Assembly (NCBI GenBank): GCA_902589475.1
Contig: CACITD010000002.1
Location: 1-64,000 of the forward strand
Length of the DNA: 64,000 nucleotides
Direction: 5' to 3'
Source: an uncultured Alphaproteobacteria bacterium
GTDB lineage: Bacteria > Pseudomonadota > Alphaproteobacteria > Thalassobaculales > Thalassobaculaceae
In this document: positions 1 to 64,000 of the stretch, one piece after another
How the letters are laid out: each line of letters starts with the position of its first letter
Position numbering within the stretch: the stretch's first letter is position 1
Notes under the pieces: model-generated
What the model saw: only the letters and a program-made list of their open reading frames with translations
The model's database searches: none
Told to the model about the DNA's origin: nothing
Program-made: the position numbers and the translations under genes

Positions 1-2
1 TT

Positions 3-390
3 AGACAGGCAGACGAGTTTTTGGGTGGCTTGGATATCATGGTTAATAATGCAGGCACTGCTGGTCCAACGGCTTTGATCGAAGATATTTCCTTGGAAGA
101 GTGGCATAATTGCCTAAATATAAATTTGACAAGTGCGTTCATGGGGACTCAACTTGCAATCCCACGTATTAAAGAGAGCGATAATCTAGGAGGTAGTATA
201 ATAAATTTATCTTCCGCTGCAGGTAAATTTGGCTTTCCTCTTCGCAGTCCCTATTCAGCAGCAAAATGGGCTATTGTGGGATTTACGCGAACGACAGCTT
301 TAGAAGTCGGTCAGTACCGAATAAGATGCAATTGTATACAGCCAGGCCCGGTCGAGGGAGACCGGATCGATCGCGTGATACAAGCGAAAG
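3..390 (+). pseudogene. SDR family oxidoreductase fragment (runs off left edge; C-terminus lost at ~390)
   Basis: In-frame from base 3; LDIMVNNAGTAGP, SSAAGKFGFPLRSPYSAAKWAIVGFTRTTALEV (YxxxK), CNCIQPGPVEGDRIDRVIQAKA. After ~390 the reading frame is the antisense of the next gene. Confidence 0.75.
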
Positions 391-1021
391 CTTGCATATT
401 GTTCCAAATACCTTTTACCACTTTTGGGTCGGGGTGGTTTGGAAACCAACCATCAAATTCATTCCCAACTCGGTTTACATTCGCTTCTGCATTTCCTCCA
501 ATCCATATAGGCGGACCTCCTTCCTGCACGGGCTCGGGACCCAAAACACCTTCTTCGACCTGCCATCTACCATCCCAATTAACAGGCTTTCCTCTCCATA
601 GCTCTCTGCAAAGTCGTAATCCTTCTAACATTCGGCCCACCCGCTTTTCCCAGGGAACGCCGGCTGATTTAAATTCCTGCTGAACGTTCGGAACGTTAGC
701 AGCTATGCCCACTCCTATTATTGTTCTACCATCAGAGACTTGGTCGAGCGTGGCGATTTGGTGTGCCATTACGACCGGGTTGCGTAAAGCGGGGATTAGG
801 ATTGCGGTGCCCAATTTTACATGATCCGTGCGACCTGCCACACCAGCTAATAATGTTAATGGTTCGTGACGAGGACGCGCTAAAAGAGAGTCGCCAACCC
901 AAATTGAGTCATAACCCAACCCTTCTGCTTTTTGCGCAAGTTTTAACAAAGGAGCTGCTTCTGGACGTCCCTCCATAACGCTCTCACGAGTTGGCAGGAG
1001 ATAACCGATTGGTATTCGCAT
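385..1021 (-). pseudogene. LLM-class (luciferase-like) flavin-dependent oxidoreductase, C-terminally truncated
   Basis: MRIPIGYLLPTRESV..LAQKAEGLGYDSIWVGDSLLARPRHEPLTLLAGVAGRT..GVGIAANVP..PPIWIGGNAEANVNRV; the last ~24 residues of the ORF are antisense SDR sequence. Confidence 0.75.
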
Positions 1022-1170
1022 AATGATTCCTCAGACTTGTGTTATTTGAACCAACGGTGAGTTTAGCCAAATTACATGGCTTCACAAGCGCTGATATTTT
1101 TGATACGCAAATCGTATAGATAAAACCCAAATTAAAAAAATATGAATAGCGTTTTGATTAAGGAAATATT

Positions 1171-2145
1171 ATGAGAGCAGTAGTAGTTACCGATCAAGCA
1201 GTAGAAGTGCAGGACGTAAAAAAACCCGAACCAAAACCAAACGAAGTATTGGTACAAGTTAGAGCATGCGGGTTAAACCGTGCTGATTTGATGGTAGCAG
1301 GTGGAATGGCCCATGGTGCAACCGGCGGCACAGGAACAATTGTTGGCATGGAGTTTTCCGGCGAAGTTGTGAGTCTTGGCTCTGAAGTAAAAAATTTCAA
1401 AGAGGGTGACCGTGTTATGTGCCATGGCACAGAAAGTTGGGCTGATTATGCCGTTGCAGACTGGGGTCGGACCGTTAAAATTCCCGATACTAACATGAGT
1501 TTTGAGCAAGCTGCTACGCTTCCTGTATCTTTATACACAATGCACAACGCAATTGTGACAAATGGCACTCTTCAATCTGGTGAAGCTGTCTTAATACAGG
1601 GTGCAAGTTCAGGCGTTGGATTAATGGCTCTTCAGATTGCAAAACTTAAAGGGGCTAGCCTTGTTATCGGAAGCTCAACAAATGAAGAGCGCCGAAATAG
1701 ATTGGCGGAATTTGGAGCAGACTTGGCGATCGATTCTCGAGATACAAATTGGGCTGACCAAGTACTAGACGCTACCGGAGGCAAAGGTGTAGATCTTATA
1801 ATCGACCAGCTATCCGGATATGTTGCCAACGACAACCTCAAAGCAACTGCAATTATGGGAAGAATAATTAACGTTGGGCGTCTTGGGGGCTTCAGCGGTG
1901 ATTTCGATTTTGACCTCCATGCAGCACGGCGTATTCAATACATCGGTGTAACGTTCCGAACTCGCTCTATTGATGAAATTCGGGCTATCACCAAGGCAGT
2001 GCAGGAGGATTTAGGTAGAGACCTAGGAGATGGAAAACTCGCACTACCCATTGACAGTAGTTTTGATATTGAAGATGTGAACGATGCACTCGCACGGATG
2101 AAAGCAAACGAACATTTTGGAAAAATCATCCTTACATTGAGTTAG
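1171..2145 (+). CDS. Zinc-type/quinone oxidoreductase-like MDR family protein
   Basis: GMEFSGEVVSLGSEVKNFKEGDRVM; GASSGVGLMALQIAKLKGA Rossmann motif; C-terminal DVNDALARMKANEHFGKIILT. Confidence 0.9.
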   Translation: MRAVVVTDQAVEVQDVKKPEPKPNEVLVQVRACGLNRADLMVAGGMAHGATGGTGTIVGMEFSGEVVSLGSEVKNFKEGDRVMCHGTESWADYAVADWGRTVKIPDTNMSFEQAATLPVSLYTMHNAIVTNGTLQSGEAVLIQGASSGVGLMALQIAKLKGASLVIGSSTNEERRNRLAEFGADLAIDSRDTNWADQVLDATGGKGVDLIIDQLSGYVANDNLKATAIMGRIINVGRLGGFSGDFDFDLHAARRIQYIGVTFRTRSIDEIRAITKAVQEDLGRDLGDGKLALPIDSSFDIEDVNDALARMKANEHFGKIILTLS

Positions 2146-2221
2146 AAAGACACAGCAATATAGCATGTGCGATCAAAACCATGCAGTTTTTTAGAAAGCT
2201 CGCGTGGCTTTGTCTAACTTT

Positions 2222-3127
2222 TTAATTATATAGTGATAACTTCTTTCTAAGGTCATACTGCGGGCGAAAGTTCAGGTTAATTTCTGCAAAAGAGAGGTCG
2301 TAAAGAGGTGCAAACGGATTATTTTTGTAGATCATTGGCGCTTTAATTTCTGGCTCCTTGCCTGACATCTTTTTTATCCTGGCTAGAGTGTCATCTGGAG
2401 CCAGTGTGTTTGGGCCCGATAAAAAATAGGGTCCAAGGCCTGGTTTTTCTAGATTAAGGGCATTCCTGTAGGCGATAGCCAAATCTCTAGGATCTATATA
2501 GTGCCACATTGCGCCTCCACCTGGAGGTTTGTGCCCGCCTTGAGTAGGGCCCGAATACCCTTCTGGATCTGCTGCACGAGCTATAACTTCTGTCTCAAGA
2601 TCAGGGTAGAGAACAAACACTGGACGCATTATAACAGCTTCAAAACTGCCACGATCTAGGAAACTTTTTGTCATCTCCTCACATAATTTTTTACTCAATG
2701 CGTATGGATCAGTAGGTCGGCAAATATGGCTTTCATCGACTGGTAGATAATCAGGAGCGATCATCGACCCAGATAAAACTGTATAACCTATAACTGAATC
2801 ACTGGATGTAACAATGACCCTCTTCACTCCCGCTTCTTCAGCGGCCTTAAGGACATTCCAAGTGCCCGTTACATTTGTGTGGATAATTTCCTCGTGGGTC
2901 CCACTCCAGATATTTGGAACCGCTGCTATTTGAATTACGGCATCCATTCCCTCACAAGCTCTTCTCACAGCCTTATAATTTAAAATTGTGTCCTGTATAT
3001 GCGGAAGCCCTTTTTTGTCCGGCAAAATATCGATACCATAGAGATCGTAATGACCGAGCAATTTATCAATTACATAACCTCCCATTAAGCCGCCCGCGCC
3101 CGTAACTAAAACTTTCCCTATACTCAT
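2222..3127 (-). CDS. NAD-dependent epimerase/dehydratase (extended SDR)
   Basis: VLVTGAGGLMGGYVIDKL, VTSSDSVIGY, DPYALSKKLCEEM. Confidence 0.88.
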   Translation of the reverse strand: MSIGKVLVTGAGGLMGGYVIDKLLGHYDLYGIDILPDKKGLPHIQDTILNYKAVRRACEGMDAVIQIAAVPNIWSGTHEEIIHTNVTGTWNVLKAAEEAGVKRVIVTSSDSVIGYTVLSGSMIAPDYLPVDESHICRPTDPYALSKKLCEEMTKSFLDRGSFEAVIMRPVFVLYPDLETEVIARAADPEGYSGPTQGGHKPPGGGAMWHYIDPRDLAIAYRNALNLEKPGLGPYFLSGPNTLAPDDTLARIKKMSGKEPEIKAPMIYKNNPFAPLYDLSFAEINLNFRPQYDLRKKLSLYN

Positions 3128-3277
3128 GGCCTGATCTCTCGCTTTTTTTTAGGTTATTTTTTTATAAACCTTACCTAATAAAATAAAGACAATCGAACCA
3201 AACGATAACTTTTTATATTTCGATCGTAAAATTATCGTTAATCTAAATCTAAAAATAGCAATACCAGGAGAAGATCT

Positions 3278-4438
3278 ATGTCTTCCATTAAAAAAATTTT
3301 AACCACGCATGCTGGTAGCCTTCCCCGCCCGAAACCTCTCACCCAACTCTATGCGGATAGAGTGGCCGGTCTCGAAATAGACGAGAGCATGTTGTCTGAT
3401 AGGGCCTTTCAAGCAACTAAATGGGTGATTGAACAGCAAAAAGCTGTTGGAATTGATTTGCCGAACAATGGAGAACAAGGCCGGGAGGCATTCTTCCTTT
3501 ATATTCAGCGTCGGATTAGGGGTTTTGGAGGAAAAGGAAAACGAAAACCTTGGGGAGACTTAATGGACTTCCCAGATTTTGCCAAATTTAGCCAAGCTAG
3601 CTTTGCAGAAAAAAAAATGGTTAGTAATAGAGAGCCTCCCGTTGCATTAGAAAAAATTTCGTATATCGCACCAGAAGAAAATTTGGCAGAGATTAACACG
3701 TTTAAAGATACACTTGCTCATGTTTGGCCCGAATGTACTTCTGCCTTCATAACAGCCCCTTCACCTGGAATGCTAGCTACCGCTATGCATAACCGTGCAT
3801 ATCCAAGTGACGGAGAGTATCTAGACGCACTTGGTGAAGCCGTCGCAGTTGAATACGAGGCTGCGATAACTAATGGACTAATACTTCAGATAGATGCGCC
3901 GGACCTCGCTATGGAACGGCATCTAACCTTTGCTAATAGATCTTTATCTGACTTTCTTAAATTTGCTGAAGAAGTGATTGAAAGGATAAACAGCGCTATT
4001 AAGGGTCTCCCCAAGGAAAAGCTAAGGCTGCACGTATGTTGGGGAAATTACGAAGGTCCTCATCATCTTGATGTACCTCTAAAAGAAGTACTTCCTATTA
4101 TCATCGAAGCAGATGTTGGAGGGATTATGCTTCCATTTGCCAATCCCAGGCACCAACACGAAATCGAAGTTCTTAAGGAAATACATCTAAAGCCAAAACA
4201 ATACCTCATTGCCGGCGTAATAGATACACTAACCAATTTTATAGAACACCCTGAAGTGATCGCGCAACGTCTAGAGCGTGCAGCCCAAGCGGTTGGTGAC
4301 GCCAGAAGGGTTCAAGCCGGAACAGACTGTGGATTTGATACTGCAGCGGGAATGGGTCGGGTAACGCAGGATATTGTTTGGGCAAAGCTTAAAGCAATGA
4401 GGGATGGAACCGACCTTGCATCAGACAGATTACTTTAG
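3278..4438 (+). CDS. MetE C-terminal-like (cobalamin-independent methionine synthase family) methyltransferase
   Basis: TTHAGSLPRP N-terminus; zinc-site motifs LRLHVCWGNYEGPH and QAGTDCGFDT; RBS AGGAGAAG upstream. Confidence 0.85.
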   Translation: MSSIKKILTTHAGSLPRPKPLTQLYADRVAGLEIDESMLSDRAFQATKWVIEQQKAVGIDLPNNGEQGREAFFLYIQRRIRGFGGKGKRKPWGDLMDFPDFAKFSQASFAEKKMVSNREPPVALEKISYIAPEENLAEINTFKDTLAHVWPECTSAFITAPSPGMLATAMHNRAYPSDGEYLDALGEAVAVEYEAAITNGLILQIDAPDLAMERHLTFANRSLSDFLKFAEEVIERINSAIKGLPKEKLRLHVCWGNYEGPHHLDVPLKEVLPIIIEADVGGIMLPFANPRHQHEIEVLKEIHLKPKQYLIAGVIDTLTNFIEHPEVIAQRLERAAQAVGDARRVQAGTDCGFDTAAGMGRVTQDIVWAKLKAMRDGTDLASDRLL

Positions 4439-4721
4439 TTATCTTCCTAATAAGGGTTGCTGATTTACCGCTAAAATAACAACGGCCTATGTTATAATGT
4501 AGGAGTAGAGATCCGTTTTTTTGCAGTATCAGGTTGGTCGTTGTTTTGAAATTTTTCTGTCGAAGGGAGAAATATTCTCAAACAATTTTTTAGTCAAACC
4601 TAGTTTGAAAAAGTGTTTAAACCCTCTCTTTGGAAAATATTTAACGCACCTAAGAAACAAGTCAACCAGCAATCTATCAGCTCAAATATAAAAAAGGAAC
4701 TTACATAAGACAAAAAACTAG

Positions 4722-4755
4722 TTGACGTGGCAACACTTGTTCAAGGTGTTATAGT
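4722..4755 (+). promoter_or_regulatory. Candidate promoter with long spacer and dyad upstream of the multidomain gene
   Basis: TTGACG (4722-4727), 19-bp spacer containing most of the imperfect dyad AACACTTGTTCAAGGTGTT (4732-4750), then TGTTAT (4747-4752) or TATAGT (4750-4755). Confidence 0.3.
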
Positions 4756-4817
4756 GCACATGGCTTTGCTTACTATTAAAAGACATTTTATCTCTATTGT
4801 TGGGGAATTAATCGGAA

Positions 4818-7800
4818 ATGGCTTCAGAACAGCAGAATTTAATAACACAAAAACATTGGGAAATGGTGCTGGATGCTATTCCAGAAATCAACCACGATGC
4901 CGCACAAGAAGACTTTCAAGTACTTTTTAGACATTCTCGTTTAAACGCTGGAGATATCCTTCCAGCCAACGGGTTATATGTAGTAATCGCAGGTGCGGTT
5001 AGCCTGAAATTAAATGATGAAGAGTTAATGAAGGCTGGCCCCTTAGATTATTTTTATGAGGAATATCTTTTACTCGACGAGTTAAATGTAGAAGTTAGCG
5101 CTACCGCCCTTGCAAGCACCGAGGTGGCGTTTTTATCAAAGGAAAAGTGGGATACTCTCGAGGCTAAGAAACGAGAAAGATGCCTATCTGTTTTCTTTGG
5201 GGATTTAATAAACATACACAAGCATGAATTTCAGCAGCCTATAAATAGTTGCAATATTACAGCAGCAGCACTTAGCTTAACAGGTCTGGGTTTTCCAACC
5301 GAAGTTGACGATATTTTCAAAAGTTGTGCACTTCCGGTTTCTTACGTTGTCAACGAAGGAATGACTATTGGTGAATTGTATGACGTAGCTTCAAGTCACA
5401 TCTTTGCAGAGGGCTTGAGGGACGAGGTAGGAGTGGAACTCTATTACTTTGACCGTGACGTAATTAATAATGAAGATCTATTCAAGGCCATCACTGAATC
5501 AAACCAAATTGGTGGCCGCAATGACATTCTTGTTGCGAATTTTGCTGTTGGACTGGCTCACGGAAACGAGAAACTAAAAGGCGGCCATTTTGCTTTAATA
5601 GCAAAATGCAACAAAAAGACGAAACTAGTCCATATGATGGATGTTCATCCCGAAAAATATGGCAAGATCTGGATTACATCAATCGACCGATTATACAATG
5701 CAATGACTGACCACGACACTAACGCTCATCGTGCTCGCGGCCTCATCAGATTTATTCGAAAGTCCGCTGTCGAAAACCGCCTTGATGCATTAGCTAAAAG
5801 CGATTGTTTTCCGGTAAACTGCACGCAATATATGGATCTAACACCAGAAAAAAGGCGGCATATTTTTGGTCGTGCTAGTTTAAACATGAATAGTCTCTAC
5901 GTTCTTTCTATGGGACTGAGCTTTCTAGATAAACACGCTATCGATGTCGATGAAATTTTAGCTGCAGCAAATATTTCCTACACGAAAGCACTTTCGATTG
6001 AAACAACAGCTAAACAACTAGCAGAAATTGCAAATGAATATTTAACGCACCAAGAATTTTCAGAGGTAGATTGTTCTTATCTTAACTTTGAAGCAGACGA
6101 GGAAAAAACCAAAGATGTTTGGTTCAAAGAGCAACTATTAAAAATTGCCAATAATCCAAACGCCCACATTTTAGTTAATATTAATTACAATGATGTTCTG
6201 GGTCATACCGCCATTGGAGAAGTAAGTAGTACTTATCGAGAAACCGCGCCCCTAACAGAATTTTGGGTCGCATGTATCGACTACTCCTATGAAACTGATG
6301 TTGTTATATTAGCTGATATGAGCGTAGCATCATCACAGATTTGGCGAGCTCCGAGGTCGAAGGTTTTTCGAGGAATAAAGGAAGCGGAAACACTTGGCTT
6401 AGTGCTTTTAGAAAAGGCAAACCCGGATGAAAATCCACTCGAATTCAACAACATAATAACCCAAAATAAATTAGTTCTATTCTACAATGATGACGACCCG
6501 TGGTCATATATGCTCAAAAGCGTAATGAGCAATATTGGTATCACTGAGATACATCTAGTAGACGTAAGCGGCTTGGATATGTACTCGCTGAATCTCAAAA
6601 AAAAGCTGGCTATTCACAGCGGCAAGGAACGGACGCCTTACTTATACTTTAAGGGTCAGTGCCTCGGGGAAGTCGATGATATTATAACGATGGTTAAAAA
6701 TGGCGACTTTCAAACACTCTTAAATGCTGAGGGCCTCTCGGTCTTGATGAGAAATGAAACACCAAGTCTTGATAATAATATTTTTAGTTATCCAAAAGGG
6801 GGGCTCGTAGAGCCAAGAGATGGAAAACATAATGTTTTATTATGCTGCTGCGGGTCTTCTGCTGCAGATAAAATCCCTGAGTTAGTTGAACGACTGGTTG
6901 ACGCTGGTCACAATGTTAAACTTGTTCCGACTAATTCTTCTGAAACATTTTTTAGAGATTTTGGGATGGAACGTATTCTCTCCAAAATTAAACCAAGTGA
7001 TATCTACAGAGATGATGACGAATGGAATTTCCGTTACACAGAATTTGGAATGCCAGTGCGAGCAGCTCATTTAGCACTTTGCGATTGGGCTGATTGTGTA
7101 GTGGTCGCACCTGTTTCTTGCAACTCAATGGGTAAAATAGCAAATGGTGTTGCGGATAACCTTCTCAGCTCTGTATTTGTTGCATGGCAATACCAACGAA
7201 AGCCCGTAATTTTATGTCCAGCGTGTAACACCAATATGTGGAATAATATTACAACCCAAAACAATGTTACTGCCCTCAAGCGTCTCGGTGCAACCATCGA
7301 GGGACCGCGTTCAGGTATTCTTTCAAACGGGCGGATGGGAACGGGAATGATGGCTAGCGTTGATGAAATTATTTCTACGCTAGAAACTGAGTTTTTAACT
7401 CTCGATGACAAAGCAAAAACAGTTATGCGTTGGGGAAAGGCCGCGGGTGAGTCCGCAGATCCCCTCAACTGGCGTAAAATATACAGAGCAATTGACGAGG
7501 ACATTGTTGGGGTAAATATTTTAGACGATGAAAACGCCGATTCGCTATTACATTATGCGGCTGGCGGCGAAGGAAAAGTCACCGAAAGTGGTATCGAGCG
7601 AGGTAGAGCCGCTATAGAACCAATGAAAGAACTTATAAAAAGAGGAATCAATATCAATTTAAGAAATGACCACTATTTCTCTCCGCTGCATGTTGCAATG
7701 AGCAGTGGTTCCTTACAAGCGGTAAATATTCTTTTAGATGCTGGCGCCGAAGTTTCCCATAGCCTAAAATTTATGGAAAACGCCGACATCCCAATAGAAA

Positions 7801-8384
7801 TAAAACAGAGGCTAAACCAATACTCGCAACAAAATAACATGAAGCCAGCCTCAACCGCCGATGGTGAAAAATATGGTCGTTTAGTTGAGACAGAAGATGT
7901 TCTTTATTTTACATACGGCAGTCTAAAAAAAGGCTTTCCGAATTTTAATGACCATGCAGATATCCTTAATAACTTCATCGGAGAGGCTAAAACCCGACAG
8001 TCTTTCCCTCTCGTCGTACCCTTTGAGCCAAGCTGTACGAATCCACATTGTCCCTATCTTCACAGGATGGCCGCTCTGCTAGATATTCGAGGGAAAGGTC
8101 ACAGAATTAGGGGGGAGTTATATAGGATTAAAAGCGACAACCTACAAAAACTCGATAAATTAGAGGGTTATGTAGGACCTAATATGGACGAAAATATTTA
8201 TCTAAGAAAAAAAATTACCGTGCTTTTAGATAACGACATATGTGAGGCCTATACCTACTTTATTGCAGATACCGAGACACATCTTGACTTCCTAAAGCAA
8301 GGAACAGCAGAGATGATCAATAACTATAGCTTGGATATGGCAAAAGGAGAACTCAAACCCGGCTGGGAGGAGCCCTCAAAGTAA
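4818..8384 (+). CDS. Multidomain protein: CAP-like sensor + phytochelatin synthase + degenerate PCS-like + Grx-like + HFCD flavoprotein (PPC decarboxylase/LanD-like) + ankyrin + gamma-glutamylcyclotransferase-like
   Basis: PCS: SCNITAAAL (C145), GGHFALIAK (H257), MMDVHPEKYGKIWI (D275). HFCD: AAHLALCDWADCVVVAPVSCNSMGKIANGVADNLL and PACNTNMWNN. GGCT: LYFTYGSLKKG, IRGELYRIKSDNLQKLDKLEGY. Ankyrin: FSPLHVAMSSGSLQAVNILLDAGAEV. GGGGA RBS upstream. Confidence 0.85.
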   Translation: MASEQQNLITQKHWEMVLDAIPEINHDAAQEDFQVLFRHSRLNAGDILPANGLYVVIAGAVSLKLNDEELMKAGPLDYFYEEYLLLDELNVEVSATALASTEVAFLSKEKWDTLEAKKRERCLSVFFGDLINIHKHEFQQPINSCNITAAALSLTGLGFPTEVDDIFKSCALPVSYVVNEGMTIGELYDVASSHIFAEGLRDEVGVELYYFDRDVINNEDLFKAITESNQIGGRNDILVANFAVGLAHGNEKLKGGHFALIAKCNKKTKLVHMMDVHPEKYGKIWITSIDRLYNAMTDHDTNAHRARGLIRFIRKSAVENRLDALAKSDCFPVNCTQYMDLTPEKRRHIFGRASLNMNSLYVLSMGLSFLDKHAIDVDEILAAANISYTKALSIETTAKQLAEIANEYLTHQEFSEVDCSYLNFEADEEKTKDVWFKEQLLKIANNPNAHILVNINYNDVLGHTAIGEVSSTYRETAPLTEFWVACIDYSYETDVVILADMSVASSQIWRAPRSKVFRGIKEAETLGLVLLEKANPDENPLEFNNIITQNKLVLFYNDDDPWSYMLKSVMSNIGITEIHLVDVSGLDMYSLNLKKKLAIHSGKERTPYLYFKGQCLGEVDDIITMVKNGDFQTLLNAEGLSVLMRNETPSLDNNIFSYPKGGLVEPRDGKHNVLLCCCGSSAADKIPELVERLVDAGHNVKLVPTNSSETFFRDFGMERILSKIKPSDIYRDDDEWNFRYTEFGMPVRAAHLALCDWADCVVVAPVSCNSMGKIANGVADNLLSSVFVAWQYQRKPVILCPACNTNMWNNITTQNNVTALKRLGATIEGPRSGILSNGRMGTGMMASVDEIISTLETEFLTLDDKAKTVMRWGKAAGESADPLNWRKIYRAIDEDIVGVNILDDENADSLLHYAAGGEGKVTESGIERGRAAIEPMKELIKRGININLRNDHYFSPLHVAMSSGSLQAVNILLDAGAEVSHSLKFMENADIPIEIKQRLNQYSQQNNMKPASTADGEKYGRLVETEDVLYFTYGSLKKGFPNFNDHADILNNFIGEAKTRQSFPLVVPFEPSCTNPHCPYLHRMAALLDIRGKGHRIRGELYRIKSDNLQKLDKLEGYVGPNMDENIYLRKKITVLLDNDICEAYTYFIADTETHLDFLKQGTAEMINNYSLDMAKGELKPGWEEPSK
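5220..5765 (+). other. Phytochelatin synthase (peptidase C83) domain with Cys/His/Asp triad, within 4818-8384
   Basis: Cys codon 5250-5252, His codon 5586-5588, Asp codon 5640-5642; His-Asp spacing of 18 residues equals that of AtPCS1 (His162/Asp180). Confidence 0.8.
5775..6420 (+). other. Second, degenerate PCS-like domain (nucleophile apparently lost), within 4818-8384
   Basis: LNMNSLYVLSMGL aligns with CGLASLSVVLNAL with Leu at the Cys position; LGHTAIGEVS and DVVILADMSVASSQIWRAP retain His and Asp. Confidence 0.5.
6465..6725 (+). other. Glutaredoxin-like domain without catalytic Cys, within 4818-8384
   Basis: NKLVLFYNDDDPWSYMLKSVM...ERTPYLYFKGQCLGEVDDIITM resembles Grx (TxPxxFxxGxxxGGxDD) with DPWS replacing CxxC/CGFS. 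Confidence 0.55.
6825..7400 (+). other. HFCD flavoprotein (PPC decarboxylase / LanD-like) domain, within 4818-8384
   Basis: Catalytic His codon 7068-7070 (RAAHLALCDWADCVVVAP), PVSCNSMGKIANGVADNLL (PxSANT-like), PACNTNMWNN (PxMNxxMW-like). Confidence 0.8.
7895..8350 (+). other. Gamma-glutamylcyclotransferase/AIG2-like domain, within 4818-8384
   Basis: VLYFTYGSLKKGFPNF...IRGELYRIKSDNLQKLDKLEGYVGPNMDENIYLRKKITV. Confidence 0.75.
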
Positions 8385-8588
8385 ATGAAGTTAATGAGTT
8401 TAACCCTGCTAAACTTGCCAAAATTTTCGGATCATTTTCTTAACGTCAATACAGCAAGCAAATAATTCCAAACTTAATTCTGGACAATAAAAATGCTAAA
8501 TGGAGGATGTTTCAAACTCTCACTAGTGCTGTGGTCCAGAAACTATGCTATTTTTCGACCAACTTAGCCTGTAATTGGAAGTAAGACC

Positions 8589-9788
8589 ATGCAATTTGCC
8601 AGTCGAATGAACCGGATAGAAACATCCGCCAGTGCAATGATGTCGCAAAAAGCAAGAGAAATGAAGCTTGAAGGACGGGATGTTATTGCGCTTAGCTCCG
8701 GACAACCTGACTTTCCAACGCCCTCACATATTATTGAAGCTGCAATGCAAGCAGCTAACAGAGGCGAAACAAAGTATACAACTATTAGTGGGAGTAATGA
8801 GCTCAAAGATGTAGTAGCTGAAAAATTCAAACGCGAAAATGATCTAGTGTTTGGACGCGACGAAATAATTATAGGTAATGGCTCCAAACAAGTAATCTAT
8901 AACGCCTTTATAGCAGGAACAGAAGCAGGCGGCGAAGTTATAATGCCGGCACCATTTTATGTTGCCTACATGGACATGATAAAATTTGCAGAAGCTACAC
9001 CGATAATTATACCCTGTACCGAAGAAGATGGTTTTAAGCTTAGACCTGACCAATTAGAAGCAGCAATTACAAAAAAAACTGAATGGTTATTGCTTAACTC
9101 CCCGAATAATCCAACAGGCGCCGTATATAACGAAAAAGAATTGCAAGCACTTGCTGATGTACTAGCCAAGTATCCCTACGTGAAGATTCTGACAGACGAC
9201 ATTTATGAACATATCCTCTTTGATAACGCCAAATTCAAAACAATCGTTAATGTAGCTCCCGAATTAAAGACACGCACAGTAATTGCAAATGGCGTTTCAA
9301 AATCATATGCCATGACTGGATGGCGGGTGGGTTATGCCGCTGCGCCTGCTGCTATGGTTAAAGAAATGACCAAATTACAATCCCTCGTTACTTCAGGTGC
9401 ATCTTCCATTAGCCAAGCTGCAGCTATCGCTGCATTAACTGGACCTCAAGAATTCATCGTTTCAAGATCAAAGTCTTTTCAGGAACGCCGAGATTTAGTC
9501 GTATCTATGATAAACCAGTCAGATGGTTTGAATTGTCCGACCCCCAGTGGAGCATTTTACGTATATCCTTCTTGCAAAGGCGTAATCGGTAAAAAGACAC
9601 CACAAGGTAAGCAAATAGCGACAGACCACGACTTTGTAAAATTCCTGCTCGAGTATCATAATGTGGCAACAGTTCATGGCGGAGCCTACGGGGTATCGCC
9701 ATATTTCAGGATCTCATATGCCTCCAGCATCGATGAGCTAACTGATGCATGCGAACGCATTCAACGCGCCTGCGCAGAGCTACAATGA
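8589..9788 (+). CDS. Class I/II pyridoxal-phosphate aminotransferase (aspartate aminotransferase-like)
   Basis: SSGQPDFPTP, LNSPNNPTGAVY, GVSKSYAMTGWRVGYAAAP. Confidence 0.93.
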   Translation: MQFASRMNRIETSASAMMSQKAREMKLEGRDVIALSSGQPDFPTPSHIIEAAMQAANRGETKYTTISGSNELKDVVAEKFKRENDLVFGRDEIIIGNGSKQVIYNAFIAGTEAGGEVIMPAPFYVAYMDMIKFAEATPIIIPCTEEDGFKLRPDQLEAAITKKTEWLLLNSPNNPTGAVYNEKELQALADVLAKYPYVKILTDDIYEHILFDNAKFKTIVNVAPELKTRTVIANGVSKSYAMTGWRVGYAAAPAAMVKEMTKLQSLVTSGASSISQAAAIAALTGPQEFIVSRSKSFQERRDLVVSMINQSDGLNCPTPSGAFYVYPSCKGVIGKKTPQGKQIATDHDFVKFLLEYHNVATVHGGAYGVSPYFRISYASSIDELTDACERIQRACAELQ

Positions 9789-9830
9789 AAAATACCCCTC
9801 GCATAGTAATTAAAAGAAAGGCGAAACACG

Positions 9831-10643
9831 ATGAAACTTAATGATCAGGTGGCCCTTGTCACGGGAGCTGGAAGTGGAATTGGTGAGGCAATCGCCATTG
9901 GTTTTGCAAAAACTGGTGCCAAAGTTGTTTGTGCAGATAAAAATCTGACGGGGGCAGAGAAAACAGCAAACACGATTTTAAAAAATAATGGCAATGCTAT
10001 TGCGATCAAAGCAGATGTATCAAACCCAGCAGATTGCAACAGTCAAGTTGAGGCAACTATAGAAAATTTTGGCACCATAGATATTTTGGTTAACAACGCA
10101 GGCGTAGGTTTTCACCGTTTGTTTATCGATACTACTCTAGAGGATTGGAACCGCGTTATCGGGATTAATTTGACAGGTAGCTTTTTGACCGCCCAAGCAG
10201 CAACTAAGGAGATGATCAAAAACCATGGTGGAAAGATAATTAATATTGGTTCAATTTCTGGTCAAAGAGGTGGGACCGGCAGGGCTGCTTATGGCGCGTC
10301 TAAAGCAGGCCTCATGCAACTTACAAGAGTGATGTCGGTAGAGCTTGCGCCACTAGGAATTGCTGTTAACGCTATTGCTCCAGGTCCAATACAAACGCCA
10401 TTGACTAATCACGGACCAGAACAGAAGAAGGCGTACCTCGATAGGATCCCCGCCCGCACTTATGGAGATACTGACGCGATAACAGCTGCTACTATTTTCT
10501 TGGCATCGAAAGAGGCTCAGTTTATTCATGGCACTACCCTCAATGTCGATGGTGGTTTTAATGCAGCTGGTCTTATATTCAGTACTGATGAAATGCTCAG
10601 CTACGAAAGCGGCCCCGCAGATTCGTGGTCTAAGCCCTCTTAA
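9831..10643 (+). CDS. SDR family oxidoreductase
   Basis: LVTGAGSGIGEAIA, ILVNNAGVG, YGASKAGLMQLTRV, NVDGGFNAAG. Confidence 0.93.
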   Translation: MKLNDQVALVTGAGSGIGEAIAIGFAKTGAKVVCADKNLTGAEKTANTILKNNGNAIAIKADVSNPADCNSQVEATIENFGTIDILVNNAGVGFHRLFIDTTLEDWNRVIGINLTGSFLTAQAATKEMIKNHGGKIINIGSISGQRGGTGRAAYGASKAGLMQLTRVMSVELAPLGIAVNAIAPGPIQTPLTNHGPEQKKAYLDRIPARTYGDTDAITAATIFLASKEAQFIHGTTLNVDGGFNAAGLIFSTDEMLSYESGPADSWSKPS

Positions 10644-10672
10644 AAAAATGAGAACTTTACTTAGAGGACCCT

Positions 10673-11539
10673 TTAAATCTCAAAACTCCAGCTTTCAGGT
10701 ATTATACGATAGGCTCCATCCTCAACCTTCACATATGAAAAACCGGGGAAGTGCAAGTGCATACCGGCTACCAAAATTCTGTCTTGAGAAACCATATCGA
10801 AAGTGCGCCGTCTAGCTAGTACCGCCGCTTCAGGATCTGTGTCAAAGGCCATGGTGACTTCTGGCTTTTTCATCTGAATATCGGGGACGTGGCATATATC
10901 TCCCCAGATCAAAAGTGAGTGCTTACCGGACTCTATAAGATACCCTGTGTGCCCAGGCGTATGGCCTGAAAGATCAATTGCGCGTACGCCTGGCAAAACT
11001 TCTCCCAGCGCATTTTTCCTTCTGTCCATGTATGGTGCTATTTGTTTTCTTGCCTCACGGAAATACCGTTCCCGCTGACTTTCATTGGCCGCCGACATGG
11101 CCGCATCATCGTGCCAATGGTCAACGTCACGTTCTGAAACAACAAGTTCAGCGTTTTCAAAAAATCTATTACCATCAACATCTAACAAACCATTTGAATG
11201 ATCAGGATGCATATGTGTTAAAAGTATAGAAGCAATTTCGTTGGGATTAATGTTAACTAAGTCGAGAAAATATGGCATTTTTCCGAGTGTTTTCCCCATC
11301 GTTTCGCCAGAACCAGTATCGATAATGGCAACCGTATCGGCACTTTGGATCAAATAACAATTGACTGATATTCTTGGAGGAGCAATTTGAAAACTCTCCT
11401 TCAAAATACGTTCAGCCTCATTTTCTTGGATATTTTGAAGAACACCATAAGGCGCATCTATAAAACCGTCCGATATGGCTGTGACAAGGATATCGCCAAT
11501 TTTACGATGATAAATTCCTGGCGTGTGTGTATAACTCAT
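10673..11539 (-). CDS. MBL-fold metallo-hydrolase
   Basis: ASILLTHMHPDHSNGLLD (HxHxDH), LSGHTPGHTGYLI, GDICHVPDIQ. Confidence 0.92.
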   Translation of the reverse strand: MSYTHTPGIYHRKIGDILVTAISDGFIDAPYGVLQNIQENEAERILKESFQIAPPRISVNCYLIQSADTVAIIDTGSGETMGKTLGKMPYFLDLVNINPNEIASILLTHMHPDHSNGLLDVDGNRFFENAELVVSERDVDHWHDDAAMSAANESQRERYFREARKQIAPYMDRRKNALGEVLPGVRAIDLSGHTPGHTGYLIESGKHSLLIWGDICHVPDIQMKKPEVTMAFDTDPEAAVLARRRTFDMVSQDRILVAGMHLHFPGFSYVKVEDGAYRIIPESWSFEI

Positions 11540-11660
11540 ATCTATGTGAAAACTTTCTGCTTTGGCACAAACGGAACGTAAAATGACTCATTCTAAAAAC
11601 AGATAGACTAACATACGGTTCAAATTTTTGTGTAATTAGTTTTATAGCATTTGAAATATC

Positions 11661-12347
11661 ATGGAACTGCCTTTCTTGAGTGACGAAGACCTTTTCGAAA
11701 ACTGCCCTCCTCAAACAGTGTGTTCAGTTTGTGGGTCGAATGAAATTCGACCCTTTATGCTTGTTGGTGATAAATATTATTGGACATGCAATGTTTGCAA
11801 AGCCCGTATTTTAAGTTGTAAACACTGGCTTTCAAAAGAAGAAGAATTCAAGTACTACCAAACTCACCAAAATATATCTAGCGACCCAGCTTACCAGGAG
11901 TTTGCAGCCCAACTTGCATTGCCTATTTTAGACAAGTTAGTTCCTAATAGCAGCGGTTTAGATTTTGGTTGCGGTCCTGACTCTGCACTAAGCGCGATTT
12001 TGAGACAACACGGTCATAATATGACTTTATACGATCCGTTTTTTTTTCCCGCTAAAAAATCTTTGAAAAAAACCTACGACTTTATTGTGTGTTCAGAAGC
12101 TGCGGAGCATTTTCATCAACCGGCAAAAGAGTTTAAAAAGTTTAATAGTTTGCTAAACGAAAACGGCTGGCTCGGTATAATGACTAATTTCCAAACCGAA
12201 AATGCTCGGTTCAAAAATTGGCATTATCGTCGTGACCCAACCCATGTTGTTTTCTACAGGAAGGAGACATTTGAAGTAATAGGAAAACAATTCAGATGGG
12301 CAGCCTATTTCCCATCGCGGAATGTAGTAATTTTTCAAAAGATATGA
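11661..12347 (+). CDS. Class I SAM-dependent methyltransferase with N-terminal zinc-ribbon-like motif
   Basis: CSVCGSNEI..YYWTCNVCKA (two CxxC); SGLDFGCGPDSALSAIL; FIVCSEAAEHFHQP. Confidence 0.8.
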   Translation: MELPFLSDEDLFENCPPQTVCSVCGSNEIRPFMLVGDKYYWTCNVCKARILSCKHWLSKEEEFKYYQTHQNISSDPAYQEFAAQLALPILDKLVPNSSGLDFGCGPDSALSAILRQHGHNMTLYDPFFFPAKKSLKKTYDFIVCSEAAEHFHQPAKEFKKFNSLLNENGWLGIMTNFQTENARFKNWHYRRDPTHVVFYRKETFEVIGKQFRWAAYFPSRNVVIFQKI

Positions 12348-12368
12348 CTAGCATTGTAGGAATTCTTC

Positions 12369-13616
12369 TCATTCAACAATTTCTGCTGTCTCTACAACTG
12401 CCTGGAACAGAACATTAGCTCCAGCCGTAGCCCACTCTGGGTGAATTTCTTCAGCCTCATTGTGAGACAAACCATCTACGCATGGGCACATAATCATAGC
12501 GGTCGGTGCGACGCGATTTATCCAACAAGCATCGTGCCCGGCGCCTGAAACAAGATCTCGATGTGAATATCCTAATTTGGTTGCGGCATCCCTCACACGC
12601 CCTACACAATCTTGGTCAAAAGTAACTGGATCAAAACCACCCACACTTTCGATCTCCATATCTAATCCAATTTTGTTTGCGATATCCTTGCCACCTTGCT
12701 CTAGTTGTTCCTTCATCGCTTCCAGGACACCTTTTTCCGGATGTCTAAAGTCTACGGTGAATATTGCTTTCCCAGGAATAATATTTCGTGAGTTCGGAAA
12801 TATTTCGCAGTGCCCAATTGCCCCAACAGCAAGGGGCGCATTAGCTAGGGCTATGTCGTTTACCAATTGCGTAATTTGCGCCATTCCTAGCCCGGCATTT
12901 ATTCTCATGGGCATAGGCGTAGATCCAGTGTGGCTCTCCTTGCCGGTAAGCGTAATCTGCAACCAACTTAACCCTTGTCCATGAGTAACCACTCCAATTT
13001 GTTTTTTTTCTTTCTCTAATATTGGTCCCTGTTCGATATGGAGTTCAAAAAAAGCATGCATTTTACGAGAACCAACTTCCTCGTCTCCCACCCAACCGAT
13101 GCGCTCCAACTCTTGGCCAAACGTCTTACCGGTCGCATCTTGACGTTCGTAGGCCCAGTCAAGCGTATGAACACCAGCAAAAACTCCAGACGCCACCATC
13201 GCAGGCGGGAAACGCGTCCCTTCCTCGTTTGTAAAATTTACGATAACAATTGGGCGCTTTGTTTTAACCCCTGTTTCATTTAACGTTCTTACGATTTCTA
13301 AACCCGCTAGGACCCCCAAAATACCATCATACTTCCCACCTGTTGGTTGAGTATCCAGATGACTCCCAACGTAAACAGGCAGAGCATCGGGGTCAGTACC
13401 TTGTCTTGTTGCAAACATACTCCCCATTTTATCTACGGAAACAGTCATATCAGCTTGTTCACACCAACGCTTAAATAAGTGGCGCCCCTCAGAGTCTTCG
13501 TCAGTTAACGCCTGTCTGTTATTGCCGCCAGCTACACCAGGCCCAATCTTTGCCATCTGCATAAGAGAGTCCCACAATCGATCACCATTTGTCCTTAAAT
13601 TATTTTTTTGATCCAC
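12369..13616 (-). CDS. M20-family Zn-dependent hydrolase (N-carbamoyl-L-amino acid hydrolase / allantoate amidohydrolase-like)
   Basis: VYVGSHLDTQPTGGKYDGILGVLAGLE; VNFTNEEGTRFPPAMVASGVFAG; FELHIEQGPILEKEKKQIGVV; SGAGHDACW. Confidence 0.9.
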   Translation of the reverse strand: MDQKNNLRTNGDRLWDSLMQMAKIGPGVAGGNNRQALTDEDSEGRHLFKRWCEQADMTVSVDKMGSMFATRQGTDPDALPVYVGSHLDTQPTGGKYDGILGVLAGLEIVRTLNETGVKTKRPIVIVNFTNEEGTRFPPAMVASGVFAGVHTLDWAYERQDATGKTFGQELERIGWVGDEEVGSRKMHAFFELHIEQGPILEKEKKQIGVVTHGQGLSWLQITLTGKESHTGSTPMPMRINAGLGMAQITQLVNDIALANAPLAVGAIGHCEIFPNSRNIIPGKAIFTVDFRHPEKGVLEAMKEQLEQGGKDIANKIGLDMEIESVGGFDPVTFDQDCVGRVRDAATKLGYSHRDLVSGAGHDACWINRVAPTAMIMCPCVDGLSHNEAEEIHPEWATAGANVLFQAVVETAEIVE

Positions 13617-13893
13617 GGCAACATCCCTCTGATTTTTCTCTGCGGGTTACACCCAACAACATCTACTAACTTTTAAATTATTCGCACTTTTGAGAAGATC
13701 CCTGTTTGTTTTAAAAAAATATACTAAATGCCCGATTTAATAACCAGAAATATTAAAAGACACCATCATCTCACTTTGTCACACCTCGTGAGGTAGAATT
13801 TTGGCTGCTGCTCTCTCTCCTCCCCTTTTCATTTGACTATCTACTAGAGAAATGCGTTATGTACGGGAAGATGCGAAAAATCTGCCCGACTAG

Positions 13894-13912
13894 TTTATCG
13901 TCAAACGATAAA
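13894..13912. repeat. Perfect 8-bp inverted repeat, 3-nt spacer (TTTATCGT-CAA-ACGATAAA)
   Basis: Read directly; lies ~87 nt upstream of the DEAD-box helicase start. Confidence 0.7.
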
Positions 13913-13998
13913 TGCTGTTTGGTCTAAATCCAAATTTATCTCGAAAATGACCAATCAAAAAAGATAAAAAAACGTCAAACCTTTTAGAAAGCCTGCTC

Positions 13999-15222
13999 GT
14001 GCACAAAACAACTTTTAATTGCCTCGGACTGACTAAGCGCATTGTACAGACCTTAAAAAAACAGCAATATGCTTTTCCTACACCAATACAAGAGAAAGCT
14101 ATCCCACTCCTTATTGAACGAAACGACCTTTTGGGAATTGCACAGACGGGCACGGGAAAAACAGCTGCATTTGGCCTTCCTATTCTCCATCACTTGAGCT
14201 TGGAAGAAAAGAGACCCGTGGCGAAATCTACCCGTGCTCTTATACTTGCACCTACACGCGAACTAGCAGTGCAAATAGGTGACGCATTAAAGGTGTACGG
14301 ACGAGACATTCCCTTAAGACACACCGTTGTTTTTGGAGGCGTAGGGCAAAATGCGCAAGTCACGGCCATGAGACGCGGCGTAGATATTTTAGTTGCGACC
14401 CCCGGACGTCTTTTGGATCTCTTTAATCAAAAACACATACGACTTGATTTTGTAAGTTATTTTGTCCTCGATGAAGCCGACAGAATGTTAGATATGGGAT
14501 TCATACACGACGTTCAGAAAATTACAGCTTTACTGCCCACTGAAAGGCAAACACTTTTATTTTCAGCCACAATGCCGCCAGGAGTAATCCGTTTGGCTAA
14601 TAAAATTCTGCATAACCCCAAAGAAGTGTCTGTTGCGCCAACTGCTACCCCTGTCAAAACGGTTGAACAAAAAGTTATATTCATAGATCGAGAGAAAAAA
14701 AGAAGTTGCCTTGTAAAACTTCTGCAAGAGGCGACGTTTGATCGAGTCATTGTATTCACAAGGACTAAGCACAAAGCAGGAAAACTTGCAGAACAACTTA
14801 CTAAGTCTGGAATAAAAAGCGATTCTCTACATGGAGATAAGTCACAGTCCGCTAGACAGAAGGCCCTAGATTTATTTAAGTCCGGAAAAGTTAGCGTGTT
14901 AGTCGCAACTGACATAGCATCCCGCGGAATAGACGTCGATGACGTGACACACGTGATAAATTATGAGCTGCCAATGGTACCTGAGGACTATGTCCACAGG
15001 ATCGGAAGAACAGCAAGAGCTGGCGCATCAGGTTCTGCGCTTTCATTATGTGATAAAAGCGAAATCCCTCATTTAACAAAAATTGAACAGCTCATAAAAA
15101 CAAAGATCGAAATTCTAGAAGGCGAAAGACCTCAATCGGACCCCCCCGAGAGATCCGGAAAAATTAGTAAAAAGAAAAGGAAGAAACGGAAAAAGTCTTT
15201 CAAAAAAATAGTTAACTTTTAA
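13999..15222 (+). CDS. DEAD-box RNA helicase (RhlE-like)
   Basis: GIAQTGTGKTAAFGLP, PTRELA, VLDEADRMLDMGF, SATMP, HRIGRTARAG; lysine-rich tail; GTG start. Confidence 0.95.
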   Translation: MHKTTFNCLGLTKRIVQTLKKQQYAFPTPIQEKAIPLLIERNDLLGIAQTGTGKTAAFGLPILHHLSLEEKRPVAKSTRALILAPTRELAVQIGDALKVYGRDIPLRHTVVFGGVGQNAQVTAMRRGVDILVATPGRLLDLFNQKHIRLDFVSYFVLDEADRMLDMGFIHDVQKITALLPTERQTLLFSATMPPGVIRLANKILHNPKEVSVAPTATPVKTVEQKVIFIDREKKRSCLVKLLQEATFDRVIVFTRTKHKAGKLAEQLTKSGIKSDSLHGDKSQSARQKALDLFKSGKVSVLVATDIASRGIDVDDVTHVINYELPMVPEDYVHRIGRTARAGASGSALSLCDKSEIPHLTKIEQLIKTKIEILEGERPQSDPPERSGKISKKKRKKRKKSFKKIVNF

Positions 15223-15308
15223 TTTTTTTTATATACTCTTTCTCTTAAACTAAAGTGGAAGTTTTAACACACGACTAAAGTCGAAGTAACGTTGAGAGAG
15301 GTATTGAG

Positions 15309-15818
15309 ATGAGCTATACGCTAAACCAATTCGCTGACGACTGTCGCGAAGCTTTACAAGCAGATCCTGGAGACAAGGGTTTAGAAAAGGTGAGGCAGGC
15401 GGTGTCGAAAGCCTGCAATGATCAAGATTTTATTTCACAGCATTTAGGCCCGGAAAATGATGAGCCACGGAAAATATTATATGAAGACCCCAATCTGGGG
15501 TTTTGCATATTAGCTCATGTTTATACCGGTGAGCGTGGCAGTCCTCCTCACGACCATGGCCCCAGTTGGGCAGTATATGGACAAGCTGCTGGCAAGACGG
15601 AGATGACAGACTGGAAATGTCTTAAGAAGCCAACGTCGGATGAGCCGGGGCTGGTGGAAAAAGTAAAGACATATACTTTAGAGCCTGGTATGGCTTACGC
15701 CTACAAAATTGGCGATTTACATTCACCCTACCGAAAGGATACAACAAAATTAATTCGTGTAGAGGGTATTAACATGGATAATGTTACCCGCGATACTTAC
15801 ATGGTGGCGCCAGATTAA
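15309..15818 (+). CDS. Cysteine dioxygenase-like cupin (thiol dioxygenase fold)
   Basis: GSPPHDHGPSWAVYGQAAGKTEMTDW and AYAYKIGDLHSP give a possible 3-His site (HxH...H) with CDO-like context. Confidence 0.65.
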   Translation: MSYTLNQFADDCREALQADPGDKGLEKVRQAVSKACNDQDFISQHLGPENDEPRKILYEDPNLGFCILAHVYTGERGSPPHDHGPSWAVYGQAAGKTEMTDWKCLKKPTSDEPGLVEKVKTYTLEPGMAYAYKIGDLHSPYRKDTTKLIRVEGINMDNVTRDTYMVAPD

Positions 15819-15840
15819 ATTAGGGAAACACAGCCTGGCG

Positions 15841-16704
15841 TTATTCGTCGAGCGTAGGACCAGAACCGCAAACTCTCGTCTGTCGCATTAAGCGTCTATA
15901 TTTGTCTGCATCGTAACCCTTACCACGATGGAGAAGACACCGGTTGTCCCAAATCACTAAATCGCCGGGTTGCCACTCGTGGGTGTAAATGCACTCTGGC
16001 TGTGTTGCTTTTACCAGGAGGTCATCCAAAAGTTCCCTTCCCGCGTCCTCTGCCCAACCAGCTATGGATTTCGCATGGGATCCAATATAGTAGTTCTTTT
16101 TCTTATTGGCTGGGTTCTTTCTAACAAGCTTCTGATGAACGGGAGGAAGTGAGGCAGCGTGTGCTGGGTCTACATCTGCGACTTTTGATCGAGAAAAAAC
16201 ATAATCGTGGATTACTTCCAGCGGCTCAATCAGATCTCGAACTTCACTAGACAGCTTCGAATAAGCAGCCCGAGCACTTACATACTCCGTGTCACCGCCA
16301 TGCTTCGGCACCTCATAAACTGACATTATTGATACAAAACTCGGAACTTTGCGGAAAGAAGAGTCGGAATGCCACATATTATTCCCTGTCAAAAAGCGCG
16401 TTTGTTTGTGACTGTTGCCTGCAACGCTACCGTCTGATTGCACATTTCCAATGGTTCCAAAATAGTTAACCACGCCGTCTCTTCCCAAAGAAACGTGATT
16501 TGGTTCAGGTTCGCCTAACTTTTTCGTAAATTCTAAATGAGACTGGTCATTTAGATGCTGGCTAGGGAAAACAACTAAGGAATAATTGTCTATCCATTCT
16601 TTTATTTGAAGCACTTCATTGTTACTGAGATCATCTTTCAACGATAACCCCGTAACCATTAAACCAAAATCTTTATGAAGTTGCTTGCGTTCAGTAGACG
16701 ACAT
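15841..16704 (-). CDS. TauD/TfdA-family Fe(II)/2-oxoglutarate dioxygenase
   Basis: NMWHSDSSFRKVPSFVSIM (HxD), LVIWDNRCLLHRG, RRLMRQTRVCG. Confidence 0.88.
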   Translation of the reverse strand: MSSTERKQLHKDFGLMVTGLSLKDDLSNNEVLQIKEWIDNYSLVVFPSQHLNDQSHLEFTKKLGEPEPNHVSLGRDGVVNYFGTIGNVQSDGSVAGNSHKQTRFLTGNNMWHSDSSFRKVPSFVSIMSVYEVPKHGGDTEYVSARAAYSKLSSEVRDLIEPLEVIHDYVFSRSKVADVDPAHAASLPPVHQKLVRKNPANKKKNYYIGSHAKSIAGWAEDAGRELLDDLLVKATQPECIYTHEWQPGDLVIWDNRCLLHRGKGYDADKYRRLMRQTRVCGSGPTLDE

Positions 16705-16801
16705 TTTTTTTCCAATATTTTTTTTACATAATATTGCCAGCGTTTATAATACATAGAATCATAAATTCTTTGCGAATATTTTCATTTAAAGGGATAAAAT
16801 T

Positions 16802-17605
16802 ATGGCTGTGGTTGAAACAGAACGGCACGGACAAATTTTCATAATAAGAATGAACCGACCTGAACGGTTGAATGCGATGGGCCGAGAGTTGATGGAAGCT
16901 CTTGCCGAACAATGGACACTATTTCGCAAGGACCCTGACTTAGAGGTGGCGATATTTACAGGGACAGGGAGGGGATTTTGCGCAGGTGAGGACATGAAAG
17001 AGTCGCTGGAGGAAGGAGCCCCTGGAGCAAAAGAAATCTCAATTGAAGACCCATTTATGTCTATGGAATTAGAAAAACCCGTAATTGGTGCCATAAATGG
17101 TTTTGCCATGGGTGGTGGCTTTATGTTGGTTGAACGAACGGACCTAAGAGTAGCATCCAGTAACGCGATCTTTGAAGTTTCAGAAGCAAAACGATGGCTA
17201 TTGGGTGGTTACAACCATGGAAAAATTGCTAATTTACCCTACCCCATCGCTATGGAGATGGCCTTGGGGTTCCGTTTTACAGCCGAACGATTTTACGAAT
17301 TAGGTTTTTTAAATCGAGTTGTTGAACCTGAAAAACTTATCCCTACAGCATTAGAAATGGCAGAACATTTGTTAACGCTTCCCCCAGCCGCACGCGTAAA
17401 TACTGTGCACATGATGCGCCAAATGCGTCCTAATACAACGAAACAGCAGGATTTGCTAGCTGATGCATTACATCAACATGGAGACTTGAGTGACCGTATG
17501 GAATCTCGTGCTGCCTTTGCAGAAAAACGGAAACCAAATTTCAATGGTTGGCTCCGACAAGAAGATCGTTACAATATGCCATCCTTAGATGACTTTCCGA
17601 AATAA
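16802..17605 (+). CDS. Enoyl-CoA hydratase/isomerase family protein
   Basis: MNRPERLNAMGRELMEAL, FTGTGRGFCAGEDMKES, GAINGFAMGGGFMLVERTDLRVASS. Confidence 0.9.
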   Translation: MAVVETERHGQIFIIRMNRPERLNAMGRELMEALAEQWTLFRKDPDLEVAIFTGTGRGFCAGEDMKESLEEGAPGAKEISIEDPFMSMELEKPVIGAINGFAMGGGFMLVERTDLRVASSNAIFEVSEAKRWLLGGYNHGKIANLPYPIAMEMALGFRFTAERFYELGFLNRVVEPEKLIPTALEMAEHLLTLPPAARVNTVHMMRQMRPNTTKQQDLLADALHQHGDLSDRMESRAAFAEKRKPNFNGWLRQEDRYNMPSLDDFPK

Positions 17606-17741
17606 CAAACTAGAAAATTCGGTCAGTTGGTTCATACCCTCTATTTCAGGACAAAAGTAGTTTTGAAAATTCATTCTTTAAAACTATAGTTTGTCGAATT
17701 CTGTAATTTCTGACTCTTACAATGACTAAGTGATCAGGGCA

Positions 17742-18503
17742 TCAATATGCGGAAATACCCCCATCCGCTGGAATGGTGGCACCGTTTATCATTCTAGACT
17801 CATCAGACGCAAGAAAGAGTGCAATATTCGCAATGTCTACTGGGTCACCTGCCCCAAACTCATAACTCCCGTATGTTGAAACAGTTGCCGCGCGCCGATT
17901 TGACTTAGGTTTATTGCTATAACGACTTTTAATTCGATCAGTCGCGATCATGCCCGGGCATATAACATTTGCTCTAACGCCATCTGAGGAATAAGCCCCA
18001 GCCAAACTACGTGTGAAGGAAATCAACCCACCCTTCGCCGCTGAGTAAACGTGGGCCGGATGATTTCCTCTCAACGCTACAACCGATGAAACATTTATAA
18101 CGCTGCCACCGCCACACGCTATTATGTGAGGTATTCCATGGCGAGCGCATAAAAATGGTCCCATTAGATCCAGTGGTATTGTTTTTTGCCACACGTCCAT
18201 ATCTACTTCGGTAACAACTGAATCATTAACAACCGATCCGCCTGCACAGCTAAACAAAACATCTATACGCCCAAACTTAGCCATCGATCGCTGCATTAAT
18301 TGTTCAACACTACTCTCATTTGTGACATCTGTGTGAACGAAAAAAGCATGTTCACCAATTCTAGCCGCGACGTCGGTTCCTTTTTCTTCATCAATTTCAG
18401 CAACAACTACACGTGCACCCTCGCGCGCAAATATCTCTGCTGACGCTTCAGCAATTCCCGCACCCGCGCCAGTTATAACAGCAACTTTTCCAGCTAATCG
18501 CAC
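17742..18503 (-). CDS. SDR family oxidoreductase
   Basis: VAVITGAGAGIAEASAEIF, VLFSCAGG, YSAAKGGLISFTRSLA, PADGGISAY. Confidence 0.92.
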   Translation of the reverse strand: MRLAGKVAVITGAGAGIAEASAEIFAREGARVVVAEIDEEKGTDVAARIGEHAFFVHTDVTNESSVEQLMQRSMAKFGRIDVLFSCAGGSVVNDSVVTEVDMDVWQKTIPLDLMGPFLCARHGIPHIIACGGGSVINVSSVVALRGNHPAHVYSAAKGGLISFTRSLAGAYSSDGVRANVICPGMIATDRIKSRYSNKPKSNRRAATVSTYGSYEFGAGDPVDIANIALFLASDESRMINGATIPADGGISAY

Positions 18504-18628
18504 TTTCTCACTCTCCCAACTATTTTTCTATATATAAAACTAGTAACGAAGTCGCTAATTTATTTGTTAAGCGTATTCTGTGCTATTCAAAATTTTTGAG
18601 AAAAAGCGATCTTTGTCGGTATAGCGCC

Positions 18629-20410
18629 TCACAAACTATTTAGAAAATTTAGCAGGCCCGATTGCGTTTTTTCATCCGGCAAATGAAGTCGATCCACCTT
18701 TGGCTCCCAACTATCTTCCTTAAATTCCTTTAATCCCTTTTTCAAATAAGGCTCTTTCGTATCGAGGGCATCGAGCTTACTCTTAGAGAAGTTAACTAAT
18801 GCCCAAGATTGGAAATTCATGTGCTCGATCTTCTTTCCAATTTCAATGCATTTCTCAAAATTTTCCGAATAAAAATATGCAAGGGTCAAGTCGGTATATC
18901 GGTTATCTGAATTTATTTGTCCTTGCGGAACGGGGTCGAGAGAAAGCGCTTTCTCAAGCAGCTCCACAGCTTCATCCGCCTTACCAACCCTTGCTAAAAC
19001 TTCGCCATATCCAGCAAGAACGCGAGGGTCATTCGGGTTCATATCGTAAGCTCTTCGGCCGTGTTCTTCGGCTAATTGATACTCGTGCCGACTCAAATAG
19101 ACGGCAGACAGCATTCTATGGCATTCAAAGTCATTCTCGTTGACCTCTAATGCTTTGGAAATATTTTCCATCCCCTGATTGATTATGTCGTTGGCATCCC
19201 CTTCAATGAAGCCTCGGAAGGCCCCCTGGCCAAGGGTACAGGCTTTCCACGCATAGGCTTGTGCATTTGATGGATCTGCCCTTATCGCTTTATCAAAAAA
19301 CTCTAACGCTTGTGCATTCGCATCTTTATCAAACCTATGGTGCATTTCCTTACCGCGTAATAAATATTCATAGGACGATATATTTTCTGTGGCCTTACGT
19401 TTAGCTCTCTGTAGACTAGAAATTTCTATTTCTCCTAATAGAGATATTGTAATTGTACGAACTATCTCGTCCTGTAAATCGAAAATATCTTCTATTACCC
19501 TGTCGTACCTATCTCTCCAGACAGCTTTACCACTCTCGACTTCACTCAGCTCTAACGATATTCTAACGCGTTTCCCGGAGGATCTGATTCCTCCCGAAAT
19601 AATGAAATCCAGATCATGAGTCGCTGCAAATGATGAAGTATCCTCATCATTATCTCTGAAATCAAAACTGGTTTTACTCGATACAATTTCAAATTCCCTT
19701 ATCATGGAAAATTCGGTAATTAGATCTTCAACGATTCCGTCTGCAAGGTAGCCGCTATCTTCATCTCTTCCGTCGTTTGTGAAAGGTAAGACGGCCAGCC
19801 TTGGTTTCTTACTGACAACCTCCAAATTATTATCAGCAGTCTCTGTCACGTTCGCAGGCTGAACTTCCACACCTGTAACACTCTCTTGAATATCTTTAGT
19901 AATGTAAAAAACTTCAAATTCGTCCGAAATATTCTTTAAAGCACGAGTGCCTGCGGGGGTCACGGCAAAGTTAACTCTTTTCTGAACCTGCTCTTGAACA
20001 ATCCTAGACAAAAGTACCTTGCCAGGTTCACATTGTGCTTCCAACCGTGCTGCTATATTCACGCCACTACCATATATGTTATCGCCTTCAATGATCACAT
20101 CATCTACATGTATACCGACACGCCATTCTAGTTTCGGCCCCTGTTCAATAGCTTCATTTCTGGAGAAAAGGGCTTCCTGAAATTTCATAGCAGCGTGAAC
20201 ACATTCAACAGGACTACTAAAGTCCGCAATAACAGAGTCCCCGGCAGTATGAAAAATTCTCCCACCATGCTCTTCAACGATTGGATCAATAATATCGCGG
20301 CATGCAGCTAAATTGGCTAGCGTCAGCTCTTCCTGCGTTTCCATGAATCTACTGAAGTCAACGCAGTCAGTGGCTAGAATGGTAGCCAGCTTTCTATTAA
20401 CCTTTGCCAT
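18629..20410 (-). CDS. Class III adenylate/guanylate cyclase domain + TPR-repeat protein
   Basis: LATILATDCVDFSRFM, GGRIFHTAGDSVIADFSS, GSGVNIAARLEAQCEPGKVLLS; RLAVLPFTN..YLADGIVEDLITEFS; TPR units in the C-terminal half. Confidence 0.9.
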   Translation of the reverse strand: MAKVNRKLATILATDCVDFSRFMETQEELTLANLAACRDIIDPIVEEHGGRIFHTAGDSVIADFSSPVECVHAAMKFQEALFSRNEAIEQGPKLEWRVGIHVDDVIIEGDNIYGSGVNIAARLEAQCEPGKVLLSRIVQEQVQKRVNFAVTPAGTRALKNISDEFEVFYITKDIQESVTGVEVQPANVTETADNNLEVVSKKPRLAVLPFTNDGRDEDSGYLADGIVEDLITEFSMIREFEIVSSKTSFDFRDNDEDTSSFAATHDLDFIISGGIRSSGKRVRISLELSEVESGKAVWRDRYDRVIEDIFDLQDEIVRTITISLLGEIEISSLQRAKRKATENISSYEYLLRGKEMHHRFDKDANAQALEFFDKAIRADPSNAQAYAWKACTLGQGAFRGFIEGDANDIINQGMENISKALEVNENDFECHRMLSAVYLSRHEYQLAEEHGRRAYDMNPNDPRVLAGYGEVLARVGKADEAVELLEKALSLDPVPQGQINSDNRYTDLTLAYFYSENFEKCIEIGKKIEHMNFQSWALVNFSKSKLDALDTKEPYLKKGLKEFKEDSWEPKVDRLHLPDEKTQSGLLNFLNSL

Positions 20411-20472
20411 CTTAATTTAAGTTCCCAAAATTTTCCTGAGCCAAAATTATAAATTGAATTAATTTACCTTTA

Positions 20473-21918
20473 CTATTGAAGCCTCACGTATTCAAAGTCC
20501 CCCGTTTTATTGTCTATTCCAATACGTGGCGGCGAAATCCATCCAGCGAATGACCCTGGCTCGGTTACTTGCTCCATTAACGATGAAACAAAAGCGCCAT
20601 CGTCCGCAGATGGCAACCAATCATCTTTTCTGTTAAGAAACTCTTCTTGCGTTAAACTATCTCCCTCAGGCGTGGTGTCTATATTAGAAAACAACCCTAT
20701 AGAACGGTTAAAACTTACGCTTGGCAGCCGAATTTCAAAATCAATTCCATTTTTATTTATTTGGCGGTTCCAACGTCTTACACCACTATCAGTTTCTCGG
20801 GTATAATCGTCCCTTAGCCGCATATTCAGTGCTGTAAGTGCAGGTTCGTCCACAAGTTTAAATGTTCCATCAACAGGTTTTAATACGGGGTAGGTAGCAT
20901 TGATCAATTGATGATCATCTTCAATTTTGTCCTCTCTGTAGCGCCCCTTCAAGCTATTATTGAAAGCAGTAGCAGCATTTGTTGAAATTTCCGAACCAAA
21001 CAAGTCCAACGATAGAGAATAATGGAGGTTTGCTTTCTTTTGAAGTGTTGGCAGATCAATGACTCCCAAGGCTCTTATTCGATCGATGTCAAAGGGATTT
21101 TCTATACCCGCTTGATTCATAGCATCACATGTTCGTTGTATTACCCTACTAACGCCTGACTCACCAACAAACATATGATGCGCCTCTTCAGTCAGCATGA
21201 AACGTGTTGTTCTGGCCAATGGATCAAAACCCGATTGAGCCAAGCTTTCCAGCTGCATTTTTCCATCACGATCGGTAAAATAGGTAAACATAAAAAAACT
21301 TAACCAATCAGGCGTCGCCTCATTGAACGCACCTAACATACGCGGTCTATCCTCATCGCCGGAACGGCGAATTAAAAGGCCCTCTGCTTCACTTCTGCCT
21401 TCTTTTCCAAAGTATTTCTGTAGCAAGTAAACCATTGCCCATAAATGACGCGCCTCTTCAACATTCACCTGGAAGAGATTCCTCATATCATATAGAGAAG
21501 GTGCAGTCGCACCCAAGTGTCTCTGTTGTTCTACGGACGCGGGCTCGGTATCACCTTGAATCACGCAAAGCCGCTGTAACATTGCTCGGTACTCTCCTGG
21601 AACTTCTTGCCACGCAGGTTGGCCCTTATGCTGCCCGAAACCGATCAATCTGTTTTCTTCTTTTGGCGCAAGAAGCACACCCCAGCGATATTCAGGCATC
21701 CGTACATAATCAAACTTAGCCCATCCACCAGGCTCGACTCCCACCGCAGTTCGCAAGTAGACAAGGGAGTTCTGAAAGCCTTCTGGCCCCATCTCATTCC
21801 ACCAACTCAAATAGCCTGGATGCCACTTTTCAAGAGCTTTAAGCACACGTCTATCGCTCGAAAGTCCAACATTATTTGGTATAGATGTTTCATAATCAAC
21901 AGCATTAGCGTCCAGCAT
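20473..21918 (-). CDS. boxB: Benzoyl-CoA 2,3-epoxidase subunit BoxB
   Basis: WNEMGPEGFQNSLVYLRTAVGVEPGGWAKFDYVRMPEYRWGVLL; NVEEARHLWAMVYLLQKYFG; MLTEEAHHMFVG (diiron helices). Confidence 0.88.
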   Translation of the reverse strand: MLDANAVDYETSIPNNVGLSSDRRVLKALEKWHPGYLSWWNEMGPEGFQNSLVYLRTAVGVEPGGWAKFDYVRMPEYRWGVLLAPKEENRLIGFGQHKGQPAWQEVPGEYRAMLQRLCVIQGDTEPASVEQQRHLGATAPSLYDMRNLFQVNVEEARHLWAMVYLLQKYFGKEGRSEAEGLLIRRSGDEDRPRMLGAFNEATPDWLSFFMFTYFTDRDGKMQLESLAQSGFDPLARTTRFMLTEEAHHMFVGESGVSRVIQRTCDAMNQAGIENPFDIDRIRALGVIDLPTLQKKANLHYSLSLDLFGSEISTNAATAFNNSLKGRYREDKIEDDHQLINATYPVLKPVDGTFKLVDEPALTALNMRLRDDYTRETDSGVRRWNRQINKNGIDFEIRLPSVSFNRSIGLFSNIDTTPEGDSLTQEEFLNRKDDWLPSADDGAFVSSLMEQVTEPGSFAGWISPPRIGIDNKTGDFEYVRLQ

Positions 21919-21966
21919 TAGATGTGCACCTCTTCACCAGTCAAATCAAAATAATTAATGTACTTT

Positions 21967-23619
21967 TTACACTCTTTTTTTATCGAAATCAGCTTTTTTT
22001 CCGGTCCCATATAATTTTAGAGCACCGTTATCACCCACTGCATTCGGTCTTTGAAAAACCCAGTTTTGCCAGGCTGTTAATCGGCCAAAAATTTTAGTTT
22101 CCATTGTTTCAGGTCCAGCAAAGCGCGTGTTGGCTTCCATCGCGCTTAGAGCGTCTGGCGAAAAACTAGTCCTCTCCTCTAAAAAAAGACGCACTTCATC
22201 AGCCCAATCTATGTCATCACAAGACGCAGATACTAAGCCAAGTCTGTCCGCTTGCTCCGCAAATATAGGAGTATTCAATTTCAACTCAATATCCCCCAAC
22301 ATTTCCTGTTCGCCTAAAAAACGTGTTTCAAGTCTGGAAAGACCATTACACATGGGGTGTCCCCCAAAGTTACATGAAGTTAGAATAATCGCGGCTTCAA
22401 TATCATCAAACTCCTCAAAAATGCCTTCACACATAAAAGATCTATCTGAAGCAAATATTATTTCAGCTAAAAAACCCCCGAAACAACTATCAGGCGTTAT
22501 CAATGAAATTAAAGATCGAGAGGTTAGGTCTACCCTTTTTAAAACTCTTGTCCAATAGAGAAGTATTTCTCTTACCAACCAATGGCCCTTATTTTTCTGT
22601 AAGAAATTACAATATTCCACTACTTCAGATGGGCTGCCAGTCGATTTGAATACAATAACTCCAATTTCTAGTTCATTGAACCTTATTTGAAGAAGCGCAT
22701 CGTCTAATTCTCTTGCAACCCGAAGGGCCCAAAATCTATCTCCCTCTTCCAACAATTGATCAATACTATTGGGCGCATCTTCATTTGGTCCTAATATCGT
22801 TATTTCCCCAACGCCCAACTTAGAATCTAAATCAACTTTCACGGCAGAATACTTCCAGGAATTATTTTCCATTTTTAATTTTAAGGGATTAAGCTTTATC
22901 CCTTTTTGGTCGTTTGGGCGGTCCGAACGAATTGCAATTTCGCAGGCACGCTGTTCCACAAGCTCGTTAAATTTAGTTGTTGAGACGATATCATCCACCA
23001 GTTTCCATTCTAATGCGCGCGCCCCCCTTACGCCTGCCTCAGTTGAACAGAATATATCTGCACGATCACGGCGAACCATACGTTTGTCAGTCACTCTTGT
23101 GATACCGCCGGTCCCAGGCAATACTGCAAGTAGTGCGACCTCAGGCAAGGATACTGATGATGAGCCATCATCAACTAAAATTATATGTTCTGTCGCAAGC
23201 GCAAGCTCGTAGCCACCACCTGCACAAGCTCCCTCAACGGCTGCAATGTAAGTCTGCCCTGAATTCTGGCTCGCATCTTCAATTGCATTACGAGTTTCAT
23301 TTGTAAATTTGCAAAAATTCACTTTATCTGCGTGGCTGGCAGCGCCCAGCATTTTAATATTTGCTCCAGCACAAAACACCCTATCTTTGCCCGACTTTAG
23401 GATAACGACTTTCACATTAGGGTGTTCAAACCGTAATCTTTGGACAGCGTCATTCAATTCAATATCCACTCCTAAATCATAGGAGTTCAATTTAAGTTCG
23501 TATCCTTTATGAAGACCGCCATTTTCATCAACGTCTAGAACAAGTTCGGCACGTTCGCCAGAAACATTCAATTTCCAGTGTTTATATTTTGAAGGATCAG
23601 TCAAAAAATTTACACGCAT
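21967..23619 (-). CDS. boxC: 2,3-epoxybenzoyl-CoA dihydrolase BoxC
   Basis: Crotonase-like domain with VFCAGANIKMLGAASHADKVNFCKFTNETRNAIEDAS and AAVEGACAGGGYELALATEHIILVDDGSSSVSLPEV; adjacent to boxB. Confidence 0.87.
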   Translation of the reverse strand: MRVNFLTDPSKYKHWKLNVSGERAELVLDVDENGGLHKGYELKLNSYDLGVDIELNDAVQRLRFEHPNVKVVILKSGKDRVFCAGANIKMLGAASHADKVNFCKFTNETRNAIEDASQNSGQTYIAAVEGACAGGGYELALATEHIILVDDGSSSVSLPEVALLAVLPGTGGITRVTDKRMVRRDRADIFCSTEAGVRGARALEWKLVDDIVSTTKFNELVEQRACEIAIRSDRPNDQKGIKLNPLKLKMENNSWKYSAVKVDLDSKLGVGEITILGPNEDAPNSIDQLLEEGDRFWALRVARELDDALLQIRFNELEIGVIVFKSTGSPSEVVEYCNFLQKNKGHWLVREILLYWTRVLKRVDLTSRSLISLITPDSCFGGFLAEIIFASDRSFMCEGIFEEFDDIEAAIILTSCNFGGHPMCNGLSRLETRFLGEQEMLGDIELKLNTPIFAEQADRLGLVSASCDDIDWADEVRLFLEERTSFSPDALSAMEANTRFAGPETMETKIFGRLTAWQNWVFQRPNAVGDNGALKLYGTGKKADFDKKRV

Positions 23620-23840
23620 TGGCTCTATTGCCTCCGAATAAAAACTGGATTAATCACCTAAATGAAGTATGCCCAAAATATCAAGGAATGTTGAAATTTA
23701 ACGTTTGTTATCACTAGGTACAACTTTGCACTACCGAATTCTAAGTCTAAACTATCAGGCTTATAAATAAAGGTTCTTTCGTATTGTTTAATATTTAATC
23801 AATCTAATCATAGGCTGCCGACAAAATAGAGGAGAGTACA

Positions 23841-24728
23841 ATGTCTACTGAGCGTACCAACGTGTTACGTGAACTTATTAAATCAAAGACATTTCTACAT
23901 TTACCCTCAGTTTATGACCCGATAGGAGCCAGGCTGGTTCAGCAATCTGGCTTCGAGGCAACCTATGTAGGCGGCTATGTCTCCGGCGCTTCCAAGGCTA
24001 TTACAGAGCCATTATTGACGCTAACCGAACAAGTGGAAATAGCATCACAAGTTGCTTTGTCAGTAACGATACCAGTGTTAGCAGATGCGGGAGCCGGCTT
24101 TGGCGAACCACTCCATACGAGTAGAACGGTAAAGGAGTTTATTGCTGGTGGATTAGCCGGCATACATATTGAAGATCAACTTTTCCCTAAACGGGCTCAT
24201 TACCACAAAAATATGGTACATGCGATTAAGGCTACTGAATTCATAGATAAAATTAAATTTGCATGTAAAACACGTGATGAGCTGGACCCCAACTTTTTAA
24301 TTATAGCTAGAACTGACACATGTCGAGAGCTGGGATTAGAAGAAGCCATTTCGCGAATAAATTTAGCAGCCGAAGTTGGTGCCGATATGGGCCTGCTATT
24401 CCCTAGAACAAACGAAGAAGCTGTCGAAGCTGTGCATCAAAGCAAAATCCCCTTGGTTTATGTTCAGAGCCGGGGAAACCGAGATAATCGCCCCCTGTTT
24501 TCCCGAAATGAACTTGAAGATATGGGGTACGCAATGTGTATAGACGCGCAAGTAATGCTGCTTGCATCTTTCGACGCACAGCGCCAAATGCTGGGTGAAT
24601 TAAAAGAGACCGGAGATTTTTCATTCCTCTCTCAGGAGAATAACATCCAGATACGCCAAGAAATCGAAGATATAATAAATCTCGAGGAATACTATAATAT
24701 AGAGAAATCAACAGTCGAAAAAGAATAA
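23841..24728 (+). CDS. Isocitrate lyase/PEP mutase superfamily protein (oxaloacetate decarboxylase/methylisocitrate lyase-like)
   Basis: YVGGYVSGAS, PVLADAGAGFGEP, GLAGIHIEDQLFPKRAHYH, IIARTDTC. Confidence 0.88.
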   Translation: MSTERTNVLRELIKSKTFLHLPSVYDPIGARLVQQSGFEATYVGGYVSGASKAITEPLLTLTEQVEIASQVALSVTIPVLADAGAGFGEPLHTSRTVKEFIAGGLAGIHIEDQLFPKRAHYHKNMVHAIKATEFIDKIKFACKTRDELDPNFLIIARTDTCRELGLEEAISRINLAAEVGADMGLLFPRTNEEAVEAVHQSKIPLVYVQSRGNRDNRPLFSRNELEDMGYAMCIDAQVMLLASFDAQRQMLGELKETGDFSFLSQENNIQIRQEIEDIINLEEYYNIEKSTVEKE

Positions 24729-24754
24729 CTTAACAATCTATTTTTCAAAATCTA

Positions 24755-26338
24755 CTAACGCTCGTTTTTCCAATACCGGTCTTTTAGAAGCCTTTTGTAG
24801 AGTTTGCCATTTTCCTGCCTTGGCAGTTCTTCTACGAAGTCGACTGACCTAGGGCTCTTTATTTTTCCAACCTTTATTAGGCAAAATTCTATTAATTCTC
24901 TCTCCAAATCATCTTGTTCAAAAGACTTTTGAATGGGAATAACGACCGCCTTAACTTCCTCCCCAAATTCATTGTTTGGAGCACCTATAACAGCAACATC
25001 TTTTACTGCTGGATGACCAAGCAAATGGTTTTCTATTTCTTGCGGATAGATATTCACTCCCCCCGAAATGATTGTGTTTGCTTTTCGATCGGTCAGGTAT
25101 AAATAATCACCGCTATCGAGATAACCAATATCCCCTAGGGTAGACCATCCATATTGGTTTCGTGAGTCTTTGGTTTTTTGAGGGTCATTGTGATATTCGA
25201 ATTTCGGACTGTCAGAAAAATAGATTAGTCCTGTTTCCCCTCTTGGTAATTCTTCACCATCGTCACCGCATATGCGGACCTTTCCAATTTTAGCTTTGCC
25301 TACTGACCCGCGATGCCGCAACCATTCTTTTGAGTCGATCACTGTCAGCCCATTACCTTCCGACGCGCCGTAATACTCCCATATAATTTCTCCCCACCAT
25401 TTTATCATTTCCAACTTCACTTCAATTGGACATGGCGCTGCGGCGTGGATTACGCATTTCAAACTGGATTGATCATATCTACTCTTTATTTCATCACCTA
25501 GCGCCAACATCCTAATGAACATTGTAGGCACCCATTGGCTGTGCGTGACTTTATATTTTTGAATGAGACTTAGCGCTGTTTCAGCTTCAAACTTGCGCAT
25601 TATTATAACGGTCGCACCAAACCTAAGTGCGCGCATAACGAATAAAAGAGGCGCCGCATGGTATTGAGGTGCAGGCGATAAATAAACTGTTTTCTCGTCG
25701 AGATTGTAGAGATCAGCAATTAATTTGTAGCCTGGGGCGGGAATTCCAAAGGGTCCATCCGGAAGCTGTTTCATGATACCCTTCGGCCTTCCCGTTGTAC
25801 CAGACGAATAAAGCATCTCTATCCCCTCGCTTTGGTCCTCTACAGGAAAATTCGGTAATTTATTAATAACCTCTTCCAATGGTTTAAAGTCGAGATCACA
25901 ACCGTCTAGCATGAAACGATTTTGCTTTTTTATCCCTCCTATATTTAAGTTTGCAAGGGTGGGTTTCATGAATGAGGATGTGAACAAGGCTGAAGCGTTT
26001 GAGTCTTCCAAGATAAAATCCACATCGTCAGATGTTAGATGTGTTGCTATTGTTACGACCCTCAGACCACATCTAAAAGCACCCCAAACAATTGGTATGT
26101 AGAGCAAGTGGTTTTCGAGCAATATTGCTACTCTGTCCCCACGCCTCAACCCGAGGTCTCTCAATAAATGCGCTATTTGGTTGGAGATATTTTCGAGTTC
26201 TAAGAAACTCACACTCTCACCAGTTTCACCAATAACTATTGATGGCCGTTCTGGTGTTCTCTGTGCAAAAACACCTGGGTGACTTTCTTCACTATTTAAA
26301 ATAATCTTCTCCTTAAAGAGTAAATGAACATAACCCAA
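24755..26338 (-). CDS. AMP-dependent acyl-CoA synthetase/ligase
   Basis: MLYSSGTTGRPKGIMKQ, YYGASEGNG, YGWSTLGDIGYLDSGDYLYLTDRKANTIISGGVNIYPQEIE, PRQENGKLYKRLL. Confidence 0.93.
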   Translation of the reverse strand: MGYVHLLFKEKIILNSEESHPGVFAQRTPERPSIVIGETGESVSFLELENISNQIAHLLRDLGLRRGDRVAILLENHLLYIPIVWGAFRCGLRVVTIATHLTSDDVDFILEDSNASALFTSSFMKPTLANLNIGGIKKQNRFMLDGCDLDFKPLEEVINKLPNFPVEDQSEGIEMLYSSGTTGRPKGIMKQLPDGPFGIPAPGYKLIADLYNLDEKTVYLSPAPQYHAAPLLFVMRALRFGATVIIMRKFEAETALSLIQKYKVTHSQWVPTMFIRMLALGDEIKSRYDQSSLKCVIHAAAPCPIEVKLEMIKWWGEIIWEYYGASEGNGLTVIDSKEWLRHRGSVGKAKIGKVRICGDDGEELPRGETGLIYFSDSPKFEYHNDPQKTKDSRNQYGWSTLGDIGYLDSGDYLYLTDRKANTIISGGVNIYPQEIENHLLGHPAVKDVAVIGAPNNEFGEEVKAVVIPIQKSFEQDDLERELIEFCLIKVGKIKSPRSVDFVEELPRQENGKLYKRLLKDRYWKNER

Positions 26339-26415
26339 AAATTAATAAACATTTGTTATGCTAATTAATATGCTTGTGTAAATTATAATTTGACCAGTTT
26401 AACAAAGGATGTTTT

Positions 26416-27561
26416 ATGGGACCACTAAACGGCATCAAATTAATTGAAATGGTAGGCATAGGACCAGCGCCACACTGTTGCATGCTATTGGCAGACATGG
26501 GCGCAGAGATAATCCGAATAGATCGCCCCGGAGGAAATAAACTTGGGGGTAAAGATAAGACGGCGATATTGAACCGAGGCCGACAATCAGTGGCACTAGA
26601 TTTAAAAACTAGTACAGGAGTTGAAACAGCCCTGAGATTGATAGGGCAGGCTGACGGTTTAGTTGAAGGGTTTCGTCCCGGGGTTATGGAAAGATTAGGC
26701 CTAGGCCCAGAGATCTGTTTAAAACAAAACAAAAAGTTAGTTTATGGAAGAATGACCGGCTGGGGACAAGATGGCCCCCTCGCTAACGTTGCGGGTCATG
26801 ACATTAATTATATTGCCTTGGCCGGTGCGTTAGGCTCTATAGGAGATCAGGAGAGAGGACCAGTCCCGCCTTTAAACTTGGTTGGCGATTTTGGCGGCGG
26901 CGGCATGATGTTAGCCTTTGGAATGGTTTGCGGTTTATTAGAGACTAAATCGTCCGGCAAAGGGCAGATCATTGATGCTGCAATGCTGGAGGGTTCCGCG
27001 CTACTAATGGCTGGGGTGTTATTGTCAAAAAATGCTGGGTCCTGGAATGAACCGCGCGGAGAAAACTGGCTGGATGGAGGCGCCCCTTTTTATAATACCT
27101 ATGAGTGCAAAGACGGGGAATGGATTTGTATTGGTTGTATTGAGCCACAGTTCTACGCTTTAATGCGCGAACAACTCAAATTAAAAGACAAATTATGGGA
27201 TAAACAATGGAATAGGGACTTGTGGCCATCACAGAAAAAAGTTTTAAGAGAGATTTTTAGGAAAAAAACACGAGAAGAATGGGATAATCTACTCGGCAAT
27301 CTTGATGTTTGTTTTGCGCCCGTCTTGAACCTAGATGAAATCATGGATCATCCCCATAACAAAGCGAGAAAAGTCTTTTTAGCCCCAGAAGGTAATATCC
27401 AGCCCGCACCCGCCCCAAGGTTTAGTAGAACTCCTGGGAAAATACAAAGACCTCCAGCAAAGCCGGGAGAGAATAATTCAGAAGTTCTCGCACGTTGGGG
27501 ATTTAAGGCCAACGAAATTGAAAAACTTAGAGGAGAGAAAATAATCTCCGACCCCGAATAA
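26416..27561 (+). CDS. CaiB/BaiF family CoA-transferase (alpha-methylacyl-CoA racemase-like)
   Basis: GPLNGIKLIEMVGIGPAPHCCMLLADMGAEIIRIDRP; LVYGRMTGWGQDGPLANVAGHDINYIALAGALG. Confidence 0.92.
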   Translation: MGPLNGIKLIEMVGIGPAPHCCMLLADMGAEIIRIDRPGGNKLGGKDKTAILNRGRQSVALDLKTSTGVETALRLIGQADGLVEGFRPGVMERLGLGPEICLKQNKKLVYGRMTGWGQDGPLANVAGHDINYIALAGALGSIGDQERGPVPPLNLVGDFGGGGMMLAFGMVCGLLETKSSGKGQIIDAAMLEGSALLMAGVLLSKNAGSWNEPRGENWLDGGAPFYNTYECKDGEWICIGCIEPQFYALMREQLKLKDKLWDKQWNRDLWPSQKKVLREIFRKKTREEWDNLLGNLDVCFAPVLNLDEIMDHPHNKARKVFLAPEGNIQPAPAPRFSRTPGKIQRPPAKPGENNSEVLARWGFKANEIEKLRGEKIISDPE

Positions 27562-27636
27562 TCAAATTATAGAAAATGTAAAAATCAAACCGCTTAGTAA
27601 AGTATTAAACTTCAAAATGACATTAAAGGGATCCAA

Positions 27637-29733
27637 ATGAAGCATTCATTAGAATCATTACTACGCCCACAATCCGTCGCGGTAATAGGTGCATCAGATA
27701 ACCCTGCAAGGATAGGCGGCCGGCCAATATACTCAATGCTCAAAGACAACTTCCAAGGTAAACTTTTCCCTGTAAACCCAAATAGGGATATAGTCCAAGG
27801 TCTGCAGGCCTATCCAAATATTTCTTCTGTCCCAGTCCCCGTCGATAGTGCGGTAATCTCTGTGCCTGAGAACGTTGCATTACAGGTAATAAAGGAATGT
27901 GCAGAAAGTGGCGTTAAGAGCGCTGTTGTATTCACATCTGGTTTTGCAGAAACAGGTACTGCAGGCCTAGATGCACAACAACAGATCGCCAAAATCGCGT
28001 CTGACAGTGGAATGAGAATACTCGGTCCCAATTGCTTAGGTGTGTTTAATTTAAGCGCCGGTTGGTTTGGTACATTTGCTAATACCTTGGCCAGTAAGAA
28101 AATTCCGACTGGTCCTATAGGCATAGTAACGCAGAGCGGCGCTTACGGCGGGCATCTGTTCACAATAACCCAAAATAGAGGGGTGGGTACGAATTACTGG
28201 GTGACGACGGGCAATGAAGTCGACATAGACGTAGCAGAAGTTATTAAATTTTATGCAAGCGAACCAGAAATTCGCGTGATTATTTCATATGCTGAAGGAA
28301 TAAAAAATGGAAACCGAATGCGTGAAGCTCTACAGGCCGCTAGAAATGCTAAAAAGCCTGTTATTTTCATGAAAGTAGGGTCGACGGAAGCAGGTGCAAG
28401 GGCAGCAGCCTCGCACACGGCGTCGCTGGCTGGTGAAGATGCTATTTATGATGGATTATTTAAGCAGTACGGTGTATACCGCGCGGAAACCACGGAAGAA
28501 ATGGCTGATGTAGCCTATGCCTGTCAATTTGGCCGGTATCCTAATGGTCCTAAAATTGGACTGCAAACTATTTCCGGCGGCATAGGGGTTCAAATGGCCG
28601 ATGCGGCATCAAAAAAGGGCTTCGACGTCGCGCCCCTACCTAAAAGCACTCAAGAAAAAATCATAAAACTTATACCATTTGCCGGGGTCAATAATCCCGT
28701 GGACTTTACCGGTCAGGTACTAAATGAGAGGAAACTACTTGAGGATAGTATGCGTTTTGTAATCGATGAAGCCGACTATGACAGTCAAATTCTTTATCTT
28801 GCTAGCCTGCCTATTTCTGAATTTACAAAAGATATAAGTCTAGAGATTTTTACTGCACTACGTAAACGTTATCCAGAAGAACTGATGTTCTTGAGTATGA
28901 TAGGACCACAAGAATCCCGGAAACCTTATGAGGAAATAGGTTATCCATGTTTTGAAGACCACTCACTTGCTGTGAGAGCTATGGCCGCACTCAGGTACTT
29001 TGCCGAAGTTTTCAAGCAAGGAAAACAAAAGGTAATACCCTCTACTAAGGGAAATAAACTCGCTCGTTTGGAAAAGAATATTTCCGAATTCGAAGCAAAA
29101 TCTATTCTTAGCGCAGCCGGGATTCCAGCCAACAGGGAAATTCTAACACAAAGCTGTGAAGAGGCAATCGAAGCGCAAAAAACAATTGATGGACCAGTAG
29201 TTTTAAAAGTCGCTTCACCGGACATACCCCACAAAACCGAAATTGGTGGTGTACTTCTAAATTTAACTACTAAGGAAGAAGTTGAAGAGAGTTATCAAAA
29301 ATTAATTACAAATGTTCAGTCTAATGCTCCAAAGGCTAAAATAGATGGCATAATAGTCGCAGAAATGATCACCGGAGGTATAGAGACAGTTTTAGGTGTC
29401 ACAAAAGACCCCGTTTTTGGTCCCACTGTGATGTTTGGATTGGGAGGTGTTTTTGTTGAGGTGTTAAAAGATGTAACGTTTCGTGTGGCGCCATTCGGGC
29501 CAAAGGAAGCACATCGCATGATTGATGAAATTAGGGGCCGGGCGGTGCTAGATGGAGCCAGAGGGGCTCCTCCAGCCGACATAGATGCATTAGCAAATGC
29601 TATTTCAACGTTATCTATTTTTGCTGCGGAAAATTCAGATACCATACAAACAATCGACATCAATCCATTTCTAGCTTTGCCAAAAGGAGCCGTAGCTGTC
29701 GATGCGCTAATTATACCAAGCTCCGACAAATGA
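27637..29733 (+). CDS. Acetate--CoA ligase (ADP-forming)-type acyl-CoA synthetase, alpha-beta fusion
   Basis: LLRPQSVAVIGASDNPARIGGRPI; GILGPNCLGVFN-like; IVTQSGAYGG; ASHTASLAGED; ATP-grasp half with PVVLKVASPDIPHKTEIGGVLLNL. Confidence 0.92.
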   Translation: MKHSLESLLRPQSVAVIGASDNPARIGGRPIYSMLKDNFQGKLFPVNPNRDIVQGLQAYPNISSVPVPVDSAVISVPENVALQVIKECAESGVKSAVVFTSGFAETGTAGLDAQQQIAKIASDSGMRILGPNCLGVFNLSAGWFGTFANTLASKKIPTGPIGIVTQSGAYGGHLFTITQNRGVGTNYWVTTGNEVDIDVAEVIKFYASEPEIRVIISYAEGIKNGNRMREALQAARNAKKPVIFMKVGSTEAGARAAASHTASLAGEDAIYDGLFKQYGVYRAETTEEMADVAYACQFGRYPNGPKIGLQTISGGIGVQMADAASKKGFDVAPLPKSTQEKIIKLIPFAGVNNPVDFTGQVLNERKLLEDSMRFVIDEADYDSQILYLASLPISEFTKDISLEIFTALRKRYPEELMFLSMIGPQESRKPYEEIGYPCFEDHSLAVRAMAALRYFAEVFKQGKQKVIPSTKGNKLARLEKNISEFEAKSILSAAGIPANREILTQSCEEAIEAQKTIDGPVVLKVASPDIPHKTEIGGVLLNLTTKEEVEESYQKLITNVQSNAPKAKIDGIIVAEMITGGIETVLGVTKDPVFGPTVMFGLGGVFVEVLKDVTFRVAPFGPKEAHRMIDEIRGRAVLDGARGAPPADIDALANAISTLSIFAAENSDTIQTIDINPFLALPKGAVAVDALIIPSSDK

Positions 29734-29854
29734 TAGAAAACGTGGGTATTTTTGAATTAGGAAAGAAGCCGGAAACAGGATAAAATTGGTAGCCCTGGAT
29801 CTAACTTTTTAGTACCATTTTAGAACCGTTCTTGATTGATGCCTGAAGGAGAAG

Positions 29855-30664
29855 GTGACCATGAAACTTTCAGAGGAACAAATTAAACAGTTTAATGAAG
29901 AAGGTTATATCTTTTTACCATCATGCTTTTCAAAAGATGAGATAACTGTTTTAAACGACGCCGCGGCAGAGATCTACAAAAGTGATCGAGAACAAGTTTG
30001 GCGGGAAAGCTCGGGTGTCGCCCGCACTGCATTTGCCGCGCACACCTACAACGAAGCTCATCGACGACTGGGAGCTCACCCTAGATTAATTACTCCCATA
30101 GAACAATTACTCGGCGGGGATGTTTATATGCATCAATATAAAATTAACGCTAAAGCTGCATTTGATGGCGATGTTTGGCAATGGCATCAAGATTTCGGTG
30201 TTTGGCATAGAGATGACGGTATGCCCGAACCCCGTGCAATGAACATAGCTGTATTTTTAGATGATGTCTCAGGGGCTAATGGTCCTCTTATCTTTCTTCC
30301 TAAAAGCCATAAAATTGGAGTTATAGAAGCAGGCCACGATGTTCAAACTACCAGCTACCCACTCTGGACCCTGGATAGAGAAACTGTTCAAAAGCTATCA
30401 GATGAAGGAGGATGCGTGGCGCCCATTGGCCCCGCGGGCAGCGTGATCATGTTCTCTTCACTTCTCGTGCATGCCAGTCCTCCAAATATCAGTCCCTTAC
30501 CGAGAACTATTGTTTACCTCTCACTTTGTCGAACAGATAATCATATAACGAGGTTCAATAGAGCCGAATGGATTGCTCATAGAAATTTTGAGCCCATCAT
30601 GGCTTTGAATGATCAATGCTTAGAAGATTTAATAGGTAACCCGTCTTCGGTAGCGGCAGAGTAG
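29855..30664 (+). CDS. Phytanoyl-CoA dioxygenase (PhyH) family protein
   Basis: VWQWHQDFGVWHRDDG (HxD), GPLIFLPKSHKIG, MFSSLLVHASPPN, RTIVYLSLC. Confidence 0.9.
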   Translation: MTMKLSEEQIKQFNEEGYIFLPSCFSKDEITVLNDAAAEIYKSDREQVWRESSGVARTAFAAHTYNEAHRRLGAHPRLITPIEQLLGGDVYMHQYKINAKAAFDGDVWQWHQDFGVWHRDDGMPEPRAMNIAVFLDDVSGANGPLIFLPKSHKIGVIEAGHDVQTTSYPLWTLDRETVQKLSDEGGCVAPIGPAGSVIMFSSLLVHASPPNISPLPRTIVYLSLCRTDNHITRFNRAEWIAHRNFEPIMALNDQCLEDLIGNPSSVAAE

Positions 30665-30747
30665 ATCCAGTCGTTTAACATATTATAAGATCACTAATTA
30701 TAATCTTCACTTGGCTAGCGTTAACGGCTTCGCAGTAGAACATTCAA

Positions 30748-32241
30748 TTAAGAGCTTTTGCCCATAAACACGTTTGGTGTATTTAAGGCGTCGCTTACGG
30801 GTCTCACGTCGGATAGGTCTACCTCTGGCCGACGGAAGAATTCGCTTGCCACTTTCTCATAAGCTGCACCCAAGGTGATAACTTGGTCATCGCAAAATCT
30901 TTTTGCAATAACTTGCATACCAACAGGCCTTCCATCTTTTGTTATACCGCACGGAAGCGAAATCATTGGCAAGCCAGTCACACTGAAAATATACGTTGCA
31001 AGAAATACATCTTGAAATCTCTCGACTGCTTGCCCACCAACATGGGTTGGGAAGGGTTCATCGAGCCTAAACGGAGGCGCGCCAACCGCTGGAGCAATAA
31101 TGAAATCGTATTGGTGCATGAACTTTCTTACATTATGCCAATATTGTGTTCTTAATTTTTCTGATCTTACTACATCGCGAACCGACAATTGTAAGGCCGC
31201 AGATACCTGCCCCACCAACTGATCTGTCATCAACTCACTGTGAGCATCAAACCTGTCGGCATAACGGGCCACCATTCCAAAGCCTCTGGTCCCTGTCACT
31301 ATTTCTTTGATGCTGGACGTATCAAAACAATCCTCCTCGATGACAAAACCAAGTTCCTCAAATCGTTTTACAGCGGACTTAACCAAACTTTCGACCTCAG
31401 GGTCCAAAGGTACAACACCACCTAGGTTACCCGCGTAGGCAATTTTCCTCGTCTCTCCAAAAGGGCAATTATTTTTTGCTGCTGCTAAAAAATCTTTTCC
31501 GTCATTTGGTAAAGAGCTGGGGTCTCGTTCGTCGGGACCCGATAACACATGCATAGCTAAACCTATATCCGATATGGACCTTACCATTGGTCCCTGAACA
31601 TGCTCGACAAGAGTATCCCAACCGTAATCCGTTGGATAAAAAGGTATTCGCCCAGGAGTTGGACGCAGCCCAACTAAATTATTAAAGGAACACGGTATTC
31701 TTATCGAGCCGCCAAGATCTGTGCCAATAGCTAATGGCGCCATAGCCGCAGCGATTGACGCACCCGCTCCACCGCTGGACCCTCCTGCTGTGACGTTCAC
31801 ATTCCAAGGGTTCCTAGTAGTTCCAAATATTTTGTTCGATGTATTGATATCGTGGGCAAACTCGGGAGTATTTGTCTTGCCTAATAATATACCCCCTGCT
31901 GTTTTTAACCTTTCGACAGAAATTGTATCTTCGTCTGGGACATCATTTTCTAATAACAATGAGCCGAATGTCGTTCTAACACCCTTAGTTTGCAAAATAT
32001 CCTTTATTAAGAAAGGGACACCTTCAAGGGGACGAGGCTTACCTCCAGAGGCTAACCGCTCGTCTATGGCGCGAGCCTCTTCCAATATCGTATCACTTAA
32101 AGTGCAAATAGCATTTATAACAGGATTTACCTTCTGTATCCTTTCAATAAATGCTGATGCAACTTCGGAAGCACTTAGTTTTCTACTTCCCACCCTTTCT
32201 GCTATTTTTTTAGCCGACATATCGAGTATTTGTTCAGTCAT
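30748..32241 (-). CDS. Amidase signature family amidase
   Basis: GVPFLIKDILQTKG, NVTAGGSSGGAGASIAAAMAPLAIGTDLGGSIRIPCSFNNLVGLRPTPGRIP. Confidence 0.95.
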   Translation of the reverse strand: MTEQILDMSAKKIAERVGSRKLSASEVASAFIERIQKVNPVINAICTLSDTILEEARAIDERLASGGKPRPLEGVPFLIKDILQTKGVRTTFGSLLLENDVPDEDTISVERLKTAGGILLGKTNTPEFAHDINTSNKIFGTTRNPWNVNVTAGGSSGGAGASIAAAMAPLAIGTDLGGSIRIPCSFNNLVGLRPTPGRIPFYPTDYGWDTLVEHVQGPMVRSISDIGLAMHVLSGPDERDPSSLPNDGKDFLAAAKNNCPFGETRKIAYAGNLGGVVPLDPEVESLVKSAVKRFEELGFVIEEDCFDTSSIKEIVTGTRGFGMVARYADRFDAHSELMTDQLVGQVSAALQLSVRDVVRSEKLRTQYWHNVRKFMHQYDFIIAPAVGAPPFRLDEPFPTHVGGQAVERFQDVFLATYIFSVTGLPMISLPCGITKDGRPVGMQVIAKRFCDDQVITLGAAYEKVASEFFRRPEVDLSDVRPVSDALNTPNVFMGKSS

Positions 32242-32530
32242 TCTTTTCCCAACTCATCTCATGTTCACCGGGATAATTTAACCCAGGAACAAAATGGTTT
32301 TCTCGGAGCTCATGCTGCGAACTTGGAATATGCCGCATTCACTATGAGAATAAAAGCAATCTATCAATTAATGTAAACCGTCAAAAGTAAACCCATAAGT
32401 TCCATCATTAAATTTTTGACTATGATTTTGAGATACCACTTATCTATTATTTTACGGATGGTGTTCTTGAACTTGCTTTTCTAGGTCTAATCTGAATATA
32501 AACGAGAAAATATATTTTTGGAGGTAGTAG

Positions 32531-33430
32531 ATGGCGCGCTTATGTGAAGGAAGGGTAGCACTAGTCACGGGAGCCGCCCGCGGCGTAGGACGAGAACATG
32601 CTCTGGGTCTGGCTAAACACGGTGCTAAGGTCGTCGTAAACGATCTCGGAGCAGGGGTAGATGGCTCGGGGGCCGATACTACGCCGGCACAGGCGGTAGT
32701 TGACGAAATCAAAGCTCTAGGTGGCGAAGCCACTGTTAATGGCGATGATGTAAGTTCATGGACTGGTGCCAAAAACATGATTGATCAAACAATAGATGCC
32801 TTTGGTACTATCGATGTGGTTGTAAATAATGCTGGCATACTGCGCGATAGAATGCTTGTTAACATGACTGAAGATGAATGGGACGCTGTTATACAAGTAC
32901 ACCTTAAGGGAACATTTGCACCATCACGTCATGCAGCAGCATACTGGCGTCAATTATCTAAAGATAGGGGTGAAAAGGTCAATGCGAGAATAATAAATAC
33001 TAGCTCAACTTCAGGTCTATACGGCAACATAGGTCAAACAAATTATGGTGCAGCAAAGGCAGGCATCGCAGCTTTTACAATAATAGCCGCGAGAGAGTTG
33101 GCTCGTATAGGGGTTACGGTTAACGCAATTTCACCTACCGCTTATACTCGAATGACTGATAACCTTCGTGAATACACGGAAGAAGACATCGAACGGAGAG
33201 ATCCGCGATGGGTATCGCCTACTATCGTCTACTTATCTAGTGCCGAAGCCCACGATATCACGGGGCGCGTAATTCAAGCAGGAAATGGAAGAGTTGCAGT
33301 TTGCGAGGGATGGCGTCGTGGCGCGGAAATCGATCAAATTGAGGACGCAGAAGCGATAGGTCCAATGATACGCGATATGATTTCTAATGTGCGCAAGAAC
33401 TCGGGAATGGACGGACTAGAGTTAGACTAA
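32531..33430 (+). CDS. SDR family oxidoreductase (hydroxyacyl-CoA dehydrogenase-like)
   Basis: ALVTGAARGVGREHALGLAKHGAKVVVNDLGAGVDGSG; VVNNAGILRDRML; NYGAAKAGIAAFT. Confidence 0.93.
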   Translation: MARLCEGRVALVTGAARGVGREHALGLAKHGAKVVVNDLGAGVDGSGADTTPAQAVVDEIKALGGEATVNGDDVSSWTGAKNMIDQTIDAFGTIDVVVNNAGILRDRMLVNMTEDEWDAVIQVHLKGTFAPSRHAAAYWRQLSKDRGEKVNARIINTSSTSGLYGNIGQTNYGAAKAGIAAFTIIAARELARIGVTVNAISPTAYTRMTDNLREYTEEDIERRDPRWVSPTIVYLSSAEAHDITGRVIQAGNGRVAVCEGWRRGAEIDQIEDAEAIGPMIRDMISNVRKNSGMDGLELD

Positions 33431-33474
33431 GTAGGAATCCAGATTAATTTTTATATTTCTTTCAACTGGATGTT

Positions 33475-35769
33475 TCAGGCTCGAGATGCCGAAATAGCGC
33501 GCCATATGCTCTGACTAGTCAACGGCATATCTAAATGTATAATTTTTAAAGGCGATAGCGCGTTCAAAACTGCATGAACAATAGTCTGAGGTGCAGCAAT
33601 GCAACCTGCTTGCCCAACGCCTTTGACGCCTAAAACATTAGCCTCTGTTGGAGCTCCCTCCAGCGTTGCCTCAAAATTAGGCAACATTGCTGCACGCGGA
33701 AGCGTGTAATCCATTAGTGAGCCAGAAAGTAATTGACCCGTATTTTCATCAAATGACACGAATTCCATGAGAGCCTGACCTATCCCCTGCGCGACGCCTC
33801 CATGCAGTTGTCCCTCGGTGAGAACTGGGTTTACAAGAGAGCCGTAGTCGTCAACCATTATGTATTTTATTAAAGTCACAGATCCAGTTTCTGGGTCAAT
33901 TTCAACTTCTGCCGCATGACAACCATTAGGGAAAGTAAAAGGAGCATTTTCTCTTTTAGTAAAAGTATCCAGGCCCATCCCCTCTAAATGAGGAGCAATC
34001 CTATTATCTCTCGCAGCAATTGTTACTTCCTTAAGTGTTACAGACCGATTTCCAGAACCAGACGTAAATGAGCCATTTTTAAAAGATAACTCATCGATTT
34101 CTGCCTGCAATAGCACCGCTGCAACACCCTTTGCCTTACCAATCACCTCTTCCACTGCAAGTATCATTGTAGCTGCACCCATGTGCATTGAACGGGCACC
34201 ACCATGTCCAGACCCAAGCCGAACTTCAAAAGTATTCGCTTGGATGTAGTCAAAAAGATCAGCCTCCACACCCAAACGTTCTGATACTAAATCGATATAG
34301 GTCGTCTCATGTCCCTGGCCATTTGACTCCGTACCGACCCGCAGCTCTATCCTCCCACTTTCAGCAAAACGGATTTCTGCCCCCTCCACGGGAGAACCTC
34401 TTGAGGTTTCTAAAAAGCAACCAAAACCTATTCCTCTCAAAAATCCTCTTTCTCGCGACGCTTCTCGGCGTTTAAAAAAACCTCTATAGTCAATATAATT
34501 AGAAGCTCTTTCAATATTTTCTTTGAACTTGCCAGAGTCAATTTGTAACCCAAAGGCAGTATTATGCGGCAGGGTTGAAATAATGTTTTTCAACCTCAGC
34601 TCAACAGGATCAAAGTTAAATTGAGAGGCAGCGATATCAATAAGTCTTTCAATTATAAAATTCGCTTCCGGCTTCCCTGCACCCCGATACGCATCAACTG
34701 GTGTTGTATTTGTAAAAACTCCTTTAGAGCTCATAAAAACGTATGGAATATTGTAAACCCCTCCCATTGCGGTGGAGGCTGCGTTAGTTGAGGCGTTAGG
34801 CCCGCCAGCCGAGAGATACGCCCCCATATTAGCTGTTAAATCCGCCTGCAATGCAATAAAGTTTCCGTCTTTATCTAAGGCTAACTTAGCGTCAGTTGTT
34901 ATATCTCTGCCATGAAGTGCTGACGAGTTATCTTCTGACCGCTCAGCAACCCATTTTATCGGTCGTCCGAGTTTTTTTGACGCCCACAAAAGAAGTACCC
35001 ACTCGGGAAAGAGGAAATTTTTCAGTCCAAATCCACCACCAATATCAGGAGCCGAAACCTGTATCTTCTCTGGTGGAACGTTAAATACATCGTAGGCCAG
35101 CTGATCGCGAATGGCATGAACACCTTGAGCTGTGCAAGACAAATGCATTGTATCAGTTTTAGCATCATAGAAACTTAACCCTGCACGCGGTTCCAACGGA
35201 GCAGCCATCACTCGATTATTTTTTATCTCTAATTCCGCAACATAATGGGCGTCAGTTATCGCTTTCTTAACCTCGTCTTTTTCACCTTTGGCAAATCTAT
35301 ATGCAATATTATCGGGCGCAGTCTCCCATATACTTTGTGAGCCTGGCCTTAACGCATCCATAACCTCTACCACTGCGGGAATGGGGTCATAATCTATTTG
35401 AATTAAGTCCACCGCAGTGCAAGCGATCTCATTTGATTCCGCCACAACAAACACCACTGGGTCACCTACGTGCCTTACACGGCCAACTGCGAGAGCCAAA
35501 CGTTTCGTTGAAACAATGGGAAGAATAGCAGGGAACTGAGTTGTACATGGTAGTGGACCAATTAAGTCAGTCTCTAAATCTGCTCCAGTGAACACCGCAA
35601 CGACACCGTCTAGTTTAATTGCTTCCTCAACATTTATGCTTTTAATATAAGCATGACCATGCGGTGACCTTACGACCTTAGCGTAAGCCTGTTGATCCAA
35701 ATTGGAATTAGCTACGAAACTACCACCACCCGTTAAAAATCTTGAATCTTCCCTTCTTCGTGCTGACAT
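33475..35769 (-). CDS. Xanthine dehydrogenase/CO dehydrogenase family molybdopterin-binding (large) subunit
   Basis: RRREDSRFLTGGGSFV; QGVHAIRDQLA; DIGGGFGLKNFLFPEWVLLLWASKKLGRPIKWVAERSED; VDAYRGAGKPEANF; GVKGVGQAGCIAAPQTIVHAV. Confidence 0.92.
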   Translation of the reverse strand: MSARRREDSRFLTGGGSFVANSNLDQQAYAKVVRSPHGHAYIKSINVEEAIKLDGVVAVFTGADLETDLIGPLPCTTQFPAILPIVSTKRLALAVGRVRHVGDPVVFVVAESNEIACTAVDLIQIDYDPIPAVVEVMDALRPGSQSIWETAPDNIAYRFAKGEKDEVKKAITDAHYVAELEIKNNRVMAAPLEPRAGLSFYDAKTDTMHLSCTAQGVHAIRDQLAYDVFNVPPEKIQVSAPDIGGGFGLKNFLFPEWVLLLWASKKLGRPIKWVAERSEDNSSALHGRDITTDAKLALDKDGNFIALQADLTANMGAYLSAGGPNASTNAASTAMGGVYNIPYVFMSSKGVFTNTTPVDAYRGAGKPEANFIIERLIDIAASQFNFDPVELRLKNIISTLPHNTAFGLQIDSGKFKENIERASNYIDYRGFFKRREASRERGFLRGIGFGCFLETSRGSPVEGAEIRFAESGRIELRVGTESNGQGHETTYIDLVSERLGVEADLFDYIQANTFEVRLGSGHGGARSMHMGAATMILAVEEVIGKAKGVAAVLLQAEIDELSFKNGSFTSGSGNRSVTLKEVTIAARDNRIAPHLEGMGLDTFTKRENAPFTFPNGCHAAEVEIDPETGSVTLIKYIMVDDYGSLVNPVLTEGQLHGGVAQGIGQALMEFVSFDENTGQLLSGSLMDYTLPRAAMLPNFEATLEGAPTEANVLGVKGVGQAGCIAAPQTIVHAVLNALSPLKIIHLDMPLTSQSIWRAISASRA

Positions 35770-35952
35770 ATAAAGGGGTTCTCCTTTGACATAAGCTACG
35801 CCGCCAAGATTATAAACCTTTTAGACAACTATCAATCCGCATTTTTTATGGCGAGGGAACCTCCAATTTATTCTTGGATTTTATGGAAAGGGCTTGCAAA
35901 CTTTTTGCTTGCTTCAAAAATTCAATAGCAGGTGTGACAAGAGTATATTTTA

Positions 35953-36138
35953 TTAGTACCGCTCTTTGACTTTTAAAACTTGGCGCCCGCGATACATGCC
36001 TGTCTTTAAGTCAATGTGGTGTGGCCTGTGTAGTTCTCCCGTATCGGGGTTCTCTACATAAGCGTCTGATTTTATTGCATCATGTGCGCGTCGCATATTC
36101 CTCTTGGATGGAGTTGTTTTCCTTTTTGGCACAGCCAT
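35953..36138 (-). CDS. rpmF: 50S ribosomal protein L32
   Basis: [55 protein letters not shown]. Confidence 0.97.
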
Positions 36139-36291
36139 TTCAAGATACCTCGCAGACGTGTTTCTAAAACAAGTCCGTATTAGTGGATACGAGAGTTTAA
36201 CGCAAGAAAAAATTCGCCATCCTGTGGGGAGTTTAACAATTTCTTAATGTCCAAAACATACGGTGCACAGCTGTACTAACCTTCAAAGCTT

Positions 36292-38295
36292 TTACTCGAA
36301 TTCAATGATTGGCTGATCAACTCCCAAAGTGGTGCCCGGCGTTGCATGAATCTTAGCTACAATAGCATCAGATTCTGCTTTCATGACGTTCTCCATTTTC
36401 ATTGCCTCTACAATGGCGAGTTCCTGACCTGCCTCTATTTTATCCCCCTCTTTGACTGCTATCGAAACTAATAATCCCGGCATTGGTGAGAGCAGGAAGT
36501 TGGACATATCAGGAGGGGCTTTGTTTGGCATTAAATCCATTAATCTATCGATTTTTTTATCAATTATTTTAATTGTGGCCTGCCAACCACCTTTCCTGAG
36601 GGAATATTTTGAGCCATTATAGTCTACTTGGAGGACTATACTTTTTCTATTGATTTCTCCTTCGAATATATCTGTCCCTGGCTCAAAATTACCATTCACA
36701 TCATATTTCTTTGTATTCATATCAACCAGACAACTGCCATTTTTCAATTGGGCCTTTGCGTCGGTTTTATGATCTCCGTCTATGATAACAAGTCTGGTGT
36801 AACGGTCTTGCTCACTGCCGGCTCGGCGCGGGAGGTTTGCTCGGCCTGTTATATTTGCATTTCTTGCCCGTCTCTTCATCTCAAAACCAATTGCAACCGC
36901 GTAAAGGGTTTCTTTGTCGTTTTGTGTTACTTGTATTCCATTAAAACCTTTTGGAAATTCCTCGTCTATGAAGGCCGTTGTTAGTTCTCCAGATTTAAAA
37001 CGATCATGGCTCATCAAGGCTGATAGAAAATCAATATTATGATTAACGCCACGAATTCTGTATTGGTCTAAAGCCAATGCCATTTTCTCAATAGCATCTT
37101 TGCGATTTTTGCCATAAGAGATAAGCTTTGATATCATGGGATCATAGAACATGGAAATTTCTGCCCCCTCGAAAACACCAGTGTCTATGCGTATACCATC
37201 CAAGTCCTCTGGTGACTTGTACTGCGTCAACCTTCCCGTGGATGGTAAAAAGTTTCTGTATGGATCTTCTGCATAAACTCTTGTTTCTAAGGCCCATCCG
37301 TTGAGCTGCACGTCTTTTTGTTTGAATGGAAGATTGTCTCCTGCTGCAACTTGGATCATTAACTCAACCAAATCTAATCCTGTAATACATTCTGTTACCG
37401 GATGCTCAACTTGCAGTCTTGTGTTCATCTCTAAGAAGTAAAAATTCTTGTTTTTATCAACGATGAATTCAACAGTTCCAGCCGATTTATAATCTACCGA
37501 CTTCGCAAGTAGAACAGCCTGTTCCCCCATGGCCTTTCGCGTTTTTGCGTCAAGAAAGGGGCTTGGAGCTTCTTCAATTACTTTTTGATGCCGACGCTGT
37601 ATGGAGCACTCCCTTTCACCCAAATAGACAGTGTTTCCTGCTGAGTCTGCTATAATCTGTATTTCTATATGTCTTGGGTCTTCAATGAACTTTTCTATAA
37701 AAACGCGATCGTCGCCAAAACTTGAAGCCGCCTCGCTAACTGCAGCGCGAAACCCTTCCTTTACTTCTTTTTCGTTAAAAGCGACCCGCATGCCTTTTCC
37801 CCCGCCGCCAGCTGAAGCCTTTATCATGACTGGGAATCCAATTTCAGCAGCAACTTTGACTGCCTCCTTGTCATCGGCAAGCACACCTACATACCCGGGG
37901 ACGGTGTTGACGCCAGCGCCGGCCGCTATCTTCTTAGACTCTATTTTATCACCCATGGCTGCTATCGCCTTTAAACCCGGGCCAATGAATGTGATTCCTT
38001 CTTCCGCGAGTTTTTCGGCAAACGTGGCATTTTCGGAGAGGAATCCGTAGCCTGGGTGAACAGCTTGGGCGCCAGTTTGTTTAATGGCATCCAATATTTT
38101 TTCTATTACCAAGTAACTCTCGGAAGAAGCTGAGCCGCCGATTGCGATCGCCTCATCCGCCGACCTCACATGCAACGCGTCTGCGTCAGCTTCAGAATAT
38201 ACCGCGACTGTCGCAATACCCATTTGTTTCGCCGTACGAATTACTCGGCACGCGATTTCACCACGATTAGCTATAAGGATCTTTTTAAACATCAC
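36292..38295 (-). CDS. pccA: Propionyl-CoA/acyl-CoA carboxylase alpha (biotin carboxylase + BCCP) subunit
   Basis: FKKILIANRGEIACRVIRTAKQMGIATVAVYSEADADALHV; biotin carboxylase HRRHQKVIEEAPSP-type motif; biotinylation motif EAMKMENV near C-terminus. Confidence 0.88.
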   Translation of the reverse strand: MMFKKILIANRGEIACRVIRTAKQMGIATVAVYSEADADALHVRSADEAIAIGGSASSESYLVIEKILDAIKQTGAQAVHPGYGFLSENATFAEKLAEEGITFIGPGLKAIAAMGDKIESKKIAAGAGVNTVPGYVGVLADDKEAVKVAAEIGFPVMIKASAGGGGKGMRVAFNEKEVKEGFRAAVSEAASSFGDDRVFIEKFIEDPRHIEIQIIADSAGNTVYLGERECSIQRRHQKVIEEAPSPFLDAKTRKAMGEQAVLLAKSVDYKSAGTVEFIVDKNKNFYFLEMNTRLQVEHPVTECITGLDLVELMIQVAAGDNLPFKQKDVQLNGWALETRVYAEDPYRNFLPSTGRLTQYKSPEDLDGIRIDTGVFEGAEISMFYDPMISKLISYGKNRKDAIEKMALALDQYRIRGVNHNIDFLSALMSHDRFKSGELTTAFIDEEFPKGFNGIQVTQNDKETLYAVAIGFEMKRRARNANITGRANLPRRAGSEQDRYTRLVIIDGDHKTDAKAQLKNGSCLVDMNTKKYDVNGNFEPGTDIFEGEINRKSIVLQVDYNGSKYSLRKGGWQATIKIIDKKIDRLMDLMPNKAPPDMSNFLLSPMPGLLVSIAVKEGDKIEAGQELAIVEAMKMENVMKAESDAIVAKIHATPGTTLGVDQPIIEFE

Positions 38296-38460
38296 AACCT
38301 TCTACTTTATGAACTCCGAAGTAAATCCGGTACATAACCTTGCTATTACATATTACTAGATTAAACTAACAAGCTACTTCGCCTAGTTTTACAGAACCCT
38401 AACGAGAATCAGAATATACAACTCGTTTAAGTTAAACATCTATTTTTTATTTTCTAGAAA

Positions 38461-38754
38461 TTATAAAAGTAGGTTAATATACGATCCAGCCGGTGCATTC
38501 ATGTCAATATTATCGTTAGCTATCAGAGATGATAGCCTTGAGATCTGAGCTTCTATTTCAATATCTGTTGAAGCGGTTCTTATACGGAATCCCTGTGCTG
38601 GTGTTCCGTTTTTATCAGTTTGCATTTGATTAGGGTTTACGTCGCGTCGCGCAGTTGCCCGCGAAGTATCGTGTGACTGAGGTTGCCGAATACTCTTTAT
38701 AAGCTCGGATCTCGTTATACCTGGGTTATTTACCCCAGTCGGTGTCAATGCCAT
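38461..38754 (-). CDS. Hypothetical small protein
   Basis: 97-aa ORF between pccA and an aminotransferase on the same strand; no family recognised. Confidence 0.55.
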   Translation of the reverse strand: MALTPTGVNNPGITRSELIKSIRQPQSHDTSRATARRDVNPNQMQTDKNGTPAQGFRIRTASTDIEIEAQISRLSSLIANDNIDMNAPAGSYINLLL

Positions 38755-38825
38755 CTTTCCCCCGCCTAATGATTTTCTTGTAGTGCTGTTAAAAGGAAGT
38801 ATTCTCGCTTATAATTGATTTTCTG

Positions 38826-40001
38826 TTACCGTCTACCGATTTCTTTTCCCAATGCCTTCATTGCCTCATTTAGTTTATCAGGCGTAGAAGCAAAACATAA
38901 ACGCAAAAAACCTTCCCCACCCGGACCGAAGGCACTCCCAGGCGCCAAGCCAACATTACATCGGTCTATTAATTTTTTACAAAACTCAAGCGAATCTTCC
39001 ATTCCATCCACTGAGAAAAAAGCATAAAATGCGCCGTTTGGACGCATACATTGCACACGTGGCCATTGCTCCAAATAGTCGAAGACGATGTCTCTACCAA
39101 CTTTGCACCTTCTCCTTAAATCCGAAACGACTTCATCGCCCTTAGCAAGCGCAGTTATTCCTGCCTTTTGTATAAATGTTGGTACTCCTGATGTGGAGAT
39201 TTGTATAAGTTTCGCAAATGTTTCAGCCATCCCAATAGGATGAGCAATCCATCCCAATCGCCAGCCAGTCATTAACCATGATTTAGAGAAACTATTTACT
39301 GAAATAACCTTATCCCGTTCTGCAGCAAAACTTAAGATAGAGTTGGCAACTGACCTATCAAATACTAGAGAGTGGTATACTTCGTCAGAGACAATCCAGA
39401 TATTTTTCTCACGACAAAATTTCAGCAATTCTTTTTGATCCTCCTCTGGCATTATCCACCCCGTAGGATTGCCAGGAGAGTTTAAGAATATTGCTTTAGT
39501 TTTTGGACTAACCGCAGCAAAAACATCTCTCAAATTCAGATTCCAAGCGTTATCCTCTAAAGATATAGAGGCGTGAGTTGCTATTCCTCTATTGATTGAT
39601 ATCGCTGAATAGATATTCGGCCAAACTGGGCCAATCACAACAACTTCATCGCCAGGATTTAAAAGCGCTTGCATCACTATCGAGATAGCCATCATTCCAG
39701 AATTTGTAACCGTTATTCTCTCTTGATTTAGGTCAACATTAAACGTGCGCTTGTTATACTTTAAAAGTTCCTCCCGGAGTTCCGTAATGCCATTTTGATC
39801 CGTATAAAATGTATCACCTTGGATCATGGCGTCATGACATGCATCCGAGATAAAGCGTGGGGTTGGGACATCACCTTCGCCGAACCAAAGAGGAATTAGA
39901 CCTTGACGGCCCCACCCATACTTTGCAACCTCAACTATATTAGTCTCTGGTAGTTGATTGACCCTACTCGACAAGCTTGAAAAGTCAAATTTTGATCCCA
40001 T
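38826..40001 (-). CDS. Class I/II pyridoxal-phosphate aminotransferase
   Basis: LWFGEGDVPTPRFI, LNSPGNPTGWIM, VNSFSKSWLMTGWRLGWI. Confidence 0.92.
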   Translation of the reverse strand: MGSKFDFSSLSSRVNQLPETNIVEVAKYGWGRQGLIPLWFGEGDVPTPRFISDACHDAMIQGDTFYTDQNGITELREELLKYNKRTFNVDLNQERITVTNSGMMAISIVMQALLNPGDEVVVIGPVWPNIYSAISINRGIATHASISLEDNAWNLNLRDVFAAVSPKTKAIFLNSPGNPTGWIMPEEDQKELLKFCREKNIWIVSDEVYHSLVFDRSVANSILSFAAERDKVISVNSFSKSWLMTGWRLGWIAHPIGMAETFAKLIQISTSGVPTFIQKAGITALAKGDEVVSDLRRRCKVGRDIVFDYLEQWPRVQCMRPNGAFYAFFSVDGMEDSLEFCKKLIDRCNVGLAPGSAFGPGGEGFLRLCFASTPDKLNEAMKALGKEIGRR

Positions 40002-40149
40002 TTTTACACCTACTTGTTTAAGCTATCAAAAGAGCAAACTAAAACTATATTGCTTATATCAAATAAAAACTTTGCACTTACTCCTATGCCTAAGTCATTA
40101 TTAACTCGCATATCTTTAACACGTTTTGAGCGGATCGCCTGTAAGAAGA

Positions 40150-40755
40150 ATGAAGAATACTATTTTTTTAATTCGGCATGGTCAGACGACTTGGAATAGG
40201 GCTGGTCGCCTTCAAGGTCAAGCAGATTCTCCGCTAACTTTGTTGGGAACCCAACAAGTCGAAGCAATCGGCAAAAAGCTAAAACAAATAATAGAGACCA
40301 AAAAACACTGCTTTTGGTCTAGTCCTCTTGGCAGGACGAAGCAGACAACATCCATAATTTGCGATCAGATTAACTTTAATTATGACGACGTGGTATTTGA
40401 TGAAAGGTTAGTCGAGATAACTCTCGGCGATCGCGATGGTTACAAAAGTTGGAAAGCGCTGTTTGAAGATTTTCCTGAAGATATGGCCCGACGTGAAAAA
40501 GACCCTTGGAATTACTGTCACCCTAATGGGGAGAGTAGCCAGATGGTACTAGAAAGAGTCCAACCTTTCATAGAAAAAATAGTTAACTTAGAAGGAATTC
40601 ACGTAGTAGTTACCCATGGTGTTGTGAGCAAAATAATCCGTGGCATATATCTCAATCTGTCGCCCGAAGAAATATTTAATTTGGATAGACCTCAGGATGC
40701 TTTTCACAGACTACAAAATGGCGCCGTAGAAAAAATTGAGGTATCGTTAGGTTGA
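40150..40755 (+). CDS. Histidine phosphatase family protein (copy 1)
   Basis: MKNTIFLIRHGQTTWNRAGRLQGQADSPLT; ORF track starts at 40126 but the conserved start is 40150. Confidence 0.88.
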   Translation: MKNTIFLIRHGQTTWNRAGRLQGQADSPLTLLGTQQVEAIGKKLKQIIETKKHCFWSSPLGRTKQTTSIICDQINFNYDDVVFDERLVEITLGDRDGYKSWKALFEDFPEDMARREKDPWNYCHPNGESSQMVLERVQPFIEKIVNLEGIHVVVTHGVVSKIIRGIYLNLSPEEIFNLDRPQDAFHRLQNGAVEKIEVSLG

Positions 40756-41354
40756 AACATTTAGGACCAATATATCTAATAAGACATGGCGAAACGGTGT
40801 GGAATCGTGCCTCCCGCCTGCAAGGACATAAAGATACCCCTCTTACGATGAAAGGCGTAAAACAAGCCCAATCCCTAGGCTTTGCACTAAAGGGCGTTTT
40901 GAAAAATAAAACGCCAGGTTTTTTTTACTCAAGTCCCATAGGGAGAGCCAAACAAACGGCAGCTATCATTTCAGATATCATAGACTTCGATATAGAGAGA
41001 ATAGAGTATAAACCCTCTTTAAAAGAGATTACCTTCGGTGATTGGGACGGCTTAAACATGCAAGAGATATTGGCCCAATATAAAACAAGTTGGGAAAAGC
41101 GAAAGACCGATAAATGGAATACTTCCCCTCCTAATGGCGAGAGTTTTCAAGAAGCTAAAAAACGCGTTACACGCTTACTGGATGAAATCGCTATTCAACA
41201 GGATGTCGTTATCGTTGCCCATGGGTCCCTTAATAAAGTTATTAGAGGGTGTTGGTGCAATCTTTCAGAAGCCGAAACACTCTCTTTGGATGAACCGCAG
41301 GACGGATTTTATTGTCTCGCCAATGAGAATAGAGAATATTTTGTATCGGTTTAG
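40752..41354 (+). CDS. Histidine phosphatase family protein (copy 2; TTG start overlapping stop of copy 1)
   Basis: YLIRHGETVWNRASRLQGHKDTPLT; ITFGDWDGLN; VIVAHGSLNKVIRG. Confidence 0.88.
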   Translation: MKHLGPIYLIRHGETVWNRASRLQGHKDTPLTMKGVKQAQSLGFALKGVLKNKTPGFFYSSPIGRAKQTAAIISDIIDFDIERIEYKPSLKEITFGDWDGLNMQEILAQYKTSWEKRKTDKWNTSPPNGESFQEAKKRVTRLLDEIAIQQDVVIVAHGSLNKVIRGCWCNLSEAETLSLDEPQDGFYCLANENREYFVSV

Positions 41355-42220
41355 TTGGGCGTGAATGGAAACTTTAGCCGCTTGATAGATCTTAGCCTAT
41401 GATTAGTCTTTTTAAGACGAGATAAAAAGGCCTGCAATGGTTCTTCCACTACGCGCATATGATGCGCGTTTGCATGCAGGATAAGGTCTTTCCCTGAAGC
41501 AATTGCAACATGCCCCTTTGTATATAAAAGATCACCTTTCTCAATATCTTTAGCGTTTTTACCGCAGAAACATCCTACAGTTTCTTCTTGTTGATCAGTA
41601 TCTCGTGGGGCAAGTATACCGACCCTCGACAAACTAAGTTGCACCAGAGCGGAACAATCTAAACCGTTACTTGAGCGGCCACCCCAAAGATATGGGGTAC
41701 CAATATACTTTCTCGCAACAGCAATAAAACTTGCTTCTCTTACATTAAAATCAACAACATGTTTCTCAACTATCCAGCCTCCTTCTTTTAAGCTAATAAA
41801 ATTTTCATCTCTTTCTTTTAAGGAAACTTTGGAGCCCATAGCCAAGCCCTTAATTACTGGCGATTTTATATCAGGTCTCTGGTAAACAAATGTCTTCAAT
41901 TCCTTAACCTCATGAGTTGGGAAAGAAGGCCGGTCAGATAAACCATTAATTTTTACAAATCCAACGTAACCGTCCGTTTGCGACTGGCCCCATGCCCATG
42001 ACCCTTGACTTTGATAAACAATAAATTTTTCGCCAAAGAGCATCTCTGACGCTAGTTCTGCTTCTTCGGTAGGGTCGTTCTTCAATTGCAGTACGCTATC
42101 TGTAACCGTGCACACCACGCCATCCGAAAATTGATCCGCTGCTACAACACCTTGTAAGTAACTTGCAGCGATAGTTGGTCGAAAAGCATATTCTCTTGGA
42201 TCGAGCGTATTACTGCTCAA
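41351..42220 (-). CDS. SH3-like + NlpC/P60 family peptidase
   Basis: YIGTPYLWGGRSSNGLDCSALVQLSLSRVGILAPRDTDQQ; GHVAIASGKDLILHANAHHMRV. Confidence 0.92.
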   Translation of the reverse strand: MSSNTLDPREYAFRPTIAASYLQGVVAADQFSDGVVCTVTDSVLQLKNDPTEEAELASEMLFGEKFIVYQSQGSWAWGQSQTDGYVGFVKINGLSDRPSFPTHEVKELKTFVYQRPDIKSPVIKGLAMGSKVSLKERDENFISLKEGGWIVEKHVVDFNVREASFIAVARKYIGTPYLWGGRSSNGLDCSALVQLSLSRVGILAPRDTDQQEETVGCFCGKNAKDIEKGDLLYTKGHVAIASGKDLILHANAHHMRVVEEPLQAFLSRLKKTNHRLRSIKRLKFPFTPN

Positions 42221-43395
42221 GAGCGTAGTTCCTGTATGGCCTTGTCCAAGCCTCCAACAGTTAGTGGGAACATATTGTCGTCAAGCAGTTCCTGCACCAT
42301 TTCTACAGACCTTGTGTATTTCCAGTATTTCTCTTGCGTGGGATTAAGCCAAACACATCTATCAAAATGGCTTTTAATTCGTTGGATCCAAACCAACCCA
42401 GGTTCTGGGTTCATATGCTCAACACTGCCACCAGCAACTGTTATTTCATATGGGCTCATCGATGCATCACCAACAAAAATGCATTTATAATTAGAACCGT
42501 AAGTATGTAAGACCTCCCAGGTAGGAATTTTTTCAACATGCCGTCGCCGATTATCTTTCCACATCGCTTCATATGGACAATTATGAAAGTAAAAGTACTC
42601 AAGATGCTTAAACTCACTTCTTGCAGCAGAAAATAACTCTTCAGTCACCTTGATATATGGATCCATTGAGCCACCCACATCGAAAAAAAGTAGAACATTA
42701 ACGGCATTATGTCTCTCGGGAACCAATTTAAGATCTAAAAATCCCCCATTCCTAGCCGTCGATCTGATCGTATCAGTTAAATCCAGTTCCTCTGGTGCTC
42801 CTTCCCTCGCAAATTTTCTCAATTTCCTTAGAGCGACTTTTATGTTTCGTATTCCGATTTCAACAGTGTCATCGAGGTTTTTATATTCTCGTTTATCCCA
42901 GACTTTAACTGCTCGACCCTGCCGTCCTGTTTCTTGTCCAATTCTAACACCCTCTGGGTTATAACCATCCGCTCCAAAAGGTGAACGGCCAGCTGTACCA
43001 ATCCATTTATTGCCTCCTTGATGGCGCTTTTTTTGTTCTTCTAGCCTTTGTTTAAGGGTCTCCATAAGCTTTTCCCAGCCTCCCAGAGCTTCGATTTCTT
43101 TTTTTTCTTCAGGAGTCAAATGCAGTTGTGCAAGAGATTGCAACCATTCCTCTGGAATCTCTTTCCCAAACACTTCATCTAAAAGCTCTAATCCCTTAAA
43201 GCAATGCCCAAAAACTTGATCAAACCTATCAATATGCCTCTCATCTTTAACAAGTGACGAACGCGATAGGTAATAAAAATCGTTCAAGGAATATTCAGCT
43301 ACACCGTGTTTTATGGCATCTAAGAATGTAAGATATTCTTTGAGAGATACTGGGATTTCCGCTTTTTTAAGCGAGAAGAAAAAATTTGAAAACAT
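42217..43395 (-). CDS. VWA-domain CoxE-like protein
   Basis: VNVLLFFDVGGSMDPYIKVTEELFSAARSEFKHLEYFYFHNCPYEAMWKDN; overlaps NlpC/P60 gene by 4 nt. Confidence 0.88.
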   Translation of the reverse strand: MFSNFFFSLKKAEIPVSLKEYLTFLDAIKHGVAEYSLNDFYYLSRSSLVKDERHIDRFDQVFGHCFKGLELLDEVFGKEIPEEWLQSLAQLHLTPEEKKEIEALGGWEKLMETLKQRLEEQKKRHQGGNKWIGTAGRSPFGADGYNPEGVRIGQETGRQGRAVKVWDKREYKNLDDTVEIGIRNIKVALRKLRKFAREGAPEELDLTDTIRSTARNGGFLDLKLVPERHNAVNVLLFFDVGGSMDPYIKVTEELFSAARSEFKHLEYFYFHNCPYEAMWKDNRRRHVEKIPTWEVLHTYGSNYKCIFVGDASMSPYEITVAGGSVEHMNPEPGLVWIQRIKSHFDRCVWLNPTQEKYWKYTRSVEMVQELLDDNMFPLTVGGLDKAIQELRS

Positions 43396-43437
43396 ACCTC
43401 GGTGACCCCAATACTTACTTTCTATTAAAAGTACAAA

Positions 43438-44298
43438 TCATCTATTTGCTTCTCGTTTTGCTAAAAACGCTAAACGCTCAAAAAGGTGAACATCTTGCTC
43501 ATTTTTAAGAAGAGCTCCGTACAGCGGAGGAATAATATCTTTCTTATCCTTAAGTTTTAAAGCTTCTGGTGGTATGTCCTCAACAACTAACAATTTGATC
43601 CAGTCAAGCAATTCTGATGTTGACGGCTTCTTTTTCAGTCCTGGAACGTCCCTTATTTCAAAAAAGGCGTTAAGGGCTTCCCTAAGCATATTTTTCTTCA
43701 GCTTTGGGTGATGCACTTCTACTATTTGTTCCATAGTTTCAGTGTCTGGGAAACGAATATAATGAAAGAAACATCTGCGTAGGAATGCATCCGGCAGTTC
43801 TTTTTCATTGTTTGACGTTATGATGACGATAGGCCTCTTCTTTGCCTGAACCCGTTCTTGTGTTTCGTAGACAAAAAACTCCATCCTATCCAGCTCCAGC
43901 AGGAGATCATTTGGAAATTCTATATCGGCTTTATCAATTTCATCAATGAGAAGCACTACCTGTTCATCAGCTGCGAACGCTTCCCATAATTTTCCACGCT
44001 GGATGTAATTAGCTATATCGTGAACCCGTTGTTCACCTAACTGACTATCCCTGAGGCGAGACACCGCATCATATTCGTATAACCCCTGCTGCGCCTTAGT
44101 TGTCGATTTAATATGCCATTCTATAATCGGCTTATTCAGAGCTTTTGCAACTTCATGAGCTAAAACTGTTTTTCCAGTGCCTGGTTCACCTTTTATCAAC
44201 AAAGGTCGTTCGAGGGTTACTGCTGCGTTTACCGCAACCATGAGATCCTCAGTAGCAATGTAATTATCGGTTCCGCTAAATCTAACTTTGTCGTTCAT
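43438..44298 (-). CDS. MoxR-family AAA ATPase
   Basis: LLIKGEPGTGKTVLAHEVAKAL, VVLLIDEIDKAD, VIITSNNEKELPDAFLRRCFFHYIRFPD. Confidence 0.93.
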   Translation of the reverse strand: MNDKVRFSGTDNYIATEDLMVAVNAAVTLERPLLIKGEPGTGKTVLAHEVAKALNKPIIEWHIKSTTKAQQGLYEYDAVSRLRDSQLGEQRVHDIANYIQRGKLWEAFAADEQVVLLIDEIDKADIEFPNDLLLELDRMEFFVYETQERVQAKKRPIVIITSNNEKELPDAFLRRCFFHYIRFPDTETMEQIVEVHHPKLKKNMLREALNAFFEIRDVPGLKKKPSTSELLDWIKLLVVEDIPPEALKLKDKKDIIPPLYGALLKNEQDVHLFERLAFLAKREANR

Positions 44299-44357
44299 TT
44301 ATACCTCTTGATAAAATTTGAAAACATTCAAAAGACCTTCGTGTAGTAACATCTGAA

Positions 44358-47033
44358 TTATTGTTTCATCTGTGCTACAAAATCTTTTATTCTTTCGATT
44401 GCTCCTGATAAATTCTCAACATTTGATCCCCCAGCTTGAGCCATATCAGGTCTGCCACCCCCACCTTTTCCATCCAATGCAGTTACTCCATGTTTTACGA
44501 GTGCAACAGCATCATATTTTCCACAAAGGTCTTCTGTAACTCCAACAACTAATGATGCCTTATTTTCAAAACTTCCCGCGACAGAAACTATCCCAGAGCC
44601 AACCTCTTTTTTAAATCCATCAACAATATTTTTTAGTTCCCGTGGAGGCACACCCTGAATAACTTTTCCGAGAAAACTGACATTGCCTATCTTGATGCTT
44701 TCACTATTTTCCAGATCATCGAATTTTGCATTAGCTAATTTTCGCCGTAATTCCGATATTTCGTTCTCTAATTTTTTCTTATCCTCTAGCAAGCTTGAAA
44801 CTCTATCCGGTAATTGTTCATGAGTAGATTTTAGAAAACGAGCGGTTAAATTCAATATTTCTTCCTTAGAGTTAAAATACTCAATCGCTCTCTTTGCAGT
44901 TGTTGCCTCAATACGCCTAACACCCGAAGCAACTGCACCTTCCGAGATAAGGCGGAATGTTCCAATATCACCCGTTCTAGATACGTGCGTGCCGCCACAG
45001 AGTTCTTTTGAATAACGTGCTTTGGGTGCATCCGCTTCATATTTACCCATAGACACAACCCGAACTTCTTCTCCATATTTCTCACCAAAAAGCGCCATTG
45101 CACCTGCATTAATAGCATCTTCCGGTTGCATCAATTGGGTAACCACCTCAGTATTTCCCCTTATTTGTTCATTAACTTCGTCTTCAACTATTCTTAACGT
45201 TTCGGTTTCTACCGGACGCGAGTGGCTAAAATCAAATCGCAGCTTTTGCGTATCAACGAGTGAGCCCTTTTGCGTAACATGGTCGCCTAAGTGCCTTCTT
45301 AGTGATTCATGCAAAAGATGTGTTGCTGAATGATTGGCCCGCAAGCAGGATCTATATTCGCCGTCTACCTTCATTTCAACGGCATCCCCTAGTGAGAAGG
45401 ATCCATCCTCTATAACACCAATATGGGTGAAAAGGTCCCCTACCCTTCTTTGAACATCTTTGACTCTAAAAGAAGCTTCAGCACCAATTTTTAGATATCC
45501 CGTATCACCTACTTGCCCACCGGACTCGGCATAGAATGGTGTCTGATTACAAATTATCGTCATTTCTTGATCTGCGGGGCAGCCATCAGTTGTCTTGACA
45601 CTTTCTCCATTGATTATCAATCCTACAATCTCACCTTCCGCAAACTCAGTGGAATAACCTAAAAATTCGGTTGCTGATATCTGATCTCTTATATCCAGCC
45701 AAAGTGATTCTGTGGCAAGTTCACCGGATCCCGACCATGCGGCCCTGGCTGCGGCTTTCTGCTCTGCCATCGCCTGGTCAAACCCTAATAAATCAACCTT
45801 CCTACCTTGTCCGCGTAAAATATCTTGTGTTAGATCCAAGGGAAAACCGAATGTATCGTAGAGCTTAAAAGCTATTTCGCCTGGCAGGTTTTCAGTATCT
45901 GACAACTTGTTAGTAGCCTCTTCCAATTGCCGTAATCCTCGAGCAAGTGTTTCTTTAAATCGCGTTTCTTCCAGCTTCAGCGTTTCGACGATTAAACTTT
46001 CCGCCCTTATTAGCTCGGGAAATGCTTCACCCATCTGTTTAGTCAAGGCAGGAACTAAGCGCCACATTAGCGGCTCCATACAGCCTAAAAGATGCGCGTG
46101 TCTCATGGCCCTGCGCATGATACGTCTTACGACATAACCGCGACCCTCATTCGATGGAAGAACCCCGTCAGCGATTAAAAAGGATGACGCTCGCAGGTGA
46201 TCTGCAATAACTCGGTGAGAAACCTTAGATGAACCATCCGGATCGGTATTGGACACATGTGCTGATGCCTCTATCAGAGATCTCATGAGATCAATCTCGT
46301 AGTTATCGTGACTACCTTGAAGAATTGCAGCAATACGTTCCAGCCCCATACCAGTATCAATGGAAGGCCTTGGAAGATTGACCCGTTCATGCTTGGTTAT
46401 CTGCTCATATTGCATAAAGACCAAGTTCCAGATCTCAATAAATCTATCGCCATCCTCGTTAGGACTCCCAGGCGGCCCACCCTCAACATCCTCGCCGTGA
46501 TCGAAAAATATTTCTGAACATGGCCCGCAAGGACCTGTATCACCCATGGCCCAGAAATTATCAGACGTGGGAATTCTTATTATTTTCTCGTCATTTAAGC
46601 CTGCGACTTTTCTCCACAACGATGCTGAATCCTCATCCTCTGAGTATACCGTTACCAGCAGTTTTTCTTTCGGCAAGCTCAAATCTTTGGTAACCAACTC
46701 CCAAGCGTGTTCTATTGCATTTTCTTTGAAATAATCACCAAAAGAAAAGTTACCTAACATCTCAAAAAAAGTGTGGTGTCTAGCTGTATATCCAACATTC
46801 TCCAGATCATTGTGCTTGCCTCCGGCTCTTACACACTTCTGGGAGGTTACTGCCCGTGAATAATCACGGCTCTCCATTCCAGTAAAAACGTTTTTAAATT
46901 GGACCATACCAGCGTTGGTAAACAGCAAAGTCGGGTCGTTCCTAGGCACGAGTGGACTCGAAGCAACTACTTGGTGCCCTCGCGTCTCAAAAAACTTTAA
47001 AAATACGTCTCTTATCTGATTCGTCGTTTGCAT
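44358..47033 (-). CDS. alaS: Alanyl-tRNA synthetase
   Basis: [83 protein letters not shown]. Confidence 0.98.
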
Positions 47034-47218
47034 ATTCCATCGGCCCTAACAACACCACCTACCATATCGTTACAACGCAAAAACGTTAAGTGTTATTGTT
47101 TAATAGACCGAGTCCGCTGTGTCCAGTGGAGGCTAAACTAATCAACCAGAATAATGACTAAACTAACCGCCGCCCAAAGAACATCGCCTATTGCCTAAAC
47201 ATTGATTAAGCGATGTAA

Positions 47219-48292
47219 TTATTCGTCTGCCTCTTCCTCAGAGTCAGGGCCTACTAGCATCGCCTCTGCTACTAAACCAGCATTCTCTCTAACAGCATTT
47301 TCGATAGTCGCTGCAACTCCAGAATTTTCCCTGAGAAACTTCTTGGCATTTTCGCGCCCTTGACCAATTCGTTCGCCATTATAACTAAACCATGCACCTG
47401 CTTTCTCGACTATATTAGCATTCACTCCAAGGTCTAAAAGCTCACCAGTTTTAGAAATGCCCTCCCCGTACATTATATCAAACTCCACTACCCTGAATGG
47501 AGGGGCCACCTTATTTTTTACTACTTTTACTCTTGTTTGGTTGCCTACAATATCATCTCTATCTTTTATTGCCCCTATCCTTCTTATATCGAGACGGACA
47601 GAAGCGTAAAATTTAAGTGCATTACCGCCTGAGGTAGTTTCTGGGTTACCAAACATTACACCTATTTTTAGTCGTATCTGATTAATGAAAATAACAAGAC
47701 AGTTAGACTTCGAGATTGATGAAGTTAATTTTCTCAAGGCTTGGCTCATCAACCGAGCTTGAAGACCGACGTGTGTATCCCCCATCTCGCCTTCCAACTC
47801 AGCGCGCGGAACTAGGGCCGCAACAGAGTCAACAACCAGAACATCTATCGCACCCGACCGTACAAGCGTATCCGCTATTTCAAGAGCCTGTTCACCTGCA
47901 TCAGGTTGAGAGATTACCAATTCATCAATATCAACTCCAAGTTTTTTTGCATAGGCAGGGTCTAGAGCGTGCTCTGCATCAACAAATGCGCAAACTCCCC
48001 CTTTTTTCTGCGCCTCCGCAGCTACATGCAATGCCAAGGTTGTCTTACCTGAGCTCTCAGGCCCATAAATTTCAATTATTCGCCCCCTAGGCAGACCACC
48101 GATGCCTAATGCAATATCTAATCCTAAAGAACCGGTTGAAATAGCCTCAATATCTACAGACTCCTGCGTCTGACCCAATTTCATCACCGATCCCTTTCCA
48201 AATGCTTTCTCAATTTGGCCAAGAGCTGCTTCTAATGCTTTCGATTTATCCATTGTATCCTGTTCTATTACTCTTAATGGTGTTACAGCCAT
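47219..48292 (-). CDS. recA: Recombinase RecA
   Basis: [75 protein letters not shown]. Confidence 0.98.
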
Positions 48293-48427
48293 ATTCTTTC
48301 TCCATTCTTAAAACTGTTATCGACCTCTTGCAAACAATCTCTTAGTCAAATTACTTTCTTAACATTTTTTCAAGTTAATCAGCTTACAACGCTTAACAGA
48401 TCAACGAGGAACGCTATTTAATTATTT

Positions 48428-48442
48428 GTACACTATTTGTTC
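48428..48442. promoter_or_regulatory. Near-consensus alphaproteobacterial SOS (LexA) box GTAC-N7-GTTC
   Basis: GTACACTATTTGTTC; one mismatch from GTTCN7GTTC, ~136 bp upstream of recA. Confidence 0.5.
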
Positions 48443-48459
48443 TAGAAAAAAAAGGTCGT

Positions 48460-48474
48460 ATTCATGTTTTGTTC
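48460..48474. promoter_or_regulatory. Second near-consensus SOS (LexA) box ATTC-N7-GTTC
   Basis: ATTCATGTTTTGTTC; one mismatch from GTTCN7GTTC, 32 bp from the first. Confidence 0.45.
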
Positions 48475-48576
48475 ATGGCTACATCTAGGATTTGATAAAG
48501 GAGGGGGTGCCAAATAATCTATAGGCAACAAGATCATGTAGGACTTTGCAACACGTATACTAGAAATTTTCTGGCG

Positions 48577-49650
48577 TTAACCAAATTTTCGATTTTTCAA
48601 TTGGTATACATAACTAATTATTTCAGCAACGGCCTTATAATGCTCTTGCGGAACCTCATCATCAATCTCTGCTGCTGCAAAAAGTGCTCGTGCCAACGGG
48701 GCGTTCTCAACTATCGGAACGTCATTGTCATTAGCTGAGTCTCTTATTCTGAAAGCAACTTCATCAACACCTTTTGCAACTACCTTAGGTGCCGCCATTA
48801 TTTCCGAATCGTACTTTAATGCTATTGCATAATGCGTAGGGTTTGTAACAACTACATCAGCGGTAGGAACCGATGCCATCATCCGTTCGCGGGCTCTTTC
48901 AGCTCTTATCTGCCGCAATCGACCTCTAATAAGCGGATCGCCATCTGTTTGTTTGAGCTCATCTTTTACTTCTTGCTTCGTCATTCTCATCTGTTTTAAA
49001 AATTCGTAGCGTTGATACAAATAATCAAGACCAGCGATAAAACCAACAACGAAAACCGCAACAACAAACATTTCTAAAATAATAAATCTTGCCTCATTTA
49101 TGGTGGCTGCAATATCCATTTGCATGAGGAGTTCGACACGGCTCAACTCTGGTATTGCCACAGCCCCGACAATGGCCGCCACTAATGCTAGCTTTAACAA
49201 GCCTTTAGAAAATTCCGTCAAAGACTTCAGGCTAAAAAGCCTAAAAAAACCTTTTATCGGAGAGATTCTCTCGATTGAAGGGATTAAGCTTTGCCCGCTA
49301 AAAACAAAGCCACTTACAATTAACTTAAAAAATATAGCCAATGAGAGAAGAACAAATATTAACGGTCCAAGACCAATTATTAGTTGCAATAGCATATCAG
49401 AGAAAAGATTCCCGATGTTTGCTGGGTCAATATTAATAGCGTGAAATTTGTCGAAAATCCCACCCGCGGCCAAAAAAAGATGCTTGGCCATATATGGACC
49501 TAAAACGCCTGCGATTAAGGCGCCGCCAATCATAATTGCTAAATGTGATACTTCTTGCGAAGTTATAACTTTACCTTTATCGCGAGCGTCTTGCAGCTTC
49601 CTAGGTGTAGCCTCCTCGGTTTTCTGTGATTGATCTTGTTCTTGGGACAA
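48577..49650 (-). CDS. flhB: Flagellar biosynthesis protein FlhB
   Basis: EEATPRKLQDARDKGKVITSQEV; VVVTNPTHYAIALKYD (NPTH autocleavage); APKVVAKGVDEVAFRIRDSANDNDVPIVENAPLARALF. Confidence 0.97.
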   Translation of the reverse strand: MSQEQDQSQKTEEATPRKLQDARDKGKVITSQEVSHLAIMIGGALIAGVLGPYMAKHLFLAAGGIFDKFHAINIDPANIGNLFSDMLLQLIIGLGPLIFVLLSLAIFFKLIVSGFVFSGQSLIPSIERISPIKGFFRLFSLKSLTEFSKGLLKLALVAAIVGAVAIPELSRVELLMQMDIAATINEARFIILEMFVVAVFVVGFIAGLDYLYQRYEFLKQMRMTKQEVKDELKQTDGDPLIRGRLRQIRAERARERMMASVPTADVVVTNPTHYAIALKYDSEIMAAPKVVAKGVDEVAFRIRDSANDNDVPIVENAPLARALFAAAEIDDEVPQEHYKAVAEIISYVYQLKNRKFG

Positions 49651-49665
49651 AATATCTGCCTAGAT

Positions 49666-50442
49666 TTAGTTAGATGTTAGATACTGATTTAAATTATTAG
49701 CATAATATTCGATGAATATTGAGAACAAACCGCTGATTATCATGGAAAAAATTAATAAGCCACCCGCCAATTGAACTGGCAACCCCACGAAAAAAATTTG
49801 GAGCTGGGGCATTAATCGAGCCAACATCCCTAGTCCCATAAAAAATATAAGGCTTATTACGATAAATGGAGCCGTCATTTGTAAGGCCAAACGGAAACTA
49901 TCTGCTATTAAACGTGCTATAACGAGGGCACTATCACCCCACTCAAAAATTAAACCCACAGGGAAAACTTTGTAGCTATCGACAATTGCCAAAATAAACA
50001 AGTGATGCATGTTGGTAGCGAAGAGTATCATCACTCCCATTGTAGTTAATAATAATCCAGGCAATGAAGCTTGACTTGATATACTAGGGTTAAACACCTC
50101 CGCGTTGGCCATTCCAATGGTTAAACCGATTATTCGTCCCACAGTATCAAGAGTAAGCAACATTATTCTCGCCACCATGCCTAAATAAATCCCCACCACA
50201 ATTTCACAAAATAAAAGTTTAAAAAGCGCAGAAAGGTTTTTTGGTTCAGGTGGTAAACTCGAAACAATGAGGGGAGAGACAACAACGGTGAGCAACAAAG
50301 CAAAGAGAAGCCTAACACGCATTGGTACGAATGCTTCTCCGACACCAGGCAAGATCATTACCGCTGCGGCGACACGAGTAAATACTATTAAGAAAGAGAG
50401 AACTTGGAGAGGAAGAAACTGTTCCAAGGCCATAATCGACAA
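49666..50442 (-). CDS. fliR: Flagellar biosynthesis protein FliR
   Basis: Hydrophobic; FTRVAAAVMILPGVGEAFVPMRVRLLFALLLTVVVSPL; between fliQ and flhB. Confidence 0.95.
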   Translation of the reverse strand: MSIMALEQFLPLQVLSFLIVFTRVAAAVMILPGVGEAFVPMRVRLLFALLLTVVVSPLIVSSLPPEPKNLSALFKLLFCEIVVGIYLGMVARIMLLTLDTVGRIIGLTIGMANAEVFNPSISSQASLPGLLLTTMGVMILFATNMHHLFILAIVDSYKVFPVGLIFEWGDSALVIARLIADSFRLALQMTAPFIVISLIFFMGLGMLARLMPQLQIFFVGLPVQLAGGLLIFSMIISGLFSIFIEYYANNLNQYLTSN

Positions 50443-50493
50443 TCAACCCCTTAGAGTTAGGATTATACTTGTTATCAAAGAACCTTTATGAAG

Positions 50494-50760
50494 TTAGCCT
50501 AGGCCGATGATTTTATCACCCAAACCAATCATAAATTCTGATATTGTGGTCAACATAAACGGTAGCAAAAACGCTAATGCCGCGAAAACGACTATAATTT
50601 TTGGAACAAAAACAAGTGTCATTTCCTGCAATTGCGTTAGAGCTTGAAATAAAGCGATGATCAAACCTACTAGCAATGCAATGCCCATAACCGGCACAGC
50701 CATAGTCAGCACCACGGTTATTGCTTGCCTTCCAATTTCAATAGCTTCAAGTTCGTTCAT
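50494..50760 (-). CDS. fliQ: Flagellar biosynthesis protein FliQ
   Basis: LVGLIIALFQALTQLQEMTLVFVPKIIVVFAAL. Confidence 0.96.
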   Translation of the reverse strand: MNELEAIEIGRQAITVVLTMAVPVMGIALLVGLIIALFQALTQLQEMTLVFVPKIIVVFAALAFLLPFMLTTISEFMIGLGDKIIGLG

Positions 50761-50818
50761 CAGAAGTGACTTTTCTTTATTTTTTTATCGGGTGCATTTC
50801 TGAAAGCATATTAAAGGT

Positions 50819-51118
50819 CTAAATTGGCATCCTCATTACTTCCTGATATGCCTGGATCATTTTGTCTCTAATTGTTGTTACCAATTGTAGTGTTGATTCT
50901 GCGCTGTTGATGGCAGACACAACATCGTTAAGATCCGCGTTCCCTGTTATACCCTTCATACCCATTGCTTCACCAGATTTTAGCGTTTCTATGCTATTTT
51001 CTGCAGCGTCTTTCATGAAGGAAGAAAAGTCTTGACCGGCCCCTACTTTCTCTGCTTTCTGCGCAGCACCACCCAAATTCGATATGCTCAGCATACTCTC
51101 AGTGATTTTATCTACCAT
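50819..51118 (-). CDS. fliE: Flagellar hook-basal body complex protein FliE
   Basis: DFSSFMKDA..DLNDVVSAINSAESTLQLVTTIRDKMIQAYQEVMRMPI. Confidence 0.95.
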   Translation of the reverse strand: MVDKITESMLSISNLGGAAQKAEKVGAGQDFSSFMKDAAENSIETLKSGEAMGMKGITGNADLNDVVSAINSAESTLQLVTTIRDKMIQAYQEVMRMPI

Positions 51119-51182
51119 TTTCTATCCCATTAGTCTTTTATTTTATTATAACTTAACTTGGAACTCATGGCTATCTGGAGAA

Positions 51183-51599
51183 TTAACTCCGTAATAATTC
51201 TATTGTACGCTGTATCATGGCTTTAGAGGCTTCAAGGACGCTCAAGTTCGCCTCATAAGATCTCTGCGCTTCCTTCATGTCCATCATTTCAATCAGCCCA
51301 TTGACGTTAGGCCTTCTAACATATCCCTTATCATCTGCCAGAGGATGATAAGGCTCGTAGGCGACTATAAAATCAGAGTTATCCCGCCCAATTTTAGAAA
51401 CTTGGACCATATCTACCCCTAGCTTGCGGTCCAAAATGTCTTTAAAAACAATGGTCTTGCGGCGATATGGATCTGCCCCCTGACTTCGACCAACAGAATC
51501 CTGATTAGCAATATTTTCCGAAATTACCCTAAGCCTTGTTCCCTGTGCCTTCATACCACTCGCTGATATTTTTAGCGCATTGTTTAAATCTACAGCCAT
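51183..51599 (-). CDS. flgC: Flagellar basal-body rod protein FlgC
   Basis: ALKISASGMKAQGTRLRVISENIANQDSVG; GYVRRPNVNGLIEMMDMKEAQRSYEANLSVLEASKAMIQRTIELL. Confidence 0.96.
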   Translation of the reverse strand: MAVDLNNALKISASGMKAQGTRLRVISENIANQDSVGRSQGADPYRRKTIVFKDILDRKLGVDMVQVSKIGRDNSDFIVAYEPYHPLADDKGYVRRPNVNGLIEMMDMKEAQRSYEANLSVLEASKAMIQRTIELLRS

Positions 51600-51623
51600 G
51601 CTTCAACCCCCTTATAATAAAAC

Positions 51624-52031
51624 CTAACGATTAACGCCAAGTGCAATTTTAAACATAGACAAATTTTTCTTATAAATATTTGCGACCAACTTATAGTTCA
51701 TGTTTGAGTCATTAACCTTTATTAGTTGCTCTTCCATAATTACCCCATTTTCGTTTGGGTTCATTTCATATATATCTCTGCTTTTTTCTTGAATTGTTCT
51801 AAAATCAGCGCGTTTAATAGTGCCCATCAAATGACCTTTTGATGTCTTTGCTACGGGTACATCTCTTGTCGTGTTTAACATGCTTGAAAAATCAGGCGCC
51901 TTAAGGTCTTTTGCCTTATACCCTGGAGTATCTGCATTTGCGATATTTTGAGCCAAAACGGTTTGCCGTTCACTTAACCAGCCCATTTTACTATTAGTCA
52001 GCCTAAAAATATCTAATTTGTTTAGATCCAT
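51624..52031 (-). CDS. flgB: Flagellar basal-body rod protein FlgB
   Basis: MGWLSERQTVLAQNIANADTPGYKAKDLKAPDF; start chosen at MDLNKLDIF (52031) because the longer TTG-start ORF overlaps the candidate promoter. Confidence 0.94.
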   Translation of the reverse strand: MDLNKLDIFRLTNSKMGWLSERQTVLAQNIANADTPGYKAKDLKAPDFSSMLNTTRDVPVAKTSKGHLMGTIKRADFRTIQEKSRDIYEMNPNENGVIMEEQLIKVNDSNMNYKLVANIYKKNLSMFKIALGVNR

Positions 52032-52068
52032 AATAAACCCTAGTTCTAACGACAATCTAGTAGCATTA

Positions 52069-52084
52069 TGCAAAACTCATACCA
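52069..52084 (-). promoter_or_regulatory. Sigma54-type -24/-12 promoter upstream of flgB
   Basis: Minus strand TGGTATGAGTTTTGCA versus TGGCACGNNNNTTGCW; GG/GC dinucleotides correctly spaced. Confidence 0.7.
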
Positions 52085-52176
52085 ACATTACAGAAACTTT
52101 AAAGCTCATTTTCGCTCGAGGGAAAAGATAAAATTAAAACTGGCTAATTCTTGTTTGGGACTGTAAATTTCTGCGT

Positions 52177-52470
52177 ATGAGCCATCGACAAGCAGCTTTT
52201 GCTATTAAAGACACTGCCCCGAATAAAGGAAATCCAAAAGTACTTGCAAAAGGTTTTGGAGTAGTAGCGGAAAAAATCCTTCGCCTAGCTTTTGATAACG
52301 ACGTCAAAGTAAGAACGGATCCAGACCTAGTAGAAATTCTCTCAGCCGTTGAGGTTGACTGCGAGATTCCAATAGAGGCATTAGCAGCTGTTTCTGAGAT
52401 ACTATCCTATGTATATAAGGAAACAAAAAATCAATCAGTTAATGATGCAACCGAACCATTCAATGAGTGA
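52177..52470 (+). CDS. Stand-alone FlhB C-terminal-domain-like protein (EscU/YscU/HrcU switch family)
   Basis: NPKVLAKGFGVVAEKILRLAFDNDVKVRTDPDLVEILSAVEVDCEIPIEALAAVSEILSYVYKE aligns with FlhB C-terminal subdomain; no NPTH or TM region. Confidence 0.85.
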   Translation: MSHRQAAFAIKDTAPNKGNPKVLAKGFGVVAEKILRLAFDNDVKVRTDPDLVEILSAVEVDCEIPIEALAAVSEILSYVYKETKNQSVNDATEPFNE

Positions 52471-52798
52471 GAAATTGCTTGAACTTATAAATGATAGGCT
52501 CGAAAAAACTGAGCAAGCCCTGTTCCAATTCAAGTTGGATATAGAAAAAAATCCCTCTTCTAAGCTTCCCTCAAATTTACTATCAATGGTTGATGAGATT
52601 TGCGATCAATTACCCCACTTGCCCAAAAACACGTCGCGTAAGATAGCCGTGCGGTTGCAGCCAATGCTCCAAACTCTTGATCAAATCATCAAAAATCTGG
52701 AAACGCGCAACTCAGATCCAATAAAGAGCGATAAACAGTTCGTCAACAAAGCTGTAAAACGTTACAGGCAAGTTCAAACTACTAGAAAAGTCTTATGA
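52463..52798 (+). CDS. Hypothetical protein in flagellar locus
   Basis: ATGAGTGA overlap with preceding gene; MSEKLLELINDRLEKTEQALFQFKLDIEKN... Confidence 0.6.
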   Translation: MSEKLLELINDRLEKTEQALFQFKLDIEKNPSSKLPSNLLSMVDEICDQLPHLPKNTSRKIAVRLQPMLQTLDQIIKNLETRNSDPIKSDKQFVNKAVKRYRQVQTTRKVL

Positions 52799-52851
52799 TA
52801 CCAATGAACTGGAATACAGCTAAGTTAATTAATTAAAGGCTCTTTGATGCT

Positions 52852-53184
52852 ATGGATCTAAGCGTTTACATTCGGTTTATTGTTGCTTTGATATTCGTCT
52901 TATCACTGATAGGCTTGATATATTGGTGTGCACAGCGATTTGGTTTGAGGCGCGTGTTGGGTGATAAAATAGCAGGGGGCCGTATTGAAATCATTGAAAC
53001 CAAGAGAATTAATACCAAATTCCAGCTCGTATTGATACGCCGTGACACTGCTACACACCTAATTTTATTGGGGGCAGATAATGGCATGCTGATAGAGACG
53101 CTTAACGCGAATGAAAAACAAACGGCTGATAGCGAAAATATCTTAAAGAAAATAACTTCAAATGAACTCTCTGAAAAAAAATAA
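52852..53184 (+). CDS. fliO: Flagellar biosynthetic protein FliO
   Basis: N-terminal TM then GGRIEIIETKRINTKFQLVLIRRDTATHLILLGADNGMLIET; directly upstream of fliP. Confidence 0.82.
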   Translation: MDLSVYIRFIVALIFVLSLIGLIYWCAQRFGLRRVLGDKIAGGRIEIIETKRINTKFQLVLIRRDTATHLILLGADNGMLIETLNANEKQTADSENILKKITSNELSEKK

Positions 53185-53204
53185 ACGATAGAGGTGTCTG
53201 AACG

Positions 53205-53981
53205 ATGTCTCAAAAAAACGTCTCGTGCCGCGCAAAAACAATTTACATTATACTATCGCCACTTTTTTTAGCATTCATTTTAGTCATCTTCGCACCTGAT
53301 GAAGCTCTATCACAAAGTCTAACTTTGGATATTGGAGAACCAGGTGGATCAACAACGGCACGTATTATACAACTTGTAGCCTTAATAGCTGTGCTATCAT
53401 TGGCGCCTGGATTACTAGTTACGATAACTTCGTTCACTAGAATAGTTGTTGTGCTATCACTTCTTAGAACTGCGCTAGGAACGCAACAATCGCCTCCCAA
53501 CGTTGTTTTGATCAGCCTAGCGCTATTCCTTAGTAGTTTCATTATGGCCCCCACTTTTGAACAGGCTTGGACGTCAGGTATTTCACCGTTAATAGAGGAA
53601 CGCATAGATGAAAAAGAGGCCTTTGAAAAAACTGCTAAGCCATTCCATGATTTTATGTTGAGGCAGGTTAGGCAAAAGGATTTAGAACTTTTTCAGGATA
53701 TATCAGGATCCGAAGCCGGCCCAAGCAACGAAACTCCTCTGCAGGTATTAGTCCCGGCATTTATGATTAGCGAACTGAGACGAGCCTTTGAGATAGGGTT
53801 TTTAATTTACTTACCGTTTGTTATCATTGATATGGTAGTAGCTTCCATCCTCATGTCGATGGGAATGATGATGGTTCCTCCTATAATTGTTTCCCTGCCA
53901 TTTAAATTAATATTTTTCGTCCTAGTTGATGGATGGTACTTAATCGCGGGTTCGTTAGTTAAGAGTTTCGGAGCTAGTTAG
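53205..53981 (+). CDS. fliP: Flagellar biosynthesis protein FliP
   Basis: APGLLVTITSFTRIVVVLSLLRTALGTQQSPPNVVLISLALFLS; VPAFMISELRRAFEIGFLIYLPFVIIDMVVASILMSMGMMMVPP. Confidence 0.97.
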   Translation: MSQKNVSCRAKTIYIILSPLFLAFILVIFAPDEALSQSLTLDIGEPGGSTTARIIQLVALIAVLSLAPGLLVTITSFTRIVVVLSLLRTALGTQQSPPNVVLISLALFLSSFIMAPTFEQAWTSGISPLIEERIDEKEAFEKTAKPFHDFMLRQVRQKDLELFQDISGSEAGPSNETPLQVLVPAFMISELRRAFEIGFLIYLPFVIIDMVVASILMSMGMMMVPPIIVSLPFKLIFFVLVDGWYLIAGSLVKSFGAS

Positions 53982-54010
53982 CAGAATTTATCATTCGACA
54001 ATATCTTTGA

Positions 54011-57000
54011 TTATCGGATTTTACTTAACGGTTGATCCCGAAGCTTCTCTCTATAACTCGTCAAAAAACCCTGAAAACGCCCTATCTCTTGAAAGCGTTC
54101 GGTAAGCGTTCTGAAGTCTTGCAAGTCTTCTGCCGTTTTGTTTGTGATAAGGCGAAAAGCCTCTCTGTAGCGTGTTGAGTCCATCATGGCTGCATAAATT
54201 TGGCGCGCTTCATTAAGCTTGTCCTTCTGACCATTCATAGATAATGAAACTACCCAATTTACAACTAACGTCGCTGATAAGTCACTCAGCCGCCTGCCAT
54301 CTTTGCCAGTATCACCTATCAGCCTTTGATAAATCAAAGCCGACCGTTCCCAATCTTGAGTGCGCCAATAAATGTCTGCCCTTAATAGATCAGCTTTTCG
54401 AGAGTCATCGTTTTTTATCAACTTTAATGCGCTTTCGCTATCTCCAAGTTCGAAAACGCCCCTTGCCCTTAAACGTTTCCTCTCAAGTGCCAGTCGGCTG
54501 TCCAGTCCAGGCGAAACACTTTCATTAAGCGCATCAAGGGCCAATCTTGGTTGCCTATCAAGTAAACGTATAAGTGCCAGTTTACTTCCAACTATTGCTT
54601 TCTGCTTTCCCCTTAATCTAAATTTCACTTGCCTTTCTAGAAGTACAGAAGCTCTGTCTAAAAGATCCACTTCCACAAGTCTATCCGCCAACCGCTGAAT
54701 TATTCGATCACCCCTCCTTCCAACGGGAGTCAGCTCTCGAAACTGGTCGTACATGGACAGAGCCGTAAGCGGCGTCATACTATCAGCAGTACCATCAGTG
54801 TATATACTCGAAAATTCATTAATCATTCGTTTTGATACTAAACGTGTTTCAACATTGTTTGGAAAAAAGGTAACCGCCTGTCTAAGAGCAGAGAGTCCTG
54901 ATACAAAATCCTTTTCCTCAAGGTAAAGCTCTCCCAGACGCCGTAACAAGTTGAATTCCAATTGATCTCCTCGCCAGGCAAATCTTAGTTGCTCCAGTTT
55001 TTCGATAGCCTCAGTGCGTGTTATGGCACTACTCTGGAGATCGTGCTCTATTAGCGACCGCTGCGCTCTAACACGCGCCCATCGATCCGGGGCCTCTATT
55101 AAGCGGCGCCAGTAATTTAGTGCTGTAGTAATATCATTTGATGCGTATAACACTCTCCCCCTAAGATAATTCAAGCGCGCCTGTTCACCAGCAGTCGGCT
55201 TACCGTCGGCGATAGTATCAAGGAAAACTCCTGCTCCTCGGTAATCCTCCGCTCGTATAGCAGCTTCCGCCGCCCACAAAGCTAATTGTGTAGAGAAATT
55301 TCTTGGATAATCCCCTGGTATTTCACCAGCTCGCGCAAAGTGCTCAATCGCCGCTGCCCATTTCCCTTGCGCAGCATTAGATGCTCCTCGCCATAACTCT
55401 GCCTCGGAAAAACCATTCAGCAGCCCGTTATCCAACTCTTTCTCTGCTTCAGCAAAACGCCCAAGAATAAATTGACTTGCACCTCTAAGAGCTATCACAT
55501 CTGGTCGTCTTGATAATTCTTCATCCACGGATGAAATCGTTCGTAACAATCCCATGGTCTCTGCTGATAATCCTTTAGCGAAGTAAAACTGAGCCAAGCT
55601 TAACCGGGGGCCACTGCGGGCAATACTTGTGGCTTGCGAAATTTCATGCTGAATGCGTTGTTTGAAATCAAGAAACTCGTGCGGTTTTGCACCCTGTCTC
55701 CAAGAAGCTAAATTGAATATTCGTCCCGGCTCTAATCCACCAGGAAGCCCATCAGCACTTCTAACAGACAATGTTTTCTGCGTTACTACTTTTGATGGAT
55801 CCGAAACCTCTAAACCCTTAAAACTACTAGCAGTGACCGCAACACCATCTGGCATAACCCTTACTTCTAACTCGTCAATCAATGGTTGAATTACGATTCC
55901 TTGAATGCTCTTTAGTAAATTAAACTGAGCGAATGTTTGGTTTTCTTCTACACCTCTGCTCAAAGGTAAAATAGGAACTATAAACAACCTATCGCCAACT
56001 TCTGGATCCGTTACTATTATAGCTTCGCCAATCCCTTCGGCCAGAACAAAAACTCTTGGTCCTTGCGGACTGGTTTGTTGCGTGACAAATTGCAGAGCAA
56101 CATCTGGCCTCGATTGTTGAGGCACTAAATCTACGACCCAAATGTTGCCATCCCGCCAAACCGAAGCCGAAACCCCATCAACTAATTTTGCTCTTAATAC
56201 AGTCCCTTTATCGCTATCGATCTGCTGAGGAAGGCTAATTATTTGTAAAATTTCACTTTTCAATTTGGAAACGTCCAACGAAACTTCTTGGTCAAATACT
56301 GCCCATAAATAACCAGCACGAGTGAACACAGCTGCTGGAACGTTCTCTGCCCACCCAAAACGCATTGAGCTGACATTATTAGTCTTACTGAACTCAATTG
56401 ATATTTGCCCTTTTTTTGGAGCCAAGACAGGCAACGCTGCGGTGGCATTGGTGGGAGAATTTACCTTCCATTTTGGATCGCTTAAAAAATTCTGATTAAT
56501 AGACAAATCTTTTACTAGTTTACTTGGCTCGGGCGACCGAGTTTCTGGTTTTTTCTCCGGTTCCAAAACGCTATCTATTTTGTTAGCATTCGTGTTCTGA
56601 CCTGTGGTTGGTTTTAGTGTTTTCTGAATGTCAGCCTTGGGTAATGAAACATTTTGCCGCAAATCTTTACTTTCTTTTTTAGATCCACTCTCCAACCCTA
56701 GTTTTTCCGCCAATGCTATAGTTTGTTTATCGCTCATGTTTTCTAATCTTGTACTTTTTTCTTCAGACGTATCTTTCGCCTGCGAGGGAATCTCTTTCGA
56801 ATTTAGAAAATCTAAGACTATTTTCTTGTCCAACTTTGAATGTTTAATTGCTGCTTGTTTTGGATAACCAATAATAACTACAAGGTTATTATTTTTGTCT
56901 TCACTGAGATTAAAACTAGAGAGACTTCTCGGCAACTGCCGCCGCACAGCCTGAAGATCAACTGAACCTTGTGCGTCGAAATTTATGCTAATCTTATCAG

Positions 57001-57544
57001 AACTTTTTGTTATCGAATAATTTACTTGTTTAGGCCATTCAAAAACAAGGCGTTCATAGTCTTTATGTTTTCCAACTCTAACCGACACTGGCGATTTAGT
57101 TTTCTTTTTATAAGAAGTTTTCCGGTCTTTTGGACCTTCAAGACCATTGGACGCACTTTCGACTTCAGGTCCTACATCGAGGATTATTTTGTTAGCAACC
57201 CGATACACTTTGTATTCAAGCTTGCCCTGCATAGTTACTACGGCTTCTCGACCTTCATCCTGTGTTAGAAACGTTTTTATGTACTTTCCTAAATCTCTTT
57301 TGCCTTTATCGAATTCACTTGAGATGGGAGTATTAAATTCAATTAGAATTTGAGAACCAAATTTTTGAGAACTGAATTTAGTAGGTTTTACAAACTCAAA
57401 AGTGACTCTGTCGAAAGTCTTCTTATTACTAAATTGAACTTTGGCATCACTGGGCGTTGAAACCGCAACCAGCGGCAAACAAAAAAGTACCAAGAAATAA
57501 CCTACCGGCACTAATGTCGCTAGAAACCTAATCATTTTTGCCAA
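54011..57544 (-). CDS. Large secreted/periplasmic TPR-repeat protein in flagellar operon
   Basis: N-terminal signal-like segment, AMIN-like beta-rich segments (e.g. DRVTFEFVKPTKFSSQKFGSQILIEF), charged linker, TPR-like C-terminal half. Confidence 0.7.
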   Translation of the reverse strand: MAKMIRFLATLVPVGYFLVLFCLPLVAVSTPSDAKVQFSNKKTFDRVTFEFVKPTKFSSQKFGSQILIEFNTPISSEFDKGKRDLGKYIKTFLTQDEGREAVVTMQGKLEYKVYRVANKIILDVGPEVESASNGLEGPKDRKTSYKKKTKSPVSVRVGKHKDYERLVFEWPKQVNYSITKSSDKISINFDAQGSVDLQAVRRQLPRSLSSFNLSEDKNNNLVVIIGYPKQAAIKHSKLDKKIVLDFLNSKEIPSQAKDTSEEKSTRLENMSDKQTIALAEKLGLESGSKKESKDLRQNVSLPKADIQKTLKPTTGQNTNANKIDSVLEPEKKPETRSPEPSKLVKDLSINQNFLSDPKWKVNSPTNATAALPVLAPKKGQISIEFSKTNNVSSMRFGWAENVPAAVFTRAGYLWAVFDQEVSLDVSKLKSEILQIISLPQQIDSDKGTVLRAKLVDGVSASVWRDGNIWVVDLVPQQSRPDVALQFVTQQTSPQGPRVFVLAEGIGEAIIVTDPEVGDRLFIVPILPLSRGVEENQTFAQFNLLKSIQGIVIQPLIDELEVRVMPDGVAVTASSFKGLEVSDPSKVVTQKTLSVRSADGLPGGLEPGRIFNLASWRQGAKPHEFLDFKQRIQHEISQATSIARSGPRLSLAQFYFAKGLSAETMGLLRTISSVDEELSRRPDVIALRGASQFILGRFAEAEKELDNGLLNGFSEAELWRGASNAAQGKWAAAIEHFARAGEIPGDYPRNFSTQLALWAAEAAIRAEDYRGAGVFLDTIADGKPTAGEQARLNYLRGRVLYASNDITTALNYWRRLIEAPDRWARVRAQRSLIEHDLQSSAITRTEAIEKLEQLRFAWRGDQLEFNLLRRLGELYLEEKDFVSGLSALRQAVTFFPNNVETRLVSKRMINEFSSIYTDGTADSMTPLTALSMYDQFRELTPVGRRGDRIIQRLADRLVEVDLLDRASVLLERQVKFRLRGKQKAIVGSKLALIRLLDRQPRLALDALNESVSPGLDSRLALERKRLRARGVFELGDSESALKLIKNDDSRKADLLRADIYWRTQDWERSALIYQRLIGDTGKDGRRLSDLSATLVVNWVVSLSMNGQKDKLNEARQIYAAMMDSTRYREAFRLITNKTAEDLQDFRTLTERFQEIGRFQGFLTSYREKLRDQPLSKIR

Positions 57545-58284
57545 TTTTTGTGTATCATGACGTCAACTCGACGAGCCAGCTGGTGTTCGAGTTTGGTTGG
57601 CGTCGTTAATGAATTTCTTTTGAATTTTGCATCTGCAAAACTAAGAATTTTCAGGTTTTTTCTATAACCAGCAGATTTAAGTGCCTGTGCGACCGAGTAA
57701 GCTCGCGATAGTGATAATGTCCAGTTGTTTTTGTATTTCGCCCCCGCGGCCATTGGGGTGGGATCCGAATGCCCTACCAGAGATATATCGTTACTAAAGT
57801 TTGATAGTGTTTCAGCTATGAGGGAAAGTGCCTTGCTTCCGGAGTCGGATAGATTTACTTCCCCTTTCTTAAATATCAGTATTGTAGGCAGAGAAATAAT
57901 GAGGTTATTTGAATCATAGGAGAATACTACATCTTCAAACACCTTCTCCTTTTTTAGAGAAGATTCCAAAATGGAACGCAGATAACCAAGGTTTAATCCA
58001 TATCGAGTACTTCGATGATCTAATGGTGTATTATTTTTATAATTCTCAATGGAGGAGGCTTCCAATCTTTTCTCATTATCCAAAGAGCCTTGAAAGACAT
58101 CCCAAGCACTCATCTTAATTGCAGACATTGAAAACATCATAATGAAAAATGCTAATAGAAGAGAAACTAGGTCAATAAAAGTAAGTAACCACACTGGCCT
58201 ACCATTTTTAACAACCACATTGCCAGCTGTTATTTGATCAGTTTCGGATTGTTCATTAATTAAATTACGATATAATTTAACCAT
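57532..58284 (-). CDS. MotB-like OmpA-family protein with TM Asp
   Basis: VWLLTFIDLVSLLLAFFIMMFSMSAIKMSAWDVFQGSL; ISLVGHSDPTPMAAGAKYKNNWTLSLSRAYSVAQALKSAGY. ORF track extends start to 58317. Confidence 0.8.
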   Translation of the reverse strand: MVKLYRNLINEQSETDQITAGNVVVKNGRPVWLLTFIDLVSLLLAFFIMMFSMSAIKMSAWDVFQGSLDNEKRLEASSIENYKNNTPLDHRSTRYGLNLGYLRSILESSLKKEKVFEDVVFSYDSNNLIISLPTILIFKKGEVNLSDSGSKALSLIAETLSNFSNDISLVGHSDPTPMAAGAKYKNNWTLSLSRAYSVAQALKSAGYRKNLKILSFADAKFKRNSLTTPTKLEHQLARRVDVMIHKNWQK

Positions 58285-58936
58285 CATGCTGCCCGCTTTT
58301 GCCTGGAAGCTCATCATTTAGTGGGGATCTAAATTTAAATATCAAGAAGTCAGGATTACCTGTTTCTAGACCCACGGCCACCGAACCTTTCGGCACTGCT
58401 TTTTCCAACAAAATTGACATTATTACCGAACAACGTTCTTTAGTAAGCTGATCTTCGAACTTTTCCTTTAGGGTGCCCTCATATCCGAAAACTATTTCCG
58501 TATCCAGAGGATATTCATTTTCCGCCCGGATAATTATAACCGACAATCGTTCCAGAAGTTCCTCTAGTTTATTGAGTTGAACCGCTCTTCCCTTTTCAAA
58601 AATTAATTCAATGGGAATATCGATTTGAGCAGTGTCACTGTCATATGAAATCTTCAGCCTTTTATCACGAAATAAATGTTGGAATATCTCATCTAAGTCA
58701 TTGAAAACAGTACGTGAGACTGCCGAGTTTTTTAGGGGTCTGAGTTGAAAAAGTTGTTCTGGGGACACAACTGCCGGGAAATTTGCCCTAATGCTTTCTA
58801 CGACTTGCGTGGTTTTTTTCTCTTTGTAAGTAGATATAGAATTTATGAATATAAAGAATGCTAGAAGTAGGAGAAATAGGCTTAAAAAAAGCTGGGAATT
58901 GCCTACCTGGACCGAACTGTTATTACTTTTCATCAT
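58277..58936 (-). CDS. MotB-like inner-membrane protein lacking the TM Asp
   Basis: Single N-terminal TM (LFLSLFLLLLAFFIFINSIS) followed by OmpA-like region; partner gene of 57532-58284. Confidence 0.6.
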   Translation of the reverse strand: MMKSNNSSVQVGNSQLFLSLFLLLLAFFIFINSISTYKEKKTTQVVESIRANFPAVVSPEQLFQLRPLKNSAVSRTVFNDLDEIFQHLFRDKRLKISYDSDTAQIDIPIELIFEKGRAVQLNKLEELLERLSVIIIRAENEYPLDTEIVFGYEGTLKEKFEDQLTKERCSVIMSILLEKAVPKGSVAVGLETGNPDFLIFKFRSPLNDELPGKSGQHDG

Positions 58937-59055
58937 TCATTATCAATCTAACAATAGTTTAGAGTTGCTTTTACAAATCCTTGGGCAATTTTTAGACGGC
59001 AATAGAACTCTCAATTTTCAACTTCATGACCTTTTTTTTAAGATCAATTCTACTA

Positions 59056-59892
59056 TCAGTTCAACTTTGGCATCTCTCGTCGATCTGCAATCCTTGATGT
59101 AATTTCTTTGGCTCTCTCAGGTCTCATTTTAGCAAGAATGGACGCCGACTTTGACGCCTTCATCCGCTCGAAGACTTCAAGCAAAATATCGATGTCTAGT
59201 TCGTCAAATATTCGCGCAGATTCCTTTGGTTTCATCTTTTCATAAATAGCCACTAACCCACCAAACTTTTCTTCTTCCTGGGCATCATATTTGGTGATGA
59301 GAGTCTCGATATCTGACTTTACTGTCTCGAGTTCATTAATTCTGGCTTCGAGCCGATTTTCTGCGGCCATAAGCAACCCCTCTCTTTGAACGATTGTCTG
59401 CTCTCTCGCGTCTAGCTCCTTCCGCCGTCGCGATAACTCTTGCAAAAGCTCAATTTCGGATCGAGTGAACAAAACTGGATCGAGTGGTTGTTCTTTTTTA
59501 GGTGCTTTCGCTTTCTTACCTTTAGTAAAACTTTTATCTGCCGTCGAACCTTTATTACCAGGGACAGTGCCTTCATTATTTCCTTGCGCCTCAGCTGGAG
59601 TTGCTATGACGGAAATATCACGGTTCGTTTGACTTTCGTCAAAAAAATTCGGTATGCGAATGATTACTAAAACAAGAGATAAAACCGCTACGACTGGCAA
59701 TAAGCGGAACGTAGAAAATATGCTGTAGGCTGTTAAAGAATTGTGGTGTCTTAATTTCTGTAAGGTTTCATTATGAGACAAGCTAGCGCGTTTTTTTTCA
59801 CGTACGCTAGTCAACCTCTTTTCCATTCGTTGCTCAAGCGGCAACTCACTTTTTTTTATGTTTATGAACTTACCATTTTTTCCATAAACCAT
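59056..59892 (-). CDS. MotE-like protein (MgtE-N/FliG-like C-terminal domain)
   Basis: TM segment, coiled coil, then YEKMKPKESARIFDELDIDILLEVFERMKASKSASILAKMRPERAKEITSRIA. Confidence 0.85.
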   Translation of the reverse strand: MVYGKNGKFINIKKSELPLEQRMEKRLTSVREKKRASLSHNETLQKLRHHNSLTAYSIFSTFRLLPVVAVLSLVLVIIRIPNFFDESQTNRDISVIATPAEAQGNNEGTVPGNKGSTADKSFTKGKKAKAPKKEQPLDPVLFTRSEIELLQELSRRRKELDAREQTIVQREGLLMAAENRLEARINELETVKSDIETLITKYDAQEEEKFGGLVAIYEKMKPKESARIFDELDIDILLEVFERMKASKSASILAKMRPERAKEITSRIADRREMPKLN

Positions 59893-59893
59893 T

Positions 59894-60358
59894 TTATTTT
59901 ACTCGCCTTAGAGCACTCAACAGCTCCCTTTCAACCTGTGATTGTCCATTGTCTTTAAAATCAATACCACTGGCTATGCCGGCTGGATCATCAAGCGGTT
60001 CATTATCTAGAGATTTCTCATCTGCCTCCTTCCCAACTAACAAGTCGTTTGAATTCGTTGCGATTTTTTCAGCCAAACGGTCTGCTCTCTCTACAAGAAA
60101 CGCAAGCTCATCTCGCATTGACCGGCTTTTTGCATTGGCCTCAGCTAGCTCCCGCGATACTTCCTCTGCTGTTGCCCGGATACCAGTAAGACTTTTATCG
60201 GCTTTTTCGCTAATCTGATGGAACTCGCCCATAAGCTTTTCTAGGTTTTTCTTATCTGACCTCAATGAGGACAAACGCCTACTAAGGCTGACTGCACAAA
60301 AGATGGTTGCTATGAGAAGAATTATTAAAATTCCATCAAGAAGATTTAGCCATCCCAT
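59894..60358 (-). CDS. DUF6468-like flagellar-locus protein
   Basis: Single N-terminal TM and coiled coil: SLRSDKKNLEKLMGEFHQISEKADKSLTGIRATAEEVSRELAEANAKSRSMRDELAFLVERADRLAEKI; between fliM and motE-like. Confidence 0.75.
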   Translation of the reverse strand: MGWLNLLDGILIILLIATIFCAVSLSRRLSSLRSDKKNLEKLMGEFHQISEKADKSLTGIRATAEEVSRELAEANAKSRSMRDELAFLVERADRLAEKIATNSNDLLVGKEADEKSLDNEPLDDPAGIASGIDFKDNGQSQVERELLSALRRVK

Positions 60359-60374
60359 TTACTTCCCCAAATAA

Positions 60375-61430
60375 TTACATATTTCTTAATTTTTTATCGA
60401 CTTTTACCGCCATATTGCCACCTTTTTGTCCCATAGACCCAACAAAAAGAGGTATCTCACCACATCTTAATTCGATTGGTGATGTGGGAACAGCGTTAAG
60501 CATCATCTGCGAGCCAGGCTTCCAATTTACCACGTCGTTTAATGAAATCACCAATTGATCTAAAACGGCATCTAACTCTATCTCTGTCTCCCATAATTCG
60601 TTCGCAAGATGAGTCTCCCAAATTGAATCTCTTCCAAACTTTTCGCCCATAAATTGCTGTAATAAAAGTTCTCGAACTGGCTCCAGAGTAGCATAAGGGA
60701 GCAATAACTCTATCCTACCCCCTCTGTCCTCCATATCAATTCTGAGCCTTGCCAAAACGGCCGCGTTAGCGGGTCGAGCGATGGTAGCAAATCTTGGATT
60801 GGTCTCAAGACGGTCAAAACGAAAGGTTACTGGGCTGACTGGATCAAAAGCTGCCGACATATCACTGAGGACTACCGTGACCATCCGTTCAACTAGGTTT
60901 CTTTCAATAGTTGTGTATGGGCGCCCTTCTATACGCATTGCAGCCGTGCCTCTCCTTCCACCTAAAAGAACATCTACGATGGAATAAATTAGACCGGAGT
61001 CTACCACCATCAACCCAAAGTTATCCCACTCTTCTGCTTTAAAGACACTCAACATAGCAGGCATCGGGATCGTCTCAAGATAGTCGCCAAATCTTATTGA
61101 AGTAATACTATCAAGTGAAACTTCTACATTATCGGACGTCAGATTTCTTAGGCTAGTCGACATCATCCGTAGCAGCCGATCGAAGACAATTTCGAGCATT
61201 GGTAATCTCTCGTAGGACACCATTGCCGACTCTACAATTGCCTGAATCCCAGTTACTAAATCTTCGTCGTCATTCTCTTCTAAACCTAGCAGACTATCTA
61301 TTTCATCCTGATTTAAAACAGGTTCGCTAGTGCCGGATGGGGCTTCATTGGCAAGCTGATTACTGTCAGTGCCACTGCTATCTGATACGCTTTCCCACTC
61401 CGCCGCTAAAAGATCTTCATCTGTTGCCAT
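60375..61430 (-). CDS. fliM: Flagellar motor switch protein FliM
   Basis: LNQDEIDSLLG; MLEIVFDRLLRMMSTSLRNLTSDNVEVSLDSITSIRFGDYLETIPMPAMLSVFKAEEWDNFGLMVVDSGLIYSIVDVLLGG. Confidence 0.97.
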   Translation of the reverse strand: MATDEDLLAAEWESVSDSSGTDSNQLANEAPSGTSEPVLNQDEIDSLLGLEENDDEDLVTGIQAIVESAMVSYERLPMLEIVFDRLLRMMSTSLRNLTSDNVEVSLDSITSIRFGDYLETIPMPAMLSVFKAEEWDNFGLMVVDSGLIYSIVDVLLGGRRGTAAMRIEGRPYTTIERNLVERMVTVVLSDMSAAFDPVSPVTFRFDRLETNPRFATIARPANAAVLARLRIDMEDRGGRIELLLPYATLEPVRELLLQQFMGEKFGRDSIWETHLANELWETEIELDAVLDQLVISLNDVVNWKPGSQMMLNAVPTSPIELRCGEIPLFVGSMGQKGGNMAVKVDKKLRNM

Positions 61431-61441
61431 TTTTTTTTGCC

Positions 61442-61972
61442 CTATTGCACAAGCATTTCTTTGAATAAAACATCTTTCACCTTTGCCGGCCGAACTGCTA
61501 TATTTACGCGGCGAAGAAGCTCCTCATGTAACCTATACATGCCGGCTGAGCCTTGTAGGTCCTGGACGCGCAGTTCTCTTAGATAAACTTGAAAATTATC
61601 AACTATACGCGGTAAGAGTTGGTTGACGGTATCAATATCAGCGGGATCGGCGATTTCGAGTGAAATTTTAATTTTCAGAAAAACAGACTTTCTGCCACTT
61701 GTATTTAAGTTAACGATCAAATCCGGTATTTCAAAAAAAGTCGTCTGTACGGTCGGGGCTACGACTTCTTCAACTTGCGTCTGTTCATCATCGACATTTG
61801 CAGGTGGCTCCGAACTGAATAGTCCCAGCATAACAGCCACGCCTACGCCTCCACCTATAAGTAAGAGTAAAGGAAGAACAATAAACAATATTAATTTCTT
61901 GCGCTTAGAGCCTCCATCCTCCGGAGCATCAGCGCCATCATCCTCCAAAATATCTTCTGCTTCTTCTGCCAT
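61442..61972 (-). CDS. fliL: Flagellar basal body-associated protein FliL
   Basis: TM segment; FFEIPDLIVNLNTSGRKSVFLKIKISLEIADPADIDTVNQLLPRIVDNFQVYLRELRVQDLQGSAGMYRLHEELLRRVN. Confidence 0.95.
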   Translation of the reverse strand: MAEEAEDILEDDGADAPEDGGSKRKKLILFIVLPLLLLIGGGVGVAVMLGLFSSEPPANVDDEQTQVEEVVAPTVQTTFFEIPDLIVNLNTSGRKSVFLKIKISLEIADPADIDTVNQLLPRIVDNFQVYLRELRVQDLQGSAGMYRLHEELLRRVNIAVRPAKVKDVLFKEMLVQ

Positions 61973-62063
61973 TTACTCGTTCCACACAAAGATTTTTGAC
62001 TAAGACATATATTCCCTGTGTTTACTGTTACAACACACACTATTATATTTATTCTTTATCTCA

Positions 62064-62079
62064 TGCAAACCGCATGCCT
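62064..62079 (-). promoter_or_regulatory. Sigma54-type -24/-12 promoter upstream of fliL
   Basis: Minus strand AGGCATGCGGTTTGCA versus TGGCACGNNNNTTGCW; ~92 nt upstream of fliL start. Confidence 0.7.
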
Positions 62080-62291
62080 TATTTTTAGAGTTTACATTAA
62101 AATTGCTCTAATCGGAAGTCTTACACGACATGCGGTGTATAATTGATAACATGACGCTAAATATAGCATTTTCTAGGTAGATATTACAAAACTAATTAGG
62201 GCATCTAGTAGGAAATAAATTCCCAATATTTTTGAGTCCGAATTAAGCTTTTTACTAGAAGAGGAGAGAAATTTACTCGGAAAATACCTTT

Positions 62292-62307
62292 TGGCACAGA
62301 TCATGCA
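62292..62307 (+). promoter_or_regulatory. Sigma54-type -24/-12 promoter upstream of flgF
   Basis: TGGCACAGATCATGCA versus TGGCACGNNNNTTGCW; 48 nt upstream of flgF start. Confidence 0.75.
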
Positions 62308-62354
62308 AGAGTGATTTGCTAATTATGGAATGTTTTAGAAGGTAGAAGTTCAGG

Positions 62355-63083
62355 ATGGAAAATTCAATATATGTTGGCTTATCAAGACAAAGTGCTTTGC
62401 GAAGAGAATTAGCTCTCGTCGCCAACAATATAGCTAACATAAACACCACGTCCTTCAAAAGAGAACTTGGAATATATTCGGCCGCTCCCACTAATACCGC
62501 AGGATCAGGAAGGTTAGACTTTGTGATCGACCACGGATCTTCCGTGAGTTTCGAGCCAGGCTCGATAAAGAACACTGGAAATGACTTTGATATAGCAATC
62601 AACGGCCCTGGTTTCATAACAATCGATGATGGTGATGGGATAAAATACAGCAGAAACGGATCGCTATCGCTAACTGCGGACAACCAATTAATCACCAGGG
62701 ATGGCGACGGCGTTATCGACGATGGTGGGGCTCCAATAGTAATCCCAATGGATGGCCGGAAGCTTGAGATTGGCATAGATGGTACCATTTCTCTAGACAA
62801 TGAGATAATCGCCAAAATTAAAATCGTAGAGTTTGAAAGCCCGCATCTACTTCAAAAAAGAGGCGACAGTAAGTTTATCACTACAGAAGAACCGAAGGAC
62901 CCAACTAATTCCAGTATACTCCAGGGCAAGCTAGAAACGTCTAATGTAACTGCAGTTAAAGAATTAGTCAGAATGGTGGACATTCAAAGGTCCTATGAGT
63001 CCATAACAAAATTTTTGGATAGAGAGGCCGATCGACAAAAAACTCTAATCCAACGACTAGCTCGTTTAAACAATAACGCTTAA
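62355..63083 (+). CDS. flgF: Flagellar basal-body rod protein FlgF
   Basis: MENSIYVGLSRQSALRRELALVANNIANINTTSFKRE; DIAINGPGFITI; LETSNVTAVKELVRMVDIQRSYES. Confidence 0.96.
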   Translation: MENSIYVGLSRQSALRRELALVANNIANINTTSFKRELGIYSAAPTNTAGSGRLDFVIDHGSSVSFEPGSIKNTGNDFDIAINGPGFITIDDGDGIKYSRNGSLSLTADNQLITRDGDGVIDDGGAPIVIPMDGRKLEIGIDGTISLDNEIIAKIKIVEFESPHLLQKRGDSKFITTEEPKDPTNSSILQGKLETSNVTAVKELVRMVDIQRSYESITKFLDREADRQKTLIQRLARLNNNA

Positions 63084-63102
63084 ATAAAAGGAACAGTTGA
63101 TC

Positions 63103-63888
63103 ATGCAAGCACTAAATATAGCAGCGACGGGAATGTTGGCTCAGCAAACTAATGTTGAGGTTATATCTAACAATATATCCAACATGGGAACGACGGGATT
63201 TAAAAGGCATAGAGCTGAATTCCAAGACCTACTTTACCAAGACTTACGACGGGTTGGCAGCAACTCGTCAGACGCTGGAACAATTGTGCCTTCGGGTTTA
63301 CAATTAGGCGTTGGCACTAGAGTTGCTTCCACGTATAGAATTGGTGAACAAGGGGCACTGTCATTAACGGACAATCCTTTCGATCTAGCTATTAATGGTC
63401 AAGGTTTTTTTCAAATCCAACTTCCTGATGGTGACACTGGCTATACCCGAGACGGATCGTTTCAGCTAAATGCAGATGGGCAGCTAGTCAATGCAGACGG
63501 CTTCCCATTGGTCCCGAATATAACAATTGATCAAGCAGCAGTTGGGATAACAATTAACCAGAATGGCCAAGTTTTACTGAAGTTTGACGGTCAACAAGCA
63601 GAAACAATTGCTGGTACCGTTCAGTTAGCAACGTTTCAAAATAAAGCTGGTTTGGAACACATCGGCCGCAATTTACTAAAAACGACAGAAGCTTCTGGCG
63701 CAGCAACAACAGCCAATCCAGGGACAGCTGGCTTTGGCACGCTTGAGCAAGGTTTTGTTGAGGCGTCAAACGTAGATCCAGTTCAAGAAATAACTGATCT
63801 AATCCAAGCCCAAAGAGGGTACGAATTGAACTCAAAAGTAATAGAGACAGCCGATCAAATGATGTCGGCAGTTAACAACGTGAGATAA
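63103..63888 (+). CDS. flgG: Flagellar basal-body rod protein FlgG
   Basis: MQALNIAATGMLAQQTNVEVISNNISNMGTTGFKRHRAEFQDLLYQ; EASNVDPVQEITDLIQAQRGYELNSKVIETADQMMSAVNN. ORF track starts at 63097 (TTG). Confidence 0.98.
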   Translation: MQALNIAATGMLAQQTNVEVISNNISNMGTTGFKRHRAEFQDLLYQDLRRVGSNSSDAGTIVPSGLQLGVGTRVASTYRIGEQGALSLTDNPFDLAINGQGFFQIQLPDGDTGYTRDGSFQLNADGQLVNADGFPLVPNITIDQAAVGITINQNGQVLLKFDGQQAETIAGTVQLATFQNKAGLEHIGRNLLKTTEASGAATTANPGTAGFGTLEQGFVEASNVDPVQEITDLIQAQRGYELNSKVIETADQMMSAVNNVR

Positions 63889-63922
63889 TTGATCCAACAA
63901 TCGTAACATGCAGAGAATTATT

Positions 63923-64000
63923 ATGCAGAATAAAACTATAATCACATTATTACTAACCATTATGATGTCCTGCTTAGTTACATCCCTTGGCAATTCTCAG
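63923..64000 (+). CDS. flgA: Probable FlgA N-terminus (signal peptide only; cut by window edge)
   Basis: MQNKTIITLLLTIMMSCLVTSLGNSQ; position directly after flgG as in common alphaproteobacterial flgFGAH order. Confidence 0.5.
   Translation, partial: MQNKTIITLLLTIMMSCLVTSLGNSQ

Follow-up and report, generated by a model that had tools for sequence, protein, structure and literature searches.

In XO-family hydroxylases, the glutamate of the GxGE motif is considered indispensable as the base. It accepts a proton from Mo-OH in XO enzymes (PMC3624778), and in GAOR2 of Sulfolobus tokodaii the corresponding residue, Glu672, was called the conserved catalytic glutamate by its authors, equivalent to Glu869 of DgAOR and to bovine Glu1261 (PMC4726530). 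The same study reported that Arg336 lines the GAOR2 pocket, and that the separate L subunits of the Sulfolobus GAOR2 and GAOR3 enzymes use one common M/S pair (PMC4726530). The consequence of replacing the glutamate with glutamine has been described for an engineered variant of mouse AOX1, E1265Q, which retained 60% of its Moco and 83% of its Fe, yet had undetectable activity with any substrate tried (PMC2671166); a plain exchange of Glu for Gln therefore abolishes the standard reaction but leaves the site occupied.

Results

The window, a stretch of 64,000 nucleotides from an uncultured alphaproteobacterium, encodes on its reverse strand (33475–35769) a 764 aa orphan large (molybdopterin-binding) subunit of an XO-family Mo-hydroxylase, assigned from Pfam, NCBIfam and an AF2 model. 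All three XO-family large-subunit domains (Ald_Xan_dh_C, MoCoBD_1 and MoCoBD_2) exceed the Pfam cut-offs, and the model (pLDDT 89.7) has 8uem as its best PDB match (Foldseek, TM 0.92), so that domains and structure together identify the large-subunit fold of the family. The protein falls below the NCBIfam cut-off of every equivalog by a wide margin, the best being glyceraldDH_alpha (glyceraldehyde dehydrogenase alpha, NF041018; 550.8 bits against a curated cut-off of 790). It does not conform to form I CoxL, as AYRGAGK stands in place of the copper-site signature AYxCSFR and TIGR02416 scores 449 bits against a cut-off of 991, nor does it fit form II CoxL, the AYRGAGR signature of which is replaced by AYRGAGK in all Gln-type sequences. 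The protein belongs to an alphaproteobacterial subfamily of form-II-like (AYRGAGR-type) large subunits that is monophyletic.

The original prediction was that this protein reads GVGQ instead of GVGE at the position of the family's active-site base, and both parts proved correct. Bases 33610–33612 are TTG on the forward strand and a sense CAA codon on the reverse strand, which encodes Gln720 inside LGVKGVGQAGCIAAPQTIVHAV, in the context KGVGQAG. At residue level, Gln720 aligns to the GxGE glutamate of 8uem (KGIGES), 1t3q (KGMGES), 1n5w (KGVGES), 7dqx (KGLGEI) and 4zoh (KGIGEA; Glu672 of GAOR2), as well as to the glutamate of 1ffu (KGVAES). Glutamine is absent from this position in all six solved relatives displayed in the alignment.

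The orthologue alignment proposed as a check on that prediction revealed that glutamine is fixed in one clade, being present in 33 of 33 orthologues from 33 genomes and six alphaproteobacterial families (f1, f67, f68, f76, f81 and f171). The general-base glutamate that marks the catalytic XO-family hydroxylases is missing from every member, and both CAA and CAG are used to encode its replacement. Within the same order, half of the genomes (18 of 36) carry an orthologue of at least 53% identity, always with glutamine; the class and phylum samples contributed families f67, f68, f76, f81 and f171, again with glutamine throughout. Because these class and phylum scans scored the top two candidates per genome, the prevalence of the Gln type is a lower bound. 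Over 50 further homologues keep glutamate, among them three paralogues from the same genome (41, 38 and 29% identical), and all of the nearest homologues outside the clade, at most 46% identical, are of the Glu type. None of the best matches read from outside the Alphaproteobacteria was of the Gln type, and the best match in a plasmid search, from Azospirillum thermophilum (45% identical), had glutamate.

In a PMSF tree of 60 sequences, the Gln-type proteins occupy one side of a single branch (support 100/100), and every bootstrap tree (100%) shows a single Glu-to-Gln change; among the well-placed Glu-type sequences, L072 and L073 are the closest. The general-base glutamate was replaced once by glutamine, which then became fixed, in this alphaproteobacterial subfamily, and the change is not of recent date. 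Values of dN/dS (NG86) between close Gln-type pairs were 0.06–0.16, and those of two Glu-type pairs were 0.02 and 0.15, from which it follows that the Gln-type gene is maintained by selection; strong purifying selection acts on the Gln-type proteins. Separately, two homologues from two species of one genus (G766:C1:1777831-1780161 and G768:C1:1081390-1083720) each contain one in-frame TAG, for which a shared pseudogene is one possible cause.

The Moco-binding loops GGGFG, GQGHxT and GQxHGGxxQGIG are invariant or nearly so within the Gln clade, and conservation of the cofactor-motif columns (0.943) is at least equal to that of the Glu type (0.887). Five residues, K366, F452, A525, Q555 and Q720, are fixed in every Gln-type sequence read, the Glu-type equivalents being R, Y, S (27 of 28), E and E, respectively. 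Where these lie relative to the pocket is judged by alignment to published structures. Lys366 (34672–34674, reverse strand, as are the residues that follow; positions calculated by counting from the start codon at 35769) is the final residue of AYRGAGK, arginine in AYRGAGR, and aligns with the GAOR2 pocket residue Arg336. Phe452 (34414–34416), a tyrosine in Glu-type homologues, is six residues before the position of the GAOR2 pocket residue Phe417. The loop His522-Gly-Gly-Ala525 (34195–34206) corresponds to Thr-x-Gly-Ser in the Glu type; Gly524 aligns with the GAOR2 pocket residue Gly483, and Ala525, which comes immediately after it, converts GSRS to GARS. Gln555 (34105–34107) is a second fixed Glu-to-Gln replacement, located outside the pocket motifs at a position occupied by glutamate in every Glu-type homologue compared.

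His522 is invariant among the aligned Gln-type members. Threonine is usual at this position elsewhere, and L072, L073 and one paralogue are the only other sequences with histidine. Trp257 is present in all Gln-type members but one (L140). At the site of the lost glutamate, no new acid that would exactly replace it has become fixed. Most members have acquired an acid at position 481, which is glutamine in two others and histidine in one. Arg457 was dropped as a clade marker on account of ambiguous alignment. As the linked substitutions all sit on one branch of the tree, their linkage represents a package rather than independent coevolution.

Flanks of up to 9 kb on each side of the Gln-type genes (shorter on short contigs) contained no homologue of coxM or coxS, with the exception of L138. 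At this locus, in a large genome, the Gln-type gene is convergent with a complete coxS/coxM/coxL-like operon (11246–14732, reverse strand) that is distantly related and has an L gene of its own. Nor were coxM or coxS found near the nearest Glu-type orphans. Pfam detected no 2Fe-2S or FAD domain fused to the Gln720 protein, which also has no neighbouring S or M genes. In the complete genomes G028 (3 contigs) and G101 (1 contig), about 285 and 275 kb, respectively, separate the Gln-type gene from the nearest 2Fe-2S gene. As a positive control, coxS-coxL-coxM clusters with a Glu-type L were detected elsewhere in three Gln-type genomes (G028, G011 and G101). The window's own genome, which is 59% complete, has one visible S gene and one visible M gene, both in an XDH-like operon. 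The original prediction had held that all other family hallmarks are present, and this part is not borne out: AYRGAGR reads AYRGAGK, GSRS reads GARS, and the S/M subunit genes are absent beside the large subunit.

Directly upstream of the Mo-hydroxylase gene is rpmF (ribosomal protein L32; 35953–36138, reverse strand), identified by eye from its translation, which lies between this gene and that of the propionyl-CoA carboxylase alpha subunit and is kept in relatives. As rpmF is the only gene recognised in the gap at 35770–36291, no small subunit is concealed there. Orphan status was rejected as an explanation of the glutamine, because orphan paralogues (L002 and L003) and the nearest Glu-type orphans retain glutamate. 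Besides the Gln720 gene, the window's own genome has two orphan large subunits of the Glu type, L054 (G000:C27) and L055 (G000:C14), without S/M neighbours, and orphan L genes appear to be common in these Alphaproteobacteria.

An amidase gene and an SDR gene recur near several loci, but both belong to common families and gene order is kept only within the nearest genera; the gene neighbourhood gives no hint of a substrate. The neighbouring SDR (32531–33430, forward strand) is 87–99% identical across two genera, compared with about 63% for the Mo-hydroxylase gene. Elsewhere in the window, a tandem pair of histidine-phosphatase-like genes with the RHG motif (40126–41354, forward strand) is probably a duplication. 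In genus g12, two single-contig genomes of 1.5 Mb (G015 and G023) have no homologue, other members being 4.7–5.6 Mb, a pattern that may reflect genome reduction or odd placement.

Discussion

A clade in which the catalytic glutamate was replaced once, and its replacement then kept under selection, represents a natural experiment on the need for the base. That the protein has been kept intact despite the Glu-to-Gln change suggests a different chemistry or another job. Of the two outcomes originally envisaged, a functional shift or inactivation, the shift is the better fit to the purifying selection and linked pocket changes, and simple inactivation and decay is the poorer one. Because Gln-type proteins have neither the signature of form II nor the catalytic residue, we caution against annotating them as CO or xanthine dehydrogenases. 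Literature searches found no natural Glu-to-Gln variant, and the AYRGAGK signature occurs in no paper of one open-access library searched, although absence from that library is not proof of novelty.

The explanation we prefer, which we consider to have an even chance of being right, is that the Gln720 clade consists of remodelled orphan subunits that contain Moco, borrow their S/M partners in trans and have an altered active-site chemistry. The Gln-type protein would still bind Moco, and by analogy with GAOR2 and GAOR3 its L subunit may form a complex in trans with 2Fe-2S/FAD subunits that another operon encodes. Substrate turnover would proceed without the need for residue 720 to deprotonate Mo-OH. 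Another pocket residue could serve as the base, His522 being the best candidate by sequence and the acid at position 481 being available in most, but not all, members; alternatively, the chemistry may require no base at position 720. The retention of the cofactor loops, the changes in the pocket around the swap and the signature of selection favour an active protein of altered chemistry over a pseudoenzyme or a non-redox enzyme. We put forward more tentatively, at somewhat under an even chance, the specific proposal of a natural enzyme of the Mo-hydroxylase fold that performs Moco chemistry without the glutamate, through a relocated base or a different chemistry, and with electron-transfer subunits supplied in trans.

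The main rival is a maintained pseudoenzyme that keeps the fold and Moco without turnover. Such a protein could be a partner in regulation or assembly, could store Moco, or could act as a decoy towards shared S/M subunits. This reading holds its place because the same mutation abolishes the activity of mouse AOX1 while leaving Moco bound (PMC2671166), making a loss of activity plausible in the Gln clade, and a gene without electron-transfer subunits of its own is also consistent with it. We nevertheless regard it as rather unlikely, since around the Mo site the pocket residues stay conserved among proteins of about 50% identity, and the fixed, clade-specific replacements in the pocket do not resemble drift.

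A non-redox Moco enzyme catalysing hydration or isomerisation would need neither the base nor the S/M subunits, in keeping with the lack of own S/M genes at every Gln-type locus examined. However, glutamate is retained by the nearest Glu-type homologues even though they too are orphans, so the orphan state alone does not predict the swap. We know of no accepted precedent for such an enzyme in the XO family, and consider this explanation improbable. Finally, although CAA and GAA differ by one base, an error in sequencing or assembly, or a pseudogene decaying in a single strain, can be dismissed with near certainty, because the same residue occurs in 33 distinct genomes via both CAA and CAG, in open frames without stops and with dN/dS well below 1.

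Compared with described systems, form II CoxL (AYRGAGR type, putative CO dehydrogenase) is the closest large group by sequence, with Glu-type homologues about 38–46% identical to the Gln720 protein and of equal length and domain content; the Gln720 protein differs in having AYRGAGK, and in lacking the catalytic glutamate and a coxS/coxM operon. Form I CO dehydrogenase CoxL/CutL (8uem, 1n5w and 1ffu) includes the best structural match in the PDB, but its AYxCSFR copper-site motif and catalytic glutamate are both missing from the Gln720 protein. The L subunits of GAOR2 and GAOR3 of S. tokodaii (4zoh; PMC4726530) share the fold and the YRGAG motif, and their genes can sit apart from the M/S genes used, as the Gln-type L gene does from S/M genes. 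Identity to GAOR2 is about 31%, and Glu672, Arg336 and Ser484 of that enzyme are replaced by Gln720, Lys366 and Ala525. The engineered E1265Q variant of mouse AOX1 (PMC2671166) has the identical Glu-to-Gln replacement at the homologous site and also retains Moco. In that inactive enzyme, however, the replacement is a lone change in a pocket adapted to glutamate, whereas in the Gln clade the pocket has changed too, and selection has preserved the gene.
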